64,000 nt of DNA from Pontibacter sp. G13 (GTDB taxonomy: Bacteria; Bacteroidota; Bacteroidia; J057). The DNA lies in assembly GCF_031851795.1 (NCBI RefSeq), contig NZ_CP134696.1, positions 3,244,501 to 3,308,500 of the forward strand, written 5' to 3'. Shown one piece after another: positions 1 through 64,000 of the stretch. The notes under the pieces are model-generated. The model saw only the letters and a program-made list of their open reading frames with translations, did no database searches and was not told the origin of the DNA. Position numbers and translations under genes: made by a program. Numbering within the stretch: position 1 is the stretch's first letter; each line of letters begins with the position of its first letter.

Positions 1-405
1 GAAGGCGATGACGCTCAATACCAAGCATTACGCGCCCCTGCGAGAAGCCTTGGTCGCGCATTCCAAAAGGTGAACTTCCTCCGTGACATGCAGGCTGACT
101 TTGAAGATCGTGGAAGACTGTACTTCCCGGGCGTGGAGATGAGCTCTTTTGACAAGGATTCCAAAAAGGCCATTGAGGAAGATATCCGCCAAGATTTCGA
201 AGATGCCTACCTAGGGATTATCCGTCTTCCTGAAGGTGCCAGAGCTGGGGTTTTGTTGGCCTATCGCTACTACCTCAAGCTTTTCCGCAAAATCTGTGGC
301 CTCTCGCCGACCAAGATCTTGGAAGAGCGAATCCGCATTCCAAACCCTGTTAAAATCTCCATTTTGGTGGGAACCTACTTCCGTCATTCCCTGAGCCTCC
401 TGTAG
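1..405 (+). CDS. crtB: Phytoene synthase, C-terminal part (5' end outside window)
   Basis: The frame is open from base 1 to the TAG at 403-405 and encodes the last 134 residues of a squalene/phytoene synthase. The enzyme condenses two geranylgeranyl diphosphates to phytoene, the first committed carotenoid step. The signature seen is an AFQKVNFLRDMQADFEDRGR stretch, matching the second Asp-rich region (NxLRDxxxD) that binds substrate diphosphate through Mg, followed by the usual RLYFPG. The frame continues upstream of the first possible internal start (GTG at 70) with family-like sequence, so the gene is cut by the window edge rather than starting at 70. A carotenoid ketolase follows 71 bp downstream on the same strand, which supports a carotenoid operon. 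Confidence 0.9.
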   Translation, partial: EGDDAQYQALRAPARSLGRAFQKVNFLRDMQADFEDRGRLYFPGVEMSSFDKDSKKAIEEDIRQDFEDAYLGIIRLPEGARAGVLLAYRYYLKLFRKICGLSPTKILEERIRIPNPVKISILVGTYFRHSLSLL

Positions 406-476
406 GAATTCTCTCGCCGAATCGGTAATATTTCCCCGCATTCAGCACCAAAAGCTGTTTGTAGCGGCCCTTTGCA

Positions 477-1208
477 ATGAAAAAATTGACCCTGTATTTG
501 GCAGACAAGCCCTTTGCCGGAACCGCCATAGGCGTTGTGCTCATCCTCACATGGGGGAGCCTATTGGGCTTTGCCTTGTCACGACCTTTGATCTGGACGG
601 ACCCCATGATCATTTTCCTGATCTGGGGAATGACTCACCTATACACTGGCCTGTTCATCACGGCTCATGATGCCATGCATGGTACAGTCGCCAAAAACAA
701 ACTCCTGAATGCATGGATGGGAAGGATTTGCACCTTCCTTTTTATGTTCAACAACTACGACCTGCTCCGGACCAAGCACTATCTGCATCACAGATTCCCG
801 GGTACCGATCAGGACCCAGACTTTCACCGAGAAAAGGCAGGTTTCTGGTTTTGGTATGGATCGTTTCTACGACAGTATCTGGATTGGAAGCAATTCCTTG
901 CAGCCGCTATCACCTTCAATGTAGCGGGCATTTGGATTGACAAGCCCAAGCTGGTGTTGTTTTGGATCATTCCCTCAGCGCTCAGTACGCTACAACTCTT
1001 CTATTTCGGGACATTTGTACCGCACATGGGAGAACATGCCCCCGAAAACAAGCACCGTGCCTCTTCCCAAAACCTCAATCACTTGAAGGCCTTCTTGACC
1101 TGCTATTTTTTCGGATATCACTACGAACATCACGAGTTGCCCCGTACCCCTTGGTGGCTACTTTGGCGAACCAAGGAGCAACTCTCGCCCCATACTACTT
1201 TACAATGA
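477..1208 (+). CDS. crtW: Beta-carotene ketolase (CrtW-type, fatty-acid-desaturase fold)
   Basis: This 243-residue integral-membrane di-iron oxygenase probably introduces 4-keto groups into beta-ionone rings, giving echinenone/canthaxanthin-type pigments. Histidine boxes visible are HDAMHG (about residues 64-69), HYLHHRFPGTDQDPDFH (about 101-117) and a C-terminal FGYHYEHHELPRTPWWLL. The DPDFH and EHHxxPxxPWW motifs are characteristic of CrtW rather than of the CrtZ hydroxylases. Several hydrophobic segments surround the boxes. The length is typical of CrtW (240-260 residues). The start at 477 lies shortly after the crtB stop, with no clear Shine-Dalgarno. Substrate and product are inferred from family and from the crtB neighbour; a related carotenoid hydroxylase/ketolase of the same fold is the main alternative. 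Confidence 0.82.
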   Translation: MKKLTLYLADKPFAGTAIGVVLILTWGSLLGFALSRPLIWTDPMIIFLIWGMTHLYTGLFITAHDAMHGTVAKNKLLNAWMGRICTFLFMFNNYDLLRTKHYLHHRFPGTDQDPDFHREKAGFWFWYGSFLRQYLDWKQFLAAAITFNVAGIWIDKPKLVLFWIIPSALSTLQLFYFGTFVPHMGEHAPENKHRASSQNLNHLKAFLTCYFFGYHYEHHELPRTPWWLLWRTKEQLSPHTTLQ

Positions 1209-1258
1209 CGCCGTTTCCGGTCCCTTTGGGATCAGGAACAGCCTTGCCAGAACGTCGA

Positions 1259-1296
1259 AAACAGGGACCTCCCATTTGGGAAGTCCCTGTTTGTTT
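1259..1296. terminator. Bidirectional hairpin between converging genes
   Basis: The arms AAACAGGGAC (1259-1268) and GTCCCTGTTT (1283-1292) form a perfect 10-bp stem. T-rich sequence follows on the plus strand and TTTTC follows on the minus strand. It lies between converging crtW and the PKD/propeller gene. Confidence 0.7.
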
Positions 1297-1328
1297 GAGG
1301 GGCTCATTTCGTACAGGAGGCAAGATAT

Positions 1329-2840
1329 CTACCAAACCTCCAATTCCTTCTGGAGGGTAACCGTCTCGCGGCAATGCTCATTCACGAAGATGGTCAAACG
1401 CACTTCGTAGGCACCGCTGAGCTTGTAGGTTTTGAGAGGATCACGCTCTGTGGAAGTTGTTCCATCCCCGAAATCCCAAAGGAATCGCTCGCAATAATCG
1501 CACTCAGCACGAAACCGGGTGGGGGTGTCGCGATTGACTCGATAGTTTTTGGCTCGGACAAAGATGCCCGCAGACATGGAATCCTCCGGGAATTCTTGAA
1601 TCTTCAGGAGCCAAAAGTCCTTATCGTGATTTTCGGATCGGGTAAATCGGTTTTCCTTGTCGCCGAGCGCATAATACACACCGGGACGATATTCCACGAC
1701 ATCCGCACAACGCTCGTAATGGCGACCGCCATAGGTTTTGCGCCATAGGATGTTGCCTTGTTCATCCGTACGCGTCAACCAGAAATCATCCCCTCCTTTG
1801 GAATAGAAACCCGTTCCTGAAACAGCCGTGGAATATCCAGCCATGATATAGCCGTTTTCACATCGGGCGTGAGAAACCAAATATTCATTCTCAGGACCAC
1901 TGTAGACTTTCTGCTGAATCATCACGCCGCGGGAATTCAGCTTCATCCACCAGAAATCCGCGGTTAGATCTGTCTCGGATTGATAGGTCCCCACCACCAT
2001 GATCGTTCCGTCTTTATCCTCGGACACATCGGTGAAGTAGCCCCCTTTTGGACAGGCGTAGGTGCGTTTCCAGACGATATAGCCCGATTGGGTAATCCGC
2101 ATGATGCATCCATTTCCGTACAATCCCGCTTTCTGGTCAGTGAAATCTCCAGAATTGGTATACCCTGCAATCAGGAAATCACCGTTTTGGCAGACGGAAA
2201 TAGAGTTGGCCCAGTCATGCTTAGATCCACCGACCACCAGATCAAATTGAGATTCGCCATCTGGGTCAATTCGTTGAATCCAGATATCGCTCATCCCATG
2301 ATTGTTGGAAACATGTCCATCTCTGGAGTGCGTTCCTCCGACGACCATGAAGTCGCCATAGTGTCCCTTAGCGATGCCATTAGCTTGGTCCAGGTCACTA
2401 CCGCCATAACTTTTCAGCCAATCGATGGCACCTGTGTGGTCCAGTTTTCCGACAAAGAAATCTCCCCAAAACCAGCGATTTCCTTTTTCTTCATGGTCCA
2501 TCATGGTTGTCGTAACTCCCGTGAAGATTACCCCGCCATCTTCAGTAGCCACCATATCGCGAATTTCCTCGCACCCCTGCATATTGATCTCCTGATCCCA
2601 GATCACATCACCCGTGGTGTCGGCTTTGACGATCCAGATATTGCCGCAATGATTGTCGAGGGAATCCGGCGCAATGGTGATCCCTCCCATGAGCAAATTG
2701 CCGTCTGGGGCGATCAAGAGCCGCTTGGCCTCATCCTCACCGGCATTGTCGATGAACCGCTGGGACATGAGATGGGGAAAAATCTGTGCGTAGGAAATGC
2801 AGGGAATCAGAAACGTGATGATAAGTACAAACTGCTTCAT
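1329..2840 (-). CDS. Secreted propeller-repeat protein with C-terminal PKD domain
   Basis: The 503-residue protein starts at the ATG at 2840, where a clean signal peptide begins (MKQFVLIITFLIPCISYAQ). The frame extends further upstream to 3023 but that part is not signal-like. The body is a chain of about 50-60-residue beta-propeller-like repeats with recurring elements such as WIVKAD, GGSDLDQANGI, DIWIQRIDPDG and DFWLLKI. The C-terminus (about residues 430-503) is a PKD domain with WDFGDGTTS. No T9SS sorting domain is seen. The same repeats form the N-terminal part of the caspase-family protein at 46568-48559. The function is unknown; a cell-surface or periplasmic role is inferred from the signal peptide. 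Confidence 0.75.
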   Translation of the reverse strand: MKQFVLIITFLIPCISYAQIFPHLMSQRFIDNAGEDEAKRLLIAPDGNLLMGGITIAPDSLDNHCGNIWIVKADTTGDVIWDQEINMQGCEEIRDMVATEDGGVIFTGVTTTMMDHEEKGNRWFWGDFFVGKLDHTGAIDWLKSYGGSDLDQANGIAKGHYGDFMVVGGTHSRDGHVSNNHGMSDIWIQRIDPDGESQFDLVVGGSKHDWANSISVCQNGDFLIAGYTNSGDFTDQKAGLYGNGCIMRITQSGYIVWKRTYACPKGGYFTDVSEDKDGTIMVVGTYQSETDLTADFWWMKLNSRGVMIQQKVYSGPENEYLVSHARCENGYIMAGYSTAVSGTGFYSKGGDDFWLTRTDEQGNILWRKTYGGRHYERCADVVEYRPGVYYALGDKENRFTRSENHDKDFWLLKIQEFPEDSMSAGIFVRAKNYRVNRDTPTRFRAECDYCERFLWDFGDGTTSTERDPLKTYKLSGAYEVRLTIFVNEHCRETVTLQKELEVW

Positions 2841-3225
2841 AGGTCGGAATCTCGAAAGGTAACTTAAGCAGTTGGGCAAAAGTCTCAGGTGATAATTGCC
2901 GAACTGCTTACCAATGTTGCAGGAGATTAAGAAGGAGAAGAAGGTAGACTTCTCTTGACAAAATAGGAAGAATTGAGATACAGCCGAACTGCGTGAGGGC
3001 CAATGGTCGGAATTGACCATCATTCAGGAGAGGAGCCACACTTCACAAGCAGATGTTAGATGGATCGGGGATTCCAAGCGGAAAGGCTCTGCTTTCTCCC
3101 AATATTGATAAATGGGCTGGCCCTTTCTAACGCCCTTGGGCGATCGGGAAGTCAATTAAGAACACGCTCCTCTTTCCCAGCCCCTCCAACATTGGGTTTT
3201 GTGGTTTTTATGATAATTTCTGTTT
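2841..3225. other. Intergenic region, no gene seen
   Basis: No convincing coding frame is present. The stretch should hold the promoter of the minus-strand PKD/propeller gene. An inverted repeat ATGGTC-N6-GACCAT occurs at 3003-3020 and could be an operator, but nothing else supports that. Confidence 0.4.
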
Positions 3226-3254
3226 GAAGGGTGTACTGGACCAGCACACCCTTC
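3226..3254 (-). terminator. Hairpin downstream of comB
   Basis: The arms GAAGGGTGT (3226-3234) and ACACCCTTC (3246-3254) form a perfect 9-bp stem just beyond the comB stop. The T-run is stronger on the plus strand (TTGATTTTTG) than on the minus strand, so termination of comB by this hairpin is probable but not certain. Confidence 0.5.
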
Positions 3255-3267
3255 TTGATTTTTGCAC

Positions 3268-4068
3268 CTACTTAGGCAAGTTGGAGCGCTCAGCCAGCTG
3301 GCGTTCCAGAATTTCTTTTTTCCGAGACTCAAAGTCAGGCAGATGTTTGCTGACGTCATGGAGTTCATTGCCAATCATCAACGGCAACACAGGGTGAGCA
3401 TCTCGGCGCATGGCGTACTTCACTTCCTCCTGCAGATTGAGGTGTACCAATCTGTGGTAGTGCGAAGAATGGCGGAAGAAGAAACGCTTGCGGAGATTGG
3501 CGGATTGGAACAAGGTCTCAGCAACCAAGGCAGTATCCTGAAAACGACGGAAATGACCTCTCAGCTTCTTGGCCAAAGCACCTGCAAAGATGGTGTCTTC
3601 CAAGGTGACATTGTCTCTCCAACCAGCACATACAAGGCATACATGCTCGTTTTGCTCAATCAACCACTCTGTCAAAAGTGAAATGTTGCAGAAAGACCCT
3701 ACCACAATTTCTTTGGCTCCACGAGATTGAGCCGCCTTGATGGCACGGGTTCCGTTGGTGGTGGTGATGGAAATTTTCTTTCCTTGAACCGCCTCGGGTG
3801 TATATGAAAATGGGGAGTTCCCGAAATCAAATCCTTCAATCTGAACCCCGCTTCGCTCACCGGCAGTGAGGTATCCACGAGATTTGTATGACTCGCATTC
3901 ATCGATGTGCTCCACAGGCACCATGTGATCTGCACCATTGTCAAAAGCCACGCACATAGTGGTCGTTGCTCTCAGGATATCGATCACTACCACGATTGCC
4001 TCCGATACATCGAATTGGTCAATCAGGGCAGGGGTCAGGCACACGTGTACAAACTTCTTCGTATTCAT
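3268..4068 (-). CDS. comB: 2-phosphosulfolactate phosphatase family protein
   Basis: The 266-residue protein belongs to the ComB family. In archaea and some bacteria ComB dephosphorylates (R)-2-phospho-3-sulfolactate to sulfolactate with Mg. The motifs seen are VVVIDILRATTT (about residues 26-37, with the metal-binding Asp30), GERSG (about 70-74), TTTNGTRA (102-109) and CAGW (147-150). Length and motif order are typical of the family. Bacteroidota usually lack coenzyme M, so the physiological substrate here may be another sulfolactate-linked or phosphate ester compound; no sulfolactate genes lie nearby. The start at 4068 is followed closely upstream by a TAnnTTTG-like motif, but no matching -33 element is seen. 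Confidence 0.85.
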   Translation of the reverse strand: MNTKKFVHVCLTPALIDQFDVSEAIVVVIDILRATTTMCVAFDNGADHMVPVEHIDECESYKSRGYLTAGERSGVQIEGFDFGNSPFSYTPEAVQGKKISITTTNGTRAIKAAQSRGAKEIVVGSFCNISLLTEWLIEQNEHVCLVCAGWRDNVTLEDTIFAGALAKKLRGHFRRFQDTALVAETLFQSANLRKRFFFRHSSHYHRLVHLNLQEEVKYAMRRDAHPVLPLMIGNELHDVSKHLPDFESRKKEILERQLAERSNLPK

Positions 4069-4474
4069 ATTGCAAATGTAAGCAATTCGCTCGTTTCAAA
4101 GGCTTTCCAAGCGAGGGCGAAATATCCCAAACTCATTCAAAAAGACCAAAAATAACGGCTTTCGATTTTTCCACTTCTGAAATGCAACGCCCCAAATTCC
4201 TTCCCCCATATCGAAAGACCTTGCCACAATCGGACTAAGTCCCTTTCACATTCTTGTGGTTATTTTTGAGAATGAGTGATTTATCACCCTCGCTTTGGTC
4301 ATGGAAAATGACCCAAACACCTCAGCAAATTAGGATAATCTCAACAGAAAAGCATCGGGGATTTCGGCGGAAATCTGCCACTTTTCGGGACAAGCTCCAG
4401 ACTGTCTAGAACAGATTGCCCTACCTACTAATCACATTCCAATCTTGTTGTGTGAATGTGTATCTTGAAGTTCA
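4069..4474. other. Divergent intergenic region, no gene seen
   Basis: This spacer lies between the divergent comB and phosphopantetheinyl transferase genes and must hold both promoters. A TATTTTTG box at 4261-4268 matches the Bacteroidota -7 consensus on the plus strand, and a TACATTTG box (minus strand, 4073-4080) sits next to the comB start. Neither has a correctly spaced TTG partner. No coding frame is convincing. Confidence 0.4.
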
Positions 4475-5197
4475 ATGATGGATCTCAGCCTTGACCAACT
4501 CCCCCTAGCACCTCACAGCGGCTCTGTAGATATCTGGATCTGGCAGGATCACGGAATTCCTTTTCCGGATGATTGCCTGCTATGGTTGAGCGATTCGGAG
4601 AAGGCCCAAATTGATCATTTCAAAACGGGTCTCCGCCAACGCGAGTATTTGGCGGGAAGGATCATGATTCGCTCTGTCCTCGCACGGTACCTGGATTGTC
4701 AGCCGGGGGAAGTAAATCTGGAAATTCGGCCTTCGGGAAAACCCTTCGTTCGCCAATCTAAATTTGATTTCAACCTTTCCCATAGTGGATCGGGATATGC
4801 ACTCGCAATTTCTCGAGCAGGAAATGTGGGCGTCGATATCGAGTGGCTCAATCGCAAGGTGGATTATTTTCGGCTCTCCTCGGTATTTCGTTCCTCCGAA
4901 ATCGAAGCCTGGGACGCTGAAACACCAGATTTGAAAAGGATGCATTTTTTCCAGCGATGGACTGGGAAAGAAGCGATATTCAAGGCTTGTGGAGATCGTG
5001 CCCTGCTTTTCCGAGATTTTGAAGTGAAAGTCCCCGATATGTCCCCAGTCGTCAATTTTGGCGAATATCCGTTGCCCCAAAATTGGTGGTTTCAGGCTTT
5101 TCCCTATGGAGATGAATACTGGGTATGTCTGGCGGTAGCCAATCCCACTGCTCAAATTGAATTTCGCACCCTCGAATACAACCCTCCTCGTTCATGA
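4475..5197 (+). CDS. 4'-phosphopantetheinyl transferase (Sfp type)
   Basis: The 240-residue enzyme transfers phosphopantetheine from CoA to a serine of carrier proteins. Family motifs are present in order: GKPFV (about 89-93), FNLSHSG (99-105), GVDIEW (119-124, with metal ligands Asp121 and Glu123) and WTGKEAIFKACG (162-173, with Glu166 and Lys170). The length is typical for the two-lobed Sfp/Gsp class rather than the 120-residue AcpS class. The start could be either of two adjacent ATG codons (4475 or 4478). The stop overlaps the start of the DUF4403 gene by four bases, indicating translational coupling. No polyketide or peptide synthetase is visible nearby, so the carrier-protein target is unknown. 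Confidence 0.88.
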   Translation: MMDLSLDQLPLAPHSGSVDIWIWQDHGIPFPDDCLLWLSDSEKAQIDHFKTGLRQREYLAGRIMIRSVLARYLDCQPGEVNLEIRPSGKPFVRQSKFDFNLSHSGSGYALAISRAGNVGVDIEWLNRKVDYFRLSSVFRSSEIEAWDAETPDLKRMHFFQRWTGKEAIFKACGDRALLFRDFEVKVPDMSPVVNFGEYPLPQNWWFQAFPYGDEYWVCLAVANPTAQIEFRTLEYNPPRS

Positions 5198-6504
5198 ATT
5201 CCGGTATCATAGTCATAGAGACGGAGTTGCCCATCAAGGTACTCGCTTTGGCGATCAATGCGACCTATCCCATCCTCTTGTTCGATGGAACGATCGAGCC
5301 TTCAGATCAGCTTTCAGGCTATCTCAAGGTCATCAAAAAGACCCCCATTCGGTTTTATTCACTAGATGATTGCCTACAATCTCGGGTAGCCGTCCGAGCG
5401 GAATTGACCATCCAACCCATACGGAATGGCCTGCTCAAATGGATGGGGGAGGTTTCTCAACTGGATTCCATGTCAGTGGATTTGGACATTTCCACCTTGA
5501 CCAAATTATCCGTTTCGGATGAAGGGAAGCTCGATGCGCATACCACCGCAAGCTTCGAATGGGAAAACCGACCTACACTTGCTGGAATTTCCCTCCCCCT
5601 ACGGACGATCCTCACGCCCTTTCTCGAAACCAATCTACAGCAGGTAGCCGCGCAAATCGATGAGCAGATTGAGTTCATGTCTCAATCAGCGACCGTCGAA
5701 GAAGCCTGGAAAACAGTCCAGAAGGTCACGCAAATTGGCACGGATCCCCCTACGTGGAGCCAGATTGTGTTGGCGGAACCCCTGTATGTTTCCCCGATCG
5801 CTTTTCACGAAGGAGAACTCAAACTCCGGGTGGGAACCGTCGCAGAAATGGAGGTTTCTGTAGGGATGCCCATGCCTACAGAGCCTGCGATTTCCTTGCC
5901 CCAATTGGAGCGAAAAGCCCTTCCTAATCATTTCGAATCGGGAAAAATCACCTTAATGCTGGCTTGGAATTGGCTGGAGCAGGAGACCAAACGAAATGTC
6001 GCACTTGCCTATCCAGATGCATGGCCAGATCCAATTGACTTATCAGAATTGAGTTTGGAGCCTGGGCCGGGAGAAACGGGATTCTTGGTTCAATTGAGTC
6101 TCAAAACCAAATATCGATTGGGCCGCGTGAAGATCCCTGTCCGCATGCAAGGCGATGGAATCGTACATCTGAATCCCAAAGGCCAGCGGCTTGAAGTCGA
6201 ATTTGAGGATCTGTCTCTGCAAGGAGGCAATTTTGCAGCCCGATTTGGGTGGATGGCCGCCAAGAAGCGCCTGACCAAAGTAATGAAAGAGACCTTCCAG
6301 AAACTCCTCGACGACCTGATCGAGCAAGAGATCCGAAAAGCCCGTGAACAGGTCGCCAACATGGAATTCCCGCATGCCATGAGCGTCCACGTCCAACTCG
6401 ATGATTTTCAATTTGGGGAGGTGACCTTCCCAGCTGCTTGCCTAAAAGTAGAATTATTCGTGGATGGAGACATGAAACTCATGATTCAGGGCCTTCCTGC
6501 CTAA
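5194..6504 (+). CDS. DUF4403-like protein
   Basis: The 436-residue protein starts inside the ATGA overlap with the upstream phosphopantetheinyl transferase. It has no obvious signal peptide at this start. The sequence is rich in alternating beta-strand patterns, with a duplicated appearance (two halves, each with amphipathic strands such as LKVELFVDGDMKLMIQG). One charged amphipathic helix lies at about residues 360-390 (KRLTKVMKETFQKLLDDLIE). Size and pattern fit the DUF4403 family of Bacteroidota, which resembles lipid-binding BPI/SMP-like tubes, but that assignment is from memory and not certain. No catalytic motif is seen. The coupling to the transferase suggests a shared role or simply a compact operon. 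Confidence 0.6.
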   Translation: MNSGIIVIETELPIKVLALAINATYPILLFDGTIEPSDQLSGYLKVIKKTPIRFYSLDDCLQSRVAVRAELTIQPIRNGLLKWMGEVSQLDSMSVDLDISTLTKLSVSDEGKLDAHTTASFEWENRPTLAGISLPLRTILTPFLETNLQQVAAQIDEQIEFMSQSATVEEAWKTVQKVTQIGTDPPTWSQIVLAEPLYVSPIAFHEGELKLRVGTVAEMEVSVGMPMPTEPAISLPQLERKALPNHFESGKITLMLAWNWLEQETKRNVALAYPDAWPDPIDLSELSLEPGPGETGFLVQLSLKTKYRLGRVKIPVRMQGDGIVHLNPKGQRLEVEFEDLSLQGGNFAARFGWMAAKKRLTKVMKETFQKLLDDLIEQEIRKAREQVANMEFPHAMSVHVQLDDFQFGEVTFPAACLKVELFVDGDMKLMIQGLPA

Positions 6505-6665
6505 TGTCGGGGATAAATCTGGGGGGAATTCGACGGAACCATTGGCGACTGAATGCGAAAACCGATATTTTTGGCTGTTCGCCCTACTGGAAATCAAGGG
6601 ATAATCGGTCCGATTCATTCGAATAACTCCCCCACTCTGGTAGGTAGCATCCAAACATTGCAGTC

Positions 6666-9443
6666 ATGCCTATCACCTTAAAACGCCTGATTTGTTGGTC
6701 TTGGGCCCTTTGTGCCTGTCTTTCCCTGACCTTTGGCCAGCAGGCACTCCCCCCGTTTGTCGTTCAGACCATCAGCTCGGATTGGCCGAGTGGAGTGGGA
6801 ATCACCTTCGCCGAGAATGGCCAGATGTATGTCTGGGGACTCGACGGCAAAATTTACGTGGGTGAAAATGGACTTCGAGCCGCCCAACCGCTTCTTGACA
6901 TCTCCGAAGAAATCGCTCGCTATGGCGACCACGGACTGATCGGGATGGCGCTGGACCCCAACTTCCTCCAAAATGGATATTACTATCTGCTGTACGCAGT
7001 AGATCGTCATCATCTGTTGTTCTTCGGTACGCCAGACTATGATCCTGCCGTATCTACCCCCAACCAAGCCACGATCGGCCGTGTTACCCGATATCAGGCA
7101 GATGCTGCAACAGATTTCAAAACCACCATTCCCGGAAGCCGCAAGGTCTTGATTGGAGAGACCATCGACAGTGGAATTCCTTTGCTGCATTACTCTCACG
7201 GTGTTGGTTCGCTTGCTTTCGGGAACGATGGGACCCTGATGGTTTCCTGTGGAGATGGCGGATCTTATCTGTATGGGCCAGACATTGGTGGCGATGAAGA
7301 TGGTGCTTTTGCCAGTCAGGCATTGCTGGATGGGATCATCACGCCCACCGAAGATGTTGGTGCCTATCGCTCTCAATTGGTCAATACCCTCAGCGGAAAA
7401 CTCCTCAGAATCGACCCGCAAACAGGAGACGGAATTCCTTCCAATCCGTTCTATGACGCTTCCAATCCTCGTGCTCCCCAATCTCGTGTGTGGGCACTAG
7501 GATTTCGCAATCCATTCCGATTCGTGTGGAAACCCGGCACCGGAAGCCACAATCCCGAGGATGGCGATCCCGGCGTTTTCTATCTAGGAGATGTGGGCTG
7601 GGCCGAGTGGGAAGAAGTCAATGTCGTCACCCAAGGCGGCCAAAATTTTGGATGGCCCATTTATGAAGGATTGGTTGAGCGCTGGGAATTCAGGTGGGGA
7701 GAGGTGCGATACAATCAAGAGCAGCCCAATCCCATGACAGAATGTGAACATGATTTCTATCAGTTCCGCGAACTTCTGCACCCTCACACCCTTAAACCCA
7801 ATCCATTTTTCGCGACTATCTGTGATCCTGACGTAGCGGTTTCTCCTTCGGCCCGGACGTTTATCCATCGACCACCGATGATCACCTACTCCAATCGCGA
7901 CTACAACAATGTGGAGCAGAACGTCTATGTCCCCGGTTATGACTCCGAGGGCAACGGGATGGCCATTAGCCTACTCACCGAAGATGCCCCCGTGAAAGTT
8001 GATACCTTCCGCGGTACCTGTTCGGTCGGTGGTTTATTTTATCAAGGCGATGCATTTCCAGAGGAATTTCAGGGAAAATATTTCGCCGCTGATTTCAACC
8101 CCGGTTGGATCAAAGTCATGGAAACCGATGATGATCACCATTTCGCAGGAGAATCACAGTTGGTCTCCAATCTGTACCGCTTCACCGGTATGGCTGAAAA
8201 TCCCGAGGATGGATGCATCTACACCATGGCCTACCTCGATGGGAACGTCGGACGTCTGAGCCGCATTTGCTATGGAGGCAATTCCTTCCCGCAGGTGGAA
8301 ATCGCCTACGACCAGCAATTTGGTCCCGGCCCTTTGACGGTTCAATTTGACGGTACAAATGTTTTTGATCCCGATGATGACCCCCTGACTTATCATTGGG
8401 ATTTCGGGGACGGTACGACCAGCAACGAAGTTTCACCAAGCCATACTTTTGCCTCCAACGATGGGGCCCCGACGGGATACCGCGTGCAACTAGTGGTGGA
8501 AGATACAGCTGGAGGCGTGGGCGGAGATTTTGTGATGATTTCCGTCAACAATACCCCGCCTACCGCAGAGATCAGCTCTTTCCAAGATGGCGACCTATAC
8601 TCCATGACAGGAGTGACCAATTTGCCACTGGAGGCCCATGTGACCGATGCGGAATTCTCGGTCGATGAATTGGACTTCGAATGGCAGGTTAATCTCCACC
8701 ACAACACACATTTCCATCCTGAGCCGATCGTCACAGAACCATCCGGCATGGCGCACATCCTACCTGAGGGCTGCGGCAATGAAACCTTCTGGTATCGCGT
8801 GACCCTCAAAGTCACGGACCCCGCAGGATTGTCCACCCAAGTGGAAGCATCGCTTTATCCGAATTGCGACGAGCCACTGGCGGAATTTGAATGGGTTACC
8901 GCCGAAATCGTCAATCCTGATGAGCCTGATCAGATTCAGATCAACTGGAAAACCTTGCGGGAGACGCCCAACAGCACATTTGAAATCCAGATTTCCGAAG
9001 ATCGCGTGGAGTTTCACACGATCGGGACCCTGGATGCCACTGCCCCGACAGGCACCCAATACGGATTCACCTATTTCGACCCGGAGTGGGAGAATCACTT
9101 CCGCGTATTTTACCGGATCATGATCAAAGGTCCGGACGGGCTGGTGGATTTCTCGCAGGTGGTTCCCGTGGTATTCGAGACCAAATCTCCCGTTTGGGTA
9201 TTCCCAAATCCAGCTCAGGACATCCTGTATTTTGAATTTCAGGAGGGCCAAGGCAATGCTCAGGTCCAGCTTTACTCATTGGATGGCAAGGCGATCTCCA
9301 CCACCTTCTGGGGGAGTGTAGAGGGCGAGGAAGAGGTTCGTAGTTTGGACATTTCTGGCCTCAAGCCCGGCACTTACATCTATCGAGTCACCGATGGTCC
9401 GGAGATCTACAATGGTCTGTTCGTGAAAGCGGGCAAGGAGTAA
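6666..9443 (+). CDS. Secreted glucose/sorbosone dehydrogenase-like protein with PKD and T9SS sorting domains
   Basis: This 925-residue protein has a signal peptide (about residues 1-25), then a six-bladed PQQ-dependent sugar dehydrogenase-like propeller (about 30-510), a PKD domain with WDFGDGTTS (about 540-630), a second Ig-like beta region, and a C-terminal T9SS type A sorting domain (about 840-925, beginning VFPNPAQDILYFEF and ending GTYIYRV..NGLFVKAGKE). Propeller motifs include the GLIGMALDPNF and VWALGFRNPFRF stretches characteristic of the sugar dehydrogenase family. The sorting domain predicts export through the T9SS and attachment or release at the cell surface, with PorU/PorV encoded at 56.7-62.9 kb. 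Substrate and use of PQQ are not shown by the sequence. Confidence 0.87.
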   Translation: MPITLKRLICWSWALCACLSLTFGQQALPPFVVQTISSDWPSGVGITFAENGQMYVWGLDGKIYVGENGLRAAQPLLDISEEIARYGDHGLIGMALDPNFLQNGYYYLLYAVDRHHLLFFGTPDYDPAVSTPNQATIGRVTRYQADAATDFKTTIPGSRKVLIGETIDSGIPLLHYSHGVGSLAFGNDGTLMVSCGDGGSYLYGPDIGGDEDGAFASQALLDGIITPTEDVGAYRSQLVNTLSGKLLRIDPQTGDGIPSNPFYDASNPRAPQSRVWALGFRNPFRFVWKPGTGSHNPEDGDPGVFYLGDVGWAEWEEVNVVTQGGQNFGWPIYEGLVERWEFRWGEVRYNQEQPNPMTECEHDFYQFRELLHPHTLKPNPFFATICDPDVAVSPSARTFIHRPPMITYSNRDYNNVEQNVYVPGYDSEGNGMAISLLTEDAPVKVDTFRGTCSVGGLFYQGDAFPEEFQGKYFAADFNPGWIKVMETDDDHHFAGESQLVSNLYRFTGMAENPEDGCIYTMAYLDGNVGRLSRICYGGNSFPQVEIAYDQQFGPGPLTVQFDGTNVFDPDDDPLTYHWDFGDGTTSNEVSPSHTFASNDGAPTGYRVQLVVEDTAGGVGGDFVMISVNNTPPTAEISSFQDGDLYSMTGVTNLPLEAHVTDAEFSVDELDFEWQVNLHHNTHFHPEPIVTEPSGMAHILPEGCGNETFWYRVTLKVTDPAGLSTQVEASLYPNCDEPLAEFEWVTAEIVNPDEPDQIQINWKTLRETPNSTFEIQISEDRVEFHTIGTLDATAPTGTQYGFTYFDPEWENHFRVFYRIMIKGPDGLVDFSQVVPVVFETKSPVWVFPNPAQDILYFEFQEGQGNAQVQLYSLDGKAISTTFWGSVEGEEEVRSLDISGLKPGTYIYRVTDGPEIYNGLFVKAGKE

Positions 9444-9459
9444 TTCCACGATCAAGCTA

Positions 9460-9499
9460 GCAAAAAGGCTCATCTCGGAAAGGAGGTGGGCCTTTTTGC
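9460..9499 (+). terminator. Terminator after dehydrogenase gene
   Basis: The arms GCAAAAAGGC (9460-9469) and GCCTTTTTGC (9490-9499) pair perfectly, with the T-run embedded in the 3' arm. It lies 16 bp beyond the stop codon. Confidence 0.75.
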
Positions 9500-9505
9500 A
9501 TAGGT

Positions 9506-9675
9506 GGGCGTGCCCCCGCGTGCTGGTGACAATGACTCCGCCTGGCATTTGATTCGCGGGGTCGTGTGCTGCATGGGTTCGCTGCGCTCCGTCCTCCGCT
9601 GAGGGCTCCGGACCGCTCCTCTGGGAGCGCCATTCCGCCCACTCACGCCGCCTCAGGCCATCCGCACCTTCTTTT
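9506..9675 (+). repeat. Dispersed GC-rich intergenic repeat, copy A
   Basis: This is one of three divergent copies of a roughly 170-185-bp element in the window (others at 48627-48792, minus strand, and 56465-56649). It begins GGGCGTGCCCCCGCGTGCTG, identical over this stretch to copy C, and ends CCGCACCTTC. GCGGGGTCG and CACTCACG blocks lie in between at comparable positions. It is much richer in G and C than flanking DNA and has no coding frame shared between copies. Confidence 0.7.
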
Positions 9676-9735
9676 GGAGGGACCACTGTTCCTAGCGGAG
9701 CGCAATTCACGGTTTTTCCTTTCCCATCCTCGCCT

Positions 9736-11141
9736 GTCATCCTCGACGGCAATCAACCTCGGCCTATGCGTCGGCGCCGATCGGTGATCTCCTGAGCGCG
9801 GAACCAAATTCCAAGCCCCCCATCCTTGTGTCATTCTGAAAAATCTGAAGGACAGGCTCGTGGGCGGGGGATTTATTCAGAATCTTGGGAGGAATGAATG
9901 CACAGATCCTGAATCGACGCCATCGCTTCGAAATTTTGCGGGATGACGCAGGACATAGAGGCTGGGCAGGTATGCTAGTGCTGTAGGCGCGACATGACAC
10001 AGGCAAGGGTTTTAACCCTTGACTGCGAGATCCTGAATCGACGCCATCTCTGGGAGCCTAGGCTATGGCCGTTCAGGATGACAGGGTGGGTGATGCGGAA
10101 GAAATTCATCCTGCCCTGCGGGCGCCCGACCTGCGACTCCCGTTGCAGGGACGTGAGATCCCGCATAAATTCCGCCGCCCAACGTCCCTCGCTGGGAATT
10201 TTCCGGGATGACGCAATTTATGTAAGAATGGCTGATCATTCGGTCCCAAACCCCAAGACCCATCACGTCATACTCGACGGCCATGGCCACGGCCCCTGCG
10301 TCGGCGCCGATCGGGGATCTCCTGAGTGCGGAACCAAATTCCAAGTCCCTATTCTTGTGTCATTCTGAAAAATCTGAAGGGCAGGCTCGTGGGCGGGGGA
10401 TTTATTCAGAATCTTGGGAGGAATGAATGCACAGATCCTGAATCGACGCCATCGCTTCGAAATTTTGCGGGATGACGCAGAACATAGAGGCTGGGCAGGT
10501 ATGCTAGCGCTGCAGGCGCGACATGACACAGGCAAGGGTTTTAACCCTTCACTGCAAGATCCAGAATCGACGCCATCTCTGGGAGCCTAGGCTATGGCCG
10601 TTCAGGATGACAGGGTGGGTGATGCGGAAGAAATTCATTCTGCCCTGCGGGCGCCCGACCTGCGACTCCCGTTGCAGGGACGTGAGATCCCGCATAAATT
10701 CCGCCGCCCAACGTCCCTCGCTGGGAATTTTCCGGGATGACGCAATTTATGTAAGAATGGCTGATCATTCGGTCCCAAACCCCAAGACCCATCACGTCAT
10801 ACTCGACGGCCATGGCCACGGCCCCTGCGTCGGCGCCGATCGGGGATCTCCTGAGTGCGGAACCAAATTCCAAGTCCCTATTCTTGTGTCATTCTGAAAA
10901 ATCTGAAGGGCAGGCTCGTGGGCGGGGGATTTATTCAGAATCTTAGGAGGAATGAATGCACAGATCCTGAATCGACGCCATTGCTTCGAAATTTTGCGGG
11001 ATGACGCAGAACATAGAGGCTGGGCAGGTATGCTAGCGCTGTAGGCGCGACATGACACAGGCAAGGGTTTTAACCCTTCGCTGCAAGATCCAGAATCGAC
11101 GCCATCTCTGGGAGCCTCGGCTATGGCCGTTCAGGATGACA
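9736..11141 (+). repeat. 529-bp direct tandem repeat, about 2.7 copies
   Basis: The same block recurs with a period of exactly 529 bp. For example TCATTCTGAA begins at 9831, 10360 and 10889, and CAAGGGTTTTAACCCTTG lies at 10004-10021 with counterparts 529 and about 1058 bp later. Copies 1 and 2 differ at only a few positions; the third is cut off after TTCAGGATGACA near 11141. Each unit contains TGTCATTCTGAA and an inverted TTCAGGATGACA about 250 bp apart, like terminal inverted repeats. Open frames inside it are artefacts that repeat with the DNA. No protein is recognised. Confidence 0.92.
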
Positions 11142-11277
11142 TAATGGGGTGGAGAATTCATGCCCAAAAGGCCCGCTTGGCGAGCTCACTTGGATGCCGG
11201 GCAAGCTCGGGGAGATTCCACCTCTGCCTCCGACGCTCAGGCCGCGGCTCATGGCAGGCTGGAATGACCGGATAAGG

Positions 11278-11637
11278 GTTCCCGAGATCCGCACTTGCAG
11301 CAGCAAGAGCTCCGCCGGGATGGACCCAAGGGGCTGTTTGATGGGGATCTTGCGTCGCGAAAGGGTGGAGATCGAGGTTCTCATAAAGCGAATTTCGAGG
11401 GGCATAGTGGGGCTATGGGCTGAGAAATTCGCGAAATGAGGTTCCCGAGATCCGCACTTGCAGCAGCAAGAGCTCCGCCGGAATGGACCCAAGGGGCTGT
11501 TTGATGGGGATCTTGCGTCGCGAAAGGGTGGAGATCGGGGTTCTCATAAAGCAAATTTCGAGGGGCATAGTGGGGCTATGGGCTGAGAAATTCGCGAAAT
11601 GAGGTTCCCGAGATCCGCACTTGTAGCAGCAAGAGCT
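11278..11637 (+). repeat. 163-bp direct tandem repeat, about 2.2 copies
   Basis: GTTCCCGAGATCCGCACTTG begins at 11278 and 11441, and again with one change at 11604, giving a 163-bp period. The first two units are nearly identical. The third stops after AAGAGCTCC and runs straight into CCCATCAAACAGCCCC (11638-11653). That sequence is the exact reverse complement of a 16-mer inside units 1 and 2 (11330-11345 and 11493-11508). The array lies directly 3' of gapA and has no credible coding content. Confidence 0.9.
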
Positions 11638-11655
11638 CCCATCAAACAGCCCCAT

Positions 11656-11687
11656 AAAAAAAAGCGACTCACACAGGGTGAATCGCC
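11656..11687 (-). terminator. gapA terminator
   Basis: On the minus strand GCGATTCAC-CCTGT-GTGAGTCGC (11664-11686) forms a 9-bp stem including one G-U pair and is followed by eight T residues. It lies about 70 bp beyond the gapA stop. Confidence 0.85.
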
Positions 11688-11719
11688 TCATATCTGATGA
11701 AAATCTCGAATATCCAGAC

Positions 11720-11742
11720 AGAAGCTCCACGAGGGAGCTTCT
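11720..11742 (-). terminator. Hairpin just after gapA stop
   Basis: AGAAGCTCC and GGAGCTTCT form a stem with a short loop, 16 bp beyond the gapA stop. There is no T-run, so it may be an mRNA 3'-end stabiliser or a pause hairpin ahead of the stronger terminator. Confidence 0.5.
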
Positions 11743-11758
11743 GGTTACTGGCAAGTAA

Positions 11759-12778
<1,020 letters not shown>

Positions 12779-12803
12779 CTAACAATCTTTCAATCAAGCG
12801 GCG

Positions 12804-12834
12804 CTAAATTAAGCAGGTTGTCAGTGAAAAACAA
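12804..12834 (-). promoter_or_regulatory. gapA promoter
   Basis: On the minus strand a TTG (12832-12834) is followed after 20 bp by TAATTTAG (12804-12811), close to the Bacteroidota sigma consensus TTG-N20-TAnnTTTG with one mismatch. It predicts a leader of roughly 40-45 nt for gapA. Confidence 0.65.
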
Positions 12835-13241
12835 CCGACATCCTTGGGAGGATTTCATGATCAAATGTCATTTAAAGGCCTCCCAATCTGCTTGACCGGA
12901 AATTGTACGAAGGAATATATTTTCCCTGAATCCCCCAAATGAAATCCCAGTGAGATTGCGCAAGAATTTGGGGAAGAATCGATGGATGATTTTGGGTCCA
13001 TATTTCCAATTTCGAGGCTTGCTCGTTTGCCCAGAAATCTCTGTATGATTGGATTTGTTTAGTCGAGATGTATTAAACTATCCTGTTTGCTCACGACTTA
13101 TTTGTGTTGCCTCTCGCCAACCGGATATTCCACCAGAAAAACTTCCCTGCCCACCAAAAACACAAACGACTAGTATTCAACCAACTACAGGGATACCCCA
13201 AATTTGGCACAGGATTTTTTCATATTTTTTTGCGGACATAC
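12835..13241. other. Intergenic region between gapA and tRNA-Glu, no gene seen
   Basis: The stretch is AT-rich and has no convincing coding frame. A possible hairpin pairs TTGGGAGG near 12844 with CCTCCCAA near 12880. Nothing else is recognised. Confidence 0.4.
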
Positions 13242-13272
13242 TTGACAGATATAGAATCAAGATATACCTTTG
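13242..13272 (+). promoter_or_regulatory. Promoter of the tRNA-Glu pair
   Basis: TTGACA at 13242 is followed by TACCTTTG at 13265-13272, an exact TAnnTTTG box. Exactly 20 bp separate the TTG from it. This is a textbook Bacteroidota housekeeping promoter about 50 bp upstream of the first tRNA. Confidence 0.85.
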
Positions 13273-13323
13273 CATCGCTCTTTCAAGGTAGCGACGAGTT
13301 GATCGAAAGATCTTGACAAAAAT

Positions 13324-13395
13324 GTCCCGTTCGTCTAGTGGTTAGGACTCCAGATTTTCATTCTGGCAACAGGGGTTCGACTCCCCTACGGGATG
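13324..13395 (+). tRNA. tRNA-Glu (UUC), copy 1
   Basis: The 72-nt cloverleaf has acceptor arms GTCCCGT and ACGGGAT, anticodon stem CCAGA/TCTGG enclosing a seven-base loop with anticodon TTC, and T-arm AGGGGTTCGACTCCCCT. The discriminator is G and the CCA end is not encoded. It is identical to the second copy 33 bp downstream and shares its promoter. Confidence 0.96.
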
Positions 13396-13428
13396 CACAG
13401 CTACCAAAGAGCGATACGATTTATTCGT

Positions 13429-13500
13429 GTCCCGTTCGTCTAGTGGTTAGGACTCCAGATTTTCATTCTGGCAACAGGGGTTCGACTCCCCTACGGGATG
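13429..13500 (+). tRNA. tRNA-Glu (UUC), copy 2
   Basis: This is an exact 72-nt duplicate of the upstream tRNA-Glu with the same anticodon TTC and folding. It is probably co-transcribed with copy 1 and is followed at once by a terminator. The frame that crosses both tRNAs is an artefact. Confidence 0.96.
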
Positions 13501-13504
13501 CAAA

Positions 13505-13535
13505 AAGGCTGCCGATTGGCAGCCTTATTTTTTTG
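13505..13535. terminator. Bidirectional terminator after tRNA-Glu
   Basis: AAGGCTGCC-GATT-GGCAGCCTT (13505-13526) is a perfect 9-bp stem followed by ATTTTTTTG on the plus strand and TTTTTG on the minus strand. It can also terminate the converging sulfatase-like gene. Confidence 0.9.
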
Positions 13536-13561
13536 TCCTTTTCCCAAACTGGGATTTACGC

Positions 13562-15292
13562 CTAGCGATCAAAATATCCCATGAAGGTGCGGAAATCCAT
13601 CACTCCACCCTCAATCTGGATATCTCCTCCCAAAAACGCCCCAGGCCCATTTCTCAAACCCGCGGCGATTTCCTTCCACACATCCGAATCGACTGTGACA
13701 ATCACCTCAGGCTGCTTCAATCCAAAGGGCTGATACTCGGAAACTCCCTTTCGAATTTGCACAGACCATGTTTCGTCGATGTCTGGAAACCGAAACTCCA
13801 CGGCCATCTCCACATCGAGACATCTTTCGGGAACCAATCTCACAGCAAGCGATTCGAAGATCCGAGCGAGCGGGACTTGATGGGCCATCTCTTCGGTAGG
13901 TTTCACCATCGCTTTCAAGGCAAGACCTTCCCACTCTAGCGCTTCAGTGAGATAATAATGCCTAGCGTTGGGATTGGACTCTCGCTCTGCCAATTCCCTC
14001 AATGCGGCTATCCGGGCTATTCTTGCTGCTTCATTCGCAGGGTCGATCACCAACAGATGATCGGTCAGCTCGAGTACCCATTGAAAGTCCGCCCCATCCA
14101 AACCTTCCTGAATCCGCTGAAGATATTCTTCCTTACCTCCTGCCAAATCCACCATCCGTGCTGCATGCTGGTCACGGGCGAGGGGCTGCAAAGTGGTGGC
14201 ATTGCCATCGAAGTGTCCCATGTATCCATCAAAAACACTTTTGACTGACCAACTCATCTTCCCATAGAATTCTTTCAGATAGGGTTTTTCAGCTAAATGT
14301 GGAGGCAAGATGACCTTGTGGGCGATTTCGTTGGGAGTGAGGCCCTGATTCATCCAGCGCACCGTCTGATCATGGACATATTGGATGGCATCTCGATAGT
14401 CCGTCAAAGCTTGAAATATCTTTTCCTGACCGATTTTGGGCTGCGAATGACTGGGCACAAGCTGTGTAGGCTTCAAACGCCGCATGTGATCCAAACTGTG
14501 TTTCCAAAGGTTTACATCCCGATAAGAGGTGCCTCGAATGGTGTAGAGATTTGGAAATGCTCGGTAGAAATTATCTCCACAGAAAAGCGTCTGGGTACTT
14601 GGCATCCATACCATCAACTGATCCATCGTCTCTCCGGGTGCATGAAAAAACACCAATTCAATTCCAGCAATGGTCATTTTCATGCTATCCCCGAACATGA
14701 CATTTGGCCTCACCATGCTAAAGGTCTCTTCTGGACCCACTCGAAGCCGGGAACCTATCCCTGCATTGATTCGCCCTTCGTCATCCAGAAAGTTCCCAAA
14801 CATCCGATAGGCCCGCTTCTCGATAATAGGGCGAATGACGCTCACCACACGGTCCATATAGAATGGCAAAGATTCATGCGATATGACCTTGACTTTGGAA
14901 GTATCTTCCACAAAAGCCTTTGCTCCCAAAATGTGGTCAGAATGATGATGCGTGTAGATGAGTCCCCGAATGGGAGAAGCATTGATCGAATCGAAAGCGG
15001 CCCTCACTTCCTCAGCGGCATTCATACTTTCCATGGCGTCTATGATGATCCTACCATCTGCGCCGGTGATCATGATGGAATTGGCCAGCCCATAGCCGAT
15101 GGCCACATATATCTGGCTATCTACCTGAATGACCTGCCGTTGAAATTCAGCGGAATGCTGTACGAGTGCTTCCACAGCAGGGACTTCAGGCTGGGAAATG
15201 GTCGATTGCTTTTGACACCCAGAGACCACCAGAAGAATTGCGAACAGGAAAGCCTGAAAGTTTTTTAGGCGAGTATGCGCGGGAGGATTCAT
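13562..15292 (-). CDS. Alkyl-sulfatase-like metallo-beta-lactamase-fold lipoprotein
   Basis: The 576-residue protein starts with a lipoprotein signal ending in LVVSGC (Cys26), so it should be anchored to an envelope membrane. The metal site motif is YTHHHSDHILGAKAF (the HxHxDH element), followed by the PGETMDQLMVWMP, FCGDNFYRAFPNLYTIRG and PSHSQPKIG blocks expected of SdsA1/BDS1-type alkyl sulfatases with a dinuclear zinc centre. The middle part fits the alkyl-sulfatase dimerisation domain and the C-terminus an SCP2-like lipid-binding domain (about 450-576). In the family these enzymes hydrolyse primary or secondary alkyl sulfate esters. The natural substrate here is not known. It converges with the tRNA-Glu pair and is divergent from the BNR-repeat gene. 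Confidence 0.8.
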   Translation of the reverse strand: MNPPAHTRLKNFQAFLFAILLVVSGCQKQSTISQPEVPAVEALVQHSAEFQRQVIQVDSQIYVAIGYGLANSIMITGADGRIIIDAMESMNAAEEVRAAFDSINASPIRGLIYTHHHSDHILGAKAFVEDTSKVKVISHESLPFYMDRVVSVIRPIIEKRAYRMFGNFLDDEGRINAGIGSRLRVGPEETFSMVRPNVMFGDSMKMTIAGIELVFFHAPGETMDQLMVWMPSTQTLFCGDNFYRAFPNLYTIRGTSYRDVNLWKHSLDHMRRLKPTQLVPSHSQPKIGQEKIFQALTDYRDAIQYVHDQTVRWMNQGLTPNEIAHKVILPPHLAEKPYLKEFYGKMSWSVKSVFDGYMGHFDGNATTLQPLARDQHAARMVDLAGGKEEYLQRIQEGLDGADFQWVLELTDHLLVIDPANEAARIARIAALRELAERESNPNARHYYLTEALEWEGLALKAMVKPTEEMAHQVPLARIFESLAVRLVPERCLDVEMAVEFRFPDIDETWSVQIRKGVSEYQPFGLKQPEVIVTVDSDVWKEIAAGLRNGPGAFLGGDIQIEGGVMDFRTFMGYFDR

Positions 15293-15588
15293 TCAGTCCA
15301 GTATTCGGTAAAATATTCCAAGTAGAAGATACAGATTGTTTTCCATCAAATGCCTATCTCTCCCCAGCATTCGAAGGGAAGGAAAGTCATTCAAACCATT
15401 CTTTTTGTAGACAACGATTGGGCAAAAAGGCAGAAAAGCCTTCTTCTCACCTCATTTGCGCGATTCACAAACAAACATGCTCTAGGATAATAGGCACCTC
15501 CATTCCTCCCAATCGAGCACAAATTTTCAGAGTTTTTGCTATCTTCCGCAGTGCAAAAATTCCCAGAAACTGTATTCAAAAGAGTCAA

Positions 15589-18500
15589 ATGAGACGTGTT
15601 CACTCCTTTATATTTGGACTACTGGCGTTGTCGGCATTTTCGCCTATTCAAGCTCAGGAATCCGAACTGGCGCAAGGGGCCATGTGGAAAGATGATTTCT
15701 ATCAAGGCATCCAATGGCGCGAAGTGGGCCCATGGCGCGGCGGCAGATCTGTAGCTGTAACTGGCTTCGCGGACGACCCTTTGAAGTATCTCATGGGAAG
15801 CACAGGCGGGGGAGTCTGGCAGACCGATGATGCGGGTCAGCACTGGACCAATATTTCCGATGGATTCTTCAAGACCGGATCTGTCGGCGCAATCGCTGTG
15901 GCTCCCTCCCATCCAAAACGCCTCTATGTAGGAATGGGAGAGCATGCAGTCCGTGGGGTTATGACTTCTCCGGGCGATGGCATGTATCGTTCTCTAGATG
16001 GCGGAAAAACATGGGAGCATATCGGCCTTCCGAATAGCCGTCATATCTCCGCCATCCGTGTACATCCTCAAGATCCAGATCTGGTTTTCGTTGCGGTCCA
16101 AGGCGCAGTCCACGGCCCGACTGAAGATAGAGGCATCTACCGAAGTACCGATGGGGGAAGGTCTTGGGAAAAAGTCCTGTATATCGACGACACGACAGGT
16201 GCGTCCGACCTGAGTATGGACCCTACGAATCCGAATATCCTCTATGCAGGCATGTGGTCTCACCGGAGATTGCCCTGGAAAGTAGTGAGCGGAGGGGAAG
16301 GATCAGGGATTTTCAAATCGACGGATGGCGGTGATTCTTGGCAACGATTGACAGATGGACTGCCTACTGAAATGGGCAAAGTAGCCGTTTCGGTTTCTCC
16401 AGCAAATCCAGAGCGAGTATATGCCAATATCGAGGCGAAAAAAGGCGGCGTCTACCGAAGCGATGATGGAGGCCAAAGCTGGAAGCGAACTTCTGCAGAT
16501 AGAATCACAATTGCTAGAGCTTGGTACTACATCGAGATTTTTGCAGATCCCCAAGATCAAGATGTCGTGTATGTCCTCAATGCGCCTATGCTCAAATCTG
16601 TGGATGGAGGCAAAACCTTTAAGTCGATCCAAACCCCACATGGTGACCAGCACGACCTGTGGATTAACCCCGACCATCCTCAGTACATGATCAACGCCAA
16701 TGATGGAGGGGCGACTGTCAGCCTCAATGGCGGCAAAACATGGTCTCGCCAAGACAATCAGCCTACCGCCCAATTCTACCGAGTAATTACGGATCATCAA
16801 GTTCCATATAGAATCTACGGAGGGCAACAGGACAATACGAGCATGTCTATTGTCAGCCAGAATCAAGGCTCAGGCATTGGCCCCCAAGACTGGCGAGCGG
16901 TAGCAGGTGGTGAAAGTGCCTTCTTGGCATTTGACCCAGATTATCCGAGATACGTCTATGGAGGTTCCTATCAAGGAAATATTTCCGTTTGGGACCAAGA
17001 GACGGGTATGTCCAAGGATATCATGGCGCACCCCGAGGTAGGACTTGGGACCACTCCCAATGAGCAGCAGTATCGATTCAACTGGAATGCACCGATTGTA
17101 AGTGGCAAAATCGACAAAAAGGTCCTGTATCATGCCGCTCAGATGGTCCTCCAAACAAGAGATGGAGGACACACATGGCAAGAGATCAGTCCGGACCTGA
17201 CCCGCAATGATTCGGAGAAACAAGCTGAAGGCGGAGGGCCATTCACCAATGAAGCAGCAGGTGGAGAGAATTACAATACCATCTCCTATCTCGTTGCTTC
17301 TCCCCATGAGGCTCAAAGGCTTTATGTCGGAACCGATGATGGATTGGTTCACACCACCAGAGATGGAGGAACCAATTGGTCCGAAATCACTCCCAATGGT
17401 CTAGACGAAGCGCTGATCAACCATATCGCAGTCAGTCCCCATGATTCCTCCACGGTCTATGTCTCGGCTACCAAATACAAGTTCGACGACTTCTCCCCGA
17501 TCATCTACAAGAGTACAGACTTCGGCAAAACCTGGCTTCAGATCAGTACCGGTATTCATCCAGAGGCTTTTGTGCGCGCTGTGCAAGAAGATCCAGAACG
17601 ACGAGGATTCCTATACGCAGCTACAGAACGTGGCCTTTATGTTTCGACCAACCAAGGTAGAAGATGGAACGCCTTCCAGTTGAATCTTCCCATTGTGCCT
17701 ATCACGGATTTGGTGATTCAAGACAATGACTTGATCGTCGCAACAGCGGGTAGAGGTTTTTGGATTTTGGATGACCTCTCTCCTTGGCAGCAATCCGGCC
17801 AGACAGCTGCCGGAGATGCCAAACTATATCGCCCCAAAGCGACTTACAGATTGCCCAGATTGACAGGAGGCGGACCTGCCCCGTATGGTCAAAACCCCAA
17901 GGAAGGGGTAGGAATTTCCTACTGGTTGCCACAAGATACCGCCGGAATGACCCTCAAATTGGAGGTCTTCGATGGAGACAAGCAACTGATCAGAACATAT
18001 ACCCCAGAGAAAAATCCAGATAACGATAGCGATCCCGTACTCTCCGTACATCCGGGCATCAATCGTTTTTATTGGGATATGCGCACTGCATCCCTGCCCA
18101 AAATTTCCAAAGTATTGGTATTGGGGGATTTCCGTGGACATGTAGTCGCTCCAGGAAGATATTCCATTCGTCTTACTGTGAATGGGAAGCCGCACAATTC
18201 GTCTGTCCAGATCTTGCCTGACCCGAGATTGGATGCCATGGCTGATGATTATGAGGCACAGGCAGAATTGCTGACCGATCTAGATGAAATGGTTCATGAA
18301 ATTCATGCCTCAGTCAATCAGATGCGCAACTTGCAGCAGCAGATCCAAAAATTGTTGTCCTCCATTCCCCAAGATGAGGAAACTGCAGAATTGCATGAAA
18401 AAGGAGAAAGCATCGTCGCTCAAATTACTGAGTGGGAACTAGCATTGATCCAGCCTAAGCAGCAGACCTTTCAGGATGTGATCAATTTCCCCAACCAACT

Positions 18501-18732
18501 GAGCGCAGAAATCATGAATCTGAAAACACGGGTAGATTCGCATGATCCGTTACCGACCATCGGGGCGCAGATCCGCGCCAATGAACTCAGAGAGGCATGG
18601 TTTGTCCTGAAGGGCGAAAAGGAAAAGATCATCCGTACAGAGGTCAAATCCTTTAATGCTGCGTATCGCCGTGCGGATATTCAACTGATTCGTCTCGATG
18701 AATCTGATGAGTCCCAGACTGCCCGACGATAA
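15589..18732 (+). CDS. Secreted VPS10/BNR-repeat (glycosyl hydrolase-like) protein
   Basis: The start at 15589 gives a 1047-residue protein with a signal peptide (MRRVHSFIFGLLALSAF, cleavage after QAQ). Frame sequence further upstream is not family-like. Many Asp-box repeats of the S/T-x-D-G-G-x-x-W type are visible (for example STDGGRSWEKV, SDDGGQSWKRT, TRDGGTNWSEI) and form a sortilin/VPS10-type propeller over about residues 30-750. A beta-sandwich region and a helical C-terminal segment (about 880-1040) follow. Such proteins are often annotated as glycosyl hydrolases, but Asp boxes are structural and do not show catalysis. No T9SS sorting domain is present. The function is unknown; it is probably exported and may bind or process polysaccharide or protein. 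Confidence 0.83.
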   Translation: MRRVHSFIFGLLALSAFSPIQAQESELAQGAMWKDDFYQGIQWREVGPWRGGRSVAVTGFADDPLKYLMGSTGGGVWQTDDAGQHWTNISDGFFKTGSVGAIAVAPSHPKRLYVGMGEHAVRGVMTSPGDGMYRSLDGGKTWEHIGLPNSRHISAIRVHPQDPDLVFVAVQGAVHGPTEDRGIYRSTDGGRSWEKVLYIDDTTGASDLSMDPTNPNILYAGMWSHRRLPWKVVSGGEGSGIFKSTDGGDSWQRLTDGLPTEMGKVAVSVSPANPERVYANIEAKKGGVYRSDDGGQSWKRTSADRITIARAWYYIEIFADPQDQDVVYVLNAPMLKSVDGGKTFKSIQTPHGDQHDLWINPDHPQYMINANDGGATVSLNGGKTWSRQDNQPTAQFYRVITDHQVPYRIYGGQQDNTSMSIVSQNQGSGIGPQDWRAVAGGESAFLAFDPDYPRYVYGGSYQGNISVWDQETGMSKDIMAHPEVGLGTTPNEQQYRFNWNAPIVSGKIDKKVLYHAAQMVLQTRDGGHTWQEISPDLTRNDSEKQAEGGGPFTNEAAGGENYNTISYLVASPHEAQRLYVGTDDGLVHTTRDGGTNWSEITPNGLDEALINHIAVSPHDSSTVYVSATKYKFDDFSPIIYKSTDFGKTWLQISTGIHPEAFVRAVQEDPERRGFLYAATERGLYVSTNQGRRWNAFQLNLPIVPITDLVIQDNDLIVATAGRGFWILDDLSPWQQSGQTAAGDAKLYRPKATYRLPRLTGGGPAPYGQNPKEGVGISYWLPQDTAGMTLKLEVFDGDKQLIRTYTPEKNPDNDSDPVLSVHPGINRFYWDMRTASLPKISKVLVLGDFRGHVVAPGRYSIRLTVNGKPHNSSVQILPDPRLDAMADDYEAQAELLTDLDEMVHEIHASVNQMRNLQQQIQKLLSSIPQDEETAELHEKGESIVAQITEWELALIQPKQQTFQDVINFPNQLSAEIMNLKTRVDSHDPLPTIGAQIRANELREAWFVLKGEKEKIIRTEVKSFNAAYRRADIQLIRLDESDESQTARR

Positions 18733-18753
18733 ATCATACCGAAATATTCATTG

Positions 18754-18790
18754 CAGGAGTATTCCGATGGAATGCTCCTGTTTTTCTTTT
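18754..18790 (+). terminator. Terminator after BNR-repeat gene
   Basis: CAGGAGTATTCC and GGAATGCTCCTG pair through an 11-12-bp stem with one mismatch (18754-18780). TTTTTCTTTTT follows. Confidence 0.88.
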
Positions 18791-18799
18791 TCCGACAGA

Positions 18800-18836
18800 C
18801 AAAAAAAGGGATCACCTCCCGTAAGCGGTGATCCCC
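18800..18836 (-). terminator. Terminator after LytTR regulator gene
   Basis: On the minus strand GGGATCACC and GGTGATCCC (18808-18835) form a perfect 9-bp stem followed by seven T residues. It ends the kinase/regulator cluster and faces the terminator of the converging gene. Confidence 0.88.
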
Positions 18837-18885
18837 TATCTGCATGAGCAGGATATATTTTTACTGTTTCGAGAAAGACAAGAAA

Positions 18886-19635
18886 CTAGGTGACATTCAG
18901 TCTTCTGAGCAGCTCATCTCGACGATTTCTGGCAACGCTAAGGCTGGTACCATCGATTAGCTCTACTTGTCCACCTACCCCTCGATAGAATCGTTGGATA
19001 AAGGAAATATTGACGAGGTGGGACCTGTGAATTCGGAAGAAATTTTGTTGCTCCAATAGTAACTCCAGATCTCGCATGCGTCTAGTGGTTAGCTTATTTA
19101 CCCCATCTTTGAGAAAAATCCTCGTGTATGCTCCTTCTCCTTCACACCGGACTATTTCTCCCACGGGGATGAACTCAAAACCATCCATGGTTGGAACAGC
19201 CAATTTTTTATGACTCTCATTCTGGGCTCGAAGGTTTTCGAGAAGGATATCCATACCCAGCTGCATTTTACCATTGTCTAGGCGCTCTTTCGCTTTTGAC
19301 ACAGCCTGAATTAGTTCTTCACGGTCCACGGGTTTCAGGAGGTAATCCAGCGCACTATATTTAATAGCCTGAATGGCATATTGGTCAAAAGCCGTAACGA
19401 AAATGACTTCAATTTTTCGATCTGTCAATTGTTTGAGCAAGTCAAATCCAGATCCATGCGGCATTTCAATATCCAGAAATAGGAGATTGGGATCATGCTG
19501 CGCGATCATATCTAGAGCCTCGGACACTCCAGAAGCCTCCCCTACCAGATGTACTTCGGGACAAAACCTATTCAATAACTGAACAAGCGTGTGTCGACTA
19601 CCGGGACTATCATCGACGATTAAAGCGCGTATCAT
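18886..19635 (-). CDS. LytTR-family response regulator
   Basis: The start chosen at 19635 (MIRALIVDDSPG) gives 249 residues; an in-frame extension to 19695 has no family similarity. Residues 1-120 form a CheY-like receiver with Asp8/Asp9, phospho-acceptor Asp55 in LLFLDIEMPHG, the switch Thr in VTAFD and the conserved Lys in LLKPVD. Residues about 145-249 form a LytTR DNA-binding domain (RCEGEGAYTRIFLKDG, FFRIHRSHLVNISFI). It is typical of the cytoplasmic partners of LytS-type kinases. It lies directly downstream of two such kinases on the same strand, separated by 266 bp, so it is the likely phosphorylation target. The target genes cannot be read from this sequence. Confidence 0.93.
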   Translation of the reverse strand: MIRALIVDDSPGSRHTLVQLLNRFCPEVHLVGEASGVSEALDMIAQHDPNLLFLDIEMPHGSGFDLLKQLTDRKIEVIFVTAFDQYAIQAIKYSALDYLLKPVDREELIQAVSKAKERLDNGKMQLGMDILLENLRAQNESHKKLAVPTMDGFEFIPVGEIVRCEGEGAYTRIFLKDGVNKLTTRRMRDLELLLEQQNFFRIHRSHLVNISFIQRFYRGVGGQVELIDGTSLSVARNRRDELLRRLNVT

Positions 19636-19901
19636 TAAAGAAGTGACTAGAAAATATTCATGGAAAGTTGTCAATACGACTATCCAAAAATACAAATAAT
19701 ATTAAAATCAATCCATTGAAAAAGTAGTGCAAAAAGCGGAATTGGGTACCACACACATAATTTATTCAACTACGAGCTGGTTGTTCATCTATTCGAGGAA
19801 TGGAAACATGAGCGTTCCATTACAGATTCGAAGTAGAATGAGGAAAACAACTCATATCCCCCGGTCGGTAATTGGAGAAGCTCATTTACTTAGCACAAAT
19901 A

Positions 19902-22900
19902 TCACTCAGCTAATTCCTTCAATAGAATTTCCACCCTGGTACCCCCAGGCGCTCCAGTAGGTAATACTTTGTCGTGGATGGTAAACTGAATATCCATGTT
20001 TGAGATGGCTTTAAGTACTTCCATCCGCTCCTTGGTCAATTTCATTCCCATGGATTGGTACACCCGCTTTCTGGATTTTTTTAGTTCCTCAGCACGAGCT
20101 CGTCCGATTCCATTGTCATCGATCACACACCAGAGTTCATCCTCTTTCACATGAAAAAGAATACTCAAGTGGCCTCCTGGAGTTTCTCGGTTCAATAGTC
20201 CACGCTGAATGGCATTCTCGATATAAATCTGAAACAGCATAGTGGGAACCGTGAATAGATCCAACATATCCTCATCCCCCTCAACTTCCATCGACCAAGT
20301 AAATCGATCTCCATAGGAAATGGATTCCATCTCGAGGTAATGCCTCAACAAATCTATCTCAGAATGAAGAGAATGGGTCTTCTTGCGGGAAGACTCCAGA
20401 AACATCCGCATGAGATGAGAAAATTTGGACAAGTAGCTATTCGCAGCAGCAGGTTCTTGAGAAAAGATAAAACCTTGGATGGTATTCAGTACATTGAATA
20501 GGAAGTGGGGATTAATCTGAGCTTGCAAGGCCCTGAGCTCTGATTCGGCAACTTTAATCGCGATCTCAGCTCGCGCCTGCTCGCGCTGTTTACTGATTCG
20601 AACGTACAGAAACGTGCCCAAAAAGACCAGCCCTACCCCCAACAACAAATACACCAGTAACGCCCACCTTGTCAGGTGCCAAGGAGGAACCACCGAAAAC
20701 GGGATGACCAATGATTCACTCCATAAAACATCTTGACGACCTATATTTTCGCTCCATATCTCGGTGGATCTAAGTACCTGTACCTCAAAGTGGTATTGGT
20801 CCGGCTGTAGGTTCACGAATTGTACAAAAGGTTGGGTAGTGATCAACCAATCTGATTCTTCTTGTAGTCGATACCGATACTTCAGCCGATCTTGATCCCG
20901 ATATTCTGGCGTTTCAAACCTGACGGCTATCTCTTCCCCGTCTTTTACTTCGAGATATTCGCAACCGCCCAATTCCTCGCCATTCACTTGAACCCATTGC
21001 AGATGAACCTTCTGATCTGACAAGGATGCTGCGTACTGTTCGATGTCAACAACGGAAACCCCTTCATTTCCGCCAACATACATCCTTCCTAGATGATCCT
21101 CCTTCAACGAATAGACTTCATCTAGGAACAATCCATCCCGTTCGGTGATTCTTCCCCACCATCCATCTTCAAGAACAAACAACCCCTGTCGAGTGCCTAG
21201 CCAAATCCTACCCTGAGAATCTTTGACCATCACTTCCGCCATATTGTCGGTTCGAGGCTGAGGAACCATGAGGGAATCCCACTGCTGATCCCAATATTTA
21301 TAGAGATGCTGATCCGATACGACCCAAAGCGTATCATGCGGATCACGGTAAAACTGTTTGGCATTCGCAGACACTGGAAAATCAGTCAGCTTCCACATTT
21401 CCGCAGTATTCAAATTGACTCCGAAAATTCCCGAGACGGTGCCCACCCACCCCAAAGAGTCATTCATCCATTCAAAACACAATGTGGCATTGAGCGGCTC
21501 TGTACTGAATTTCAAGACCCGATTGACTTCCAAATCCTCCATCCCCCAGTATTCGATGGATCCATTGGGATAGTACGCAATCATGGTCGAGTCATTGATT
21601 ACTTGAGGGTGAGCCAAAAAAGGCAGGGCTCTTTCATATATAGGAAGGAGCGGATTTGTGTGGCTGGTAGCGTATAACGTACTAGGATCTTCCCCAAAAA
21701 GCAGCACCTTCCCGTTTGGGCAACTCAAGAAACTGCTGCCCTCAATTTTGGATTGCAAGGAAATTTCCAAATTTCCTGATTCAATCAATGCGTTGGAAAT
21801 CCCTTGAGTACCGTTCAGCCAAATTCGATTTAGGTCATCTTGGAATATATTTCGAACCTTCCCAAGGTGTTCATTGGGTGCAGTTTGTGCTTGAATGATT
21901 TCACTGAATTGTACCCGATAAACCCCTTCTCCCATGGTGCAGATCCAAAGCGCACCGTCGGCAGTCACTTCCAGACGATTGATCATTTGCTGAATATTCA
22001 ACCGTTTGCCTAGATCTGTGACCTGTCCGGTACTATCCAAAAGGACCAATTGAGAAGTTGAGTAGCCAGAAACAACTACTCCATGACCAGGAACCTCTGC
22101 TATTTGGTGGATCGAGGTTTCAAAGTCTAGATTCACAGACTGACCAATCCGATATGTTGAATCAACCTCAAACAGACGATTTCCGACTCCGACCCAGTAA
22201 CCATCGTCTTGCAATTGGACCAAATCTGAGATATAGCCCTTGGAGGGAAACTCTAGTAGTTTTTTCGGAGGGCCTTGGTGATGAATAGGGACTTTCCACA
22301 GAGAATTATAGCACGACTTTAGGTAAAAGGAATCTCCTTTGCTTTCGAATATTCTTGATCTGGCATATTCGATATCTATCCTCGCACCTATATCGACGAA
22401 TTCATTTTCATCCAAATAAATATATTCTCCTTCAGGATTGACGGTTATCCAAGAGTCCCAATCTAAATCAAAAGGCTGGCCTTCCTCCCAGGAGATGTGA
22501 AATAGATCAGATTGTACAGCCTTGGGATCGCCAGTACGAGTTCGTGTGCCTGCGTGAAAGGCAAGGTATTTGTCTTGCTTCGCGATGAACTCCCCTGTGG
22601 TAATCCATTGTGGAACTCTGGAGGTATCCGGGGAAAGGAACCGATCTCCGTCAAACAGGTTCACGCCATGCTTATATACGCTGACCAACAGGAGGGAATC
22701 GCGAAAGCCTTCCACCTGAAGAACCGATGAGCTTTTGAGACCCTTAGAGATTGAAAAAGTTTGGAATTCTTCTCCATTGAACCGAGTCAGCCCTTCATCT
22801 GTGCCCAACCAGACGATCCCATCTCGATCTTCATACAGATCAAACACATTGTTGTGGGGGAGACCATCTCGCTTGGTGTACTGGTTGACATGAATATTCT

Positions 22901-22973
22901 GCGCTGCCAGATCACCATAGCCACATCCAAAGTAAATACAGAAAATCCAAAGGAGACACTTGCTGGCATTCAT
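19902..22973 (-). CDS. Reg_prop/Y_Y_Y LytS-type sensor histidine kinase, paralog 1 (altered N-box)
   Basis: This 1023-residue membrane sensor has a signal peptide, a periplasmic Reg_prop double-propeller-like region (about 25-690, opening with YTKRDGLPHNNVFDLYEDRDG), a Y_Y_Y domain (about 690-755), one membrane helix (about 768-790) and a cytoplasmic His_kinase domain. The H-box ALQAQINPHFLFNVLN carries the phospho-acceptor His near residue 823. The N-box reads IENAIQRGLLNRE, where the paralog upstream has ENAIQHGL, the usual form. The G-box DDNGIGRARAEEL is intact. No receiver or AraC domain is fused; the LytTR gene downstream is the probable partner. The ligand is unknown. Activity may be altered by the His-to-Arg change in the N-box. 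Confidence 0.92.
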   Translation of the reverse strand: MNASKCLLWIFCIYFGCGYGDLAAQNIHVNQYTKRDGLPHNNVFDLYEDRDGIVWLGTDEGLTRFNGEEFQTFSISKGLKSSSVLQVEGFRDSLLLVSVYKHGVNLFDGDRFLSPDTSRVPQWITTGEFIAKQDKYLAFHAGTRTRTGDPKAVQSDLFHISWEEGQPFDLDWDSWITVNPEGEYIYLDENEFVDIGARIDIEYARSRIFESKGDSFYLKSCYNSLWKVPIHHQGPPKKLLEFPSKGYISDLVQLQDDGYWVGVGNRLFEVDSTYRIGQSVNLDFETSIHQIAEVPGHGVVVSGYSTSQLVLLDSTGQVTDLGKRLNIQQMINRLEVTADGALWICTMGEGVYRVQFSEIIQAQTAPNEHLGKVRNIFQDDLNRIWLNGTQGISNALIESGNLEISLQSKIEGSSFLSCPNGKVLLFGEDPSTLYATSHTNPLLPIYERALPFLAHPQVINDSTMIAYYPNGSIEYWGMEDLEVNRVLKFSTEPLNATLCFEWMNDSLGWVGTVSGIFGVNLNTAEMWKLTDFPVSANAKQFYRDPHDTLWVVSDQHLYKYWDQQWDSLMVPQPRTDNMAEVMVKDSQGRIWLGTRQGLFVLEDGWWGRITERDGLFLDEVYSLKEDHLGRMYVGGNEGVSVVDIEQYAASLSDQKVHLQWVQVNGEELGGCEYLEVKDGEEIAVRFETPEYRDQDRLKYRYRLQEESDWLITTQPFVQFVNLQPDQYHFEVQVLRSTEIWSENIGRQDVLWSESLVIPFSVVPPWHLTRWALLVYLLLGVGLVFLGTFLYVRISKQREQARAEIAIKVAESELRALQAQINPHFLFNVLNTIQGFIFSQEPAAANSYLSKFSHLMRMFLESSRKKTHSLHSEIDLLRHYLEMESISYGDRFTWSMEVEGDEDMLDLFTVPTMLFQIYIENAIQRGLLNRETPGGHLSILFHVKEDELWCVIDDNGIGRARAEELKKSRKRVYQSMGMKLTKERMEVLKAISNMDIQFTIHDKVLPTGAPGGTRVEILLKELAE

Positions 22974-23100
22974 GGTTTTGATGGATTTCCAGATAGGTTA
23001 ATTGCGGGTGTGAGGGAAAGCCCTTTTTCAACAATACATACTACTATTTATCGAATCATTTTTATCCCTCAACCCCTATCATCAATAATATAATTTGCAA

Positions 23101-23343
23101 TTAAGTCAAATATTGAAGAAATATCTCCAACCCCGTGTCGTCCAATTCGCCTGATCGGAGTACTTTTTCATGGATCCCCAACTGAATGCCAAATTCGAAG
23201 CGGATTTCAACAAGTTTGTATGCTTCATGATAACCTTCATCCCACAAGACTGAAGCCCCGAGTTTCTGTTTATTCAACTTCCTCGCTTGATTCCGGCTCT
23301 CGTCCTTGTCATCCATAACGCCAGAGAGAATAGGCTTAAGAAA
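23101..23343 (-). pseudogene. Decayed C-terminal tail of a third LytS-type kinase
   Basis: A short open stretch between the two kinases (about 80 codons after an in-frame TGA, possible ATG at 23316) resembles the last 80 residues of both neighbours. It has VMDDKDESRNQARKLNKQK where the kinases have a G-box such as VIDDNGIGRARAEELKKS. Further on, IQLGIHEKVLRSG and LEIFLQYLT match IQFTIHDKVLPTG and VEILLKELAE. The glycines of the ATP-binding G-box are lost and everything upstream (propeller, H-box, N-box) is missing. It is best read as the remnant of a tandemly duplicated kinase gene. A functional small protein is possible but less likely. Confidence 0.6.
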
Positions 23344-23397
23344 TCAATAGGCGCCAAAACATATCGAATCTTTAAATAACTCTGATATTGAAACAAC

Positions 23398-26300
23398 CTA
23401 AATGAAAGACTCATGGAGAGAGATCTTTACTAGCGTCCCTGACGCTTTCTGATCTTCGTACAAATCTTCCACTTCTAATCGAATTTCCATCCCTGTCAAT
23501 GCGTGCAACACCTCTATTCGCTCTTTGGTCAGCTCCATGCCAAAAGATTCGTACATCCGCTTTTGATCACGCTTGATTTCGGAGGCTCGCTTTCGCCCAA
23601 CCCCATTGTCTTGGATCATGCATTCCAGCTTGTTTTCAGATACCACGAATAGGATATGAACAAATCCACCGGGTTCCTCTCGATTCAATAACCCGTGTTG
23701 GATGGCATTTTCCACATAAGGCTGATACAGCATGGTAGGAATCAGAATTAATTCCGCGAGCTCCTCTTCTCCTTTTACCTCCAAATCCCAAGAGAATCGA
23801 TCCCCGTAGGACATCGCCTCCATCTCCAAATAGTGCCTAAGGAGGCTCACTTCTGATGCCAAAGGATGAAGACGTTTTCTCGAGGATTCGAGAAACATCC
23901 GAATGAGATGAGAAAATTTGGATAAGTATGTATTGGCAAAGTCAGGTTTCTGAGAAAATATAAATCCTTGAATCGTATTGAGGACATTGAACAGAAAATG
24001 AGGATTGATCTGAGCCTGAAGGGCACGAAGTTCTGATTCAGCCACTTTGACGGTGAGCATGGCTTTCGCCTGTTCCCTTTTTCGATTCGAGCGAATGACC
24101 AACGAAACAATTGAAAAAATCAAGAAGCCCCCTAAGGCAACATACACCAAATAGGCCCAAATCGTCAGATACCAGGGCGGGAGGATTTCGAACTGCAATT
24201 CAGCCGATTCACTCCATCCCCATTTTGCATTAGCTACTTGCATCTCAAGTAGATACTCGCTGTGTTGAAGCTTGACGAATTGCAATTGGGGCTGATTAGT
24301 CTCAATCCAGCTATCTGTTTCAGAAAGTCGATAACGGAAATTCAATCTTTCAGGAAAATCGAACTCCAAAGTTTCGAATTTGACCATCAGCTTAGAGCCA
24401 TCGGGAAAAACCTGGCTTCCACACACTTGGATTGGAACACCATCCAATTGGACCTCCTTGACACTCACTTCATGATTGGAGATAGGCCTGGGGTACAGAT
24501 CTGCCTGTATTAGAGAAAGGCCTTCATTTCCTCCTACGTAGATCACCCCATCATCACCAGCATACAAGGAATATACCGCTGATTGAAACAATCCATCATC
24601 GGTGCCAATCTGATGAAAAGTACCATTATCCAAAACAAAAAGTCCTCGCCGAGTTCCCATCCAAATTCTTCCACGGTCATCCTCCACCAGCGATTCTGCA
24701 ATATTTCCTAGTTTACCCAGAGGAACAGCTAATGAATCCCACTCCCCCTCCTCTTTCCAATAGATATTTTTGGTGTCTATCACATAAATCCGCCCTCGAT
24801 CATTTTGAAAAAAACCTTTGGCCGGGAGATTCTCTGGATACCCTTTTACATGGTTCCACTGACCACCATGAATGTCTATGGCATACAAGCCTGCCATTGT
24901 ACCAATCCAAGCTGTATCTGGACCAGCTCGAATAATATCCCTCTCCTTTCCGGGAAAAATGGTGTCATACATGACGATTCGTTCATCCTCCAAGTGTTCT
25001 CCGGAATAGAATAGCAAGCGGTCCCGCCTCAGGCACACCATCATCGTATCCTCCCAAAATTTCATCCGAAATACACCCGCTTCATCAGACACCCTTTCTA
25101 TTTGGTCTGTATCGCCTTCAATTACCCGATGAATACCCGTGAGACTGGCATACCAAATGTCCCGATTTTGACGCTGGTGCATATCCACAATTACCCATTC
25201 CCTCGAAGCCTTATTCAGGACAAGCTTCCCATGCTCCTGATCCATTCTCATTAGGCCATACCCACAGTTTATCCAAATATTCTTTTGATGATCTGCTTGG
25301 ATCCCAAATATTTTCCCGAGGTTGGTTCCTGAAGTAGGCCTTGCCAATTCAATCTCATTGAATACAACCCTGAAAATTCCACTCCCCATAGTTCCAATCC
25401 ATACAGCTCCATCATTTCCCAAGAATAGTTTATTTATCCAGGTTTTGATCCCAATTTTCCGCCCGAGATTGGAGAAATTGCCGCTATAATCCATGAACAG
25501 TAAGGAAGAGTCAGAATACTCCGACATCAAATATCCATGTCCCGGAACCTCTAACATCTGATAAATGGACCTTTTGATAGTCAAATCCTTTCGAAACAAG
25601 ATGACACCTGAAGAATCAATCAAATAAAAGGTATTCTCAGCCCCAATCAGCCAATTTCCTGAATGATCCTTGGAGATTGCCGTTATATGCTGTCCTGCTT
25701 CTACCTTGAGCACCTCATGTATGGTGGGAGTATCCCCGGTAGACACTTTCAATAGCACATGGTTCATCGTCTGATAAACCTCATTTTCCTGATTCCCAGG
25801 ATAGATCATGTGCGATTTGCCTTGATATTGATCCAGCTTAAAGTGCTCTGGTCCCTCTATCAATTCTTTGCTTATGGTAAGGGAATCAACACTTTTTAGG
25901 ATCGTTCTATACTCCCAGTTCAATTGATAAAATTCATCTTTCTGATACGCAAGAGAAAATACCTGCACTCTAGGTCCAAAGGGTACTCCGGTTTCTCCAC
26001 GCGAAATCGATCTAAAGGCAAACCTGTTACTTCCCAAATCCACAATACTGGCTCCGGAGGACAAAACCTTTTCATCTGTATGGTGAAATTTTTCCCCATC
26101 GAATAAGTACACCCCGGTAGTATTGGTGCTTATCAATAAAAGGGAATCTTGCCAAGTTGCAATACTGACGACAGATGGACTTAGCAGGCCTTCATCAATA
26201 GAATACGTATCAAAATCTCGTCCATTAAATCGAACAAGTCCAGCATCCGTTGCGAGCCAAATGATTCCCGATTTATCTTCCAAAATATCAAAGACATTTT

Positions 26301-26430
26301 CGTCAGGAAGTCCATCAACTCCTGAGTATTGTCGAAAGCGGATATTTTGAGCGTGAATACTTGCCCCCATTAAGAAGGAAAGCAAGAGGGCAAAAAAAAA
26401 TCGGAAAGGTATAATCAAAGGTTGCGCCAT
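23398..26430 (-). CDS. Reg_prop/Y_Y_Y LytS-type sensor histidine kinase, paralog 2
   Basis: The 1010-residue kinase has the same layout as the paralog downstream: signal peptide, Reg_prop periplasmic region opening with YSGVDGLPDENVFDILEDKSG, Y_Y_Y domain, one membrane helix (about 757-778) and a His_kinase domain. The H-box ALQAQINPHFLFNVLN has its His near residue 808. The N-box VENAIQHGLLNRE and G-box QDNGVGRKRASEI are canonical. The two proteins align over their full length. The kinase core is the most conserved part, while the sensor part has diverged more, suggesting different signals feeding a common output. It is the first gene of the minus-strand kinase-remnant-kinase-regulator series. 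Confidence 0.93.
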   Translation of the reverse strand: MAQPLIIPFRFFFALLLSFLMGASIHAQNIRFRQYSGVDGLPDENVFDILEDKSGIIWLATDAGLVRFNGRDFDTYSIDEGLLSPSVVSIATWQDSLLLISTNTTGVYLFDGEKFHHTDEKVLSSGASIVDLGSNRFAFRSISRGETGVPFGPRVQVFSLAYQKDEFYQLNWEYRTILKSVDSLTISKELIEGPEHFKLDQYQGKSHMIYPGNQENEVYQTMNHVLLKVSTGDTPTIHEVLKVEAGQHITAISKDHSGNWLIGAENTFYLIDSSGVILFRKDLTIKRSIYQMLEVPGHGYLMSEYSDSSLLFMDYSGNFSNLGRKIGIKTWINKLFLGNDGAVWIGTMGSGIFRVVFNEIELARPTSGTNLGKIFGIQADHQKNIWINCGYGLMRMDQEHGKLVLNKASREWVIVDMHQRQNRDIWYASLTGIHRVIEGDTDQIERVSDEAGVFRMKFWEDTMMVCLRRDRLLFYSGEHLEDERIVMYDTIFPGKERDIIRAGPDTAWIGTMAGLYAIDIHGGQWNHVKGYPENLPAKGFFQNDRGRIYVIDTKNIYWKEEGEWDSLAVPLGKLGNIAESLVEDDRGRIWMGTRRGLFVLDNGTFHQIGTDDGLFQSAVYSLYAGDDGVIYVGGNEGLSLIQADLYPRPISNHEVSVKEVQLDGVPIQVCGSQVFPDGSKLMVKFETLEFDFPERLNFRYRLSETDSWIETNQPQLQFVKLQHSEYLLEMQVANAKWGWSESAELQFEILPPWYLTIWAYLVYVALGGFLIFSIVSLVIRSNRKREQAKAMLTVKVAESELRALQAQINPHFLFNVLNTIQGFIFSQKPDFANTYLSKFSHLIRMFLESSRKRLHPLASEVSLLRHYLEMEAMSYGDRFSWDLEVKGEEELAELILIPTMLYQPYVENAIQHGLLNREEPGGFVHILFVVSENKLECMIQDNGVGRKRASEIKRDQKRMYESFGMELTKERIEVLHALTGMEIRLEVEDLYEDQKASGTLVKISLHESFI

Positions 26431-26757
26431 CTTAAAATAAATAGATGTAGAATAGAGCTACAGCAATACTTTTATTAGAAAGCTCGAATAAATCTTATTT
26501 AGGGAATAATAAATATAGAGAATTTTCCAGCTTTTGTTGTTGATCGCTCCGCAAAATCCTGCGCACATCTTCAGGAAAGGTATATATACTTACTCAATTG
26601 AGGATGAACCTTCAGGTCATTTTATGACAAATCATCGGTGACCCCAGTCATCAAATGTCTAATCGGGATGGTACAAATCTTCTACTTCCGCTACTCCTGC
26701 GCACATACATGACACTGTCCGATTCCCCAATACCCGAATTGCACATCCACAAACCAA
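26431..26757. other. Intergenic region upstream of kinase paralog 2, no gene seen
   Basis: The region is AT-rich and has no convincing coding frame. It should hold the promoter of the minus-strand kinase cluster, but no clear TTG/TAnnTTTG pair was recognised. Confidence 0.35.
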
Positions 26758-26786
26758 GAGCGGCCACCCTATCCGGATAGCCGCTC
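26758..26786 (-). terminator. Hairpin after aconitase gene
   Basis: GAGCGGC (26758-26764) and GCCGCTC (26780-26786) pair, with an inner TATCC/GGATA extension. Only a weak T-rich tract (TTGGTTTG) follows on the minus strand. Confidence 0.55.
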
Positions 26787-26809
26787 AGTCATTTTAGAAA
26801 AGACCCAAA

Positions 26810-29065
26810 CTAGGCCTGTGCTCGGATCATATTCAATGCGGAACCTGCCTTGAACCAGTCGATTTGCTGCTGATTGTAGGTGTGATTACACATGAATTCA
26901 TCTGTCGTTCCGTCGGCATGATTCAAGACGACCTTGACTTGCTTGCCCGGCTGGAAGTCGCTGATGAGGATATCTACCTTGTCGTCTTCCTGAACCTTGT
27001 CGTAATCAGCAGGATTGTCGAAAGTCAATCCGATCATCCCTTGCTTCTTCAAGTTGGTTTCATGGATACGGGCAAATGATTTCACGATGACTGCACGAAC
27101 TCCCATGTGACGAGGCTCCATGGCAGCATGCTCACGGGAAGAACCTTCGCCGTAGTTCTCATCACCGAAAATCACGGACTGTACGCCATGGTTGCGATAG
27201 GCACGTGCTACCTTGGGAGTCTCCAAGTACTCTCCATCGATGGCATTTTTGGTATTGGGCTTTTTGGTGAATGCGTTGATCGCCCCCAGCATCAGGTTGT
27301 TGGAGATGTTGTCCAAATGCCCCCGATAGCGCAACCAAGGTCCTGCCATGGAAATATGGTCGGTAGTACATTTTCCAAATGCTTTGATCAGCAGGCTCAG
27401 CCCTTTGATATCCTGACCATCCCAGGGCTCAAAAGGCGTCAAGAGCTCCAGACGTTCGGAGTCCTCCTTGACAACGACGGAAACTCCCGAGCCATCTTCC
27501 AAGGGAGCGATGAAGCCCGGATCTTTCACATCAAACCCTTTGCTTGGCAATTCTTCACCCGATGGCGGGTCCAAGGTTACCGCTTCGCCCGCTTCGTTGA
27601 CGAGAGTATCTGTCAACGGATTAAAGGTCAAATCACCTGCAATGGCAAATGCCGTCACGATTTCGGGAGAAGCCACAAATGAGTGGGTATTTGGGTTTCC
27701 GTCGTTTCGTTTGGCGAAGTTCCGGTTGAAGGAAGTGATAATGGAATTCTTTCGGGTGGGATCATCGGTGTGGCGCGCCCATTGTCCGATACAAGGTCCG
27801 CAAGCATTGGCCATCACCACTCCCCCAATATCTTCAAAAGCATCCAATAGACCATCTCGCTCAACGGTGTAACGCACCTGCTCTGATCCCGGCGTAATCG
27901 TAAATTCTGCCTTGGCTTTCAAGTTTTTGGCGGTTGCTTGTCGAGCCACAGATGCAGCACGATCTAAATCCTCATAGGAAGAATTGGTACAAGACCCAAT
28001 CAGTCCCACTTCCAGTCTCTGTGGGAAATCGTGCTCCTTGACGGCATCTGCAAACTTGGACAAAGGCCATGCACGGTCTGGGGAGAAAGGTCCATTGATA
28101 TGGGGTTCCAACTCACTGAGATTGATCTCGATGACTTGGTCAAAGTATTTCTCGGGATCAGCATACGCATCTGCGTCTCCAGTCAGGTGCTCAGCTATAC
28201 CATCGGCCAATTCGGCTACCTCCGCACGATCAGTTGCTCGGAGGTAACGAGACATGGATGCATCATATCCAAACGTAGAAGTAGTGGCCCCAATCTCAGC
28301 TCCCATGTTGCAGATGGTGCCTTTTCCGGTACAGCTCAAAGCTTTGGCGCCTTCACCAAAGTATTCTACGACTGCCCCCGTTCCTCCTTTTACCGTGAGG
28401 ATACCAGCAACCTTGAGGATGACGTCCTTGGGAGAAGTCCAATTATTGAGCGTGCCCGTCAATTTGACACCGATCAGCTTCGGCATCTTGAGTTCCCAAG
28501 GCATTCCAGCCATGACATCCACGGCATCTGCACCGCCTACCCCAATGGCAATCATGCCCAGACCACCCGCATTGGGCGTATGGGAATCCGTACCAATCAT
28601 CATAGCACCGGGAAATGCATAGTTTTCAAGTACCACTTGATGAATGATCCCTGCGCCGGGCTTCCAGAACCCAAGTCCGTATTTATTGGAGACAGAGGCC
28701 AAAAAATCATAAACCTCGGAGTTGACGTCATTGGCAACTTCGAGGTCTTTATCTGCACCTACTTTCGCTTGGATGAGGTGGTCACAATGAACGGTGGAAG
28801 GAACGGCGACTTTGTCCTTACCAGCCATCATGAATTGCAGCAAAGCCATCTGGGCAGTGGCATCCTGCATAGCTACACGGTCAGGGGAGAAGAATACATA
28901 ATCTTTGCCTCGGCCGTATGCCTGAAGTGGTGACTCAGGATGCAAGTGGCTGTACAAAATCTTCTCGGTCAAGGTCAAGGGCCGACCCAAGGTGTTGCGA
29001 GCTGCGTCGATTCGAGCGGGCATGTCGGCGTACACCTGTTTGATCATATCCAAATCAAATACCAT
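26810..29065 (-). CDS. acn: Aconitate hydratase (mitochondrial type)
   Basis: This 751-residue TCA-cycle enzyme isomerises citrate to isocitrate through a [4Fe-4S] cluster. Cluster cysteines are visible in [14 protein letters not shown] (near residue 355) and [10 protein letters not shown] (near 418 and 421), with the same spacing as mitochondrial aconitase. Substrate-binding elements include [24 protein letters not shown] and the C-terminal [20 protein letters not shown] with its catalytic Ser. The length and N-terminus match the mitochondrial/Bacteroidota class and not the longer AcnA/IRP1 or the rearranged AcnB class. It appears monocistronic, with a hairpin just after the stop. Confidence 0.95.
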
Positions 29066-29225
29066 GGCGCAATAGTTTGAGAGTAGAATGAAGTCGTTGA
29101 GCGTATGTAATTAGCTGAAACCTATAGTGAAAACAATCATTTTCACTCCCATTTTGTGTTGTTTAAAGCTAAGGTTATTCCCCATTAGAATGATTCTAGA
29201 TAATGGAGCGATACCTGTCATTCCA

Positions 29226-30119
29226 TCAGCTTTCCCACCTTTTCATCCAGTCCAACATTTTGGGAAAATGATCCAATGGGGCATCCTTGTGGGTGAGCAT
29301 ATCATTGTGTCCGTAGTCGTGATGATTGCCTGCTTTCTGGGAGAGAACCCACATCTCAGTTTGCCCATCCAAAAGGGGTTCTACGTGCCTGCGAATGTCT
29401 GAGACATGTGCCAAATATTCGTCGGCACCTCCTGCCAAATAAAGCGTAGGAGGAAAGCTGCACTCGGTCATTCTTTGATCATAATCATACCCATCCCGAG
29501 GGCTCGTCCATCTTTCGGCCAACATCCAAGCTTTGGTTTGGCGATACAGCGTGGAAGGCTCGTTGTCGCTCCCAAAACCAAACCGTTTTGCAGGCAAATA
29601 TCCATAAAGCCCGGTCAGCAGAGCTCCTAGTCCAAAGTACCCTAGATTAATATTGAGGAAGCGCTTCACATTCCGCACCTTCTTCGTTCTCACCGTTCCA
29701 AAACACATGACAGACAGGACGTTTGAATCGGGAAAACGAGCCAAATATCCTTGTAATAGCACTCCGCCCCAGGAATGCGCGCCCCAATGCATAGGCACAT
29801 CCGCCCCTCGGATAGACCGAATCTCAGCCAAAGCTGCCGGAATGTCCTCCAGAATGGCTTCAGGGTTTCCATAATCACTTCCTCGCTGGACCGGAGGAAC
29901 ACTTTTGCCTCTTCCCCGCAAATCAATCGCGTAGACATCATAGCCTTTCGAAGCCAACCAAGGTCCCCATCCTTTTCCGCTTTGGGAATAAAAAATGCGG
30001 CCATTTTCAACACTCCCATGTACCAGAAATACCACTGGTCCTTCAGGATTGGTGAATAGCCGCTGGATATGGAGGGTGTCTGTATCGTTGACGGGAACGA
30101 AAAGCGAGGTCATTTCCAT
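29226..30119 (-). CDS. Alpha/beta hydrolase
   Basis: The 297-residue alpha/beta hydrolase has an oxyanion-hole HGSVENGRIF near residue 34, the strand VYAIDLRGRGKS (about 62-73) and a nucleophile elbow GAHSWGG with the catalytic Ser near residue 115. A late acid (GGADEYLAH) and a terminal His region (GNHHDYGHND) complete the triad. No signal peptide is visible, so it is probably cytoplasmic. The DLRGRGKS strand is common in esterases, haloperoxidases and lipase-like hydrolases; the substrate cannot be assigned. It lies 64 bp downstream of the FAD-monooxygenase stop, on the same strand, so co-transcription is likely. Start could be 30119 or, two codons later, 30113. Confidence 0.82.
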   Translation of the reverse strand: MEMTSLFVPVNDTDTLHIQRLFTNPEGPVVFLVHGSVENGRIFYSQSGKGWGPWLASKGYDVYAIDLRGRGKSVPPVQRGSDYGNPEAILEDIPAALAEIRSIRGADVPMHWGAHSWGGVLLQGYLARFPDSNVLSVMCFGTVRTKKVRNVKRFLNINLGYFGLGALLTGLYGYLPAKRFGFGSDNEPSTLYRQTKAWMLAERWTSPRDGYDYDQRMTECSFPPTLYLAGGADEYLAHVSDIRRHVEPLLDGQTEMWVLSQKAGNHHDYGHNDMLTHKDAPLDHFPKMLDWMKRWES

Positions 30120-30183
30120 GATCGAACTTACACATTCTGGCCCGCTCTCCGCATATTAAACGCTTCAGAATCTTCCGAACCGG

Positions 30184-31338
30184 TCAAGGAAGCTGCACAT
30201 CATAGAGCTTTGCCATCTGACGGTTATTGATCTGAGGCGGAGTCAACCGGAAAACAACATTCCGAAGGGATTGGAGGGGCACACTGCGAATATGCGCCAT
30301 CCGACCGATCATCCAAGAAGTCTTGACGATTTCCCGACACCTTTTGACACGGTAATGATCAAACGCTCGCAATCGTTCCGACATGGGCAGTTCTTCTGAC
30401 ATCAAGGATACCCATGTAGCTGCATCTTCGATGGACATTCCCGCCCCTTGTCCCATGTTGGGAGTCATGGCATGGGCAGCGTCACCGATTAGCAAAATAT
30501 TTCCTTTGGAGTATGACGAGAGCGGTTCAAAATCATAGAGATCATGGTGGAGCAGTGAGGCGTCTTTCGAGGCAGCCAACACTTGAACCACATCGGGATG
30601 GAATTCAGCATACTCCCGCTGCAAATCGTCCATGCTCCAATCACGCATGTTAGGATCTCTAGCGGGTCCAGAAACGACCGCAAACCAATACACTCGATCT
30701 CGGGAAAGTGGCACAATTCCAAATCGCTTGGATGGCCCCCAAGTCTCGGTCATCCCCAGTTTCTCCAACCGGGCTCGCGGAAATGGGACGACTCCACGCC
30801 AACAGGTATACCCACCATACCTCATAGAGACCGCTCCAAAAAGATGTTGACGGACGACCGAGTGAATGCCGTCAGCCCCGATCAACAAGTCTCCAGAAAA
30901 GTCCCTGCCATCCTCAGCGCGCACAATGATCTTGCCCTCCGTTTCCTGAATGCCTTGGATATTGACCCCTTCTTCCAAAACTCCTTCGGGTAGAATCCCT
31001 TTCAAAGTCTCCACCATCTCCTTCCGATGAATGGAATGGCTGGGACTGCTGAGCGTCTCTCCCAGACGTTCAGTATCAGTCGAACCCAGCATTACGCCTC
31101 GATGATTTAGGATGGACATTTGGGGAATGGGATGTACAATGGGTAGGAGGATCTCCGCAAGGCCCAGACGATCTAAAGCCTTCCATGCATTGCCTCCCAA
31201 GACGAGGCCAGCCCCAAGACCGACTAGCTCTGGACTCCGTTCAAGCAGCTTGACCGAAATCCCCTGTTTCGTCAGACCGATTGCCGTACACAATCCGGCT
31301 ATGCCTGCGCCCACGATGATGACTGTTGGTTGGTTCAT
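30184..31338 (-). CDS. FAD-dependent monooxygenase (PHBH/UbiH-like family)
   Basis: The start at 31338 (MNQPTVIIVGAGIAGL) places the FAD Rossmann motif GAGIAG at residues 10-15 of a 384-residue protein; an extension to 31368 is not family-like. The DG motif GADGIHSVVRQ (about residue 160) and the GD motif LIGDAAHAMTPNMGQGAG (about 290) identify the class A flavoprotein monooxygenases, which use NAD(P)H and O2 to hydroxylate aromatic or related substrates. The substrate is unknown. The neighbouring hydrolase downstream and the divergent TetR-linked genes suggest a small catabolic or detoxification locus, but that is inference. Confidence 0.88.
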   Translation of the reverse strand: MNQPTVIIVGAGIAGLCTAIGLTKQGISVKLLERSPELVGLGAGLVLGGNAWKALDRLGLAEILLPIVHPIPQMSILNHRGVMLGSTDTERLGETLSSPSHSIHRKEMVETLKGILPEGVLEEGVNIQGIQETEGKIIVRAEDGRDFSGDLLIGADGIHSVVRQHLFGAVSMRYGGYTCWRGVVPFPRARLEKLGMTETWGPSKRFGIVPLSRDRVYWFAVVSGPARDPNMRDWSMDDLQREYAEFHPDVVQVLAASKDASLLHHDLYDFEPLSSYSKGNILLIGDAAHAMTPNMGQGAGMSIEDAATWVSLMSEELPMSERLRAFDHYRVKRCREIVKTSWMIGRMAHIRSVPLQSLRNVVFRLTPPQINNRQMAKLYDVQLP

Positions 31339-31486
31339 TTTGATTGCTGTTTCCCAATCATACGGCAATTAGCTCAAATGAGCTAATTTTTATCCCAGAA
31401 ATTTTGTGCGACCTTTGAAGCAAATCGAGGCAGCCTTGCATTCAATCGAAACATGCTCACAACGCCTCATCAAATGGGACACTGCT

Positions 31487-31762
31487 ATGTGCGAAGACAT
31501 GACCAAATGCTGGGTGGAATTAGTCGGATGGATTGGCTCTTTCCTGATCTTGGGGTGCTACTTGGCTATATCGATGGGCAAGGTAAAGGGGAATTCGTTT
31601 TGGTATCAGATGTTCAATATCCTGGGGGCGATCTGCCTGATCATCAATACCTACTACAATCGCGCTTTACCAGCCACCTTCCTCAATGCAGTATGGGCAT
31701 TGATCGGGGTAGTGACGCTGATAAAAGCAAAGAAAGAGGCCCAATCTTCTCCTAATTCCTGA
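31487..31762 (+). CDS. Small CBU_0592-like membrane protein
   Basis: The reading frame runs from 31406, but the most family-like start is the ATG at 31487 (91 residues); 31499 is also possible. Three hydrophobic helices are visible: LVGWIGSFLILGCYLAI, MFNILGAICLIINTYY and FLNAVWALIGVVTLI. The pattern GWIG..LIL.CY...S.G...G.S..YQ..N..GA is typical of small three-helix bacterial membrane proteins related to Coxiella CBU_0592. No function is established. It is followed 9 bp later by a TetR regulator, probably in one transcript. Confidence 0.7.
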   Translation: MCEDMTKCWVELVGWIGSFLILGCYLAISMGKVKGNSFWYQMFNILGAICLIINTYYNRALPATFLNAVWALIGVVTLIKAKKEAQSSPNS

Positions 31763-31771
31763 TTTCCATTC

Positions 31772-32386
31772 ATGACCACAAAATCCCGTATCCTCGAAAC
31801 GGCCAGACATCTCTACAATACTCATGGAGTCGACAAAGTAACGGCTCGACACATTGCCTCGGAAATGGGTATTTCGGACGGCAATCTCCGCTACCATTTC
31901 AAAACCCGAGAGGACATCGTATTTGCGCTCTACCTACAATTGGTGGGGGGCATGGACGAGGTATTTGCCTTTGATCCACAAGCGGCATTGGACTTCAATC
32001 AGATGTTCCACACGATTCATGGAGCGTTTTCCCAGATGTATGAATATCGGTTTTTGATGCAGGATTTCGCCTCATTGGTTCGCCAAATCCCCAAGATTGG
32101 CCAACACTTCCGAGCATTGAATGAGGTGCGCAAATTGGCATTTGAGCAGGTGTTTCAGGGGGCGATCGAACAAGGCTGGCTCAGAAAACCCCTTTACCCG
32201 GGAGAATACCAAGAGCTGCTGGAACGCATGGAAATCCTTTCGGACTTCTGGATGAGTGCCGCGCAGATTCGTTACCAAGGTCCTGCAGCCGAGATGGTGC
32301 AACATTATGCCCAGCTTGTATTGAAAGGGATGGTGCCTTACCTGACCCCTTCAGGACTTGCGCAATTTCAGCAGCAATTCCCTTAG
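31772..32386 (+). CDS. TetR/AcrR-family transcriptional regulator
   Basis: The 204-residue protein has an N-terminal helix-turn-helix (about residues 5-55: RILETARHLYNTHGVDKVTARHIASEMGISDGNLRYHF, cited here by its key parts VTARHIA and GNLRYHF) and an all-helical C-terminal ligand domain. The KTREDIVFALY stretch after the HTH is typical of the family. It probably represses a nearby gene in response to a small molecule. The candidates are the upstream membrane protein, the divergent FAD monooxygenase or the converging EamA transporter. The last bases overlap the 3' end of the EamA gene by four nucleotides on the opposite strand. Confidence 0.9.
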   Translation: MTTKSRILETARHLYNTHGVDKVTARHIASEMGISDGNLRYHFKTREDIVFALYLQLVGGMDEVFAFDPQAALDFNQMFHTIHGAFSQMYEYRFLMQDFASLVRQIPKIGQHFRALNEVRKLAFEQVFQGAIEQGWLRKPLYPGEYQELLERMEILSDFWMSAAQIRYQGPAAEMVQHYAQLVLKGMVPYLTPSGLAQFQQQFP

Positions 32387-33264
32387 GAGCGATTGGCGAT
32401 GAATACGCCAACCAAAATGATCGCCACGCCCAATATCTGCTGCAAGGAGATCATCTCACCATCTACCATGCCCCATCCCACTGCTACAATCGGAATCAGA
32501 TAGGTCAGGGAAGCTGCGAATACGGGATTGGTTTTTTGGACGAGTCGATAGAATAAAATCAGCGCAAAGGCGGTTCCCACAATCGACAGCAAAACGATAT
32601 ACCCAAATGCCGTCCAAGCATGAGGATCATTGGCAAAGACCGTCAAGAATGATTGATCGAACATCAGATAAATCGAATACGGAATCGCACCTGCCAGCAA
32701 AGCAAAACCTGATGCTTGGGCACTGGGCGTGTGATTGAGATAGCGTTTCATGACATTGGTACTGATCCCGTACAGAAATGTCGCCAGCACCGCCACTCCA
32801 GCAAATCCAATATGGGAGGTCAGATCTACCTTCTCCTCGCCTCCCAACACCAACATCAGGGCTCCTGAAAATCCGATGATTACCCCCACAATTTGGGTTT
32901 TGCTCACCTTGAGATGGAAAAACATGCTCCCCACGATAATGACAAATAGCGGAGTCAATGCATTCAAGGCACCTGTCGTGGCACTATTGAGCACAGTCTC
33001 AGCGAGTGGGAATAGGAATGCGGGAATCGCATTTCCCAAAATGCCTACGCAAGCGCTCCACAACCATTCCTGGCGAGACATATTTCGCGCCTTACCGGCA
33101 ATGAATGGTGCGAGGGCAATTCCTGCCAAAGCGATTCGCAACGCACCAATCTGAAGGGGTGTGAAGGATTCCAGACCACGCTTCATCAAGATAAAAGAGC
33201 TGCCCCAGATCACTGTCAAGATGAGAAGCAACATCCACGAAAACCAACCAGCTTGTTTTCCCAT
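32383..33264 (-). CDS. EamA-family (DMT superfamily) transporter
   Basis: The 293-residue inner-membrane protein has about ten predicted helices in two homologous EamA halves (each opening with a WG.SF- or N..A.-type pattern: LTVIWGSSFILMKRGLESF early and VIVLLSIVGTAFALILFYRL-like helices in the second half, cited by their cores). Proteins of this type export amino acids, nucleosides or drugs, or import metabolites. The substrate is unknown. It converges on the TetR regulator, with a four-base overlap at the stops. Confidence 0.88.
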   Translation of the reverse strand: MGKQAGWFSWMLLLILTVIWGSSFILMKRGLESFTPLQIGALRIALAGIALAPFIAGKARNMSRQEWLWSACVGILGNAIPAFLFPLAETVLNSATTGALNALTPLFVIIVGSMFFHLKVSKTQIVGVIIGFSGALMLVLGGEEKVDLTSHIGFAGVAVLATFLYGISTNVMKRYLNHTPSAQASGFALLAGAIPYSIYLMFDQSFLTVFANDPHAWTAFGYIVLLSIVGTAFALILFYRLVQKTNPVFAASLTYLIPIVAVGWGMVDGEMISLQQILGVAIILVGVFIANRS

Positions 33265-33417
33265 GGGTTTTGGAAAGCTTGAAAATCAAGCCGCAAACTT
33301 AGTGTTTTTCAGCTTCCGCGCACGCATGGTTTTCCACAATTGTATGGGAAAAACGGCATGCAGTTCATGCAGGGATTTCCCTTAAATTTGAGTCTTCAGC
33401 TCCTAGATCATCTTTTC

Positions 33418-33936
33418 ATGGAATCCAGCCTACAAACTGCGCTTCACCAATTTTTTGCGCACGCCTCGCAATTCAACATCAAAGGGATATTGGACGCACT
33501 TCCTCCGGTGTATTTCGAATGGGTGCCCCGAGCCAAAATGGAGCAGATGATGGAAGGACTCAACGACGACCCTGTTTTTTCAGTGGAGTTGGCTGATTAT
33601 CAAATCAAGCAAATCTCTCCCATTACTTCCGCCTCTGACACGTCCTATGCCCGCGTGGAATATGGATTTTACATGACGCTGACGCTCAATCGCGATGAAG
33701 TTTCGCTGGAGCAAGAAAAAGAGTTGGTGAAATTGTGGGAAGACCGATTTGGAAAAACGCAGGTAGGATTTGACCACAGTGATGGTGTCGGTGTAATCCG
33801 TCGGGAAGCTACGCTCATTGCGATGGAAGACCATCACGTTCGGGGTTGGAAATTGATGGAATACAAGCCCCACCTCCGTCGATTTGTGGAGGAATTGGTA
33901 CCCTATGAAGTGAGAATGGAATTGGGGTTCACCTGA
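33418..33936 (+). CDS. Hypothetical cytoplasmic protein
   Basis: I do not recognise this 172-residue protein. The ATG at 33418 (MESSLQTALHQFFAHASQF) is preferred over an upstream TTG because earlier codons are not protein-like and a TAAATTTG box (TAnnTTTG) lies at 33383-33390, about 28 bp before this ATG. It is a mixed alpha/beta sequence with no signal peptide or membrane segment, ending in a basic-acidic helix and strands (WKLMEYKPHLRRFVEELVPY). It converges with tadA 20 bp downstream. No active-site motif can be named. Confidence 0.65.
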   Translation: MESSLQTALHQFFAHASQFNIKGILDALPPVYFEWVPRAKMEQMMEGLNDDPVFSVELADYQIKQISPITSASDTSYARVEYGFYMTLTLNRDEVSLEQEKELVKLWEDRFGKTQVGFDHSDGVGVIRREATLIAMEDHHVRGWKLMEYKPHLRRFVEELVPYEVRMELGFT

Positions 33937-33955
33937 TGATAGGAGTAGCTTGAAT

Positions 33956-34405
33956 TTACTTTTTCCGCTTCTCTTGAAAAAAGGCCTGCATCAGTCCTCG
34001 GCAAGCATCTGACTCGACTCCGCCTTGCACGATGGTTTTGGGATGTAAAAGGGAAGGTTGATGTCGAGAAAACCCCGTTTTGGGTTCAGATGCACCATAA
34101 ACAACCCTTCCCAGTTGAGCCCACTTGATCGCCCCAGCACACATGACACAGGGTTCGATGGTCACGAAGAGCGTACAATCTTGAAGGTATTTGGCTCCGA
34201 AATACTCACATGCCGCGGTGATTGCCAGCATTTCGGCATGGGCGGTAGGATCGTGCAGACGCTCGGTTTGATTGTAGCCTTTTCCGACAATTCGATAATT
34301 GGCCACCACCACCGCTCCAATGGGAATTTCTCCTTCCTCATAGGCTTGTTCGGCCAGCATCAGGGCTTGCCGCATAAAATGATCGTCAGAATGAATGGAG
34401 AGCAT
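33956..34405 (-). CDS. tadA: tRNA adenosine(34) deaminase
   Basis: This 149-residue zinc deaminase converts A34 of tRNA-Arg(ACG) to inosine. The zinc motifs are HAEML (His56, Glu58) and PCVMCAGA (Cys86, Cys89). GEIPIGAVVV near residues 25-34 and the YGASEPKTG loop are typical of TadA. The length is normal. Its ATG overlaps the stop of maf by one base, so the two are translationally coupled on the minus strand. The family also contains guanine deaminases, but the PCVMCAGAI and K-T-G contexts favour TadA. Confidence 0.92.
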   Translation of the reverse strand: MLSIHSDDHFMRQALMLAEQAYEEGEIPIGAVVVANYRIVGKGYNQTERLHDPTAHAEMLAITAACEYFGAKYLQDCTLFVTIEPCVMCAGAIKWAQLGRVVYGASEPKTGFSRHQPSLLHPKTIVQGGVESDACRGLMQAFFQEKRKK

Positions 34406-34974
34406 TATTCCATTTGCATGAGTTCCAGATAGAGTTTCCCGAGCGGCAATCCCATGACATTGTAGAAATCGCCTTCAATGTGGTCCACTCCTACCATCCC
34501 GATCCACTCCTGAATGCCGTAGGCTCCAGCTTTGTCCAAGGGGCGATAATTCTCTACATAATAATCAATCTCTGAATCTCTGAGATCACGAAAGGTCACC
34601 TTTGTCTCATCCGAGAAGCTCCGGAAGCGGCCTTTGTGGAACAAGGTGACGCCTGTGATTACATGGTGGGATTTACCGGAAAGCATTTTCAGCATTCGGG
34701 TCGCTTCCTTCAGATCGGCAGGTTTTCCGAGGACCTTGTCCTTGATGGTGACGATGGTATCAGCCGTGATGACGATGTTGTCTCCGCACAAATCGTCATA
34801 TGCTTTCGCCTTATTTTCGGAAATCATGACCGCAACGGCGCGTGGATGAATGTCATCATAGATAATTTCTTCCACATCCCGGCCGACGATTTCAAATTCG
34901 AAACCAGCATCAGCGAGCAATTGGTGTCTACGAGGCGACTTGGAGGCGAGTACCAGCGGAGCTTTTGTATTCAT
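34405..34974 (-). CDS. maf: Maf family nucleotide pyrophosphatase
   Basis: The 189-residue Maf/Ham1-fold enzyme hydrolyses nucleoside triphosphates such as dTTP/UTP or modified pyrimidine nucleotides, removing them from the pool. The P-loop-like signature LVLASKSPRRHQLL is at residues 7-20. The metal-binding Glu in ISENKAKAY, the Asp in ITADTIV, and G-K-P with HHVITGV later in the sequence are all present. The length is canonical. It is upstream of and one base overlapping tadA, so the two housekeeping genes share a transcript. Confidence 0.93.
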   Translation of the reverse strand: MNTKAPLVLASKSPRRHQLLADAGFEFEIVGRDVEEIIYDDIHPRAVAVMISENKAKAYDDLCGDNIVITADTIVTIKDKVLGKPADLKEATRMLKMLSGKSHHVITGVTLFHKGRFRSFSDETKVTFRDLRDSEIDYYVENYRPLDKAGAYGIQEWIGMVGVDHIEGDFYNVMGLPLGKLYLELMQME

Positions 34975-35126
34975 ACTGTAAATCTACATGCCTCCCCAGA
35001 AAATCAAAAGCGCCGAAGCAGGTCGAATAATCTCGAATCTTACGCCTAACCATTTCCCGATCCATCGGTTAATGACATCTACAACGCCCGAAAACAGCTT
35101 TAGCCTGCTCATCAATTTGAATCAAC

Positions 35127-35969
35127 ATGAAACGTATCAACCGATCGTATCTGGGAATCACTGCATTGGCTGTCTGTCTTTGGATCGGCCTTCAAGCTTG
35201 TGGTTCCTCTACGGATACCAACAACAAAGAACATGAACACGCTGATAGTACACATACAGATACTACAGCATCTATCTCTACGCCTGCACCCGTGGAATAC
35301 GGGGGAGTGAGTTCCTCGTCGTCATCTTCTGATGCCGAAGCTTCTTCCGAAGCATCTTCAAATGAACCAGATAGCTCTAATGCAGCGCTCGAAGCCGCCG
35401 CAGCAACCGCTACGGGGGCAGCATTGGCCGAGCATAGCGGGGATGATCTAGAGATCGAAGAAGTTTCCGAATCTGAGGAAATCATCGAGGAAGAACTACC
35501 TGATCCCAATGTCATTCTTCAAGACGAGGAACTAGCGCCAGTGGCGATGATGTCAGGAGCGGCTGTCTATAGCGCCGAAGACGTGGATCTGATTCCTACC
35601 ACGCGGAAGTGTGCGGAAAAATCGGACAACAATTCCCGCAAATCTTGCCTGCACGATTACTTTGCCAACTATCTCAATGAAAATCTAGATTATCCAGTCG
35701 ATGCGCGCGACAACGGCATCCAAGGTGTTTCTACTGTGAGAATGGTGGTCGATGAAAAAGGGCGGATTGCAGATGTCTCTGTTGTGGATGGAGCAGCTCC
35801 CAATGACAATACCAAGCTCACCAATGCAGAGTCCGACATGTACACCATGCTCGACAATGAAGCTGTGAGATGCGTGCGCAGTATGCCTCATTTGGCACCA
35901 GCAACGCACAATGGCAATCCAATCTCTACTGCCTACAATATTCCGGTTGCATTCAAATTGCGGAACTAG
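35127..35969 (+). CDS. Lipoprotein with Ser/acidic linker and TonB-like C-terminal domain
   Basis: The 280-residue protein begins with a lipoprotein signal ending at LQACG (Cys near residue 25). A low-complexity linker follows, rich in Ser, Thr, Glu and Asp (about 30-150, including a run of serines and an acidic EEVSESEEIIEEELPD block). The C-terminal domain (about 185-280) carries NGIQGVSTVRMVVDEKGRI and a later SMPHLAPATHNG..ISTAYNIPVAFKL pattern, as in TonB C-terminal domains that contact outer-membrane receptors. Unlike canonical TonB it has no N-terminal membrane helix with a Pro-rich linker but a lipid anchor, so an energy-transducing role is doubtful. It may be an outer-membrane-associated partner protein instead. 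Confidence 0.78.
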   Translation: MKRINRSYLGITALAVCLWIGLQACGSSTDTNNKEHEHADSTHTDTTASISTPAPVEYGGVSSSSSSSDAEASSEASSNEPDSSNAALEAAAATATGAALAEHSGDDLEIEEVSESEEIIEEELPDPNVILQDEELAPVAMMSGAAVYSAEDVDLIPTTRKCAEKSDNNSRKSCLHDYFANYLNENLDYPVDARDNGIQGVSTVRMVVDEKGRIADVSVVDGAAPNDNTKLTNAESDMYTMLDNEAVRCVRSMPHLAPATHNGNPISTAYNIPVAFKLRN

Positions 35970-35995
35970 GCGTTTGGACCTTCTTGAAAAAATAA

Positions 35996-36036
35996 CCCCA
36001 TCCTTAGGCGTTCAAAGTCTAAGGATGGGGATTTAT
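35996..36036. terminator. Bidirectional terminator
   Basis: CCCCATCCTTAG (35996-36007) and CTAAGGATGGGG (36019-36030) form a perfect 12-bp stem. ATTTATGTTTTTT follows on the plus strand and TTATTTTTTC follows on the minus strand. It separates the converging lipoprotein and DUF3109 genes. Confidence 0.9.
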
Positions 36037-36053
36037 GTTTTTTGGGAGAATGA

Positions 36054-36635
36054 TCAGGAATCCGTTTTGGACGCCATGTCCTTGGCTATTTCATCCAGCG
36101 TATCATAGAATTTCTCACCAAACTTGCGGATAATCGCTTCTTTGGCAAATTGATAAACTGACAGGCCCGTTGTGGCACCATGACTACAAGCCGCAGAGCA
36201 GATATCCCAGCGGTCGTAGTTGACGGCTTCGAATGTAGGGAATTTGGTCACACGGATGGGGTACAGGTGGCAGGAGACAGGTTTTCTGAACGAAATCTTT
36301 CCATCTCTCCAGGCCTGTTCGATGGTGCAGAGCGCAACGCCTTTGTCGTCAAAAGCGACGTAAGCACACTCCCGGTCATTTACCAATGGTGTAGAATCAT
36401 CACCCGTAAAGTCCACCACATGGGTGCCCTGTTCCTCAACCGCGGCAATGCCTTCTGGTCGCATGTAGGGCTTGACTTCTGGATAAATTTTCTTGAGGAT
36501 GGGCAATTCTTTTTTCTCCAAAGGAGCACCCAATTCCCCCTCCACGCAGCAAGCACCCTTGCATTTGGAGATGTCACATGTGAACAACTGTTCCATGACA
36601 TCCATGCTGACCAATTTGTCCTCAATCTGAATCAT
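36054..36635 (-). CDS. DUF3109 cysteine-rich protein
   Basis: The 193-residue protein matches the DUF3109 family of Bacteroidota. Eight cysteines or so are arranged as CDISKCKGACC early, REC in the middle, LCTIEQAW, PVSCHLYPIRV and WDICSAAC later, a pattern that suggests Fe-S cluster or zinc binding. There is no signal peptide or membrane segment. No function is established for the family. It is followed, on the same strand, by no close gene within its terminator, while the amidohydrolase gene lies 24 bp upstream, so the two may be in one operon. Confidence 0.85.
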   Translation of the reverse strand: MIQIEDKLVSMDVMEQLFTCDISKCKGACCVEGELGAPLEKKELPILKKIYPEVKPYMRPEGIAAVEEQGTHVVDFTGDDSTPLVNDRECAYVAFDDKGVALCTIEQAWRDGKISFRKPVSCHLYPIRVTKFPTFEAVNYDRWDICSAACSHGATTGLSVYQFAKEAIIRKFGEKFYDTLDEIAKDMASKTDS

Positions 36636-36659
36636 GACCTTCGATAAGCGCTATTCCAA

Positions 36660-37826
36660 TCAATACAATCGGGTAGATTGGCTTTCCGCCCGTAGCGAAA
36701 CAGAACCTTGATCGATTCCTGAAATCCAATTGATACCCGGTTTTGTACCGGGGGCAAATATACCGAATTTGTCAGATTGACCGAGTGCTTCCGCTCCGGC
36801 CACAGTAGCCATTTTCACGCATTGATGAAGAGAAACCTCTGGAAAATGGCATTGAAGCCACTGGATCTCCGGGAAAATTCCCAGATCATCATTCGAAGCC
36901 AAACTATCTGTCCCCAAGCAAACTCGATCTGTACGTTCCAAAAACAAGGTGGGATCAGGTCCTTTGCCGTGAATATATTCATTGGATCTCGGGCAAAGGC
37001 AGAAATGCACTTGCGGAACTTGGGACATGATTTCAGTCAATTCTGTTGAGTTCAATTCTGTGTTGTGGACCAACATCAAATGTTGATTTTGAGGAATGTG
37101 TGACTTGAACACCTCCCAAGCAGATTGAAATCTAGATACGTCCACCTCCACCCCGATCATTCGGTAGAATTCCAAAAATGCCCCGCTATGTTGGCGAAAG
37201 AGTTCCGCTTCCTCTTGGGACTCCATCCAATGAATCGACATGAGGTCTTGAGCTTGCCCGAATAAGCGAGTCAATAACTCCTGCGACATGGAATAAGGTG
37301 CGTGAGGCGTCAAGGAGGCAGATAACCCTGCTTGTTGAAATTCAGCTAGTAAATCTCTGCCCTTTTCAAATGCCTTCGCCGCAAAATCAGGATTCGAACC
37401 AAAGACCTCTACGAATGTGTGCGTGAAAACTTCTGGATGAGCTCGCTTGATTTCAAGGCTGCTCGCATCGTTGGAGATATCTCCTATGCACACCACCCCT
37501 TCACGGTGAAGTTCCTGCATTTCCTGAATCATGGCTTGCCGCATTTCCTCCGCTCCTATACCTGAGCGTGTCTTTACGATGGAGGTAATAAAGGGGATCA
37601 TTCCCGTTTCTTTCGGGATTTTTCCTTTCAAGCCGGAGAGTTCCAAATGGACATGAGCATTCACATAACCGGGGACCAATGCTCCTGAATAGTGCTTGGG
37701 CTGATCTTCAGGGCGGATGGGCCTAAGCGAGGAAATGGTTCCATCAGGCTGAACTTCGAGGACATGATCCGTCAACCATCGATCAGGGCCAAAGATCAAG
37801 TCAGCAGATATCAAGGAAGCATTCAT
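36660..37826 (-). CDS. Amidohydrolase family protein (metallo-dependent deaminase-like)
   Basis: The start at 37826 (MNASLISADLIFG) gives 388 residues with the normal family opening; ATGs at 37838 and 37847 are alternatives and an open frame reaches 37895. Metal and catalytic residues are in NAHVHLELSGL (HxH), the later PHAPYS and IHWMESQEE, MLVHNTELN, and LGTDSLASNDDLGIFPE (Asp). That order is typical of the TrzA/AtzA-like subgroup, which includes adenosine, guanine, aminofutalosine and S-adenosylhomocysteine deaminases. The substrate cannot be chosen from the sequence. It is divergent from deoC, a nucleoside-salvage gene, which makes a nucleoside-type substrate plausible. Confidence 0.82.
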   Translation of the reverse strand: MNASLISADLIFGPDRWLTDHVLEVQPDGTISSLRPIRPEDQPKHYSGALVPGYVNAHVHLELSGLKGKIPKETGMIPFITSIVKTRSGIGAEEMRQAMIQEMQELHREGVVCIGDISNDASSLEIKRAHPEVFTHTFVEVFGSNPDFAAKAFEKGRDLLAEFQQAGLSASLTPHAPYSMSQELLTRLFGQAQDLMSIHWMESQEEAELFRQHSGAFLEFYRMIGVEVDVSRFQSAWEVFKSHIPQNQHLMLVHNTELNSTELTEIMSQVPQVHFCLCPRSNEYIHGKGPDPTLFLERTDRVCLGTDSLASNDDLGIFPEIQWLQCHFPEVSLHQCVKMATVAGAEALGQSDKFGIFAPGTKPGINWISGIDQGSVSLRAESQSTRLY

Positions 37827-37976
37827 GGGGGAAATCATTCTGATCATGCAAAAACGGCAGCCACCGAAGCATAGCCGATGCGGAATTATGCACAAAGCTG
37901 CCTATATTCATCCATAGACACAAGGAGTCTGACCAATGCAAAAGGCCCTTCGTGCAAGGAATACTCAGCTAAGTTC

Positions 37977-38639
37977 ATGGACTCACATTCATTGTCCAAA
38001 CCCCTCAATCGGTACATAGATTACACCTTATTGAAGGTCGGCGCAACGATCGAGCAACTCAAGGTTCTTTGTACAGAGGCAGATCGGCATGGTTTTGCTG
38101 CGGTTTGCGTTTCACCATGCTATGTGGAGAAAGCGTGCGAATTTCTCCAAAACCCAGATGTCAAGGTTTGCTCAGTTGTGGGATTTCCACACGGTCTCAA
38201 CCTGACCCGGACCAAGCTCAGCGAAAGTACCCATCTGCTCAAAGCTGGGGCCCAGGAGCTGGACATGGTCATCAATCTCAACTGGCTCAAGAATGAGAGC
38301 TGGAAGAAGTTGAGAAATGAAATTTCGAAATTTCAGACCTTATGCGAAGATGCACAAGCCACGAGTAAGGTCATTGTAGAATCAGGATTGTTGGACCTTG
38401 GGGAAGTTCGCAGGATTTGCGAAATTTGTACCCAAGTCGGAGTTGATTTCGTTAAGACATCAACCGGATTTGCTGGGGTGGGTGCAGAGATCGACAAGGT
38501 CGTTTTCATGCGGGACATGCTACCCGACACGATCCGGATCAAGGCATCAGGTGGCATACGGACCCCTGAACAAGCCCAACGATTTATCCAAGCCGGTGCA
38601 GACCGCATTGGCACATCATCTTTGATCATCGAATCATGA
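37977..38639 (+). CDS. deoC: Deoxyribose-phosphate aldolase
   Basis: The start at 37977 gives a canonical 220-residue class I aldolase; an open frame extends to 37878 but is not family-like. DeoC cleaves 2-deoxyribose 5-phosphate to glyceraldehyde 3-phosphate and acetaldehyde in deoxynucleoside catabolism. Active-site residues are Lys160 in VDFVKTSTGF (Schiff base), Lys189 in IRIKASGGIR and Asp96 in ELDMVINLN. The stop overlaps the start of the SPOR-domain gene by four bases (ATGA), indicating translational coupling. Glyceraldehyde 3-phosphate, its product, is the substrate of GapA. Confidence 0.94.
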   Translation: MDSHSLSKPLNRYIDYTLLKVGATIEQLKVLCTEADRHGFAAVCVSPCYVEKACEFLQNPDVKVCSVVGFPHGLNLTRTKLSESTHLLKAGAQELDMVINLNWLKNESWKKLRNEISKFQTLCEDAQATSKVIVESGLLDLGEVRRICEICTQVGVDFVKTSTGFAGVGAEIDKVVFMRDMLPDTIRIKASGGIRTPEQAQRFIQAGADRIGTSSLIIES

Positions 38640-39307
38640 AGATTCTCGCTTTACTGCTTGCCAGTGCCCTCACCCTCCCTGTAGCTCCTTCCCATGAAGA
38701 CGGAGATGGGAAAAAGAAGAAAAAAGGAAAAGATCAATACCATAAATACGAGCAGGAAGATGTCACGGTCTATCGCGACCGAACGACCTTCCATTTGCCC
38801 GAGCCTTCCTTGATCACCACGGAACAAGTATCTGAGGTGAAACAGGCAGTTCCTCTAGCGCCTCTATTCTCCGGGAATCAGCAATTGATCATCGATCAAA
38901 GCCCACTGCTGTCCCAACTAGTCAACAAGCACGTTGCCATAGGCAAGGCCACCAAAAAGCTTGACGGATACCGAATTCAGGTGTATGCCGGTTCCAACCG
39001 TCAGCAGGCCATCAAGATGAAGCAAGAGCTTCTTGCCAAGTACCCCAACTTTGCCAGCTACGACGACTACATTTCTCCGAATTATGTCGTCCGTATTGGC
39101 GATTTTCTGGATAAAGAGGAAGCCTTGCTATTTCGTCGTGAACTTAGATTGGCATTCCCTGGCGCCTTCATCGTGCCTACTCGGGTGAATATCCCCAAAC
39201 TGAAGAATTTGGAGGAAGAAGACCAAATGGTCGATGAAAATGGCTTCCCAGTGCTGCCAGATCGTCCATCTTCCGAAAATGAGGAAGAAGATCCTCGGGA
39301 AGAATAA
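38636..39307 (+). CDS. SPOR-domain protein
   Basis: The 223-residue protein has a short signal peptide (about 1-18), a Lys-rich stretch (DGKKKKKGKD), a low-similarity linker and a SPOR domain (about residues 107-190: GYRIQVYAGSNRQQAIKMK and YVVRIGDFLDKEEALLFRRE), followed by an acidic tail. SPOR domains bind denuded peptidoglycan at division sites, so an envelope role in cell wall or division is likely. It overlaps deoC by four bases but no functional link between them is known. Confidence 0.85.
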   Translation: MKILALLLASALTLPVAPSHEDGDGKKKKKGKDQYHKYEQEDVTVYRDRTTFHLPEPSLITTEQVSEVKQAVPLAPLFSGNQQLIIDQSPLLSQLVNKHVAIGKATKKLDGYRIQVYAGSNRQQAIKMKQELLAKYPNFASYDDYISPNYVVRIGDFLDKEEALLFRRELRLAFPGAFIVPTRVNIPKLKNLEEEDQMVDENGFPVLPDRPSSENEEEDPREE

Positions 39308-39330
39308 ATCCAGGTTTCTCCTTCAACCAT

Positions 39331-39370
39331 ACAAGCGGCTATCTCCCACAAGAGGTAGCCGCTTGTCTTT
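39331..39370 (+). terminator. Terminator after SPOR-domain gene
   Basis: ACAAGCGGCTA (39331-39341) and TAGCCGCTTGT (39356-39366) form a perfect 11-bp stem followed by CTTTG. Confidence 0.82.
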
Positions 39371-39380
39371 GATCCAAATG

Positions 39381-39412
39381 AAAAACGGGGACGTTCTGGA
39401 TGAACCTCCCCG
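39381..39412 (-). terminator. Terminator after exchanger gene
   Basis: On the minus strand CGGGGAGGTTC and GAACGTCCCCG (39386-39412) pair with one internal mismatch and TTTTTC follows. It faces the terminator of the converging SPOR gene. Confidence 0.8.
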
Positions 39413-39434
39413 CTTGAGTTTTATGGGTGATCAG

Positions 39435-40391
39435 CTAGAAGTCCAGCTTCAATTCTTGAATCAGGAAGAGCAAGTACATCAATAAAAGGATCCATCCTTC
39501 CCAGCGATTGACAATTCGATCCTTGACAATGATGACGCACAAGAGCGTTACCCCGAGCATCATGGGAAGGCTGAAGTTGAGGATTCCGTCAGGTACGACA
39601 ATTGCCCCAAACATTCTGGGGATTCCGACCACTGCGAAAATATTGAAGACATTGGAGCCCAATACGTTTCCGACGGCCATCTCTGCATTTCCATTGCGGA
39701 TAGCCACGAGGGATACCACGAGTTCTGGAAGCGATGTCCCCAGAGCGACAGCAGTCAAGGCAATGACTTCTTCGCCTATTTCAAGAATCTGCGAAAGCTC
39801 GATGATGGACTCGACATTATACTTGGCTGACAAATAAATGAAAGCACTACTGACGATCAGAATGATGGGTTCTTTCCAATGAATCTTAGAATCAGTCGAA
39901 TCCTCCTCGCCTTTCTTCTCCTTTTCATCTCTTCCGAGTTGGACCACATACATCAGATACATGATCAATGCAGCCATCAGGATGAGTCCTTCCATGAAAG
40001 AAATGACCCCATCCATCGAAATGAGATACATCAAAATAGCCGCACCGAGCATCATCGGTAGATCTACCCGCATGACATCGAATTGCAAGGAGACCTTTCT
40101 GGCGACGATCCCCACAAGACCGAGGACCAAACATATATTGGTGATATTCGAGCCAAGCACGTTTCCGACCACGATCACGGAAGTACTAGATCCGCCCAGT
40201 ACCGCAGCAATGGAAGTGACCAGTTCTGGGAGGGAGGTTCCCATGGCGATCAGGGTGACGCCTACCAGGAAAGGTGGAATTCCAATGGCGAGTCCGATTC
40301 GTTCTGCGGATTTGATGAAAAAATCTGCAGCCAGGACCAACACGCCAAGACTTACCACAAACACAATCCCCCAGACCACAAATTCAGGCAT
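39435..40391 (-). CDS. Calcium/sodium antiporter (YrbG-like)
   Basis: The 318-residue inner-membrane protein has two alpha repeats characteristic of the CaCA superfamily: GTSLPELVTS with GSNITNI in the first half and GTSLPELVVS with GSNVFNI in the second. A hydrophilic acidic loop (KEKKGEEDSTD) separates the halves. Ten or so hydrophobic helices are visible. Length and motif pair match YrbG-type bacterial exchangers, which move Ca or another cation against Na or K. It is monocistronic. Confidence 0.93.
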   Translation of the reverse strand: MPEFVVWGIVFVVSLGVLVLAADFFIKSAERIGLAIGIPPFLVGVTLIAMGTSLPELVTSIAAVLGGSSTSVIVVGNVLGSNITNICLVLGLVGIVARKVSLQFDVMRVDLPMMLGAAILMYLISMDGVISFMEGLILMAALIMYLMYVVQLGRDEKEKKGEEDSTDSKIHWKEPIILIVSSAFIYLSAKYNVESIIELSQILEIGEEVIALTAVALGTSLPELVVSLVAIRNGNAEMAVGNVLGSNVFNIFAVVGIPRMFGAIVVPDGILNFSLPMMLGVTLLCVIIVKDRIVNRWEGWILLLMYLLFLIQELKLDF

Positions 40392-40704
40392 ACTTTATTG
40401 AATTATTAATGCGAAAATACAAAAACAAATGAATGCATGGGGTTTCCGCCTGATTGACTGGCAAGCTTTGCAGGGCTTTCTGCCAGAGAAGCTTACCCGC
40501 TTCTATCGGTACAATTAGGCAACGACGGCCCAAGTCCAACGAAGTTTAAATCCCCCTATGCGGAATGTGGATAAAGTTCTGTTTTTTACAAGTTCCCCCT
40601 GAAAAGTAAGGAGTAACATACTCGGAACTATAAATGTCCAGCGGATTCATTAATTTACTTTCGTAAATAAGTGGTGGCTCAATCCGGAATGTTTCAACGG
40701 AAAA
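40392..40704. other. Divergent intergenic region, no gene seen
   Basis: This spacer separates the divergent exchanger and outer-membrane protein genes. A TACTTTCG box at 40656-40663 is close to TAnnTTTG on the plus strand, but its -33 partner is not evident. No coding frame is convincing. Confidence 0.35.
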
Positions 40705-41382
40705 ATGACTGCATTGTTGAGAAACTTGGGAGTGCTCCTAGTACTCCTCTTGCTCATGGGTAGGTATCATACGACTTCTGCACAATCCCACCTAGAACTG
40801 GGGTGGAATGTTGGCAGTTTATTCATCGGGACGCTAGACCTCAAAAGCGAACTCGGGGTCTCTCCCGGAATAAATCTCAGGCTCGGCATGGGACTCAGGG
40901 CCCAGTCATACCCCATTGAGCAAGTCGCCCAGAATCGAATTTTTGCCTTCTATCGTCAACCTCGAAATCTCGGAAGCTTCATTTCTGTAGGATTTAGAGC
41001 TTGGAACCCCACGGATAATCCCTACCAATATCCCTATCTCGCTTTAGACGTCGTCGGAATTCATTATCGAGAGACGCTACTCGTACGCCCCAATGGGCAA
41101 ACGCCTGCCCACCCATCCAACATTCGGGGCTGGACCGCAGGAATTTCCGCCACATTAGGCTTTGTACTGAGGCTTGCCCGCAAATGGCACATGGATGCTG
41201 GAATTCAGCTTGGGTATGCTCCTCCTCGCGAGGAACTCCTTTCCTACTACCACCCGGGGATTGGATTTTCCACGTTTGGGTCCGGCATTATCGGCATCAA
41301 AGGTGGACACATCCAACCGATTCTTGCCTTACGATACACCCTTCAGACGGCCCATACCCAACGAATTCGGGAGATGGAGTAA
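40705..41382 (+). CDS. Probable outer-membrane beta-barrel protein
   Basis: The 225-residue protein has a signal peptide (about 1-27, ending TTSAQ). The rest alternates hydrophobic and hydrophilic residues as expected of a small beta-barrel (for example LELGWNVGSLFIGTLDL and FISVGFRAWNPTDN), with many aromatics and glycines at the strand ends. I do not recognise the family. It ends HTQRIREME rather than with the typical terminal aromatic, so a soluble periplasmic beta-protein is possible. It lies 75 bp upstream of cinA on the same strand, perhaps with no terminator between. Confidence 0.65.
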   Translation: MTALLRNLGVLLVLLLLMGRYHTTSAQSHLELGWNVGSLFIGTLDLKSELGVSPGINLRLGMGLRAQSYPIEQVAQNRIFAFYRQPRNLGSFISVGFRAWNPTDNPYQYPYLALDVVGIHYRETLLVRPNGQTPAHPSNIRGWTAGISATLGFVLRLARKWHMDAGIQLGYAPPREELLSYYHPGIGFSTFGSGIIGIKGGHIQPILALRYTLQTAHTQRIREME

Positions 41383-41457
41383 TCGCCGCCTAGCTGACAT
41401 GCGATTCCGCCGACAGATGCCTATTTTGCAGATCCATGCCTCACTTATCTGCATAAG

Positions 41458-42702
41458 ATGATTCAAATATCTCTGATCACCATTGGGAATGAGCTTCTCA
41501 AAGGCAGGATCGTTAATACCAATGCCTCCGATATCGGCGAAAAATTGCGCTCGGAAGGATTCACTCTCCATCGAGTTGTCACGATTGCGGATGATGCAAC
41601 GTCCATTGCCCAGACCGTACAGCAGGAGATGGAGACTCACGATGTGGTGTTGATGAGTGGGGGTCTTGGCCCCACCAAAGACGACATCACCAAAAAGACC
41701 CTCGCGACCCTGTTTGATTACCCCATGGTCATGCACGGTCCAACACTTGCCTTTTTGGAGAAACGATACCAAGAACGAGGCAAAACCATCACCAAACTGA
41801 GTAAGGAGCAGGCACTCGTTCCGGAAGGGTGTGAGGTGATCCCCAATGCCATGGGAACTGCCCCAGGAATGGCCTTCGAAGGTTGGAATAGCCGGTTGTA
41901 TGTGATGCCCGGAGTTCCTTTCGAAATGCGATATATGGTCGAGCATGAGGTGATCCCCGATATTCAAAAGCGCTTTGCCCAAACCTCCTTTCACACCAGC
42001 GTCCTCAGGCTGGGAGATTTGCCTGAATCCGTAGCCGCGGAACAAATGGAAACCATCGAGGCAGAATTGCCAGAATCCCTGCAAGTCGCATATCTACCCA
42101 GACATGATGGCCTCTGGATCGAATTGGGAATGATCTCTGAGAATGGAACCATGAAGCAGGTGGACCAGCAATTGGAGCAGGCCAAAGCTCGAATTGGGAC
42201 GCTGTTCGACGAGCATCTCTTCACGCTGGGAGCGCATCCAGTAGCTCAGGAAATCAAAGATCTGTGTATTGAACAGAACTGGTCCTTTTCGGTGGCAGAA
42301 AGTCTAACAGGTGGAAAGCTGTCTGCCCTAATGGTCGAAATTTCGGGAGTTTCCGATATCTATCGAGGATCTGTGACCGCTTATCAAGTCCAAATCAAAG
42401 AGCAACTTCTGTCGGTTCCTGCTGAGCTCATCGAAGCCCATTCGGTGGTTTCTTCCGAGGTTTCGGTAGCCATGGCTGAAGGTGTCCGGAAGCTGTTGGG
42501 AGCAGACTTCGGGCTTGCCACAACCGGTTATGCCGAAGCTTCTGGGGACGAGTTACCACATGCTTGGATCGGGTTTTCGGGCAGTCAACTGACTGATAGC
42601 TACCGGATCAATCTTTATCACGATCGGAGCACCAATACTACCCGGACAGCCCATCGTGCATTGGTCTTTGCACTGAAAAAACTAAAGAGTCTCTTGGGAT
42701 AG
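41458..42702 (+). CDS. cinA: CinA family protein (nicotinamide mononucleotide deamidase/ADP-ribose pyrophosphatase)
   Basis: The 414-residue protein has the two-domain CinA layout. The N-terminal COG1058/MoCF-like domain (about 1-170) opens with ISLITIGNELLKGRIVNTN and carries MSGGLGPTKDDIT, and the C-terminal amidase domain (about 255-414) has SVAESLTGGKLSALMVEISG and the later GLATTGYAEASGD. Members deamidate nicotinamide mononucleotide in NAD recycling, and the N-terminal part hydrolyses ADP-ribose. Length and order are typical. It precedes the E2 acyltransferase gene by 153 bp. Confidence 0.93.
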   Translation: MIQISLITIGNELLKGRIVNTNASDIGEKLRSEGFTLHRVVTIADDATSIAQTVQQEMETHDVVLMSGGLGPTKDDITKKTLATLFDYPMVMHGPTLAFLEKRYQERGKTITKLSKEQALVPEGCEVIPNAMGTAPGMAFEGWNSRLYVMPGVPFEMRYMVEHEVIPDIQKRFAQTSFHTSVLRLGDLPESVAAEQMETIEAELPESLQVAYLPRHDGLWIELGMISENGTMKQVDQQLEQAKARIGTLFDEHLFTLGAHPVAQEIKDLCIEQNWSFSVAESLTGGKLSALMVEISGVSDIYRGSVTAYQVQIKEQLLSVPAELIEAHSVVSSEVSVAMAEGVRKLLGADFGLATTGYAEASGDELPHAWIGFSGSQLTDSYRINLYHDRSTNTTRTAHRALVFALKKLKSLLG

Positions 42703-42855
42703 GCTCCTTTTTTAGGTAGTTTTGGAGGTTGAATTATTGTCATCCCATCAAGGGAAGTGTGAGATTAAAAAGGAAACCAATCAGGGGGTCCGTGGAAATT
42801 CACCTCCACCCAAATATTGGGTTCAAGCGCAAAACTGCTGCAAACGCGAATCTTT

Positions 42856-44175
42856 ATGGCAAAATTTGAACTGACAATGCCCAAAATGGGCGAAAGTATT
42901 ATAGAGGCGACTATCCTCAGTTGGACCAAAGGTATCGGAGACGAGATCGAGGCAGAGGAAACCGTCTTGGAGATCGCCACCGATAAAGTGGACTCCGAAG
43001 TTCCTTCCCCGGTAGAAGGTAAATTGCTGGAAAAACGCTTCAACGAAGGAGATGTCGTACCCGTCGGGGAAGTGATCGCCATCATCGAGACCGAATCCGC
43101 TGGAGCTGATTCTGCCCCAACCAATGGCGTACCTGCCGAGGTAGAGGTAGCTGCTGCTGAGGTACCATACGTACCCGCGGGCCAGCCTGCCGTTGCTACT
43201 GCAGAACGCGTTGCCACTGGCGAACCTCGATTCTACTCTCCACTGGTGCTGAATATTGCAAAAGAGGAGAGCATCGGGATGGCCGAACTTGAGACTGTAC
43301 CCGGTACCGGTCGTGGAGGGCGTGTCACCAAAAAAGACATCCTGAGCTACGTGAAGACTCGTGGCTCACAACCGGCTGCTCCTGTAGCTCCTGCTGCCAA
43401 GACCAAGGCTCCTGCCAAGCCAGCTGCACCTAAGCCTGCAGCACCTATCACCTACAATCACTCCGGCAACATCGAGATTGTAGAAATGGACCGCATGCGC
43501 AAGATCATTGCTCAGAACATGGTCCAGTCCAAGCATACTTCCGCTCACGTGACCTCCTTTGTAGAGGCTGATGTGACCAATGTCTTCCAGTGGCGGAAAA
43601 AGAATAAGGACGAATTCCAGAAAAAATACGGCGAGAAGTTGACCTTCACCCCGATTTTCCTTCAAGCTGTTGCCAAAGCGTTGGTGGAACATCCCGGGAT
43701 CAACGTATCCATCGACGGCGACAATATCCTCTACAAAAAGGATATCAATGTCGGTATCGCGGTGGCTCTCCCCAATGATAACCTGATCGTGCCAGTCATC
43801 CGCAATGCTGATCGCCTGAACTTGGCGGGGCTTGCTGCCGCGGTAAATGATCTCGCTGCACGCGCACGTATCAACAAGCTGAAGCCTGCTGAATTGGATG
43901 GCGGTACATACACGCTCTCCAACGTAGGTACATTTGGCAATGTCATGGGTACCCCGATCATCATGCAGCCACAAGTGGCGATCTTGGCGGTCGGGGCGAT
44001 TCGCAAAATCCCTGCGGTGATCGAAACTCCATCTGGAGACATGATCGGTATCCGCCAAAAAATGTTCTTGTCTCACTCCTATGACCACCGTGTGGTAGAT
44101 GGAGCTTTGGGTGGCCGATTCGTCAAACGAGTGGCAGATATACTTGAGGCATGGGATTTGAACGCTGACGTATAA
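42856..44175 (+). CDS. Dihydrolipoamide acyltransferase (E2) of a 2-oxo acid dehydrogenase
   Basis: The start at 42856 gives 439 residues; an in-frame extension from 42817 is not family-like. One lipoyl domain (residues 1-78, lipoyl-Lys44 in EIATDKVDSEV) is followed by Ala/Pro-rich linkers, a peripheral subunit-binding domain (about 126-165, GRGGRVTKKDIL) and the catalytic acetyltransferase domain with His411 and Asp415 in SHSYDHRVVDGALGG. It is the core subunit of a branched-chain 2-oxo acid, pyruvate or 2-oxoglutarate dehydrogenase complex. The single lipoyl domain and sequence style favour a branched-chain or generic E2. No E1 or E3 is in the window. Confidence 0.93.
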   Translation: MAKFELTMPKMGESIIEATILSWTKGIGDEIEAEETVLEIATDKVDSEVPSPVEGKLLEKRFNEGDVVPVGEVIAIIETESAGADSAPTNGVPAEVEVAAAEVPYVPAGQPAVATAERVATGEPRFYSPLVLNIAKEESIGMAELETVPGTGRGGRVTKKDILSYVKTRGSQPAAPVAPAAKTKAPAKPAAPKPAAPITYNHSGNIEIVEMDRMRKIIAQNMVQSKHTSAHVTSFVEADVTNVFQWRKKNKDEFQKKYGEKLTFTPIFLQAVAKALVEHPGINVSIDGDNILYKKDINVGIAVALPNDNLIVPVIRNADRLNLAGLAAAVNDLAARARINKLKPAELDGGTYTLSNVGTFGNVMGTPIIMQPQVAILAVGAIRKIPAVIETPSGDMIGIRQKMFLSHSYDHRVVDGALGGRFVKRVADILEAWDLNADV

Positions 44176-44196
44176 GACATACTAAGCCAGGAAGAA

Positions 44197-44228
44197 AGCC
44201 GGAGGTAGCGACCTCCGGCTTTTTTGTT
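44197..44228 (+). terminator. Terminator after E2 gene
   Basis: AGCCGGAGGT-AGCG-ACCTCCGGCT (44197-44220) is a perfect 10-bp stem followed by TTTTTTG. Confidence 0.95.
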
Positions 44229-44538
44229 TTTGGGACCATTCATGTCAGTCCTCATTCGAAGGGATTCCTCAGGACATCCGGATCATTTGCCTTGCTCAAA
44301 CAATCTCAATCTAGTATATATCAGCCCATTAGCTCGACCAAAATCCCTCAATTTGGGGAGTCGGTATTTGAAGTCTCCTCAGCAGAAAAGAAAATTTGAA
44401 GTCATTCACCTATCCATTGTATCCCGTTCAAGGAGCTACTCTCAGTCAATCTCCCAACTATTTGCCTGCACAAATGACCAAAAGTGTCCTATGATCAGGA
44501 CAGTCTATCCCAACATTTGATCAATTGCGTTCAGCCCA
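44229..44538. other. Intergenic region, no gene seen
   Basis: This stretch lies between the E2 terminator and the hairpin that ends the converging envelope-protein gene. It has no convincing coding frame, repeat or RNA signature. Confidence 0.4.
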
Positions 44539-44540
44539 AA

Positions 44541-44580
44541 GAAAAAGGCCACCCCAATGATTGAGGTAGCCTTTTTGGTT
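44541..44580. terminator. Bidirectional terminator before envelope-protein gene end
   Basis: AAAAAGGCCACC (44542-44553) and GGTAGCCTTTT (44565-44575) form a long stem with one mismatch and an A/T-run on each side. It is positioned to end the minus-strand gene at 44599. Confidence 0.8.
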
Positions 44581-44598
44581 TTATTGAGAGTCGGAAAA

Positions 44599-46089
44599 TC
44601 AGTCAGAACTATCCAAACGGACCTTGACTACCGAAAACATTTTGCCTCGGTTTTGGACATATACCATGAGTGCTTCTCGGTTGTTGATCTGCTCACAGAA
44701 TCGTGGATAGAATTCATTGCCATACCGATAATCGCTCAATAGCGGCTTGCGGTCTTCAACACTCCCAGTCACACTGATCTTGTTGTAGTAGATATCAAAG
44801 TTTTCGCGACGTGGCTGGTATTCATAGAAAATGAATATCCCTGCAGGCCCAATCGCCGAGAAGTAGGACAAGTTTGCCTGAGACTCCGATTGCTGGGATT
44901 TGTCTACAATTCCATGCCATTCAATGGTTCCGTCACTGGCCACAGATGTCAATATGACATCCTCGTAGTGGTACAGCTCACGGTCGATCCATGCGCCATA
45001 CATATCCCGATAAGACTGGACAGTCACAAAGAAATTCTCGGCAATCAATAGTACCCCTCCATCGGACCGAAGCACAATGCCTTGTTCGGGATCAAGGAAA
45101 AAATTTCGGAGCTCCTTGCCCTTGTTGATCTGATTGTTGGTGAGATACTGTCGGAGGAATGCCTCACTGAATGGATCAGTCGCATCCAGCATGAGCTCTC
45201 CGCTACGGGAAATCTTTTGGAGGACAGTTCCGGCAATCTGGTCGGTACCCCGGTTGGAGTAGAAACCGGCGATGTAGATGTTTTCAGTACGGTCGAGCCT
45301 AAAGGCCAAATCCGTGATGAAGCGATCTCCCAACTCAATCTGAATCTCCTGCATGGACTCCTCCACCACATCGTAGCGATGGATCATATACTTGAAGTCA
45401 TCCGCACTGTTGATTCGGGTATTCACGAAAAATTTGCCGAGCATGAAGACATTGCCTTCATTACTCACGCGAAGACTCCGTACTCGGTACCGGTTGTCAG
45501 GATAATTCAGTGTGATTTCTCCATTGCTCACGTACTCGCCGTACTCATCGAAAAGATAGTACAGCACCTTCTCAGCGCCCTTTCGACTCTGCAAATTCTT
45601 GTAGCAGAGCAATTTGCGCTTGTTGGGGGATAATGTATATTGAAGATCTACCTTCTGCTCCTTTTGATTGGGATAGACTGACAGGATCTCCTTTTCAACC
45701 TCCAACTCTCCTTCTAGACTGTATGCGGTATAAAAGGTCTTGATGACTTTTTCACGGGGAAAATACTCTGAGATGAATATCAGAATCCGGGGTCCGATTA
45801 CCGCCACGAAGTCAATATGTCGTCTCCCATTTTGCTCAAAAACCTGCTCGGTCCACTGTAGCTCAAATTCCTGATCGTATTTGGTCAGAGAATAAAAACG
45901 GGTGGTTCTTCGATTGGTAGGGCCAAGCGTAATCAGTCCCTTGTCCAGTGGAGAGTATTCGAAAAACTCTGGCTGAGGGTCCTTTTTGCCGAAATCCAAA
46001 CGCGAAATAATGTCCTGAGCACTCGCAGGAATCGTCAAGAAGACCATCAGGCAAATGGAGCAGGTCCGAAGTAGTAGGGAGAATGACAT
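44599..46089 (-). CDS. Secreted hypothetical protein, beta-propeller-like
   Basis: The 496-residue protein has a signal peptide (about 1-24, ending PASAQ). The remainder is beta-rich with recurrent segments such as GLITLGPTNRR, VIGPRILIFISEYF, NVFMLGKFFV and NIYIAGFYSN, a pattern that suggests a six- or seven-bladed propeller. No family is recognised and no T9SS sorting domain or PKD domain is seen. A small membrane protein gene lies only 10 bp upstream on the same strand, so the two are co-transcribed and may act together at the envelope. Confidence 0.65.
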   Translation of the reverse strand: MSFSLLLRTCSICLMVFLTIPASAQDIISRLDFGKKDPQPEFFEYSPLDKGLITLGPTNRRTTRFYSLTKYDQEFELQWTEQVFEQNGRRHIDFVAVIGPRILIFISEYFPREKVIKTFYTAYSLEGELEVEKEILSVYPNQKEQKVDLQYTLSPNKRKLLCYKNLQSRKGAEKVLYYLFDEYGEYVSNGEITLNYPDNRYRVRSLRVSNEGNVFMLGKFFVNTRINSADDFKYMIHRYDVVEESMQEIQIELGDRFITDLAFRLDRTENIYIAGFYSNRGTDQIAGTVLQKISRSGELMLDATDPFSEAFLRQYLTNNQINKGKELRNFFLDPEQGIVLRSDGGVLLIAENFFVTVQSYRDMYGAWIDRELYHYEDVILTSVASDGTIEWHGIVDKSQQSESQANLSYFSAIGPAGIFIFYEYQPRRENFDIYYNKISVTGSVEDRKPLLSDYRYGNEFYPRFCEQINNREALMVYVQNRGKMFSVVKVRLDSSD

Positions 46090-46099
46090 GGTGTTGGGG

Positions 46100-46324
46100 T
46101 TATTTGTTCATCAGGATGCGCATGGACCTGACCAGTCGAAAGATCCCGTACGCAAGTAACAATACGCCCGCGAAGGCATTGAGGGTATGTTCGTAGTTGA
46201 GAATGTGATCGTATTCTGTGCTTGGAATGATGAGGAATCTTCCTTTGATCAAGAACAAGGACAGAGTAATGAATAATACGCTCATGACCATCCCGACTAC
46301 TGCGAATATCTTGCTTGTGTCCAT
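46100..46324 (-). CDS. Small two-helix membrane protein
   Basis: The 74-residue protein is mostly hydrophobic: one helix at about residues 6-26 (FAVVGMVMSVLFITLSLFLI) and another at about 49-67, ending in a basic tail (RLVRSMRILMNK). It starts at a clean ATG, 10 bp upstream of the secreted protein gene. I do not recognise the family; short membrane proteins of this type are common in Bacteroidota. Confidence 0.6.
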   Translation of the reverse strand: MDTSKIFAVVGMVMSVLFITLSLFLIKGRFLIIPSTEYDHILNYEHTLNAFAGVLLLAYGIFRLVRSMRILMNK

Positions 46325-46567
46325 TTTATTTCAATTGTTTGAAAGTTCAAAAACCCATTTATCCATCGTGCAAAATGACTGAATATACGCACGCGAACCT
46401 TCGATACGAGCCCTTCGTACGGGCACAGACGAAGTAGGGTAAACTGCTTCAAATTTGTACATTTTCCGAGAAAAATGTACTAGATACCGCCATCCTCTTT
46501 GGAATTCCCTGATGGAGCATGGCACCTATTACGGATTCAGCTGTCTTTTCCTCAACCCGCATCGCTC

Positions 46568-48559
46568 ATGAAATACTTATTGACAACCAGTCTGATCTGC
46601 TGTTTGATATACCAAACAGCACGGGCCCAATTCTCCTTTACACAGACTTACGGAGGCACTGGAAATGAACAGGCTAGCTACGTATTGGAAACCCAACAGG
46701 GGGGCTACCTCATGGCTACCAACACCTACTCATTCGGAGCTGGCCAAAGCGATGTATGGGCAATCAGGACCGACCAAAATGGCCATATCATCTGGAAACA
46801 GCTGATAGGATCAGAAGGCCAAGACTGGGTGCACCATGTTCTGGAAACCCGAGATGGAAACTTTGTGTTTTCCGGATATACGCGTACCGCGGATCGCAGT
46901 GAAAGCAATGCATGGATTTTCTCACTGGACCGGCATGGAGACATGATGTGGGAGCATACTTACGGCTCCGAGGAGGAAAAAGACGAAATCCGGTCTGTGA
47001 TCCAAACTCGTGATGGAGGATTTGCAGCAGTAGGCTATCTGGGCACTGGCAAAAAGGACAATCCCGATATGTGGTTGCTCCGCCTCAATGCTGTGGGCGA
47101 CCTCCTTTGGGAAAAATCCTACGGTGGAAAAGTCCCCGAAAAAGCGAACTGTATCGTTGAGACCCAAGACGAGGGATTCGTGATTGGCGGATACCAACAG
47201 TTGGATAATATGTACAAGGCCGATATGGTCTTGTTCAAAGTAAATCGAAAGGGCAAAGGGATCTGGAAAGAGTTCTATCGCGCCCCTGGGAATGGTTCAA
47301 TCGAAGCTGTGGCCGAGATGCCTAATGGCAATCTGGTATTGGGAGGTTGGGCCTATCTCGACTCTAGCCATGTCGTCAATGCTTCCATCCAAATGGCACA
47401 ACCCAACGGCAAAATCATCTGGGAAGCCACTCCCGGAGGCTCAGGAAAAGATGTGGTGTATGACATCTCTGTCGATGAACGAGGCATCATCACCTGTGCT
47501 GGCTCTACGCAACAGCTTGAATCGAAAACTGACGCATGGGTCTTTCAGCTCAATCCCGGTGGAACACTCGTCTGGGAAACCAAAAGCGCAAGGCCAGATC
47601 ACGATTGGGTACGCAGCATCGGAGGAACGGTAGATGGAGGCTTTGTCATGGCAGGAGGCACCCGATTGGGAGGCGAAGGCGGTACGGAAGTATGGCTGGT
47701 GAAGACCGATCCCATGGGAAGATTCATCGGGCACGAAGAAAGCGGAGAGGCCGATTGGACCAACACGAATCCCGAGACACCCTTCGACCCGAATGTTGAT
47801 CCCTTCAAGCCCAATCTCTACATGTTGTCGGTGGGCGTGTCCAATTATCTGAATGAGCCTGTGGATCTATTCTTTGCGCACTCGGATGCACAGGACATAG
47901 CCAACAAGTGGAAGACCATGCAGGGCTCTCTCTTCGGCAAGGTAGAGGCCAAAGTTCTCACCAATGAAGAAGCGACCTTGGTCAATGTCAAAAAAGCCAT
48001 CGGCTGGTTGGAGCGAGAAGCTACCCAAAAGGATCTGATCATCATGTTCATCTCCTCACATGGCGCACTCGACCACAAGGGCAATCTCTATATCCTCCCG
48101 ACTGATTTCGATTCCGATGACTTGTTTGCCACGGCACTCAATATTCAGGATTTGACGGGGGGAATCAATGGGACGCCTTCCAAGAAATTGATTTTTCTCG
48201 ATGCCTGCCATTCCGGACAATCCGGGTTCGATCTGATGGGGTCTGCGGGGATCAAGGCTGCAAATCTCAATCAGGCAGTCGAGGAACTCATGGAAAGTGA
48301 ACCGGGCGTAACCGTAGTAACTTCTTCTAGTGGCAAGGAATTCTCCTACGAAAATCCCAAATGGGGCCACGGAGCATTTACGATGGCGATGCTTGAGGGC
48401 TTGAATGGGGCAGCCGACTACAATCGGGACCAAGTGGTGAAATTGACCGAGCTCAACCTCTATATCACAGAGCGCGTCAAGGATCTCACCAAGGGTCTTC
48501 AGCATCCATTCATGCCGCTGAATCTCTTTGGGGACATCCCGCTGTTCATCCTGAAATAA
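46568..48559 (+). CDS. Secreted caspase-family (C14) protein with N-terminal propeller repeats
   Basis: The start at 46568 gives 663 residues and a signal peptide (MKYLLTTSLICCLIYQ, cleavage after ARAQ); a frame open to 46499 is not signal-like. Residues about 25-400 are propeller-like repeats (FTQTYGGTGNEQASYVLET, DVWAIRTDQNGHIIWKQ, with later copies). Residues about 420-663 form a caspase/metacaspase-like peptidase with catalytic His498 in ISSHGALD and Cys547 in LDACHSGQSG, the His-Cys dyad of clan CD proteases. PorU, encoded at 56722-61653, also belongs to clan CD. A strong terminator follows. Exported location is inferred from the signal peptide; substrate and activation are unknown. Confidence 0.9.
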   Translation: MKYLLTTSLICCLIYQTARAQFSFTQTYGGTGNEQASYVLETQQGGYLMATNTYSFGAGQSDVWAIRTDQNGHIIWKQLIGSEGQDWVHHVLETRDGNFVFSGYTRTADRSESNAWIFSLDRHGDMMWEHTYGSEEEKDEIRSVIQTRDGGFAAVGYLGTGKKDNPDMWLLRLNAVGDLLWEKSYGGKVPEKANCIVETQDEGFVIGGYQQLDNMYKADMVLFKVNRKGKGIWKEFYRAPGNGSIEAVAEMPNGNLVLGGWAYLDSSHVVNASIQMAQPNGKIIWEATPGGSGKDVVYDISVDERGIITCAGSTQQLESKTDAWVFQLNPGGTLVWETKSARPDHDWVRSIGGTVDGGFVMAGGTRLGGEGGTEVWLVKTDPMGRFIGHEESGEADWTNTNPETPFDPNVDPFKPNLYMLSVGVSNYLNEPVDLFFAHSDAQDIANKWKTMQGSLFGKVEAKVLTNEEATLVNVKKAIGWLEREATQKDLIIMFISSHGALDHKGNLYILPTDFDSDDLFATALNIQDLTGGINGTPSKKLIFLDACHSGQSGFDLMGSAGIKAANLNQAVEELMESEPGVTVVTSSSGKEFSYENPKWGHGAFTMAMLEGLNGAADYNRDQVVKLTELNLYITERVKDLTKGLQHPFMPLNLFGDIPLFILK

Positions 48560-48581
48560 TCGACAAGATATAGCTTCCAAG

Positions 48582-48610
48582 CGGCCATCTGGTGATCAGG
48601 TGGCCGTTTT
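48582..48610 (+). terminator. Terminator after caspase gene
   Basis: CGGCCATCTG-GTGAT-CAGGTGGCCG (48582-48606) forms a 10-bp stem including one G-U pair, followed by TTTT. Confidence 0.85.
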
Positions 48611-48626
48611 GCGTTGGGGAGATTGC

Positions 48627-48792
48627 AAAAGGTGCGGCTGGAAGGTGTGGCGTGAAGGGCCTGGAAGGTGAGGCGCAGCCGAAGTCTCGGAGCATCGCGG
48701 AGAGACCGAGCGTCAGCGAGCCTGCAAGGGCCTGACCCGGCGACTCCTCTGCAAAGTGAGGAATCGATGGCCAAGCTCGCCGGGGCACGCCC
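48627..48792 (-). repeat. Dispersed GC-rich intergenic repeat, copy B
   Basis: Read on the minus strand it begins GGGCGTGCCCCGGCGAGCTT and contains GGCTGCGCCTCACCTTCC. The latter sits inside a 25-base stretch identical to copy C (56465-56649). The copy ends CAGCCGCACCTTTTGC. Copy A (9506-9675) shares the two ends. It lies between the terminators of the converging caspase and FTCD genes and has no coding frame in common with the other copies. Confidence 0.72.
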
Positions 48793-48800
48793 AAATCCTC

Positions 48801-48841
48801 CCAAAAACAAGGGGCCAACTTCCTATCTGAAGCTGGCCCCT
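48801..48841 (-). terminator. Terminator after FTCD gene
   Basis: On the minus strand AGGGGCCAGCTTC and GAAGTTGGCCCCT (48810-48841) form a 13-bp stem with a single G-U pair; GTTTTT follows. Confidence 0.9.
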
Positions 48842-48864
48842 ATTTTATATGTATTCAGGATGGA

Positions 48865-50544
48865 TTACATCTTGCTGCGAACGATCTCCATGATCTCGCC
48901 GGATAGCTTGGTAGATGATTCCACGAGGTTTTTGACTTTCGAAGCCATCTCGTTGCAGAACACCTGATCTTCGATTCCGCCGAGGTTGATCTCGACATTC
49001 AGACCTGCTCCCTGAACGGCAGTATGGGTACAAAGCGCCCCTACACCGGCGTCCGTGATGGAGTTGGGATTACCTTCAGCCGCCATCGCCTTGAGGAGGT
49101 CGTAGGATTTCATCGCTGTCTCCATGACGCGGAAAGGCACGAGAGCTGCGTATTTGGAGGCATCCTCAATCGCTTGTTTGCGAGCAGCTTGATCAGCTTC
49201 GCTTTTCTTGGGCAATTTGAAGGCTTCCATGACCTTGTTGAATGCCGCGGTATCCTCATTGACGAGGAAAAGCAATTCATCCTTCAATTGCTGACCTTGG
49301 ATCGCGTAGGGGTTGAATTCTGCGGTGCGGTGGTCCCATCCACGCTTGTTGCCAGATAGATTGGCTACCATTGCGCCGAGAGAGGCACCCAAAGCGCCCA
49401 CCAATGCTGCCACAGATCCGCCACCCGGAGCGGGAGCATCAGAGGCGAGCAGATTGTTGAACTCTCGCTGATCGAGGTCTGTCAACTGACGCTCTTCGGA
49501 TTCCAATTGATACTCGATGACCTTTTTCTTGGGATCAAATGGTCCCAATTCATCCAGTCCCATGGATTTCACGGCGATCAAGATCAGATCCTCTTCGGAC
49601 ACTCCCAACGAAACCCCTTGTTGCTGGAGGAAATAATATCCCGCATCTACGAGGCATTTCTTGGGCACGAGTCCCACCAATTCAGATCCCGTAACACGCA
49701 GGCCACGATGGTTGGCGGATTTGCGGGTTTCCTCGAATACCACATGCAGCGGGGAATCATTCAGATTGGTGAGGTTGGCGGAAACCTGAGCGACTCCATA
49801 CTCCTCGACAAACCAGCCAATGGCCTTGACAGATTTACAGGCACCTGCTTCGCGCACTGGATTGCCGTCAGCGTCGAGCACCTTTTTTCCCCAAGGCGTT
49901 CCATCCTCTGTTTTGAGGCGTCCCTTTTCCCGAATGTCGAAAGCCACGGAATTGGCGCGACGAACGGATTGGGTATTGAGGTTGACATTGTAGGCCACGA
50001 GGAAATCGCGAACTCCGATGACCGTCTGTCCTGCCTTGGCGTGGAATTCTTGAGGCCCGTAATCAGGCTTCCACTCCTCTTGGTAGATTTTGTCAGCAAA
50101 TCCCTCGTATTCACCTGCACGAATCACGGCCAAGTTTTGGCGCTTTGGCGTTTGGGCTGCCTGCTCGTAGAGGTAAATCGGGATGTTCAATTCCTTGCCT
50201 ACACGCTCAGCAAGCTTGTGGGCGTACTTGACCGCTTCTTCCGCGGAGATACCGGAGATAGGAACCAATGGACACACGTCAGTCGCTCCCATGCGAGGGT
50301 GAGTTCCCGTATGCTTGCGCATATCGATCACTTCGGAAGCTTTCTTGATGGCCTGGAAAGCCGCTTCGATGACGGCCTCTGGATCGCCGACAAATGTAAC
50401 GACCGTACGGTTGGTTGAGGCTCCGGGATCAACATCGAGCAATTTGGCTCCTTCCACCGCTTCGATGACATCGGTGATCTGCTTGATCACGCCCATGTCA
50501 CGGCCTTCAGAAAAATTGGGGATACACTCGAGAATCGGTTTCAT
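48865..50544 (-). CDS. ftcD: Bifunctional glutamate formimidoyltransferase / formimidoyl-THF cyclodeaminase
   Basis: The start at 50544 (MKPILECIPNFSEGRD) gives 559 residues; an extension to 50586 is not family-like. The N-terminal formimidoyltransferase domain (about 1-330) has CIPNFSEGRD, DVDPGASTNRTVVTF and HTGTHPRMGATDVCP, and transfers the formimino group of formiminoglutamate to tetrahydrofolate. The C-terminal cyclodeaminase (about 355-559, with APAPGGGSVAALVGALG) releases ammonia to give 5,10-methenyl-THF. The fused protein is typical of animals and some bacteria. It serves histidine catabolism and feeds the one-carbon folate pool. purL lies directly upstream, separated by a hairpin. 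Confidence 0.95.
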   Translation of the reverse strand: MKPILECIPNFSEGRDMGVIKQITDVIEAVEGAKLLDVDPGASTNRTVVTFVGDPEAVIEAAFQAIKKASEVIDMRKHTGTHPRMGATDVCPLVPISGISAEEAVKYAHKLAERVGKELNIPIYLYEQAAQTPKRQNLAVIRAGEYEGFADKIYQEEWKPDYGPQEFHAKAGQTVIGVRDFLVAYNVNLNTQSVRRANSVAFDIREKGRLKTEDGTPWGKKVLDADGNPVREAGACKSVKAIGWFVEEYGVAQVSANLTNLNDSPLHVVFEETRKSANHRGLRVTGSELVGLVPKKCLVDAGYYFLQQQGVSLGVSEEDLILIAVKSMGLDELGPFDPKKKVIEYQLESEERQLTDLDQREFNNLLASDAPAPGGGSVAALVGALGASLGAMVANLSGNKRGWDHRTAEFNPYAIQGQQLKDELLFLVNEDTAAFNKVMEAFKLPKKSEADQAARKQAIEDASKYAALVPFRVMETAMKSYDLLKAMAAEGNPNSITDAGVGALCTHTAVQGAGLNVEINLGGIEDQVFCNEMASKVKNLVESSTKLSGEIMEIVRSKM

Positions 50545-50573
50545 ACACGTGGGTTTCGGGTTTTGGCGAATAG

Positions 50574-50613
50574 TAAAACGGGCCACCAGTCTCCGAAGAT
50601 GACTGGCAGCCCG
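50574..50613 (-). terminator. Hairpin between purL and FTCD
   Basis: CGGGCTGCCAGTC and GACTGGTGGCCCG (minus strand, 50579-50613) form a 13-bp stem with one mismatch, followed by TTTTA. Only 29 bp remain before the FTCD ATG, so FTCD expression probably depends on read-through or a promoter overlapping this hairpin. Confidence 0.82.
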
Positions 50614-50635
50614 ATATGTATGCTAAGGCAATGGC

Positions 50636-52858
50636 TTATTTGGCGAACAAGACGTTTTCCAAGGCATTGTCATAGATCTCTTTCAATCCTTCGATGGTTC
50701 CGAGGGAATCTCCATCTAGTACTGCATCAGCACCTGCGACTTGACCGATATTCAGGCAAGATACATTGGAAGCTGCCATGTGCGCTTCAAATGCTTCGCG
50801 TTGCTCAGCATTTACAGAAACGACCACGCGGCCACCTGCTTCGCCATACAAGAAGGCATCCACACGCATTCCTTCTGGTGCTTGGATAGAGAATCCTTTT
50901 CCGCTAGTAAAGGAAGACTCCAAGAGGGATACAACCAGACCTCCATCGGAAATATCGTGTGCAGACTGAATCAACTTTCCTCCGATCAATTCCAATACCA
51001 CTTTCTGTAGCGCCAGTTCCTCATCGAGATCGATGTAAGGAGCAGGGCTATGAGAGACATTGTGGTAGCGGTACACATACTCGGAGCAAGCGATATCTTC
51101 CACATTGTTTCCAAGCAGATACAAGGCATCGCCTTCTTGCTTGAAGTTCATGGACATGGAGGAAGTCTCAGGCTGCTCAATCGTTCCCACCATACCGATC
51201 ATTGGAGTCGGGTAGATAGGACCAGTTTCAGACTGATTGTACAAGCTGACATTACCACCGGTGATCGGCGTGTCGAACTTGCGGCAAGCATCTCCCATTC
51301 CCTTGATCGCTTGAGCAAACTGGAAGTACACTTCCGGATCGTATGGGTTACCGAAGTTCAGGCAGTTGGTCACACCCAATGGTGTACCTCCTGCACAGAC
51401 GATATTCCGTGCTGACTCGGACACTGCGTGAGCAGCTCCTTTTTCAGGATTGGAATAGACGAATCTTGAGTTACAGTCAGAAGTTACCACCAATCCAACT
51501 TCTTTGCCTTTGATGCGCACGATAGCGGCATCAGAAGGCGCATTGGTGGTCATATTGGCGGTACCGACCATGGAATCGTACTGCTCAGTCACCCAGCGCT
51601 TGGAAGCAATGGTAGGCTGAGAAAGCAAGAATTCCACGACTTTGGCGTGATGGGTCGGTACTGGAATTTGATCTGGATCAAAAGCGCGGATCTGCTCGAA
51701 GTAAGCAGGCTCCTTTTGCTCACGGGTGTAAACAGGAGCACCGCCTCCCAAAACGAGGGATTGAGCAGGTACTTCAGCGACTACTTCACCGTGGAAGTGG
51801 TAGCGCAGTACTTCTTCCTCGATCACTTCGCCGATCTGTGCGCAATTGAGGTCCCATTTTTCGAAGATATCCAAGACAGGTTTCTCATTGCCTTTTTCGA
51901 CGATGAACAGCATCCGCTCTTGGGACTCGGAAAGGAGGATTTCAAACGGCACCATGTCGTCCTGACGCATAGGCACTTTATCGAGCCATACGTTCATCCC
52001 GACATTTCCTTTGGCAGCGGTTTCGCTGGTTGCACAGGTGATCCCTGCGGCACCCATATCTTGAACCCCGACAACTACGCCGGTTTCAAGTGCCTCCAAA
52101 GTGGCTTCGAGGAGCAATTTTTCCGTGAAGGGGTCACCCACCTGTACGGAAGGCAATTTCTCCTCGGACTCGTCAGAGATATCTTCAGAAGCGAAAGTGG
52201 CTCCGTGGATTCCGTCTTTACCGGTCGAAGATCCCACGATGAATACGGGGTTTCCGATTCCGGCGGCGGTAGCGGTCGCGGATTTGCCACGCTCAACGAT
52301 GCCTACGGACATCGCATTGACGAGTGGGTTGATGTTGTAGCAGGAATCGAAGGTAACGTCTCCAGCTACGGTTGGTACCCCAAAGGCATTTCCGTAATCG
52401 CCAATACCCTTGACAACTCCTTTGATAAGGTGGCGAGTTTTGGGGATATCCAAAGCGCCAAATCGAAGGGAGTCAAGCGCAGCGATGGGACGAGCGCCCA
52501 TGCTGAAAATATCACGGTGAATCCCCCCTACGCCAGTAGCCGCACCTTGGTAAGGCTCAATCGCGGAAGGGTGATTGTGAGATTCCATTTTGAAGGCTAC
52601 GGCAAGATCGTGGCCAATATCCATGAGACCGGCACCTTCCTCACCCGCACCTGCCAGCACTTTCTCACCTTTGCTAGGCAAGGTTTTCAGCTGGAGAATG
52701 GAGTTTTTGTAGGAACAGTGTTCACTCCACATCACGGAGTAAACGCTCAACTCTGTGAAGTTGGGGTTCCGACCCAATATCTCGATGATCTGATTGTATT
52801 CCTCTGGCAGCAATCCCAGTTGCTCTGCTACCGACAACGTAACGGCAGGTGTGGACAT
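50636..52858 (-). CDS. purL: Phosphoribosylformylglycinamidine synthase subunit PurL
   Basis: This 740-residue small-type PurL catalyses the fourth step of purine synthesis, ATP-dependent amidation of FGAR to FGAM, and works with PurQ and PurS subunits for ammonia delivery. The sequence shows SVMWSEHCSYKNS, MESHNHPSAIEPYQGAATGVGG, and later VGVQDMGAAGITCATSE and ITGGNVSLYNQSE blocks. The length (about 740) is that of the PurQ/PurS-dependent form and not the 1300-residue single-chain enzyme. Neither PurQ nor PurS is in the window. A TATATTTG box (TAnnTTTG) lies 67 bp upstream of the ATG. Confidence 0.96.
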   Translation of the reverse strand: MSTPAVTLSVAEQLGLLPEEYNQIIEILGRNPNFTELSVYSVMWSEHCSYKNSILQLKTLPSKGEKVLAGAGEEGAGLMDIGHDLAVAFKMESHNHPSAIEPYQGAATGVGGIHRDIFSMGARPIAALDSLRFGALDIPKTRHLIKGVVKGIGDYGNAFGVPTVAGDVTFDSCYNINPLVNAMSVGIVERGKSATATAAGIGNPVFIVGSSTGKDGIHGATFASEDISDESEEKLPSVQVGDPFTEKLLLEATLEALETGVVVGVQDMGAAGITCATSETAAKGNVGMNVWLDKVPMRQDDMVPFEILLSESQERMLFIVEKGNEKPVLDIFEKWDLNCAQIGEVIEEEVLRYHFHGEVVAEVPAQSLVLGGGAPVYTREQKEPAYFEQIRAFDPDQIPVPTHHAKVVEFLLSQPTIASKRWVTEQYDSMVGTANMTTNAPSDAAIVRIKGKEVGLVVTSDCNSRFVYSNPEKGAAHAVSESARNIVCAGGTPLGVTNCLNFGNPYDPEVYFQFAQAIKGMGDACRKFDTPITGGNVSLYNQSETGPIYPTPMIGMVGTIEQPETSSMSMNFKQEGDALYLLGNNVEDIACSEYVYRYHNVSHSPAPYIDLDEELALQKVVLELIGGKLIQSAHDISDGGLVVSLLESSFTSGKGFSIQAPEGMRVDAFLYGEAGGRVVVSVNAEQREAFEAHMAASNVSCLNIGQVAGADAVLDGDSLGTIEGLKEIYDNALENVLFAK

Positions 52859-52924
52859 GTGTGATCGATATTTCTGGTTTTCACCTGACTATCAAAGCCC
52901 ATCGGCTCCGGTAGAATGAAAGCG

Positions 52925-52932
52925 CAAATATA
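52925..52932 (-). promoter_or_regulatory. Possible purL -7 box
   Basis: On the minus strand TATATTTG matches TAnnTTTG exactly and would give a leader of roughly 55-60 nt, but no TTG is found 19-21 bp upstream. Confidence 0.4.
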
Positions 52933-53010
52933 GAGAAAAAAAGCAGCAGGTCGTTTAGGTTTTCCATCCAACCTGCAAAAAGGTCCCAAAGACGTTTGAA
53001 AGGATAATAA

Positions 53011-53040
53011 ACAAAATAGCCCCCGAAGAAATCGGAGGCC
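53011..53040 (-). terminator. Terminator after selD
   Basis: On the minus strand GCCTCCGA-TTTCT-TCGGGGGC forms an 8-bp stem with one mismatch, followed by TATTTTGTTT. Confidence 0.7.
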
Positions 53041-53065
53041 ATAAGGAAAGATATTTAGGAAAAGA

Positions 53066-54112
53066 CTAGAACACCGATAGGGTCGGATGTCCTTCTTTGA
53101 TTTCAGCTAAGCTCCCGATAGAAATGAGTTCCATGCTCAAGCCTTTGGCCATCTGCACAAATTCATTCTCGTATTCGGGCACCACAGATACCAACAATCC
53201 ACCGGAGATCTGAGGATCGCACAAGACGGCGCGTTGGAAGGCGGACATTTCCCCCAGATGGGATTCAAATGCCTCAAAATTGGCTTCCATGCCTCCAGAC
53301 ACCAAGCCTCGCTCCACATATTCAGCCAAACCGGGAAGCAACGGAATCTGATCGAAAATCAATTCCGCACGTACGCGACTTGCTTCGCACATGTGCATCA
53401 AGTGCCCCACTAGTCCAAATCCAGACACATCGGTCATGGATTTCACATAGGCAAATTTGCTGAAGACCTCCCCAATTTTGTTGAGCTGTGTCATCTGCTC
53501 CTTGGCCACGGCAAGATGTTCTTCGGACAATTGGTCCTCCTTGAGCGCCTGGGTATAGATCCCCATTCCCAAAGGCTTGGTCAAGAATAGCTTCTGTCCA
53601 GCATGTGCCCCCGTATTGGTGCGGATATTCCCCACATTCACCCGACCAGAGACATTCAGTCCAAAGATCGGCTCCGGAGAAATGATGCTGTGTCCACCTG
53701 CGAGATGAATCCCTGCCTCTTGGCAAGCTTGTCTCGCTCCCTGAATGACTTGCTGAGCGACCTCTACGGGCAATTTGTCCGTTGGCCAACCCAATACCGC
53801 AAGCGCCATCATCGGAACACCGCCCATCGCGTAGACATTGTTCAAGGCACTTACAGCAGCTATGCGCCCGTACTCCACAGGGTCATTTACCATCGGCGTG
53901 AAAAAATCCGTGGTGCTGATGACCGCCGTCCCATCGCCTAGATCGTAAAGGGCCGCATCGTCTTTGCTTTCGATTCCGACCAGCAAATTGGCATCGGGGA
54001 TCATGTGATCCGTCCCGATGATGGTTTCCAACTGATCGGCAGGGATTTTGCATCCACAACCGCTGCGCTGACTATACTGTGTAAGTTTTATTCCCTCTGT
54101 CTGTTGTATCAT
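53066..54112 (-). CDS. selD: Selenide, water dikinase (Cys form)
   Basis: This 348-residue enzyme makes selenophosphate from selenide and ATP. The N-terminal signature reads TQYSQRSGCGCKI with the catalytic Cys19 and Lys22, so it is the cysteine rather than the selenocysteine version and needs no UGA decoding. Further family motifs are DDAALYDLGDGTAVISTTDFF, AGGHSIISPEP and a conserved TKPLGMGIYTQALK. The length is typical. Selenophosphate feeds selenocysteine (SelA/SelB) or 2-selenouridine (SelU/MnmH) pathways, but none of those genes is in the window. It is followed by a terminator and is monocistronic. Confidence 0.95.
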   Translation of the reverse strand: MIQQTEGIKLTQYSQRSGCGCKIPADQLETIIGTDHMIPDANLLVGIESKDDAALYDLGDGTAVISTTDFFTPMVNDPVEYGRIAAVSALNNVYAMGGVPMMALAVLGWPTDKLPVEVAQQVIQGARQACQEAGIHLAGGHSIISPEPIFGLNVSGRVNVGNIRTNTGAHAGQKLFLTKPLGMGIYTQALKEDQLSEEHLAVAKEQMTQLNKIGEVFSKFAYVKSMTDVSGFGLVGHLMHMCEASRVRAELIFDQIPLLPGLAEYVERGLVSGGMEANFEAFESHLGEMSAFQRAVLCDPQISGGLLVSVVPEYENEFVQMAKGLSMELISIGSLAEIKEGHPTLSVF

Positions 54113-54635
54113 GTCGTGATGATCAAAGTAGGCGGATTCCCATCCAACGAACCCTCAAACTGCCTGAATAGTTGTGGGTACTTCCATTCAAAACAATTGG
54201 CAGGGCATCGAAACCTTCTGGCACAACCAAAACCAACGGAGAATTCCCCGATGGATCAAGCCATAACGCCAACGCTTCTGTCGCTGCTGGTCATCCTTTC
54301 ATTCCTTCGAGCATGGAACATGGTTCCTGCTTGAATTAGGTCCGACAACTTTTGTTCCATCCATCAGCCTTCCCAAGTGGGTCGATTCCGGCTAGAACAA
54401 AGGGCGGCAAAAATAAGGAGTTGAGAGATACCTTCCGCATTTTTTTACCCGATCTACCCAAAATTATCTGGGCAACTGCTTCATTGAGTGGGTGGATGAA
54501 AAGAGTTTTTGAGGATTTGCGAAGAATATTTGTACGCGTGCTTTGAAAAAAAAGCAATGGGGCAGAACCGCAGCATGCTTTTCGTGACGCTGCCTTCAGA
54601 CGCACAATCAAACAAAAGCTCCATTCAGTTTGAGG
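54113..54635. other. Intergenic region between glyS and selD, no gene seen
   Basis: It should contain the selD promoter. Several short open frames occur on both strands but none has a convincing start context, signal peptide or family motif. No repeat or RNA element was recognised. Confidence 0.35.
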
Positions 54636-54678
54636 GCAAAAAGAAATGCGCCATCTCCAACAATTTGGAAATGGCGCT
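54636..54678 (-). terminator. Terminator after glyS
   Basis: On the minus strand GCGCCATTTCCAA and TTGGAGATGGCGC (54648-54677) form a 13-bp stem with one mismatch, followed by ATTTCTTTTT. Confidence 0.92.
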
Positions 54679-54700
54679 CAAGGGGTTGATTTTTTCTAGC

Positions 54701-56245
54701 CTAAGCAAGAATATTTTTCCAGCTCAATTTCTCGCGAACGTAGTTGCTCACCTCAGAAATCGGAATTCGCTCCTGCTTCATCGTGTCCCGCTCGCGAATG
54801 GTGACGCACTGGTCATCCTTCGTTTCGTAGTCCACGGTGACGCAGAATGGAGTACCGATCGCATCGTGACGACGGTAGCGACGCCCTACAGCATCCTTCT
54901 CGTCATACATCACATTGTGCTCGATCTTGAGGTCACTGATGATCTCTCGGGCGATTTCTGGCAATCCGTCTTTGCGGACCAATGGGAATACCGCCACTTT
55001 GTATGGAGCCAACACCGGGTGGAGCTTGAGTACTTTACGTACTTCCATCGTTCCCTTGGCAGATGGTACTTCCTCCTCTTCGTAGGCATTGCACAAGTGC
55101 GCCAAGAAGGTACGGTCCAGTCCGACAGAGGTCTCGATCACGTAGGGCACGTAGGAGGTTTGATCCTCGGGGTCGAAGTATTGCATCTTCTTGCCGGAGA
55201 ACTCCATGTGCTGCTTCAGGTCAAAGTCCGTACGAGAGTGAATTCCCTCCAGCTCCTTGATTCCCATCGGGAAATGGAACTGAATGTCCTCAGCAGCATC
55301 GGCGTAGTGAGCCAATTTCTCATGCTCGTGGAATGTCAAACGATCATCTTGGATACCGAGCGCCTGATGCCACTTGATGCGGTACTCCTTCCAATAGTTG
55401 AACCACTCCTCTTGCGTCCCGGGCTTGATGAAAAATTGCATCTCCATCTGCTCAAATTCTCGCATCCGGAAGATGAACTGACGCGCAACGATCTCGTTAC
55501 GGAATGCCTTACCGATCTGGGCGATCCCAAATGGAAGCTTCATCCGTGAAGTCTTTTGTACATTGAGGAAGTTGACAAAAATCCCCTGTGCAGTCTCCGG
55601 ACGAAGATATAGATCCATCGCACTATCGGCGGTAGCTCCCAATTGAGTCTTGAACATCAGGTTGAACTGACGTACCTCAGACCACTCCTTGGAGCCAGAC
55701 ACCGGGCACACGATTTTTTGCTCGATGATGATATTCCGAAGGCCCTCCAAATCGTCATTGGACAGTGCCGTGGCCAATTGCTCCTGCACCTCCTGTGCCT
55801 TCACCGCATTCCGGTTTTTGTGCAAGAAGCCGTTGTATTCCTCTGAGCCTTCTTCCCAACCTTCTTTTTTCGCCCGCTTCGCAGTATCCTTGCGCGACTT
55901 GGCCAGCAACTTGTCGATGTGTTCCTCGATCAGGTTGTCAGCACGGTAGCGCTTCTTGGAATCCTTGTTGTCGATCATCGGATCGTTGAAGGCGTCGACG
56001 TGACCAGATGCCTTCCAGACCGTAGGATGCATCAAAATCGCCGCATCAAGACCCACGATATTCTCGTGCATCTGCACCATGGCTTTCCACCAGGCGGTCT
56101 TGATGTTTCGCTTCAATTCCACGCCGAGCTGGCCATAGTCGTACACCGCTTGGAGGCCATTTTCATAGACTTCGCTGGAGGGGAAAATGAACCCATACTC
56201 CTTGGCATGGGAGACGATGGTCGGAAATAGTTCGTCGTAATTCAT
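54701..56245 (-). CDS. glyS: Glycine--tRNA ligase (alpha2 type)
   Basis: The start at 56245 (MNYDELFPTIVSHAKEYGF) gives 514 residues; an earlier ATG at 56269 is possible. This is the eukaryote/archaea-like homodimeric class II GlyRS, not the bacterial alpha/beta tetramer. The class II motifs include FIFPSSEVYENGLQAVYDYG near the N-terminus, LYLRPETAQGIFVNF and FRNEIVARQFIFRMREFEQM (motif 2), and a C-terminal anticodon-binding domain beginning about residue 400 (LAPYKVAVFPLVRKD). It charges tRNA-Gly in the cytoplasm. It is monocistronic with a strong terminator. Confidence 0.96.
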   Translation of the reverse strand: MNYDELFPTIVSHAKEYGFIFPSSEVYENGLQAVYDYGQLGVELKRNIKTAWWKAMVQMHENIVGLDAAILMHPTVWKASGHVDAFNDPMIDNKDSKKRYRADNLIEEHIDKLLAKSRKDTAKRAKKEGWEEGSEEYNGFLHKNRNAVKAQEVQEQLATALSNDDLEGLRNIIIEQKIVCPVSGSKEWSEVRQFNLMFKTQLGATADSAMDLYLRPETAQGIFVNFLNVQKTSRMKLPFGIAQIGKAFRNEIVARQFIFRMREFEQMEMQFFIKPGTQEEWFNYWKEYRIKWHQALGIQDDRLTFHEHEKLAHYADAAEDIQFHFPMGIKELEGIHSRTDFDLKQHMEFSGKKMQYFDPEDQTSYVPYVIETSVGLDRTFLAHLCNAYEEEEVPSAKGTMEVRKVLKLHPVLAPYKVAVFPLVRKDGLPEIAREIISDLKIEHNVMYDEKDAVGRRYRRHDAIGTPFCVTVDYETKDDQCVTIRERDTMKQERIPISEVSNYVREKLSWKNILA

Positions 56246-56464
56246 GATGGGATTGTTCGAAATGGTCAATGTGCCGGAGCATACCGATCTTACGGCCGCT
56301 CAGACACGGGGACGCGGTGCCAATGGCGTTGCTAGATTTGCTGGCGAAAATACAAATATTGACGCAACCAAGCGCCATATCACGACCGATTCTGGATTTC
56401 TCCTCAAAATTCTCAACCTCCGAGCTCGATTTTCCAACGAGTCCCTGTAGCATGATGAGAACTA

Positions 56465-56649
56465 GGGCGTGCCCCCGCGTGCTGGAAATCGGTTCCTCTC
56501 TGGGCAATTCATAGCGGGGTCGGGTGCTTGCAGGCTCGCCGCCTGCCCCGGACCAAGATCCGGGGCTCGATCCCTCCGCGAAGGCTCAGGGACTTCGGCT
56601 GCGCCTCACCTTCCAGCCCCCTCACGTCCCACCAGCCAGCCGCACCTCT
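56465..56649 (+). repeat. Dispersed GC-rich intergenic repeat, copy C
   Basis: It begins GGGCGTGCCCCCGCGTGCTG, identical to copy A over that length, carries GCGGGGTCGGGTGCTTGCAG, and shares a 25-base block containing GGCTGCGCCTCACCTTCC with copy B. It ends CAGCCGCACCTCTC. It lies between the glyS start and the porU terminator. Confidence 0.72.
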
Positions 56650-56662
56650 CATGATTTTTTCC

Positions 56663-56702
56663 CAAAAAACGAAAAAAGGCTGCCCGATCTGGACAGCCTT
56701 TT
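56663..56702 (-). terminator. Terminator after porU
   Basis: On the minus strand AAAAGGCTG and CAGCCTTTT (56674-56702) form a perfect 9-bp stem, followed by TTCGTTTTTTGGG. Confidence 0.88.
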
Positions 56703-56721
56703 GGTGAGGATTTCTCCTTCA

Positions 56722-59700
56722 TCAACGCATCAAGTACATTTTCCCCCAACCGTTGTTGAAGTACTGTTCAATATTTTCATCCCGAAGCTCAAATTGCTCT
56801 CCGGAAGTTTTGGTCACTACGCGGTAAAGATACACGCCATTGGCCAATCGGTCGCCGTATTCATCCGTCCCATCCCAAGCATAGTTGGTGATGTTTCGGC
56901 CAATATGCACATCGCCCATCGCCGCCAGATCGACTACTTTCACCAATCGTCCCGTGATCGTGTAGATATGGATTTGGAACAATTCGGGCACCTCAGATCC
57001 TGTCAAAGTGTAGACAAATCGGGTTGAAGTGGAGAATGGATTCGGATAGTTGAGAATGCGAGAAATCGCACTTTCGTTTTCGACCTCAAATTCAATCTCG
57101 TAATACTGCCCGGCAATTCCAGCCTCATTGTTGGATTGATCCTTTCCTTGGACGCGAAGGGCATATTCGCCATCCTCCAAGGGCACTCCTTGGCCGGGAT
57201 AGAAAGTCAATCTCGCCTTGTTCTCTGGCAATTCAGCAGGCTCCCACACCACACGTGGATCTGTCGAAATGTAGATCCGCTCGTATTCTGAAGCTACCCC
57301 GGTTCCTTTCTTGAAGAAGAGGTCGAAGTTTGCTGTGTCATTCAGAGCGAGGAATTCGTTCTCATCATTGATTTCGACCAGAATTTCTGGGGTCGGAGAG
57401 ACAATATCGCCATTGATGATATGCTTGCCATCGAAGGTGACATCCAACACGGGATTGCGACGGTCCACCACCAGCAAGAATTCCTGATTGTAAATATTGT
57501 TGAAGTAATGTTGCTCGACGATATCCCGATCCGGATTCAGCTCCACGCTCAAAATGATCCGGCCATCCAGCTGCTTGTTGAGGGAAGAGAAGGTATAATC
57601 AAATACCACTGGCTCTCCACTCACAGGTGGTGGCGCGATGGTCAAGGTATCCAAGATCAACTGACTCCGATCTGGTCGCACCAGTCTCAGCACCACCTCC
57701 ATGCTGTCATTCACCGGAACATCGCTCAGGTTGGTGGCTGCCATTTTGAGGTATACATCCTGGCCTTCCAGCAGCGTGTCGGATTTGAACTCGTAACTAC
57801 TGTATGGATCGAGCGCCACATCTGGAACGGGCTCGTGCAAGACATGCCAATTATCCAGAACCGGAGGGGTATGATTCGCGGAATCCATCATCTGAGCTTC
57901 CAATCGCAGATATGGAAATCTATCGGCAGACACCTGATCTAGGTTGAAAGTACCGGGATTAAGGGTCTGATAAATCAAGGAGTCAGTGCCGTTTTCACGA
58001 ATCGCATACACATCCAGCAATGTGGATTCATCTGGGATGCGATCGGGGCTCGACCAATCCCAGGATAGCTCATCCCAGGCACTCGCCGGTCCCACTCGAC
58101 TCGAAATCACTCTGCCAGAAAGGTCATAGGCATTCAGGATCGTGGCGTAAGATTTGGACTCCCCAGGCTCTGTGACAAACATTTCGATGGCGGAATTGGG
58201 CCTGCCTTTTCTACCAAAAATCAAGAATCCGTCTCCGTCATCCAACGAACGAATGGTATTGGAGGCACCGATATCGGATAGCGCACTGAACATACTCTGG
58301 GTAAATGTCGGAACGCGAGGGTTTTTCTGGCTCGCGACCATCACATAGTCCCCATCATCTACCTGATTGATGATGCTCGCAAGCCGGTAGTGCTCCGAGG
58401 GAGTTCTCAACACCCCAAATGGCCCTTGAGTGATTTGGTTTTTTAGCTCCAGTGTATTTTGATCAATGATCAGATACACCAATGCATCGGAGAAAATCCC
58501 ATACAGGATCAAATCCCGAAGATCGCCGTTCAAGGCGTAGGTGAATCCCCCACCTTCACGGATGAAGAATTCATATTGCGCGGCCAGAATGTTGAAATTC
58601 CATTGTTCATGCAGGTCGTCTGGGAGGACACCGTTGAACTGGCTTTGGCTGTATTGGGCGTATTGAGATTGGCCCCAACCCGTGCGATTCTGGATGTACT
58701 GAAAGGAAGAAGTTTTCCAGATCGCCAGCGGGGTATTGGCCAATTTGACCCGCCAATAATAGACCGTACTATCTGTCATCGAAAACGGTATGTTCCATTC
58801 TCCCAAGATAGAAGTACCTGCCACCACGCCTGAGACCTCCTTGAAATCCGAATCAAAAGTCGGAAGAGTATCTATCTCAAATAGATATTCCACAGGTTGA
58901 TTCCGTGAGACAAAGAAGGAAGAAGCCTGTAGCGTAATCTGCGGATCGGCTACCACTGCATATTCGGCTGGAAATAAAATCGCAGGGACATTGCCGGAAA
59001 TCGTCTTGTTGTAGACAACGACATTGTTGGATTCATCCAATTCGTCAAATTCGTCGCGACTATCCACTTTTACTTCAAAGAAGTTTTGCCCCGTCATGAC
59101 ATCTCCCACCTGATTTTTTAGAATGACCTGGAAAGTATCTCGATAGGATACGATGGGGAATCGTTCTTCTGGATGAAAAATGACCTGCCCGTTGGGGACC
59201 TGTTGCTTAATGGAAACTGAGAAACTATCTCCTTCCACCAAGCCATAGTTATTGATCACCAAATTCACCTCAAATGAATCCTCCTGTGCTGACAATGCCG
59301 GGTCCGAGAAGTAGAAACTGGAAGCATCAATGGCGAGATCTGGCTTCAACGGATGTGCCAAAATGACGGCTGGGTCTCCTTGGAGATTCATCTGTTTGCC
59401 GTGATTCCGGTATTGAATCCCGATAAGCGAGTCTGTGTAGGTCTGGACTGTCCTCTGGATGATTTCCCCAATGGGCTGGCCGACCATTCGAGAATAGAGG
59501 TTTCGATAGAAGATCCGCCCATATTGATCAAGCGGAATCAGATACCCTGCGCTGGTATTCGCAAAATATCCAATGGCCCCCCGTTCAGGTTGAGACACCC
59601 ACAACTCTCCGAAAGTAGGGTTGACGGAACTTCCCACCGAATAGTCTCCTCCGTAGCATCCCATAGCGATCATGAAGGGATATTGATGATCGTTGCCATA

Positions 59701-61653
59701 GTCGGCAGGCTCTCGAATCGAAATATCCTGAAGATTCGAAGTGGAATGACCGAAGAAGTGAATGAGTGAAACACCACTGGAAATCTCATCGTGGTAACCC
59801 GCAATATCGGGATCGACTGTCGCTGAGCTTCGCTTTTGGAAGTAAAAGGGATTACCTCCAAATGAGCCTTCTTGAAACACGTCGATGTAATTGTTCATCG
59901 CGCCGGAAATGGAGTTTTGCTCGGTATTGTTACCGCCTCCACCGAGAAATACGCCCCGTTTCATCCAGACATCCCAATCGGTCGATTCGTATTCCTTGAC
60001 TTTGTCGAGATAGGCAAATCCATCCGAGTCAAAGAAGATGCTTACCCGTCCTACCGCAGCTTGGGGATTGATGGCATGAGAGTTCTGGTCGTATTGGCCG
60101 ACATACACGATATCACTGGCTGGATAGCCATAGGAAAGTACCGCTGTAGCATCTTCCGAGCCATGAGATCGGGCATATCCTTTTCCCCAAAACAGGAAAT
60201 ACTTGGGTCTGATCTCCCAATTGTCTAAGGTGTACTTGCAGAATCGCTTGATCGCCCAAGCTGTATGGCTACCGTATCCAAACTCATCATAGATCTCATC
60301 CGTGTAGACCACACGCGCGCCATTGACGGGATTGGTGGTAGCGGTGTCTCGATAAGCTGCATAAGCCTCAGCTGATGCAGTCAGGTTGCGGTGAGCAACA
60401 ATCACGAATTCTGCCCCCTGAGTGACATCATAGAGGTTATTCAATTTCACTTCGCGAATCTCAGGCTGCTTGATGGCGGCATCAGTCGCGATATATAAGG
60501 GGCGACTGTTGCCAAATCCCTGCACCAAAATCTGGGCGGAAGTACCATTTATCAAGCCCACATTTCGGACTCTGTTTTTCAGGTCATACGCCCAGAGGGT
60601 ATCGCTTCCCTCCACATTGTCGAGCGACAAGTAGGTCTTTTGTGTCTTGTCCCAGTTTCGGATATGGAGAATCGAGTCGCCTTTCATATCCGGTAGGCGG
60701 TCATATTCAATTGAAGCCCACGTGATATTGCTGTTGTCGGTAGTTGGATTCAGTGCCAAAAAGGTCAAATCCGTTTCCTCGGATAGGTTCCCAAAACCTG
60801 TATGGTCTCGCTCAAAGGTCTTGATATAGATCGTATCAATGGGGTAAATCGTGTCAAGCACCGTATTGCTGAAATCCCCATTCAAGGCAATTTGCAAATG
60901 GTGTGGAGAAGTGGAACGACCAAAGACTCGGGCCTGAACATTGACGGAAGAACCGATATTGGCAGGAGCTGGCGTTTCCATCGTGAGCGTTTTGGAGCCG
61001 CTGGTCCCTGTCGAAAGTGCTGGTCCATGAAAGCCTTCGCCCAATACGAAATCGGTATTCAAGGTATAGATTTCATCGAAGGACCCTCCTCCACCGCGCA
61101 CATAATTCACGCCACTGGTGATGGTCGGGATATAGTTGAGACGATACTCGTATTTGAAATAAGGTTCTGGGGTGAAATTGCTATAGGTAGGATCGAAGAT
61201 GGTGAACATCCGTTCGCCAGAGGGGGTGTTGTTCCAAGAGAGGAAATAAGCAGATTCATTGGTGTAGAAACTGACCTCCTTGTTAGGCTGCATGGTTGGA
61301 TCGTGGATTCCGGAAATCGGATTCCGGTACATCACAGAGTCCACCTTACCATCATTCCGCTTCCCGAAGAACTCCACATACTCCAAGGTTCCGCCGGAAG
61401 CTTGGACGTGGATCGGCATTTCCTCCCCACGGTAATAAAGGTGAATATTTTGTGGCGTGATGGACGCGACGTTGATTCCTTCGTTTTGGAGATCTGCGGC
61501 AGTGACTCGGTAGATACCATCCTCCTTGACGACCAGTTTGACAAAGGGATCGTTGGCATGCTGGACGTACCAATCATTGCCATATTCAAATTGCGCATAT
61601 ATGCTAGGCAAACTCAGCAAGAGCGCCCAGACTAGCATTCCAAATTTTTTCAT
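56722..61653 (-). CDS. porU: Type IX secretion system sortase PorU, extended form
   Basis: The start at 61653 (MKKFGMLVWALLLSLPSIYAQ) gives a 1643-residue cell-surface protein of peptidase family C25. PorU cleaves the C-terminal sorting domain of T9SS clients and transpeptidates them onto the surface. Catalytic His near residue 633 (LIHFFGHSTSNL) and Cys near 666 (AMGCYGGDYS) are in the expected order and spacing. After the peptidase come several Ig-like/CARDB-like beta domains (about 800-1450) and a T9SS-type C-terminal domain (about 1540-1643, with YPNPFSTSTRFVYTL and GVYLYRVVTK). Porphyromonas PorU is about 1160 residues, so the extra domains are notable. It is co-directional with and 87 bp downstream of porV. 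Confidence 0.94.
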   Translation of the reverse strand: MKKFGMLVWALLLSLPSIYAQFEYGNDWYVQHANDPFVKLVVKEDGIYRVTAADLQNEGINVASITPQNIHLYYRGEEMPIHVQASGGTLEYVEFFGKRNDGKVDSVMYRNPISGIHDPTMQPNKEVSFYTNESAYFLSWNNTPSGERMFTIFDPTYSNFTPEPYFKYEYRLNYIPTITSGVNYVRGGGGSFDEIYTLNTDFVLGEGFHGPALSTGTSGSKTLTMETPAPANIGSSVNVQARVFGRSTSPHHLQIALNGDFSNTVLDTIYPIDTIYIKTFERDHTGFGNLSEETDLTFLALNPTTDNSNITWASIEYDRLPDMKGDSILHIRNWDKTQKTYLSLDNVEGSDTLWAYDLKNRVRNVGLINGTSAQILVQGFGNSRPLYIATDAAIKQPEIREVKLNNLYDVTQGAEFVIVAHRNLTASAEAYAAYRDTATTNPVNGARVVYTDEIYDEFGYGSHTAWAIKRFCKYTLDNWEIRPKYFLFWGKGYARSHGSEDATAVLSYGYPASDIVYVGQYDQNSHAINPQAAVGRVSIFFDSDGFAYLDKVKEYESTDWDVWMKRGVFLGGGGNNTEQNSISGAMNNYIDVFQEGSFGGNPFYFQKRSSATVDPDIAGYHDEISSGVSLIHFFGHSTSNLQDISIREPADYGNDHQYPFMIAMGCYGGDYSVGSSVNPTFGELWVSQPERGAIGYFANTSAGYLIPLDQYGRIFYRNLYSRMVGQPIGEIIQRTVQTYTDSLIGIQYRNHGKQMNLQGDPAVILAHPLKPDLAIDASSFYFSDPALSAQEDSFEVNLVINNYGLVEGDSFSVSIKQQVPNGQVIFHPEERFPIVSYRDTFQVILKNQVGDVMTGQNFFEVKVDSRDEFDELDESNNVVVYNKTISGNVPAILFPAEYAVVADPQITLQASSFFVSRNQPVEYLFEIDTLPTFDSDFKEVSGVVAGTSILGEWNIPFSMTDSTVYYWRVKLANTPLAIWKTSSFQYIQNRTGWGQSQYAQYSQSQFNGVLPDDLHEQWNFNILAAQYEFFIREGGGFTYALNGDLRDLILYGIFSDALVYLIIDQNTLELKNQITQGPFGVLRTPSEHYRLASIINQVDDGDYVMVASQKNPRVPTFTQSMFSALSDIGASNTIRSLDDGDGFLIFGRKGRPNSAIEMFVTEPGESKSYATILNAYDLSGRVISSRVGPASAWDELSWDWSSPDRIPDESTLLDVYAIRENGTDSLIYQTLNPGTFNLDQVSADRFPYLRLEAQMMDSANHTPPVLDNWHVLHEPVPDVALDPYSSYEFKSDTLLEGQDVYLKMAATNLSDVPVNDSMEVVLRLVRPDRSQLILDTLTIAPPPVSGEPVVFDYTFSSLNKQLDGRIILSVELNPDRDIVEQHYFNNIYNQEFLLVVDRRNPVLDVTFDGKHIINGDIVSPTPEILVEINDENEFLALNDTANFDLFFKKGTGVASEYERIYISTDPRVVWEPAELPENKARLTFYPGQGVPLEDGEYALRVQGKDQSNNEAGIAGQYYEIEFEVENESAISRILNYPNPFSTSTRFVYTLTGSEVPELFQIHIYTITGRLVKVVDLAAMGDVHIGRNITNYAWDGTDEYGDRLANGVYLYRVVTKTSGEQFELRDENIEQYFNNGWGKMYLMR

Positions 61654-61740
61654 GTTCCTCCTGTTGTACCCCATCGTGATGGATGGATAACCACATGATT
61701 TGAATATCCTAGCTCACACCCGTTTAATGTGTCTGCCAGT

Positions 61741-62877
61741 TTACTGAAAACTGAACTTGACAGAAATGACATGAGAGTGCAGGTTTTGGGAAAGGTTTCC
61801 GATGTTGGACAATGCATAGTCCAACTGGAAATTCTTGATCACCACGCCAGCGCCGACCGTCGGAAAAAGACTGGTAGTCTCCTCTCCATCCGTGTCGATA
61901 TCTTGCTGTAGGTTATAAAAGCCTCCTCTCAAGAAAGCGACTTTTCGATATTCGTTATTCATCAAAGCCAATTCCATGCCTGCATGTGGATCAATGCTGA
62001 CCCCGCCTCCTTTGATCAGGAAACTGCTCCGATTTCCATCAAAGTACACATCGGTGTCAGTACTGAGTAGCAGCGATAGTTTCTTGGCGAGTTTCAAATC
62101 GTAGGCAAGTCCGATTCGGGCAGATGGCCGGGTCAACTCGATCGAGTTGACGGGCACCTCGTTGCCGGTATTGATGAAGTCTTGTTCAAATACTTCAGTA
62201 TTGAAAGTCCACGCCGTCAGGGTATTGGTAATGTCCTGCAGCATCAATCCAGCAGAAAAACGCCCCTTTTGGTAGCGAGCCCCAACATCGAGTCCCACTC
62301 CCCAAGCCGTCAGGAAGTTACCTGCTCCTCGATAGATGACCTTGAAGTTGGTTCCCATGGTCAATCCTTTGATGGATTTGACCCTCCACGAATAGGAGAG
62401 GAGAACCGCGAGAGACGTTTCCGAGAAACTTGAGACCGCAGCATAATCAAAGCTGCCATCTGGTCGGATCAAGTCTAGGGTGTTGGGGATATCGTCGATC
62501 CCAAGGCGGATGAAGCTCGCGGCAAAACGACGGTCTCCGGTGGAATCGATGGGGAATGCAATTGCGCCATAGTTGTAGTTGGCGATATTGGCAAAGTAGG
62601 AAGCATGCATGAGCGCGACCTCGGGATTGAGGGGAGCGCCATCTGCGGTGAGTCCTGCGGGATTCCAGTACCCAGCGGTCACATCCGTGGCAATGGCTGC
62701 CTGCGTGTTGCCCATCCCCAATGCTCGGGCACCAATCCCGATTTTGAGAAATTCATTGGCATACTTGGGAGCAATGGTGGAGTTGCCTCCTCCTGACGGA
62801 TCGTCAGGATCTTGAGCCCATGCTAGTGAGCAAGCCATGTACATGACAAGCAAGGGCCATACTTTGAAGATTTTCAT
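61741..62877 (-). CDS. porV: Type IX secretion system outer-membrane protein PorV
   Basis: The 378-residue protein has a signal peptide (about 1-22, ending AWAQ) and the FadL-like 14-strand barrel of PorV/LptO. Typical elements are FLKIGIGARALGMGNTQAAIA near residues 43-62, the YWNPAGLT stretch, and beta strands to the end (VISVKFSFQ, a terminal Phe-rich strand). PorV binds the sorting domains of clients leaving the SprA translocon and presents them to PorU. It is the first gene of the porV-porU pair; PorQ, PorZ and the translocon genes are not in this window. Confidence 0.94.
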   Translation of the reverse strand: MKIFKVWPLLVMYMACSLAWAQDPDDPSGGGNSTIAPKYANEFLKIGIGARALGMGNTQAAIATDVTAGYWNPAGLTADGAPLNPEVALMHASYFANIANYNYGAIAFPIDSTGDRRFAASFIRLGIDDIPNTLDLIRPDGSFDYAAVSSFSETSLAVLLSYSWRVKSIKGLTMGTNFKVIYRGAGNFLTAWGVGLDVGARYQKGRFSAGLMLQDITNTLTAWTFNTEVFEQDFINTGNEVPVNSIELTRPSARIGLAYDLKLAKKLSLLLSTDTDVYFDGNRSSFLIKGGGVSIDPHAGMELALMNNEYRKVAFLRGGFYNLQQDIDTDGEETTSLFPTVGAGVVIKNFQLDYALSNIGNLSQNLHSHVISVKFSFQ

Positions 62878-63130
62878 GCGCAGTCGCCGTTCCGGATATC
62901 AAGGCAGGAGAGTGATCAGGATGATTCAACTCCCCAGATAAAGGTATGAGAAGGCTCGCTATCAGCAAACTGCATAAGCTAGGCCCCCTAACATGCTACA
63001 CAAATTACGATTCCTCTAATTCAAATCCGTTTTGGGAAAGATTGAGTGTAATAGAAGAAACGATTTTCGCACGTCCTACATCTCCGGTTCAGTCAGCCAA
63101 AATAACTGCACGAGGCGACGATATCGCCGA

Positions 63131-63820
63131 TCAAACCAACCGCAACTGAAGTTGGATCTGAGCGAATCCATCTTGGAATCTCTCAGCAAGTCCAGCCTCA
63201 TATTCCTTCATCAGATCGAAAAACACCGGATCTTTGAGATACTGGTATTTTGTGATTCCGACGCCTACCATGATCTTCCGCAAGATGAAGAACACTTGCT
63301 GCCAATCGGTGTATTCCCGGAGGTAGCGCTTGCTCATGAAGCGGTTCAGGAATCCGTCATAGCCCGGCATATCGACCTGTGTCACCCACTCCGTGAGCTT
63401 GACAAATTCGGGAATCGAGTATTCCTCCAAATGACGATAAAAGGCTGGCAACAGGTCTGGTTCTTCGTGAATCAAGATCTTGTCCAGGACCAACTCAAAG
63501 AGTACATGAGAAACGAAAAACACCCGATGGAGCTCATGGGCAGGAATCCGCGACTCGATCATCCGAGACAATCGGTGCGTTTCTTCATAGAAGAAATCGG
63601 AGGTATGGAAAATGCGATCCACTTCAAAGTGGCGCAGAACCCCAATGCGGAAGGATTCGCAATTGGGAGGCGTCTCCCCAGGGATGAAGGAAGGCATCCG
63701 ATTTTCCTTCAGACGGACATTGCGATCAAAGACAGAAACCAGATCAGGGGTGGATACCCCCATGAAAAACAAGCTGTCATCCAAATGCCAATCCAAGTAG
63801 AAATGGGAGAGAAAATTCAT
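63131..63820 (-). CDS. AcpH/DUF479-like protein
   Basis: The 229-residue protein opens MNFLSHFYLDWHLDDSLFFM, close to the MNFLAHL..L opening of acyl-carrier-protein phosphodiesterase-like (DUF479) proteins. An all-helical pattern follows with metal-type His/Asp residues (RHFEVDRIFHTSDFFYEET and VSHVLFELVLDKILI). In AcpH the fold removes phosphopantetheine from ACP. Similarity beyond the N-terminus is weak, so the function is not assured. No signal peptide is seen. A phosphopantetheinyl transferase occurs at 4475-5197 but far away. Confidence 0.55.
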   Translation of the reverse strand: MNFLSHFYLDWHLDDSLFFMGVSTPDLVSVFDRNVRLKENRMPSFIPGETPPNCESFRIGVLRHFEVDRIFHTSDFFYEETHRLSRMIESRIPAHELHRVFFVSHVLFELVLDKILIHEEPDLLPAFYRHLEEYSIPEFVKLTEWVTQVDMPGYDGFLNRFMSKRYLREYTDWQQVFFILRKIMVGVGITKYQYLKDPVFFDLMKEYEAGLAERFQDGFAQIQLQLRLV

Positions 63821-63932
63821 GTAGCCGCAAGTATGATCGCCCTAAAACGGCTACAAATATGCGAAATATTCTAGGGATCTCCACAAGTGGGTTTGAACCA
63901 AGCAGGATTCGACTGCGAAATCCTGAATAATT

Positions 63933-64000
63933 TTAGATCTGGAACGAAGGACTCATCGCCCGATCCCGATCTACATGATAATCAATCCCAATCATCAGAT
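63933..64000 (-). CDS. Possible 3' end of a gene cut by the window edge
   Basis: Twenty-one codons are open on the minus strand from the right edge to a TAA at 63933-63935, reading MIGIDYHVDRDRAMSPSFQI after a first Leu. A short hairpin (CAGGATT...AATCCTG) lies downstream near 63903-63925. The fragment is too short to assign and could be chance. Confidence 0.3.
   Translation of the reverse strand, partial: LMIGIDYHVDRDRAMSPSFQI

Follow-up and report, generated by a model that had tools for sequence, protein, structure and literature searches.

The window, the whole stretch of 64,000 nucleotides analysed here, belongs to Pontibacter sp. G13, whose assembly comprises 7.67 Mb in 3 contigs and is 98.1% complete. 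It contains a tandem array with a period of 529 bp in a convergent 2.3-kb gap between the gene of a GSDH-domain protein (6666-9443, plus strand) and gapA (11759-12754, minus strand). A type IX secretion sorting domain (PF18962) was identified in the protein neighbouring the array. A terminator-like hairpin of gapA is located at 11689-11661, and inverted arms at 9460-9499, after the GSDH-domain gene, resemble a second one by eye, which the terminator scan did not report.

The repeat island and its setting

The first-pass annotation, made from the sequence alone, described an exact head-to-tail repeat without a protein. The repeat is real and consists of two full units with partial ends (Table 1), but "exact" is too strong because the full units are identical at 519 of 529 positions. 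This identity of 98% bears out the recent tandem duplication that had been proposed. The partial third unit matches the second at 261 of 266 positions, and the diverged start of the array is identical in 70 of 84 alignment columns. No long plausible gene was found in the array; the open reading frames of 80-124 amino acids there we take as chance. As to the repeat island suggested between the dehydrogenase and gapA, nearly the whole gap is repeat DNA because the stretches on both sides of the array are dispersed repeats as well. The different, 163-bp tandem repeat has only distant partial matches elsewhere (73%), in one other region (L120) among those compared. Such arrays do not show a clear bias towards convergent gene gaps, as 16 of 47 array gaps were convergent compared with 50 of 199 pairs of open reading frames, based on crude calls of the latter.

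Table 1. Coordinates of the repeat features in the window
Feature	Position	Strand	Remarks
Dispersed repeat, GC-rich, preceding the array	9501-9735	none	Several other array regions of the same genome have copies, up to 86% identical
Tandem array	9736-11141	none	Partial 9736-9817; unit 1, 9818-10346; unit 2, 10347-10875; partial unit 3, 10876-11141
Dispersed repeat after the array	11142-11276	none	From sequence comparison with other regions of the same genome
163-bp tandem repeat, 2.2 copies	11277-11639	none	
GTCAT...ATCT long hairpin, type TCTGAA	9830-9885 (copies 10359-10414, 10888-10943)	+	Fold z -2.98
Half-element, arms unpaired	9906-9948	-	Apparent chimera of two hairpin types; fold z +0.25
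Acido-Lenti-1-like double hairpin, unit 1	9977-10022	-	Hairpin 1, 10003-10022; linker; hairpin 2, 9978-9990; RF01687 26.6 bits; R1 56.5 bits (copy part of the R1 model)
GTCAT...ATCT long hairpin, type CCTGAA	10028-10082	-	Fold z -2.22
GTCAT...ATCT long hairpin, type CCCGGAAAATTCC	10156-10212 (copy 10685-10741)	-	Fold z -2.14
Degenerate GTCAT...ATCT element	10266-10319	+	Fold z +0.51, no better than shuffles
Acido-Lenti-1-like double hairpin, unit 2	10506-10551	-	RF01687 26.9 bits; R1 49.1 bits
Acido-Lenti-1-like double hairpin, unit 3	11035-11080	-	RF01687 27.2 bits; R1 51.8 bits

Structure of the repeat unit

The array is most likely a composite of REP-like DNA hairpin elements that was amplified in tandem. 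Within each unit, GTCAT...ATCT hairpins, which are REP-like and of the CGTC-tag type, form a mosaic with a single minus-strand double hairpin of 46 nt. The sequences TGTCATTCTGAA and TTCAGGATGACA had been interpreted as the two ends of one 250-bp element. Instead, each is one arm of a separate hairpin that is about 55 nt long: TGTCATTCTGAA forms the hairpin at 9830-9885 with TTCAGAATCT, which follows 45 nt later, and TTCAGGATGACA forms the one at 10028-10082 with the immediately preceding AGATCCTGAA. In units 2 and 3, one arm of the CCTGAA-type hairpin is altered, and the strict scan for GTCAT...ATCT hairpins misses both copies.

The inner palindrome CAAGGGTTTTAACCCTTG, also pointed out previously, forms hairpin 1 of the double hairpin; it is intact in unit 1 and differs by one change in units 2 and 3. 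Judged from covariance-model matches, the double hairpin is a divergent relative of the Rfam family RF01687, "Acido-Lenti-1 RNA", with which it shares an 8-bp hairpin, a 12-nt linker, a 5-bp hairpin, the conserved linker end, and two covarying helices. All copies in the window score 26.6-27.2 bits and miss the gathering cut-off of 37 bits, whereas 29 of the 135 matches at E<=10 in the entire genome exceed it. We built a covariance model, R1, from 17 copies of five genomes (alignment A2, 17 sequences, gap-free).

Copies in the Pontibacter genome

The 529-bp block is not unique in its genome, where further copies had been anticipated and blastn returned 329 matches. Among 40 genomes searched for homologues of the unit, the sole match was the genome of Pontibacter sp. 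G13 itself; the 39 others, of which 12 belong to the same family, had none. R1 detected at least 150 copies of the double hairpin in this genome, grouped in 45 clusters, the strand of which follows no simple pattern along the chromosome by eye. Among the regions examined, dozens of other tandem arrays have periods from 70 to 899 bp.

The GTCAT...ATCT hairpins are similarly abundant. The strict scan found 213 of them in 375 kb of regions from this genome, chosen mostly for matching the unit; one shuffle of these regions gave 1, and 124 kb from other genomes gave none. A single hairpin (34088-34147), which may be chance, was found in the other 61 kb of the window. The exact pattern occurs at 220 sites genome-wide and its reversed control at none, and the hairpins stand in other orders elsewhere in the genome. 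One region (C1:463612-465455) holds at least 22 such hairpins, with two types alternating in opposite orientation in a repeat of about 171 bp. No transposase was found for this hairpin family. The CGTC-tagged repeats, known in Bacteroidetes, have no dedicated transposase according to Di Nocera et al. 2013 (PMC3733652). The GTCAT...ATCT hairpins resemble them in having a C/TGTC tag followed by AT as the first stem bases, but differ by their longer imperfect stems and loops, a CT tail, and tandem composites, whereas CGTC-tagged REPs have stems of 8-9 bp, loops of 4-5 nt, and a CCA tail.

The search for empty sites with 91 copies of the element returned 21 junction-spanning matches, nearly all of which are accounted for by tandem copies or by mosaics that have diverged. 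The copies in the window align at 72-73% identity with a composite that lacks the element in another region (L113), a comparison that is suggestive only. Element copies do not have clean boundaries, and their flanks are themselves repeats.

Two Y1 transposase genes

There are two Y1_Tnp genes in the genome, both outside the window, in line with the earlier statement that the window carries no transposase. One of them, tnpA, is a single-copy gene (C1:1,435,514-1,435,960) encoding 150 amino acids with the motifs DHVH, WQ, and YIRRQKEHH. Table 1 of Quentin et al. 2018 (PMC6006769) gives DH[IV]H, WQ, and Y---Q--HH with about 148 amino acids for TnpA subclass 1.2, and that paper also mentions low copy numbers for the subclass. 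The protein carries the signature of subclass 1.2, an assignment by motifs rather than by a tree. Its sole NCBIfam match was NF033573 (IS200/IS605 family transposase), without a match to REP_Tyr_transpos; among the solved TnpA chains of the IS200 group, 2fyx was the best match (5.3e-13), and the ISHp608 transposase was also matched. The HUH histidines, the tyrosine, the glutamine, and the HH pair are kept in all 25 aligned TnpA sequences, suggesting that activity is under selection.

Ten copies of the double hairpin lie within 1.5 kb of tnpA, whereas a random 3.4-kb stretch has at least ten in 0.027% of draws. In an inverted pair of double hairpins beside the gene, the two linkers also pair together (fold z -6.27).

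The other Y1 gene (L130:4686-5625) encodes a RAYT (NF047646) and has its own GC-rich repeats containing CGCGGACTTCCGG on both sides; together they are a separate REPtron. Copies of the Acido-Lenti-1 element are also found near this gene, one of them only 142 bp away, which counts against specificity for tnpA. A TacA-like antitoxin gene (PF08681) and, after it, a GNAT acetyltransferase gene (C1:5,487,352-5,488,127, corresponding to L130:3853-4628), likely a toxin-antitoxin pair, separate the RAYT gene from an Acido-Lenti-1 array.

Association of the double hairpin with tnpA in other genomes

Of 296 genomes searched within the phylum, 134 had TnpA relatives at 1e-10, and we scanned the best-match loci of 29 other genomes. 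R1 matches were present within 1.5 kb of tnpA at 25 of the 29 loci with at least 15 bits and at 21 with at least 20 bits. Without the four loci that had supplied sequences to the model, the counts were 21 and 17 of 25, respectively. The independent Rfam model RF01687 found matches at 13 of the 29 loci, 35 in total at E<=0.5; about 0.3 matches would be expected in 96 kb, since those genomes contain at least 356 RF01687 matches (E<=0.01) in about 121 Mb. As a control, we used the 22 RAYT-type loci of the same genomes (12 of the 29 have one), none of which reached 15 bits, the single match having 9.3 bits. No R1 match was detected in 36 arbitrary stretches of the same genomes. Among the next 20 genomes by TnpA similarity, 10 had a match of at least 10 bits, six of at least 15, and three of at least 20. 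This fading of the link with distance from the query TnpA would be expected if the element and the enzyme were diverging together.

The orientation of the elements around tnpA is also regular. Relative to the direction of the gene, the element nearest to it upstream is inverted (minus strand) on 21 of 24 sides, and the one nearest downstream is direct (plus strand) on 15 of 17. This inverted arrangement, found on 36 of 41 sides in total (sign test, p 8e-7, a value that overstates independence because the genomes share ancestry), recurred on 12 of 14 sides in the second set. Near-complete copies often lie 10-100 bp from tnpA, and in a frequent layout a lone second hairpin is 10-30 bp from the gene with a full double hairpin further out. 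On the Persicobacter sp. JZB09 plasmid CP012861.1, inverted elements stand 75 bp upstream and 49 bp downstream of tnpA. This locus (L283) was the only one with at least 15 bits among seven plasmid loci (L283-L289) with weaker TnpA relatives or IS200-type genes; at another, L285, a single R1 match scored 10.2 bits and lay about 1.9 kb away from the gene. By inspection, the REP-type 5' GTAG foot was absent just 5' of hairpin 1 in all 33 copies from other genomes; at hairpin 2, the linker end (usually NNNC) serves as the 5' foot.

Within the phylum sample, the element occurs in 22 of 26 genomes with a close TnpA (four have a close TnpA without it) compared with 44 of 269 others. Among the 66 element-bearing genomes other than that of Pontibacter sp. 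G13, 23 do not have a tnpA match at 1e-10, many of them from one genus. Genomes of the genus g82 (e.g. G079 and G049) contain 11-19 scored copies and no TnpA match at 1e-10; these copies are perhaps relics or served by a diverged enzyme. In 15 further named genomes, the element (E<=0.01) was found in six, a TnpA match in four, and both in only three, so the element and TnpA do not always occur together.

Discussion

The array is probably a REP-like composite, in which the Acido-Lenti-1 double hairpin is the cognate repeat of an IS200-like Y1 (HUH) transposase of the subclass-1.2 type, and copies spread before being amplified in tandem. We consider Acido-Lenti-1 itself most likely to be a REP-like DNA element of TnpA subclass 1.2. 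Hairpins are recognised by the Y1 transposases of the IS200 group, whose substrate is single-stranded DNA (PMC6006769, PMC8266576). In the Pontibacter genome, one tnpA lies within inverted copies of the element, a REPtron-like locus, and at least 150 copies are scattered over the genome. TnpA might recognise the element folded as single-stranded DNA, cut beside the hairpin, and spread the copies, the processed form possibly being the double hairpin or its inverted dimer. Some copies would have come to adjoin the second, longer GTCAT...ATCT hairpin family, and recombination or replication slippage between repeats could then have amplified composite units to tandem arrays of varied period, here 529 bp. 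The array, its mosaic structure, the copy numbers, the covariation, the controlled association with tnpA, and the inverted arrangement are observations; cutting, transposition, and mobilisation are what we infer in this scheme, and the route of tandem duplication is likewise deduced, from the 98% identity of the units and the varied periods elsewhere. The earlier suggestion of a MITE-like non-autonomous element was partly right, as the elements are non-autonomous and based on hairpins, but terminal inverted repeats bounding a single element are not present.

The hairpins might instead have accumulated passively, as selfish or inert sequences that persist solely through slippage and gene conversion, no transposase being active at present. 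The many tandem arrays of differing period and the element-bearing genomes without tnpA would fit such an origin. We regard it as rather unlikely in view of the catalytic residues, whose conservation in TnpA points to maintained activity.

The first-pass annotation also considered a structured RNA, and the match to a real Rfam family gives this idea some substance. Acido-Lenti-1 was introduced as a probable RNA of Acidobacteria and Lentisphaerae (Weinberg et al. 2010, PMC2864571) and has the Rfam type "Gene; sRNA". A 2026 paper on Tannerella (PMC13298647) presents it as an ncRNA of little-known function and suggests regulation of neighbouring genes, and a paper on Vibrio (PMC10059132) lists copies that are treated as ncRNA. 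If it were a functional small RNA or a 3'-UTR element, the array would be an amplified RNA gene. Covariation is indeed strong in both helices, with 12 of 13 pairs changing on both sides and 329 cells against 100 shuffled, in an alignment that is biased towards the model to which it was fitted and that drew on 14 of the 29 tnpA loci and part of the loci in the Pontibacter genome. However, covariation fits a DNA hairpin and an RNA equally well. DNA is favoured because the copies form inverted pairs around a Y1 gene, occur in tandem arrays on either strand, and cluster at one type of transposase. Additionally, a scan for sigma-70-like promoters, which does not cover Bacteroidota promoters, found none in the repeat island. 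The RNA interpretation is unlikely, and in this setting the family most likely acts as repetitive DNA with a link to a Y1 transposase.

A bolder version of the transposase model, in which one subclass-1.2 TnpA serves both hairpin families of the array and Acido-Lenti-1 is a mobile DNA element and not an RNA, is unlikely as a whole. It draws on the 5' tag TGTC, which in this genome is common to the GTCAT...ATCT hairpins and to hairpin 2 of Acido-Lenti-1; through this common tag, the CGTC-tagged REPs could have their missing enzyme in the subclass-1.2 transposase.

It seems improbable that tnpA belongs to an insertion sequence targeting Acido-Lenti-1 hairpins, with the repeats as its landing site and not its ends. 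There is a precedent in ISPpu9, reported as inserted into REP sequences (PMC8450116). Insertion into one element would, however, leave two halves of the same orientation, whereas near-complete inverted copies flank tnpA, and the gene is single in the Pontibacter genome. A MITE bounded by TGTCATTCTGAA/TTCAGGATGACA and mobilised by a DDE transposase, to which the two inverted 12-mers about 250 bp apart in each unit had pointed, is rejected as hardly credible because the claimed ends pair locally in separate hairpins, which are found genome-wide in other orders.

The preferred pairing of Acido-Lenti-1 with a subclass-1.2 TnpA can be compared with known systems. REPtrons of REP/REPIN and RAYT (class 2) similarly combine many intergenic hairpins with a low-copy Y1 gene that has inverted copies of the dispersed repeat on both sides, but here the transposase is of class 1, with the subclass 1.2 signature beside IS200 TnpA, and the element is a double hairpin. 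The TIRYT/TIRtron loci, as portrayed by Di Nocera et al. 2013 (PMC3733652), also have a Y1 gene that lies between inverted repeats, palindromic in some cases, and further copies of the repeats at other places, a likeness by description and not by sequence. For subclass 1.2, Quentin et al. 2018 (PMC6006769) report no REP and generally no IS-like ends, in contrast to the double hairpins flanking most close homologues here. Compared with Acido-Lenti-1 as annotated, the element is a transposase-tied repeat in another phylum. Our literature search, which covered few subscription papers, found no paper in which Acido-Lenti-1 is linked to a transposase, or subclass 1.2 to a REP. The association gives a partner to two orphans, a Y1 subclass reported without REP and an Rfam family of unknown function still annotated as ncRNA. 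If true, Acido-Lenti-1 annotations in Bacteroidota would be REP-like DNA, and the two would offer a short, testable protein-DNA pair outside the RAYT class.

R1 matches also occur outside Bacteroidota: a Planctomycetota MAG (G338) has 7 and no TnpA relative, and a KSB1 MAG (G341) has 25 together with four TnpA relatives.
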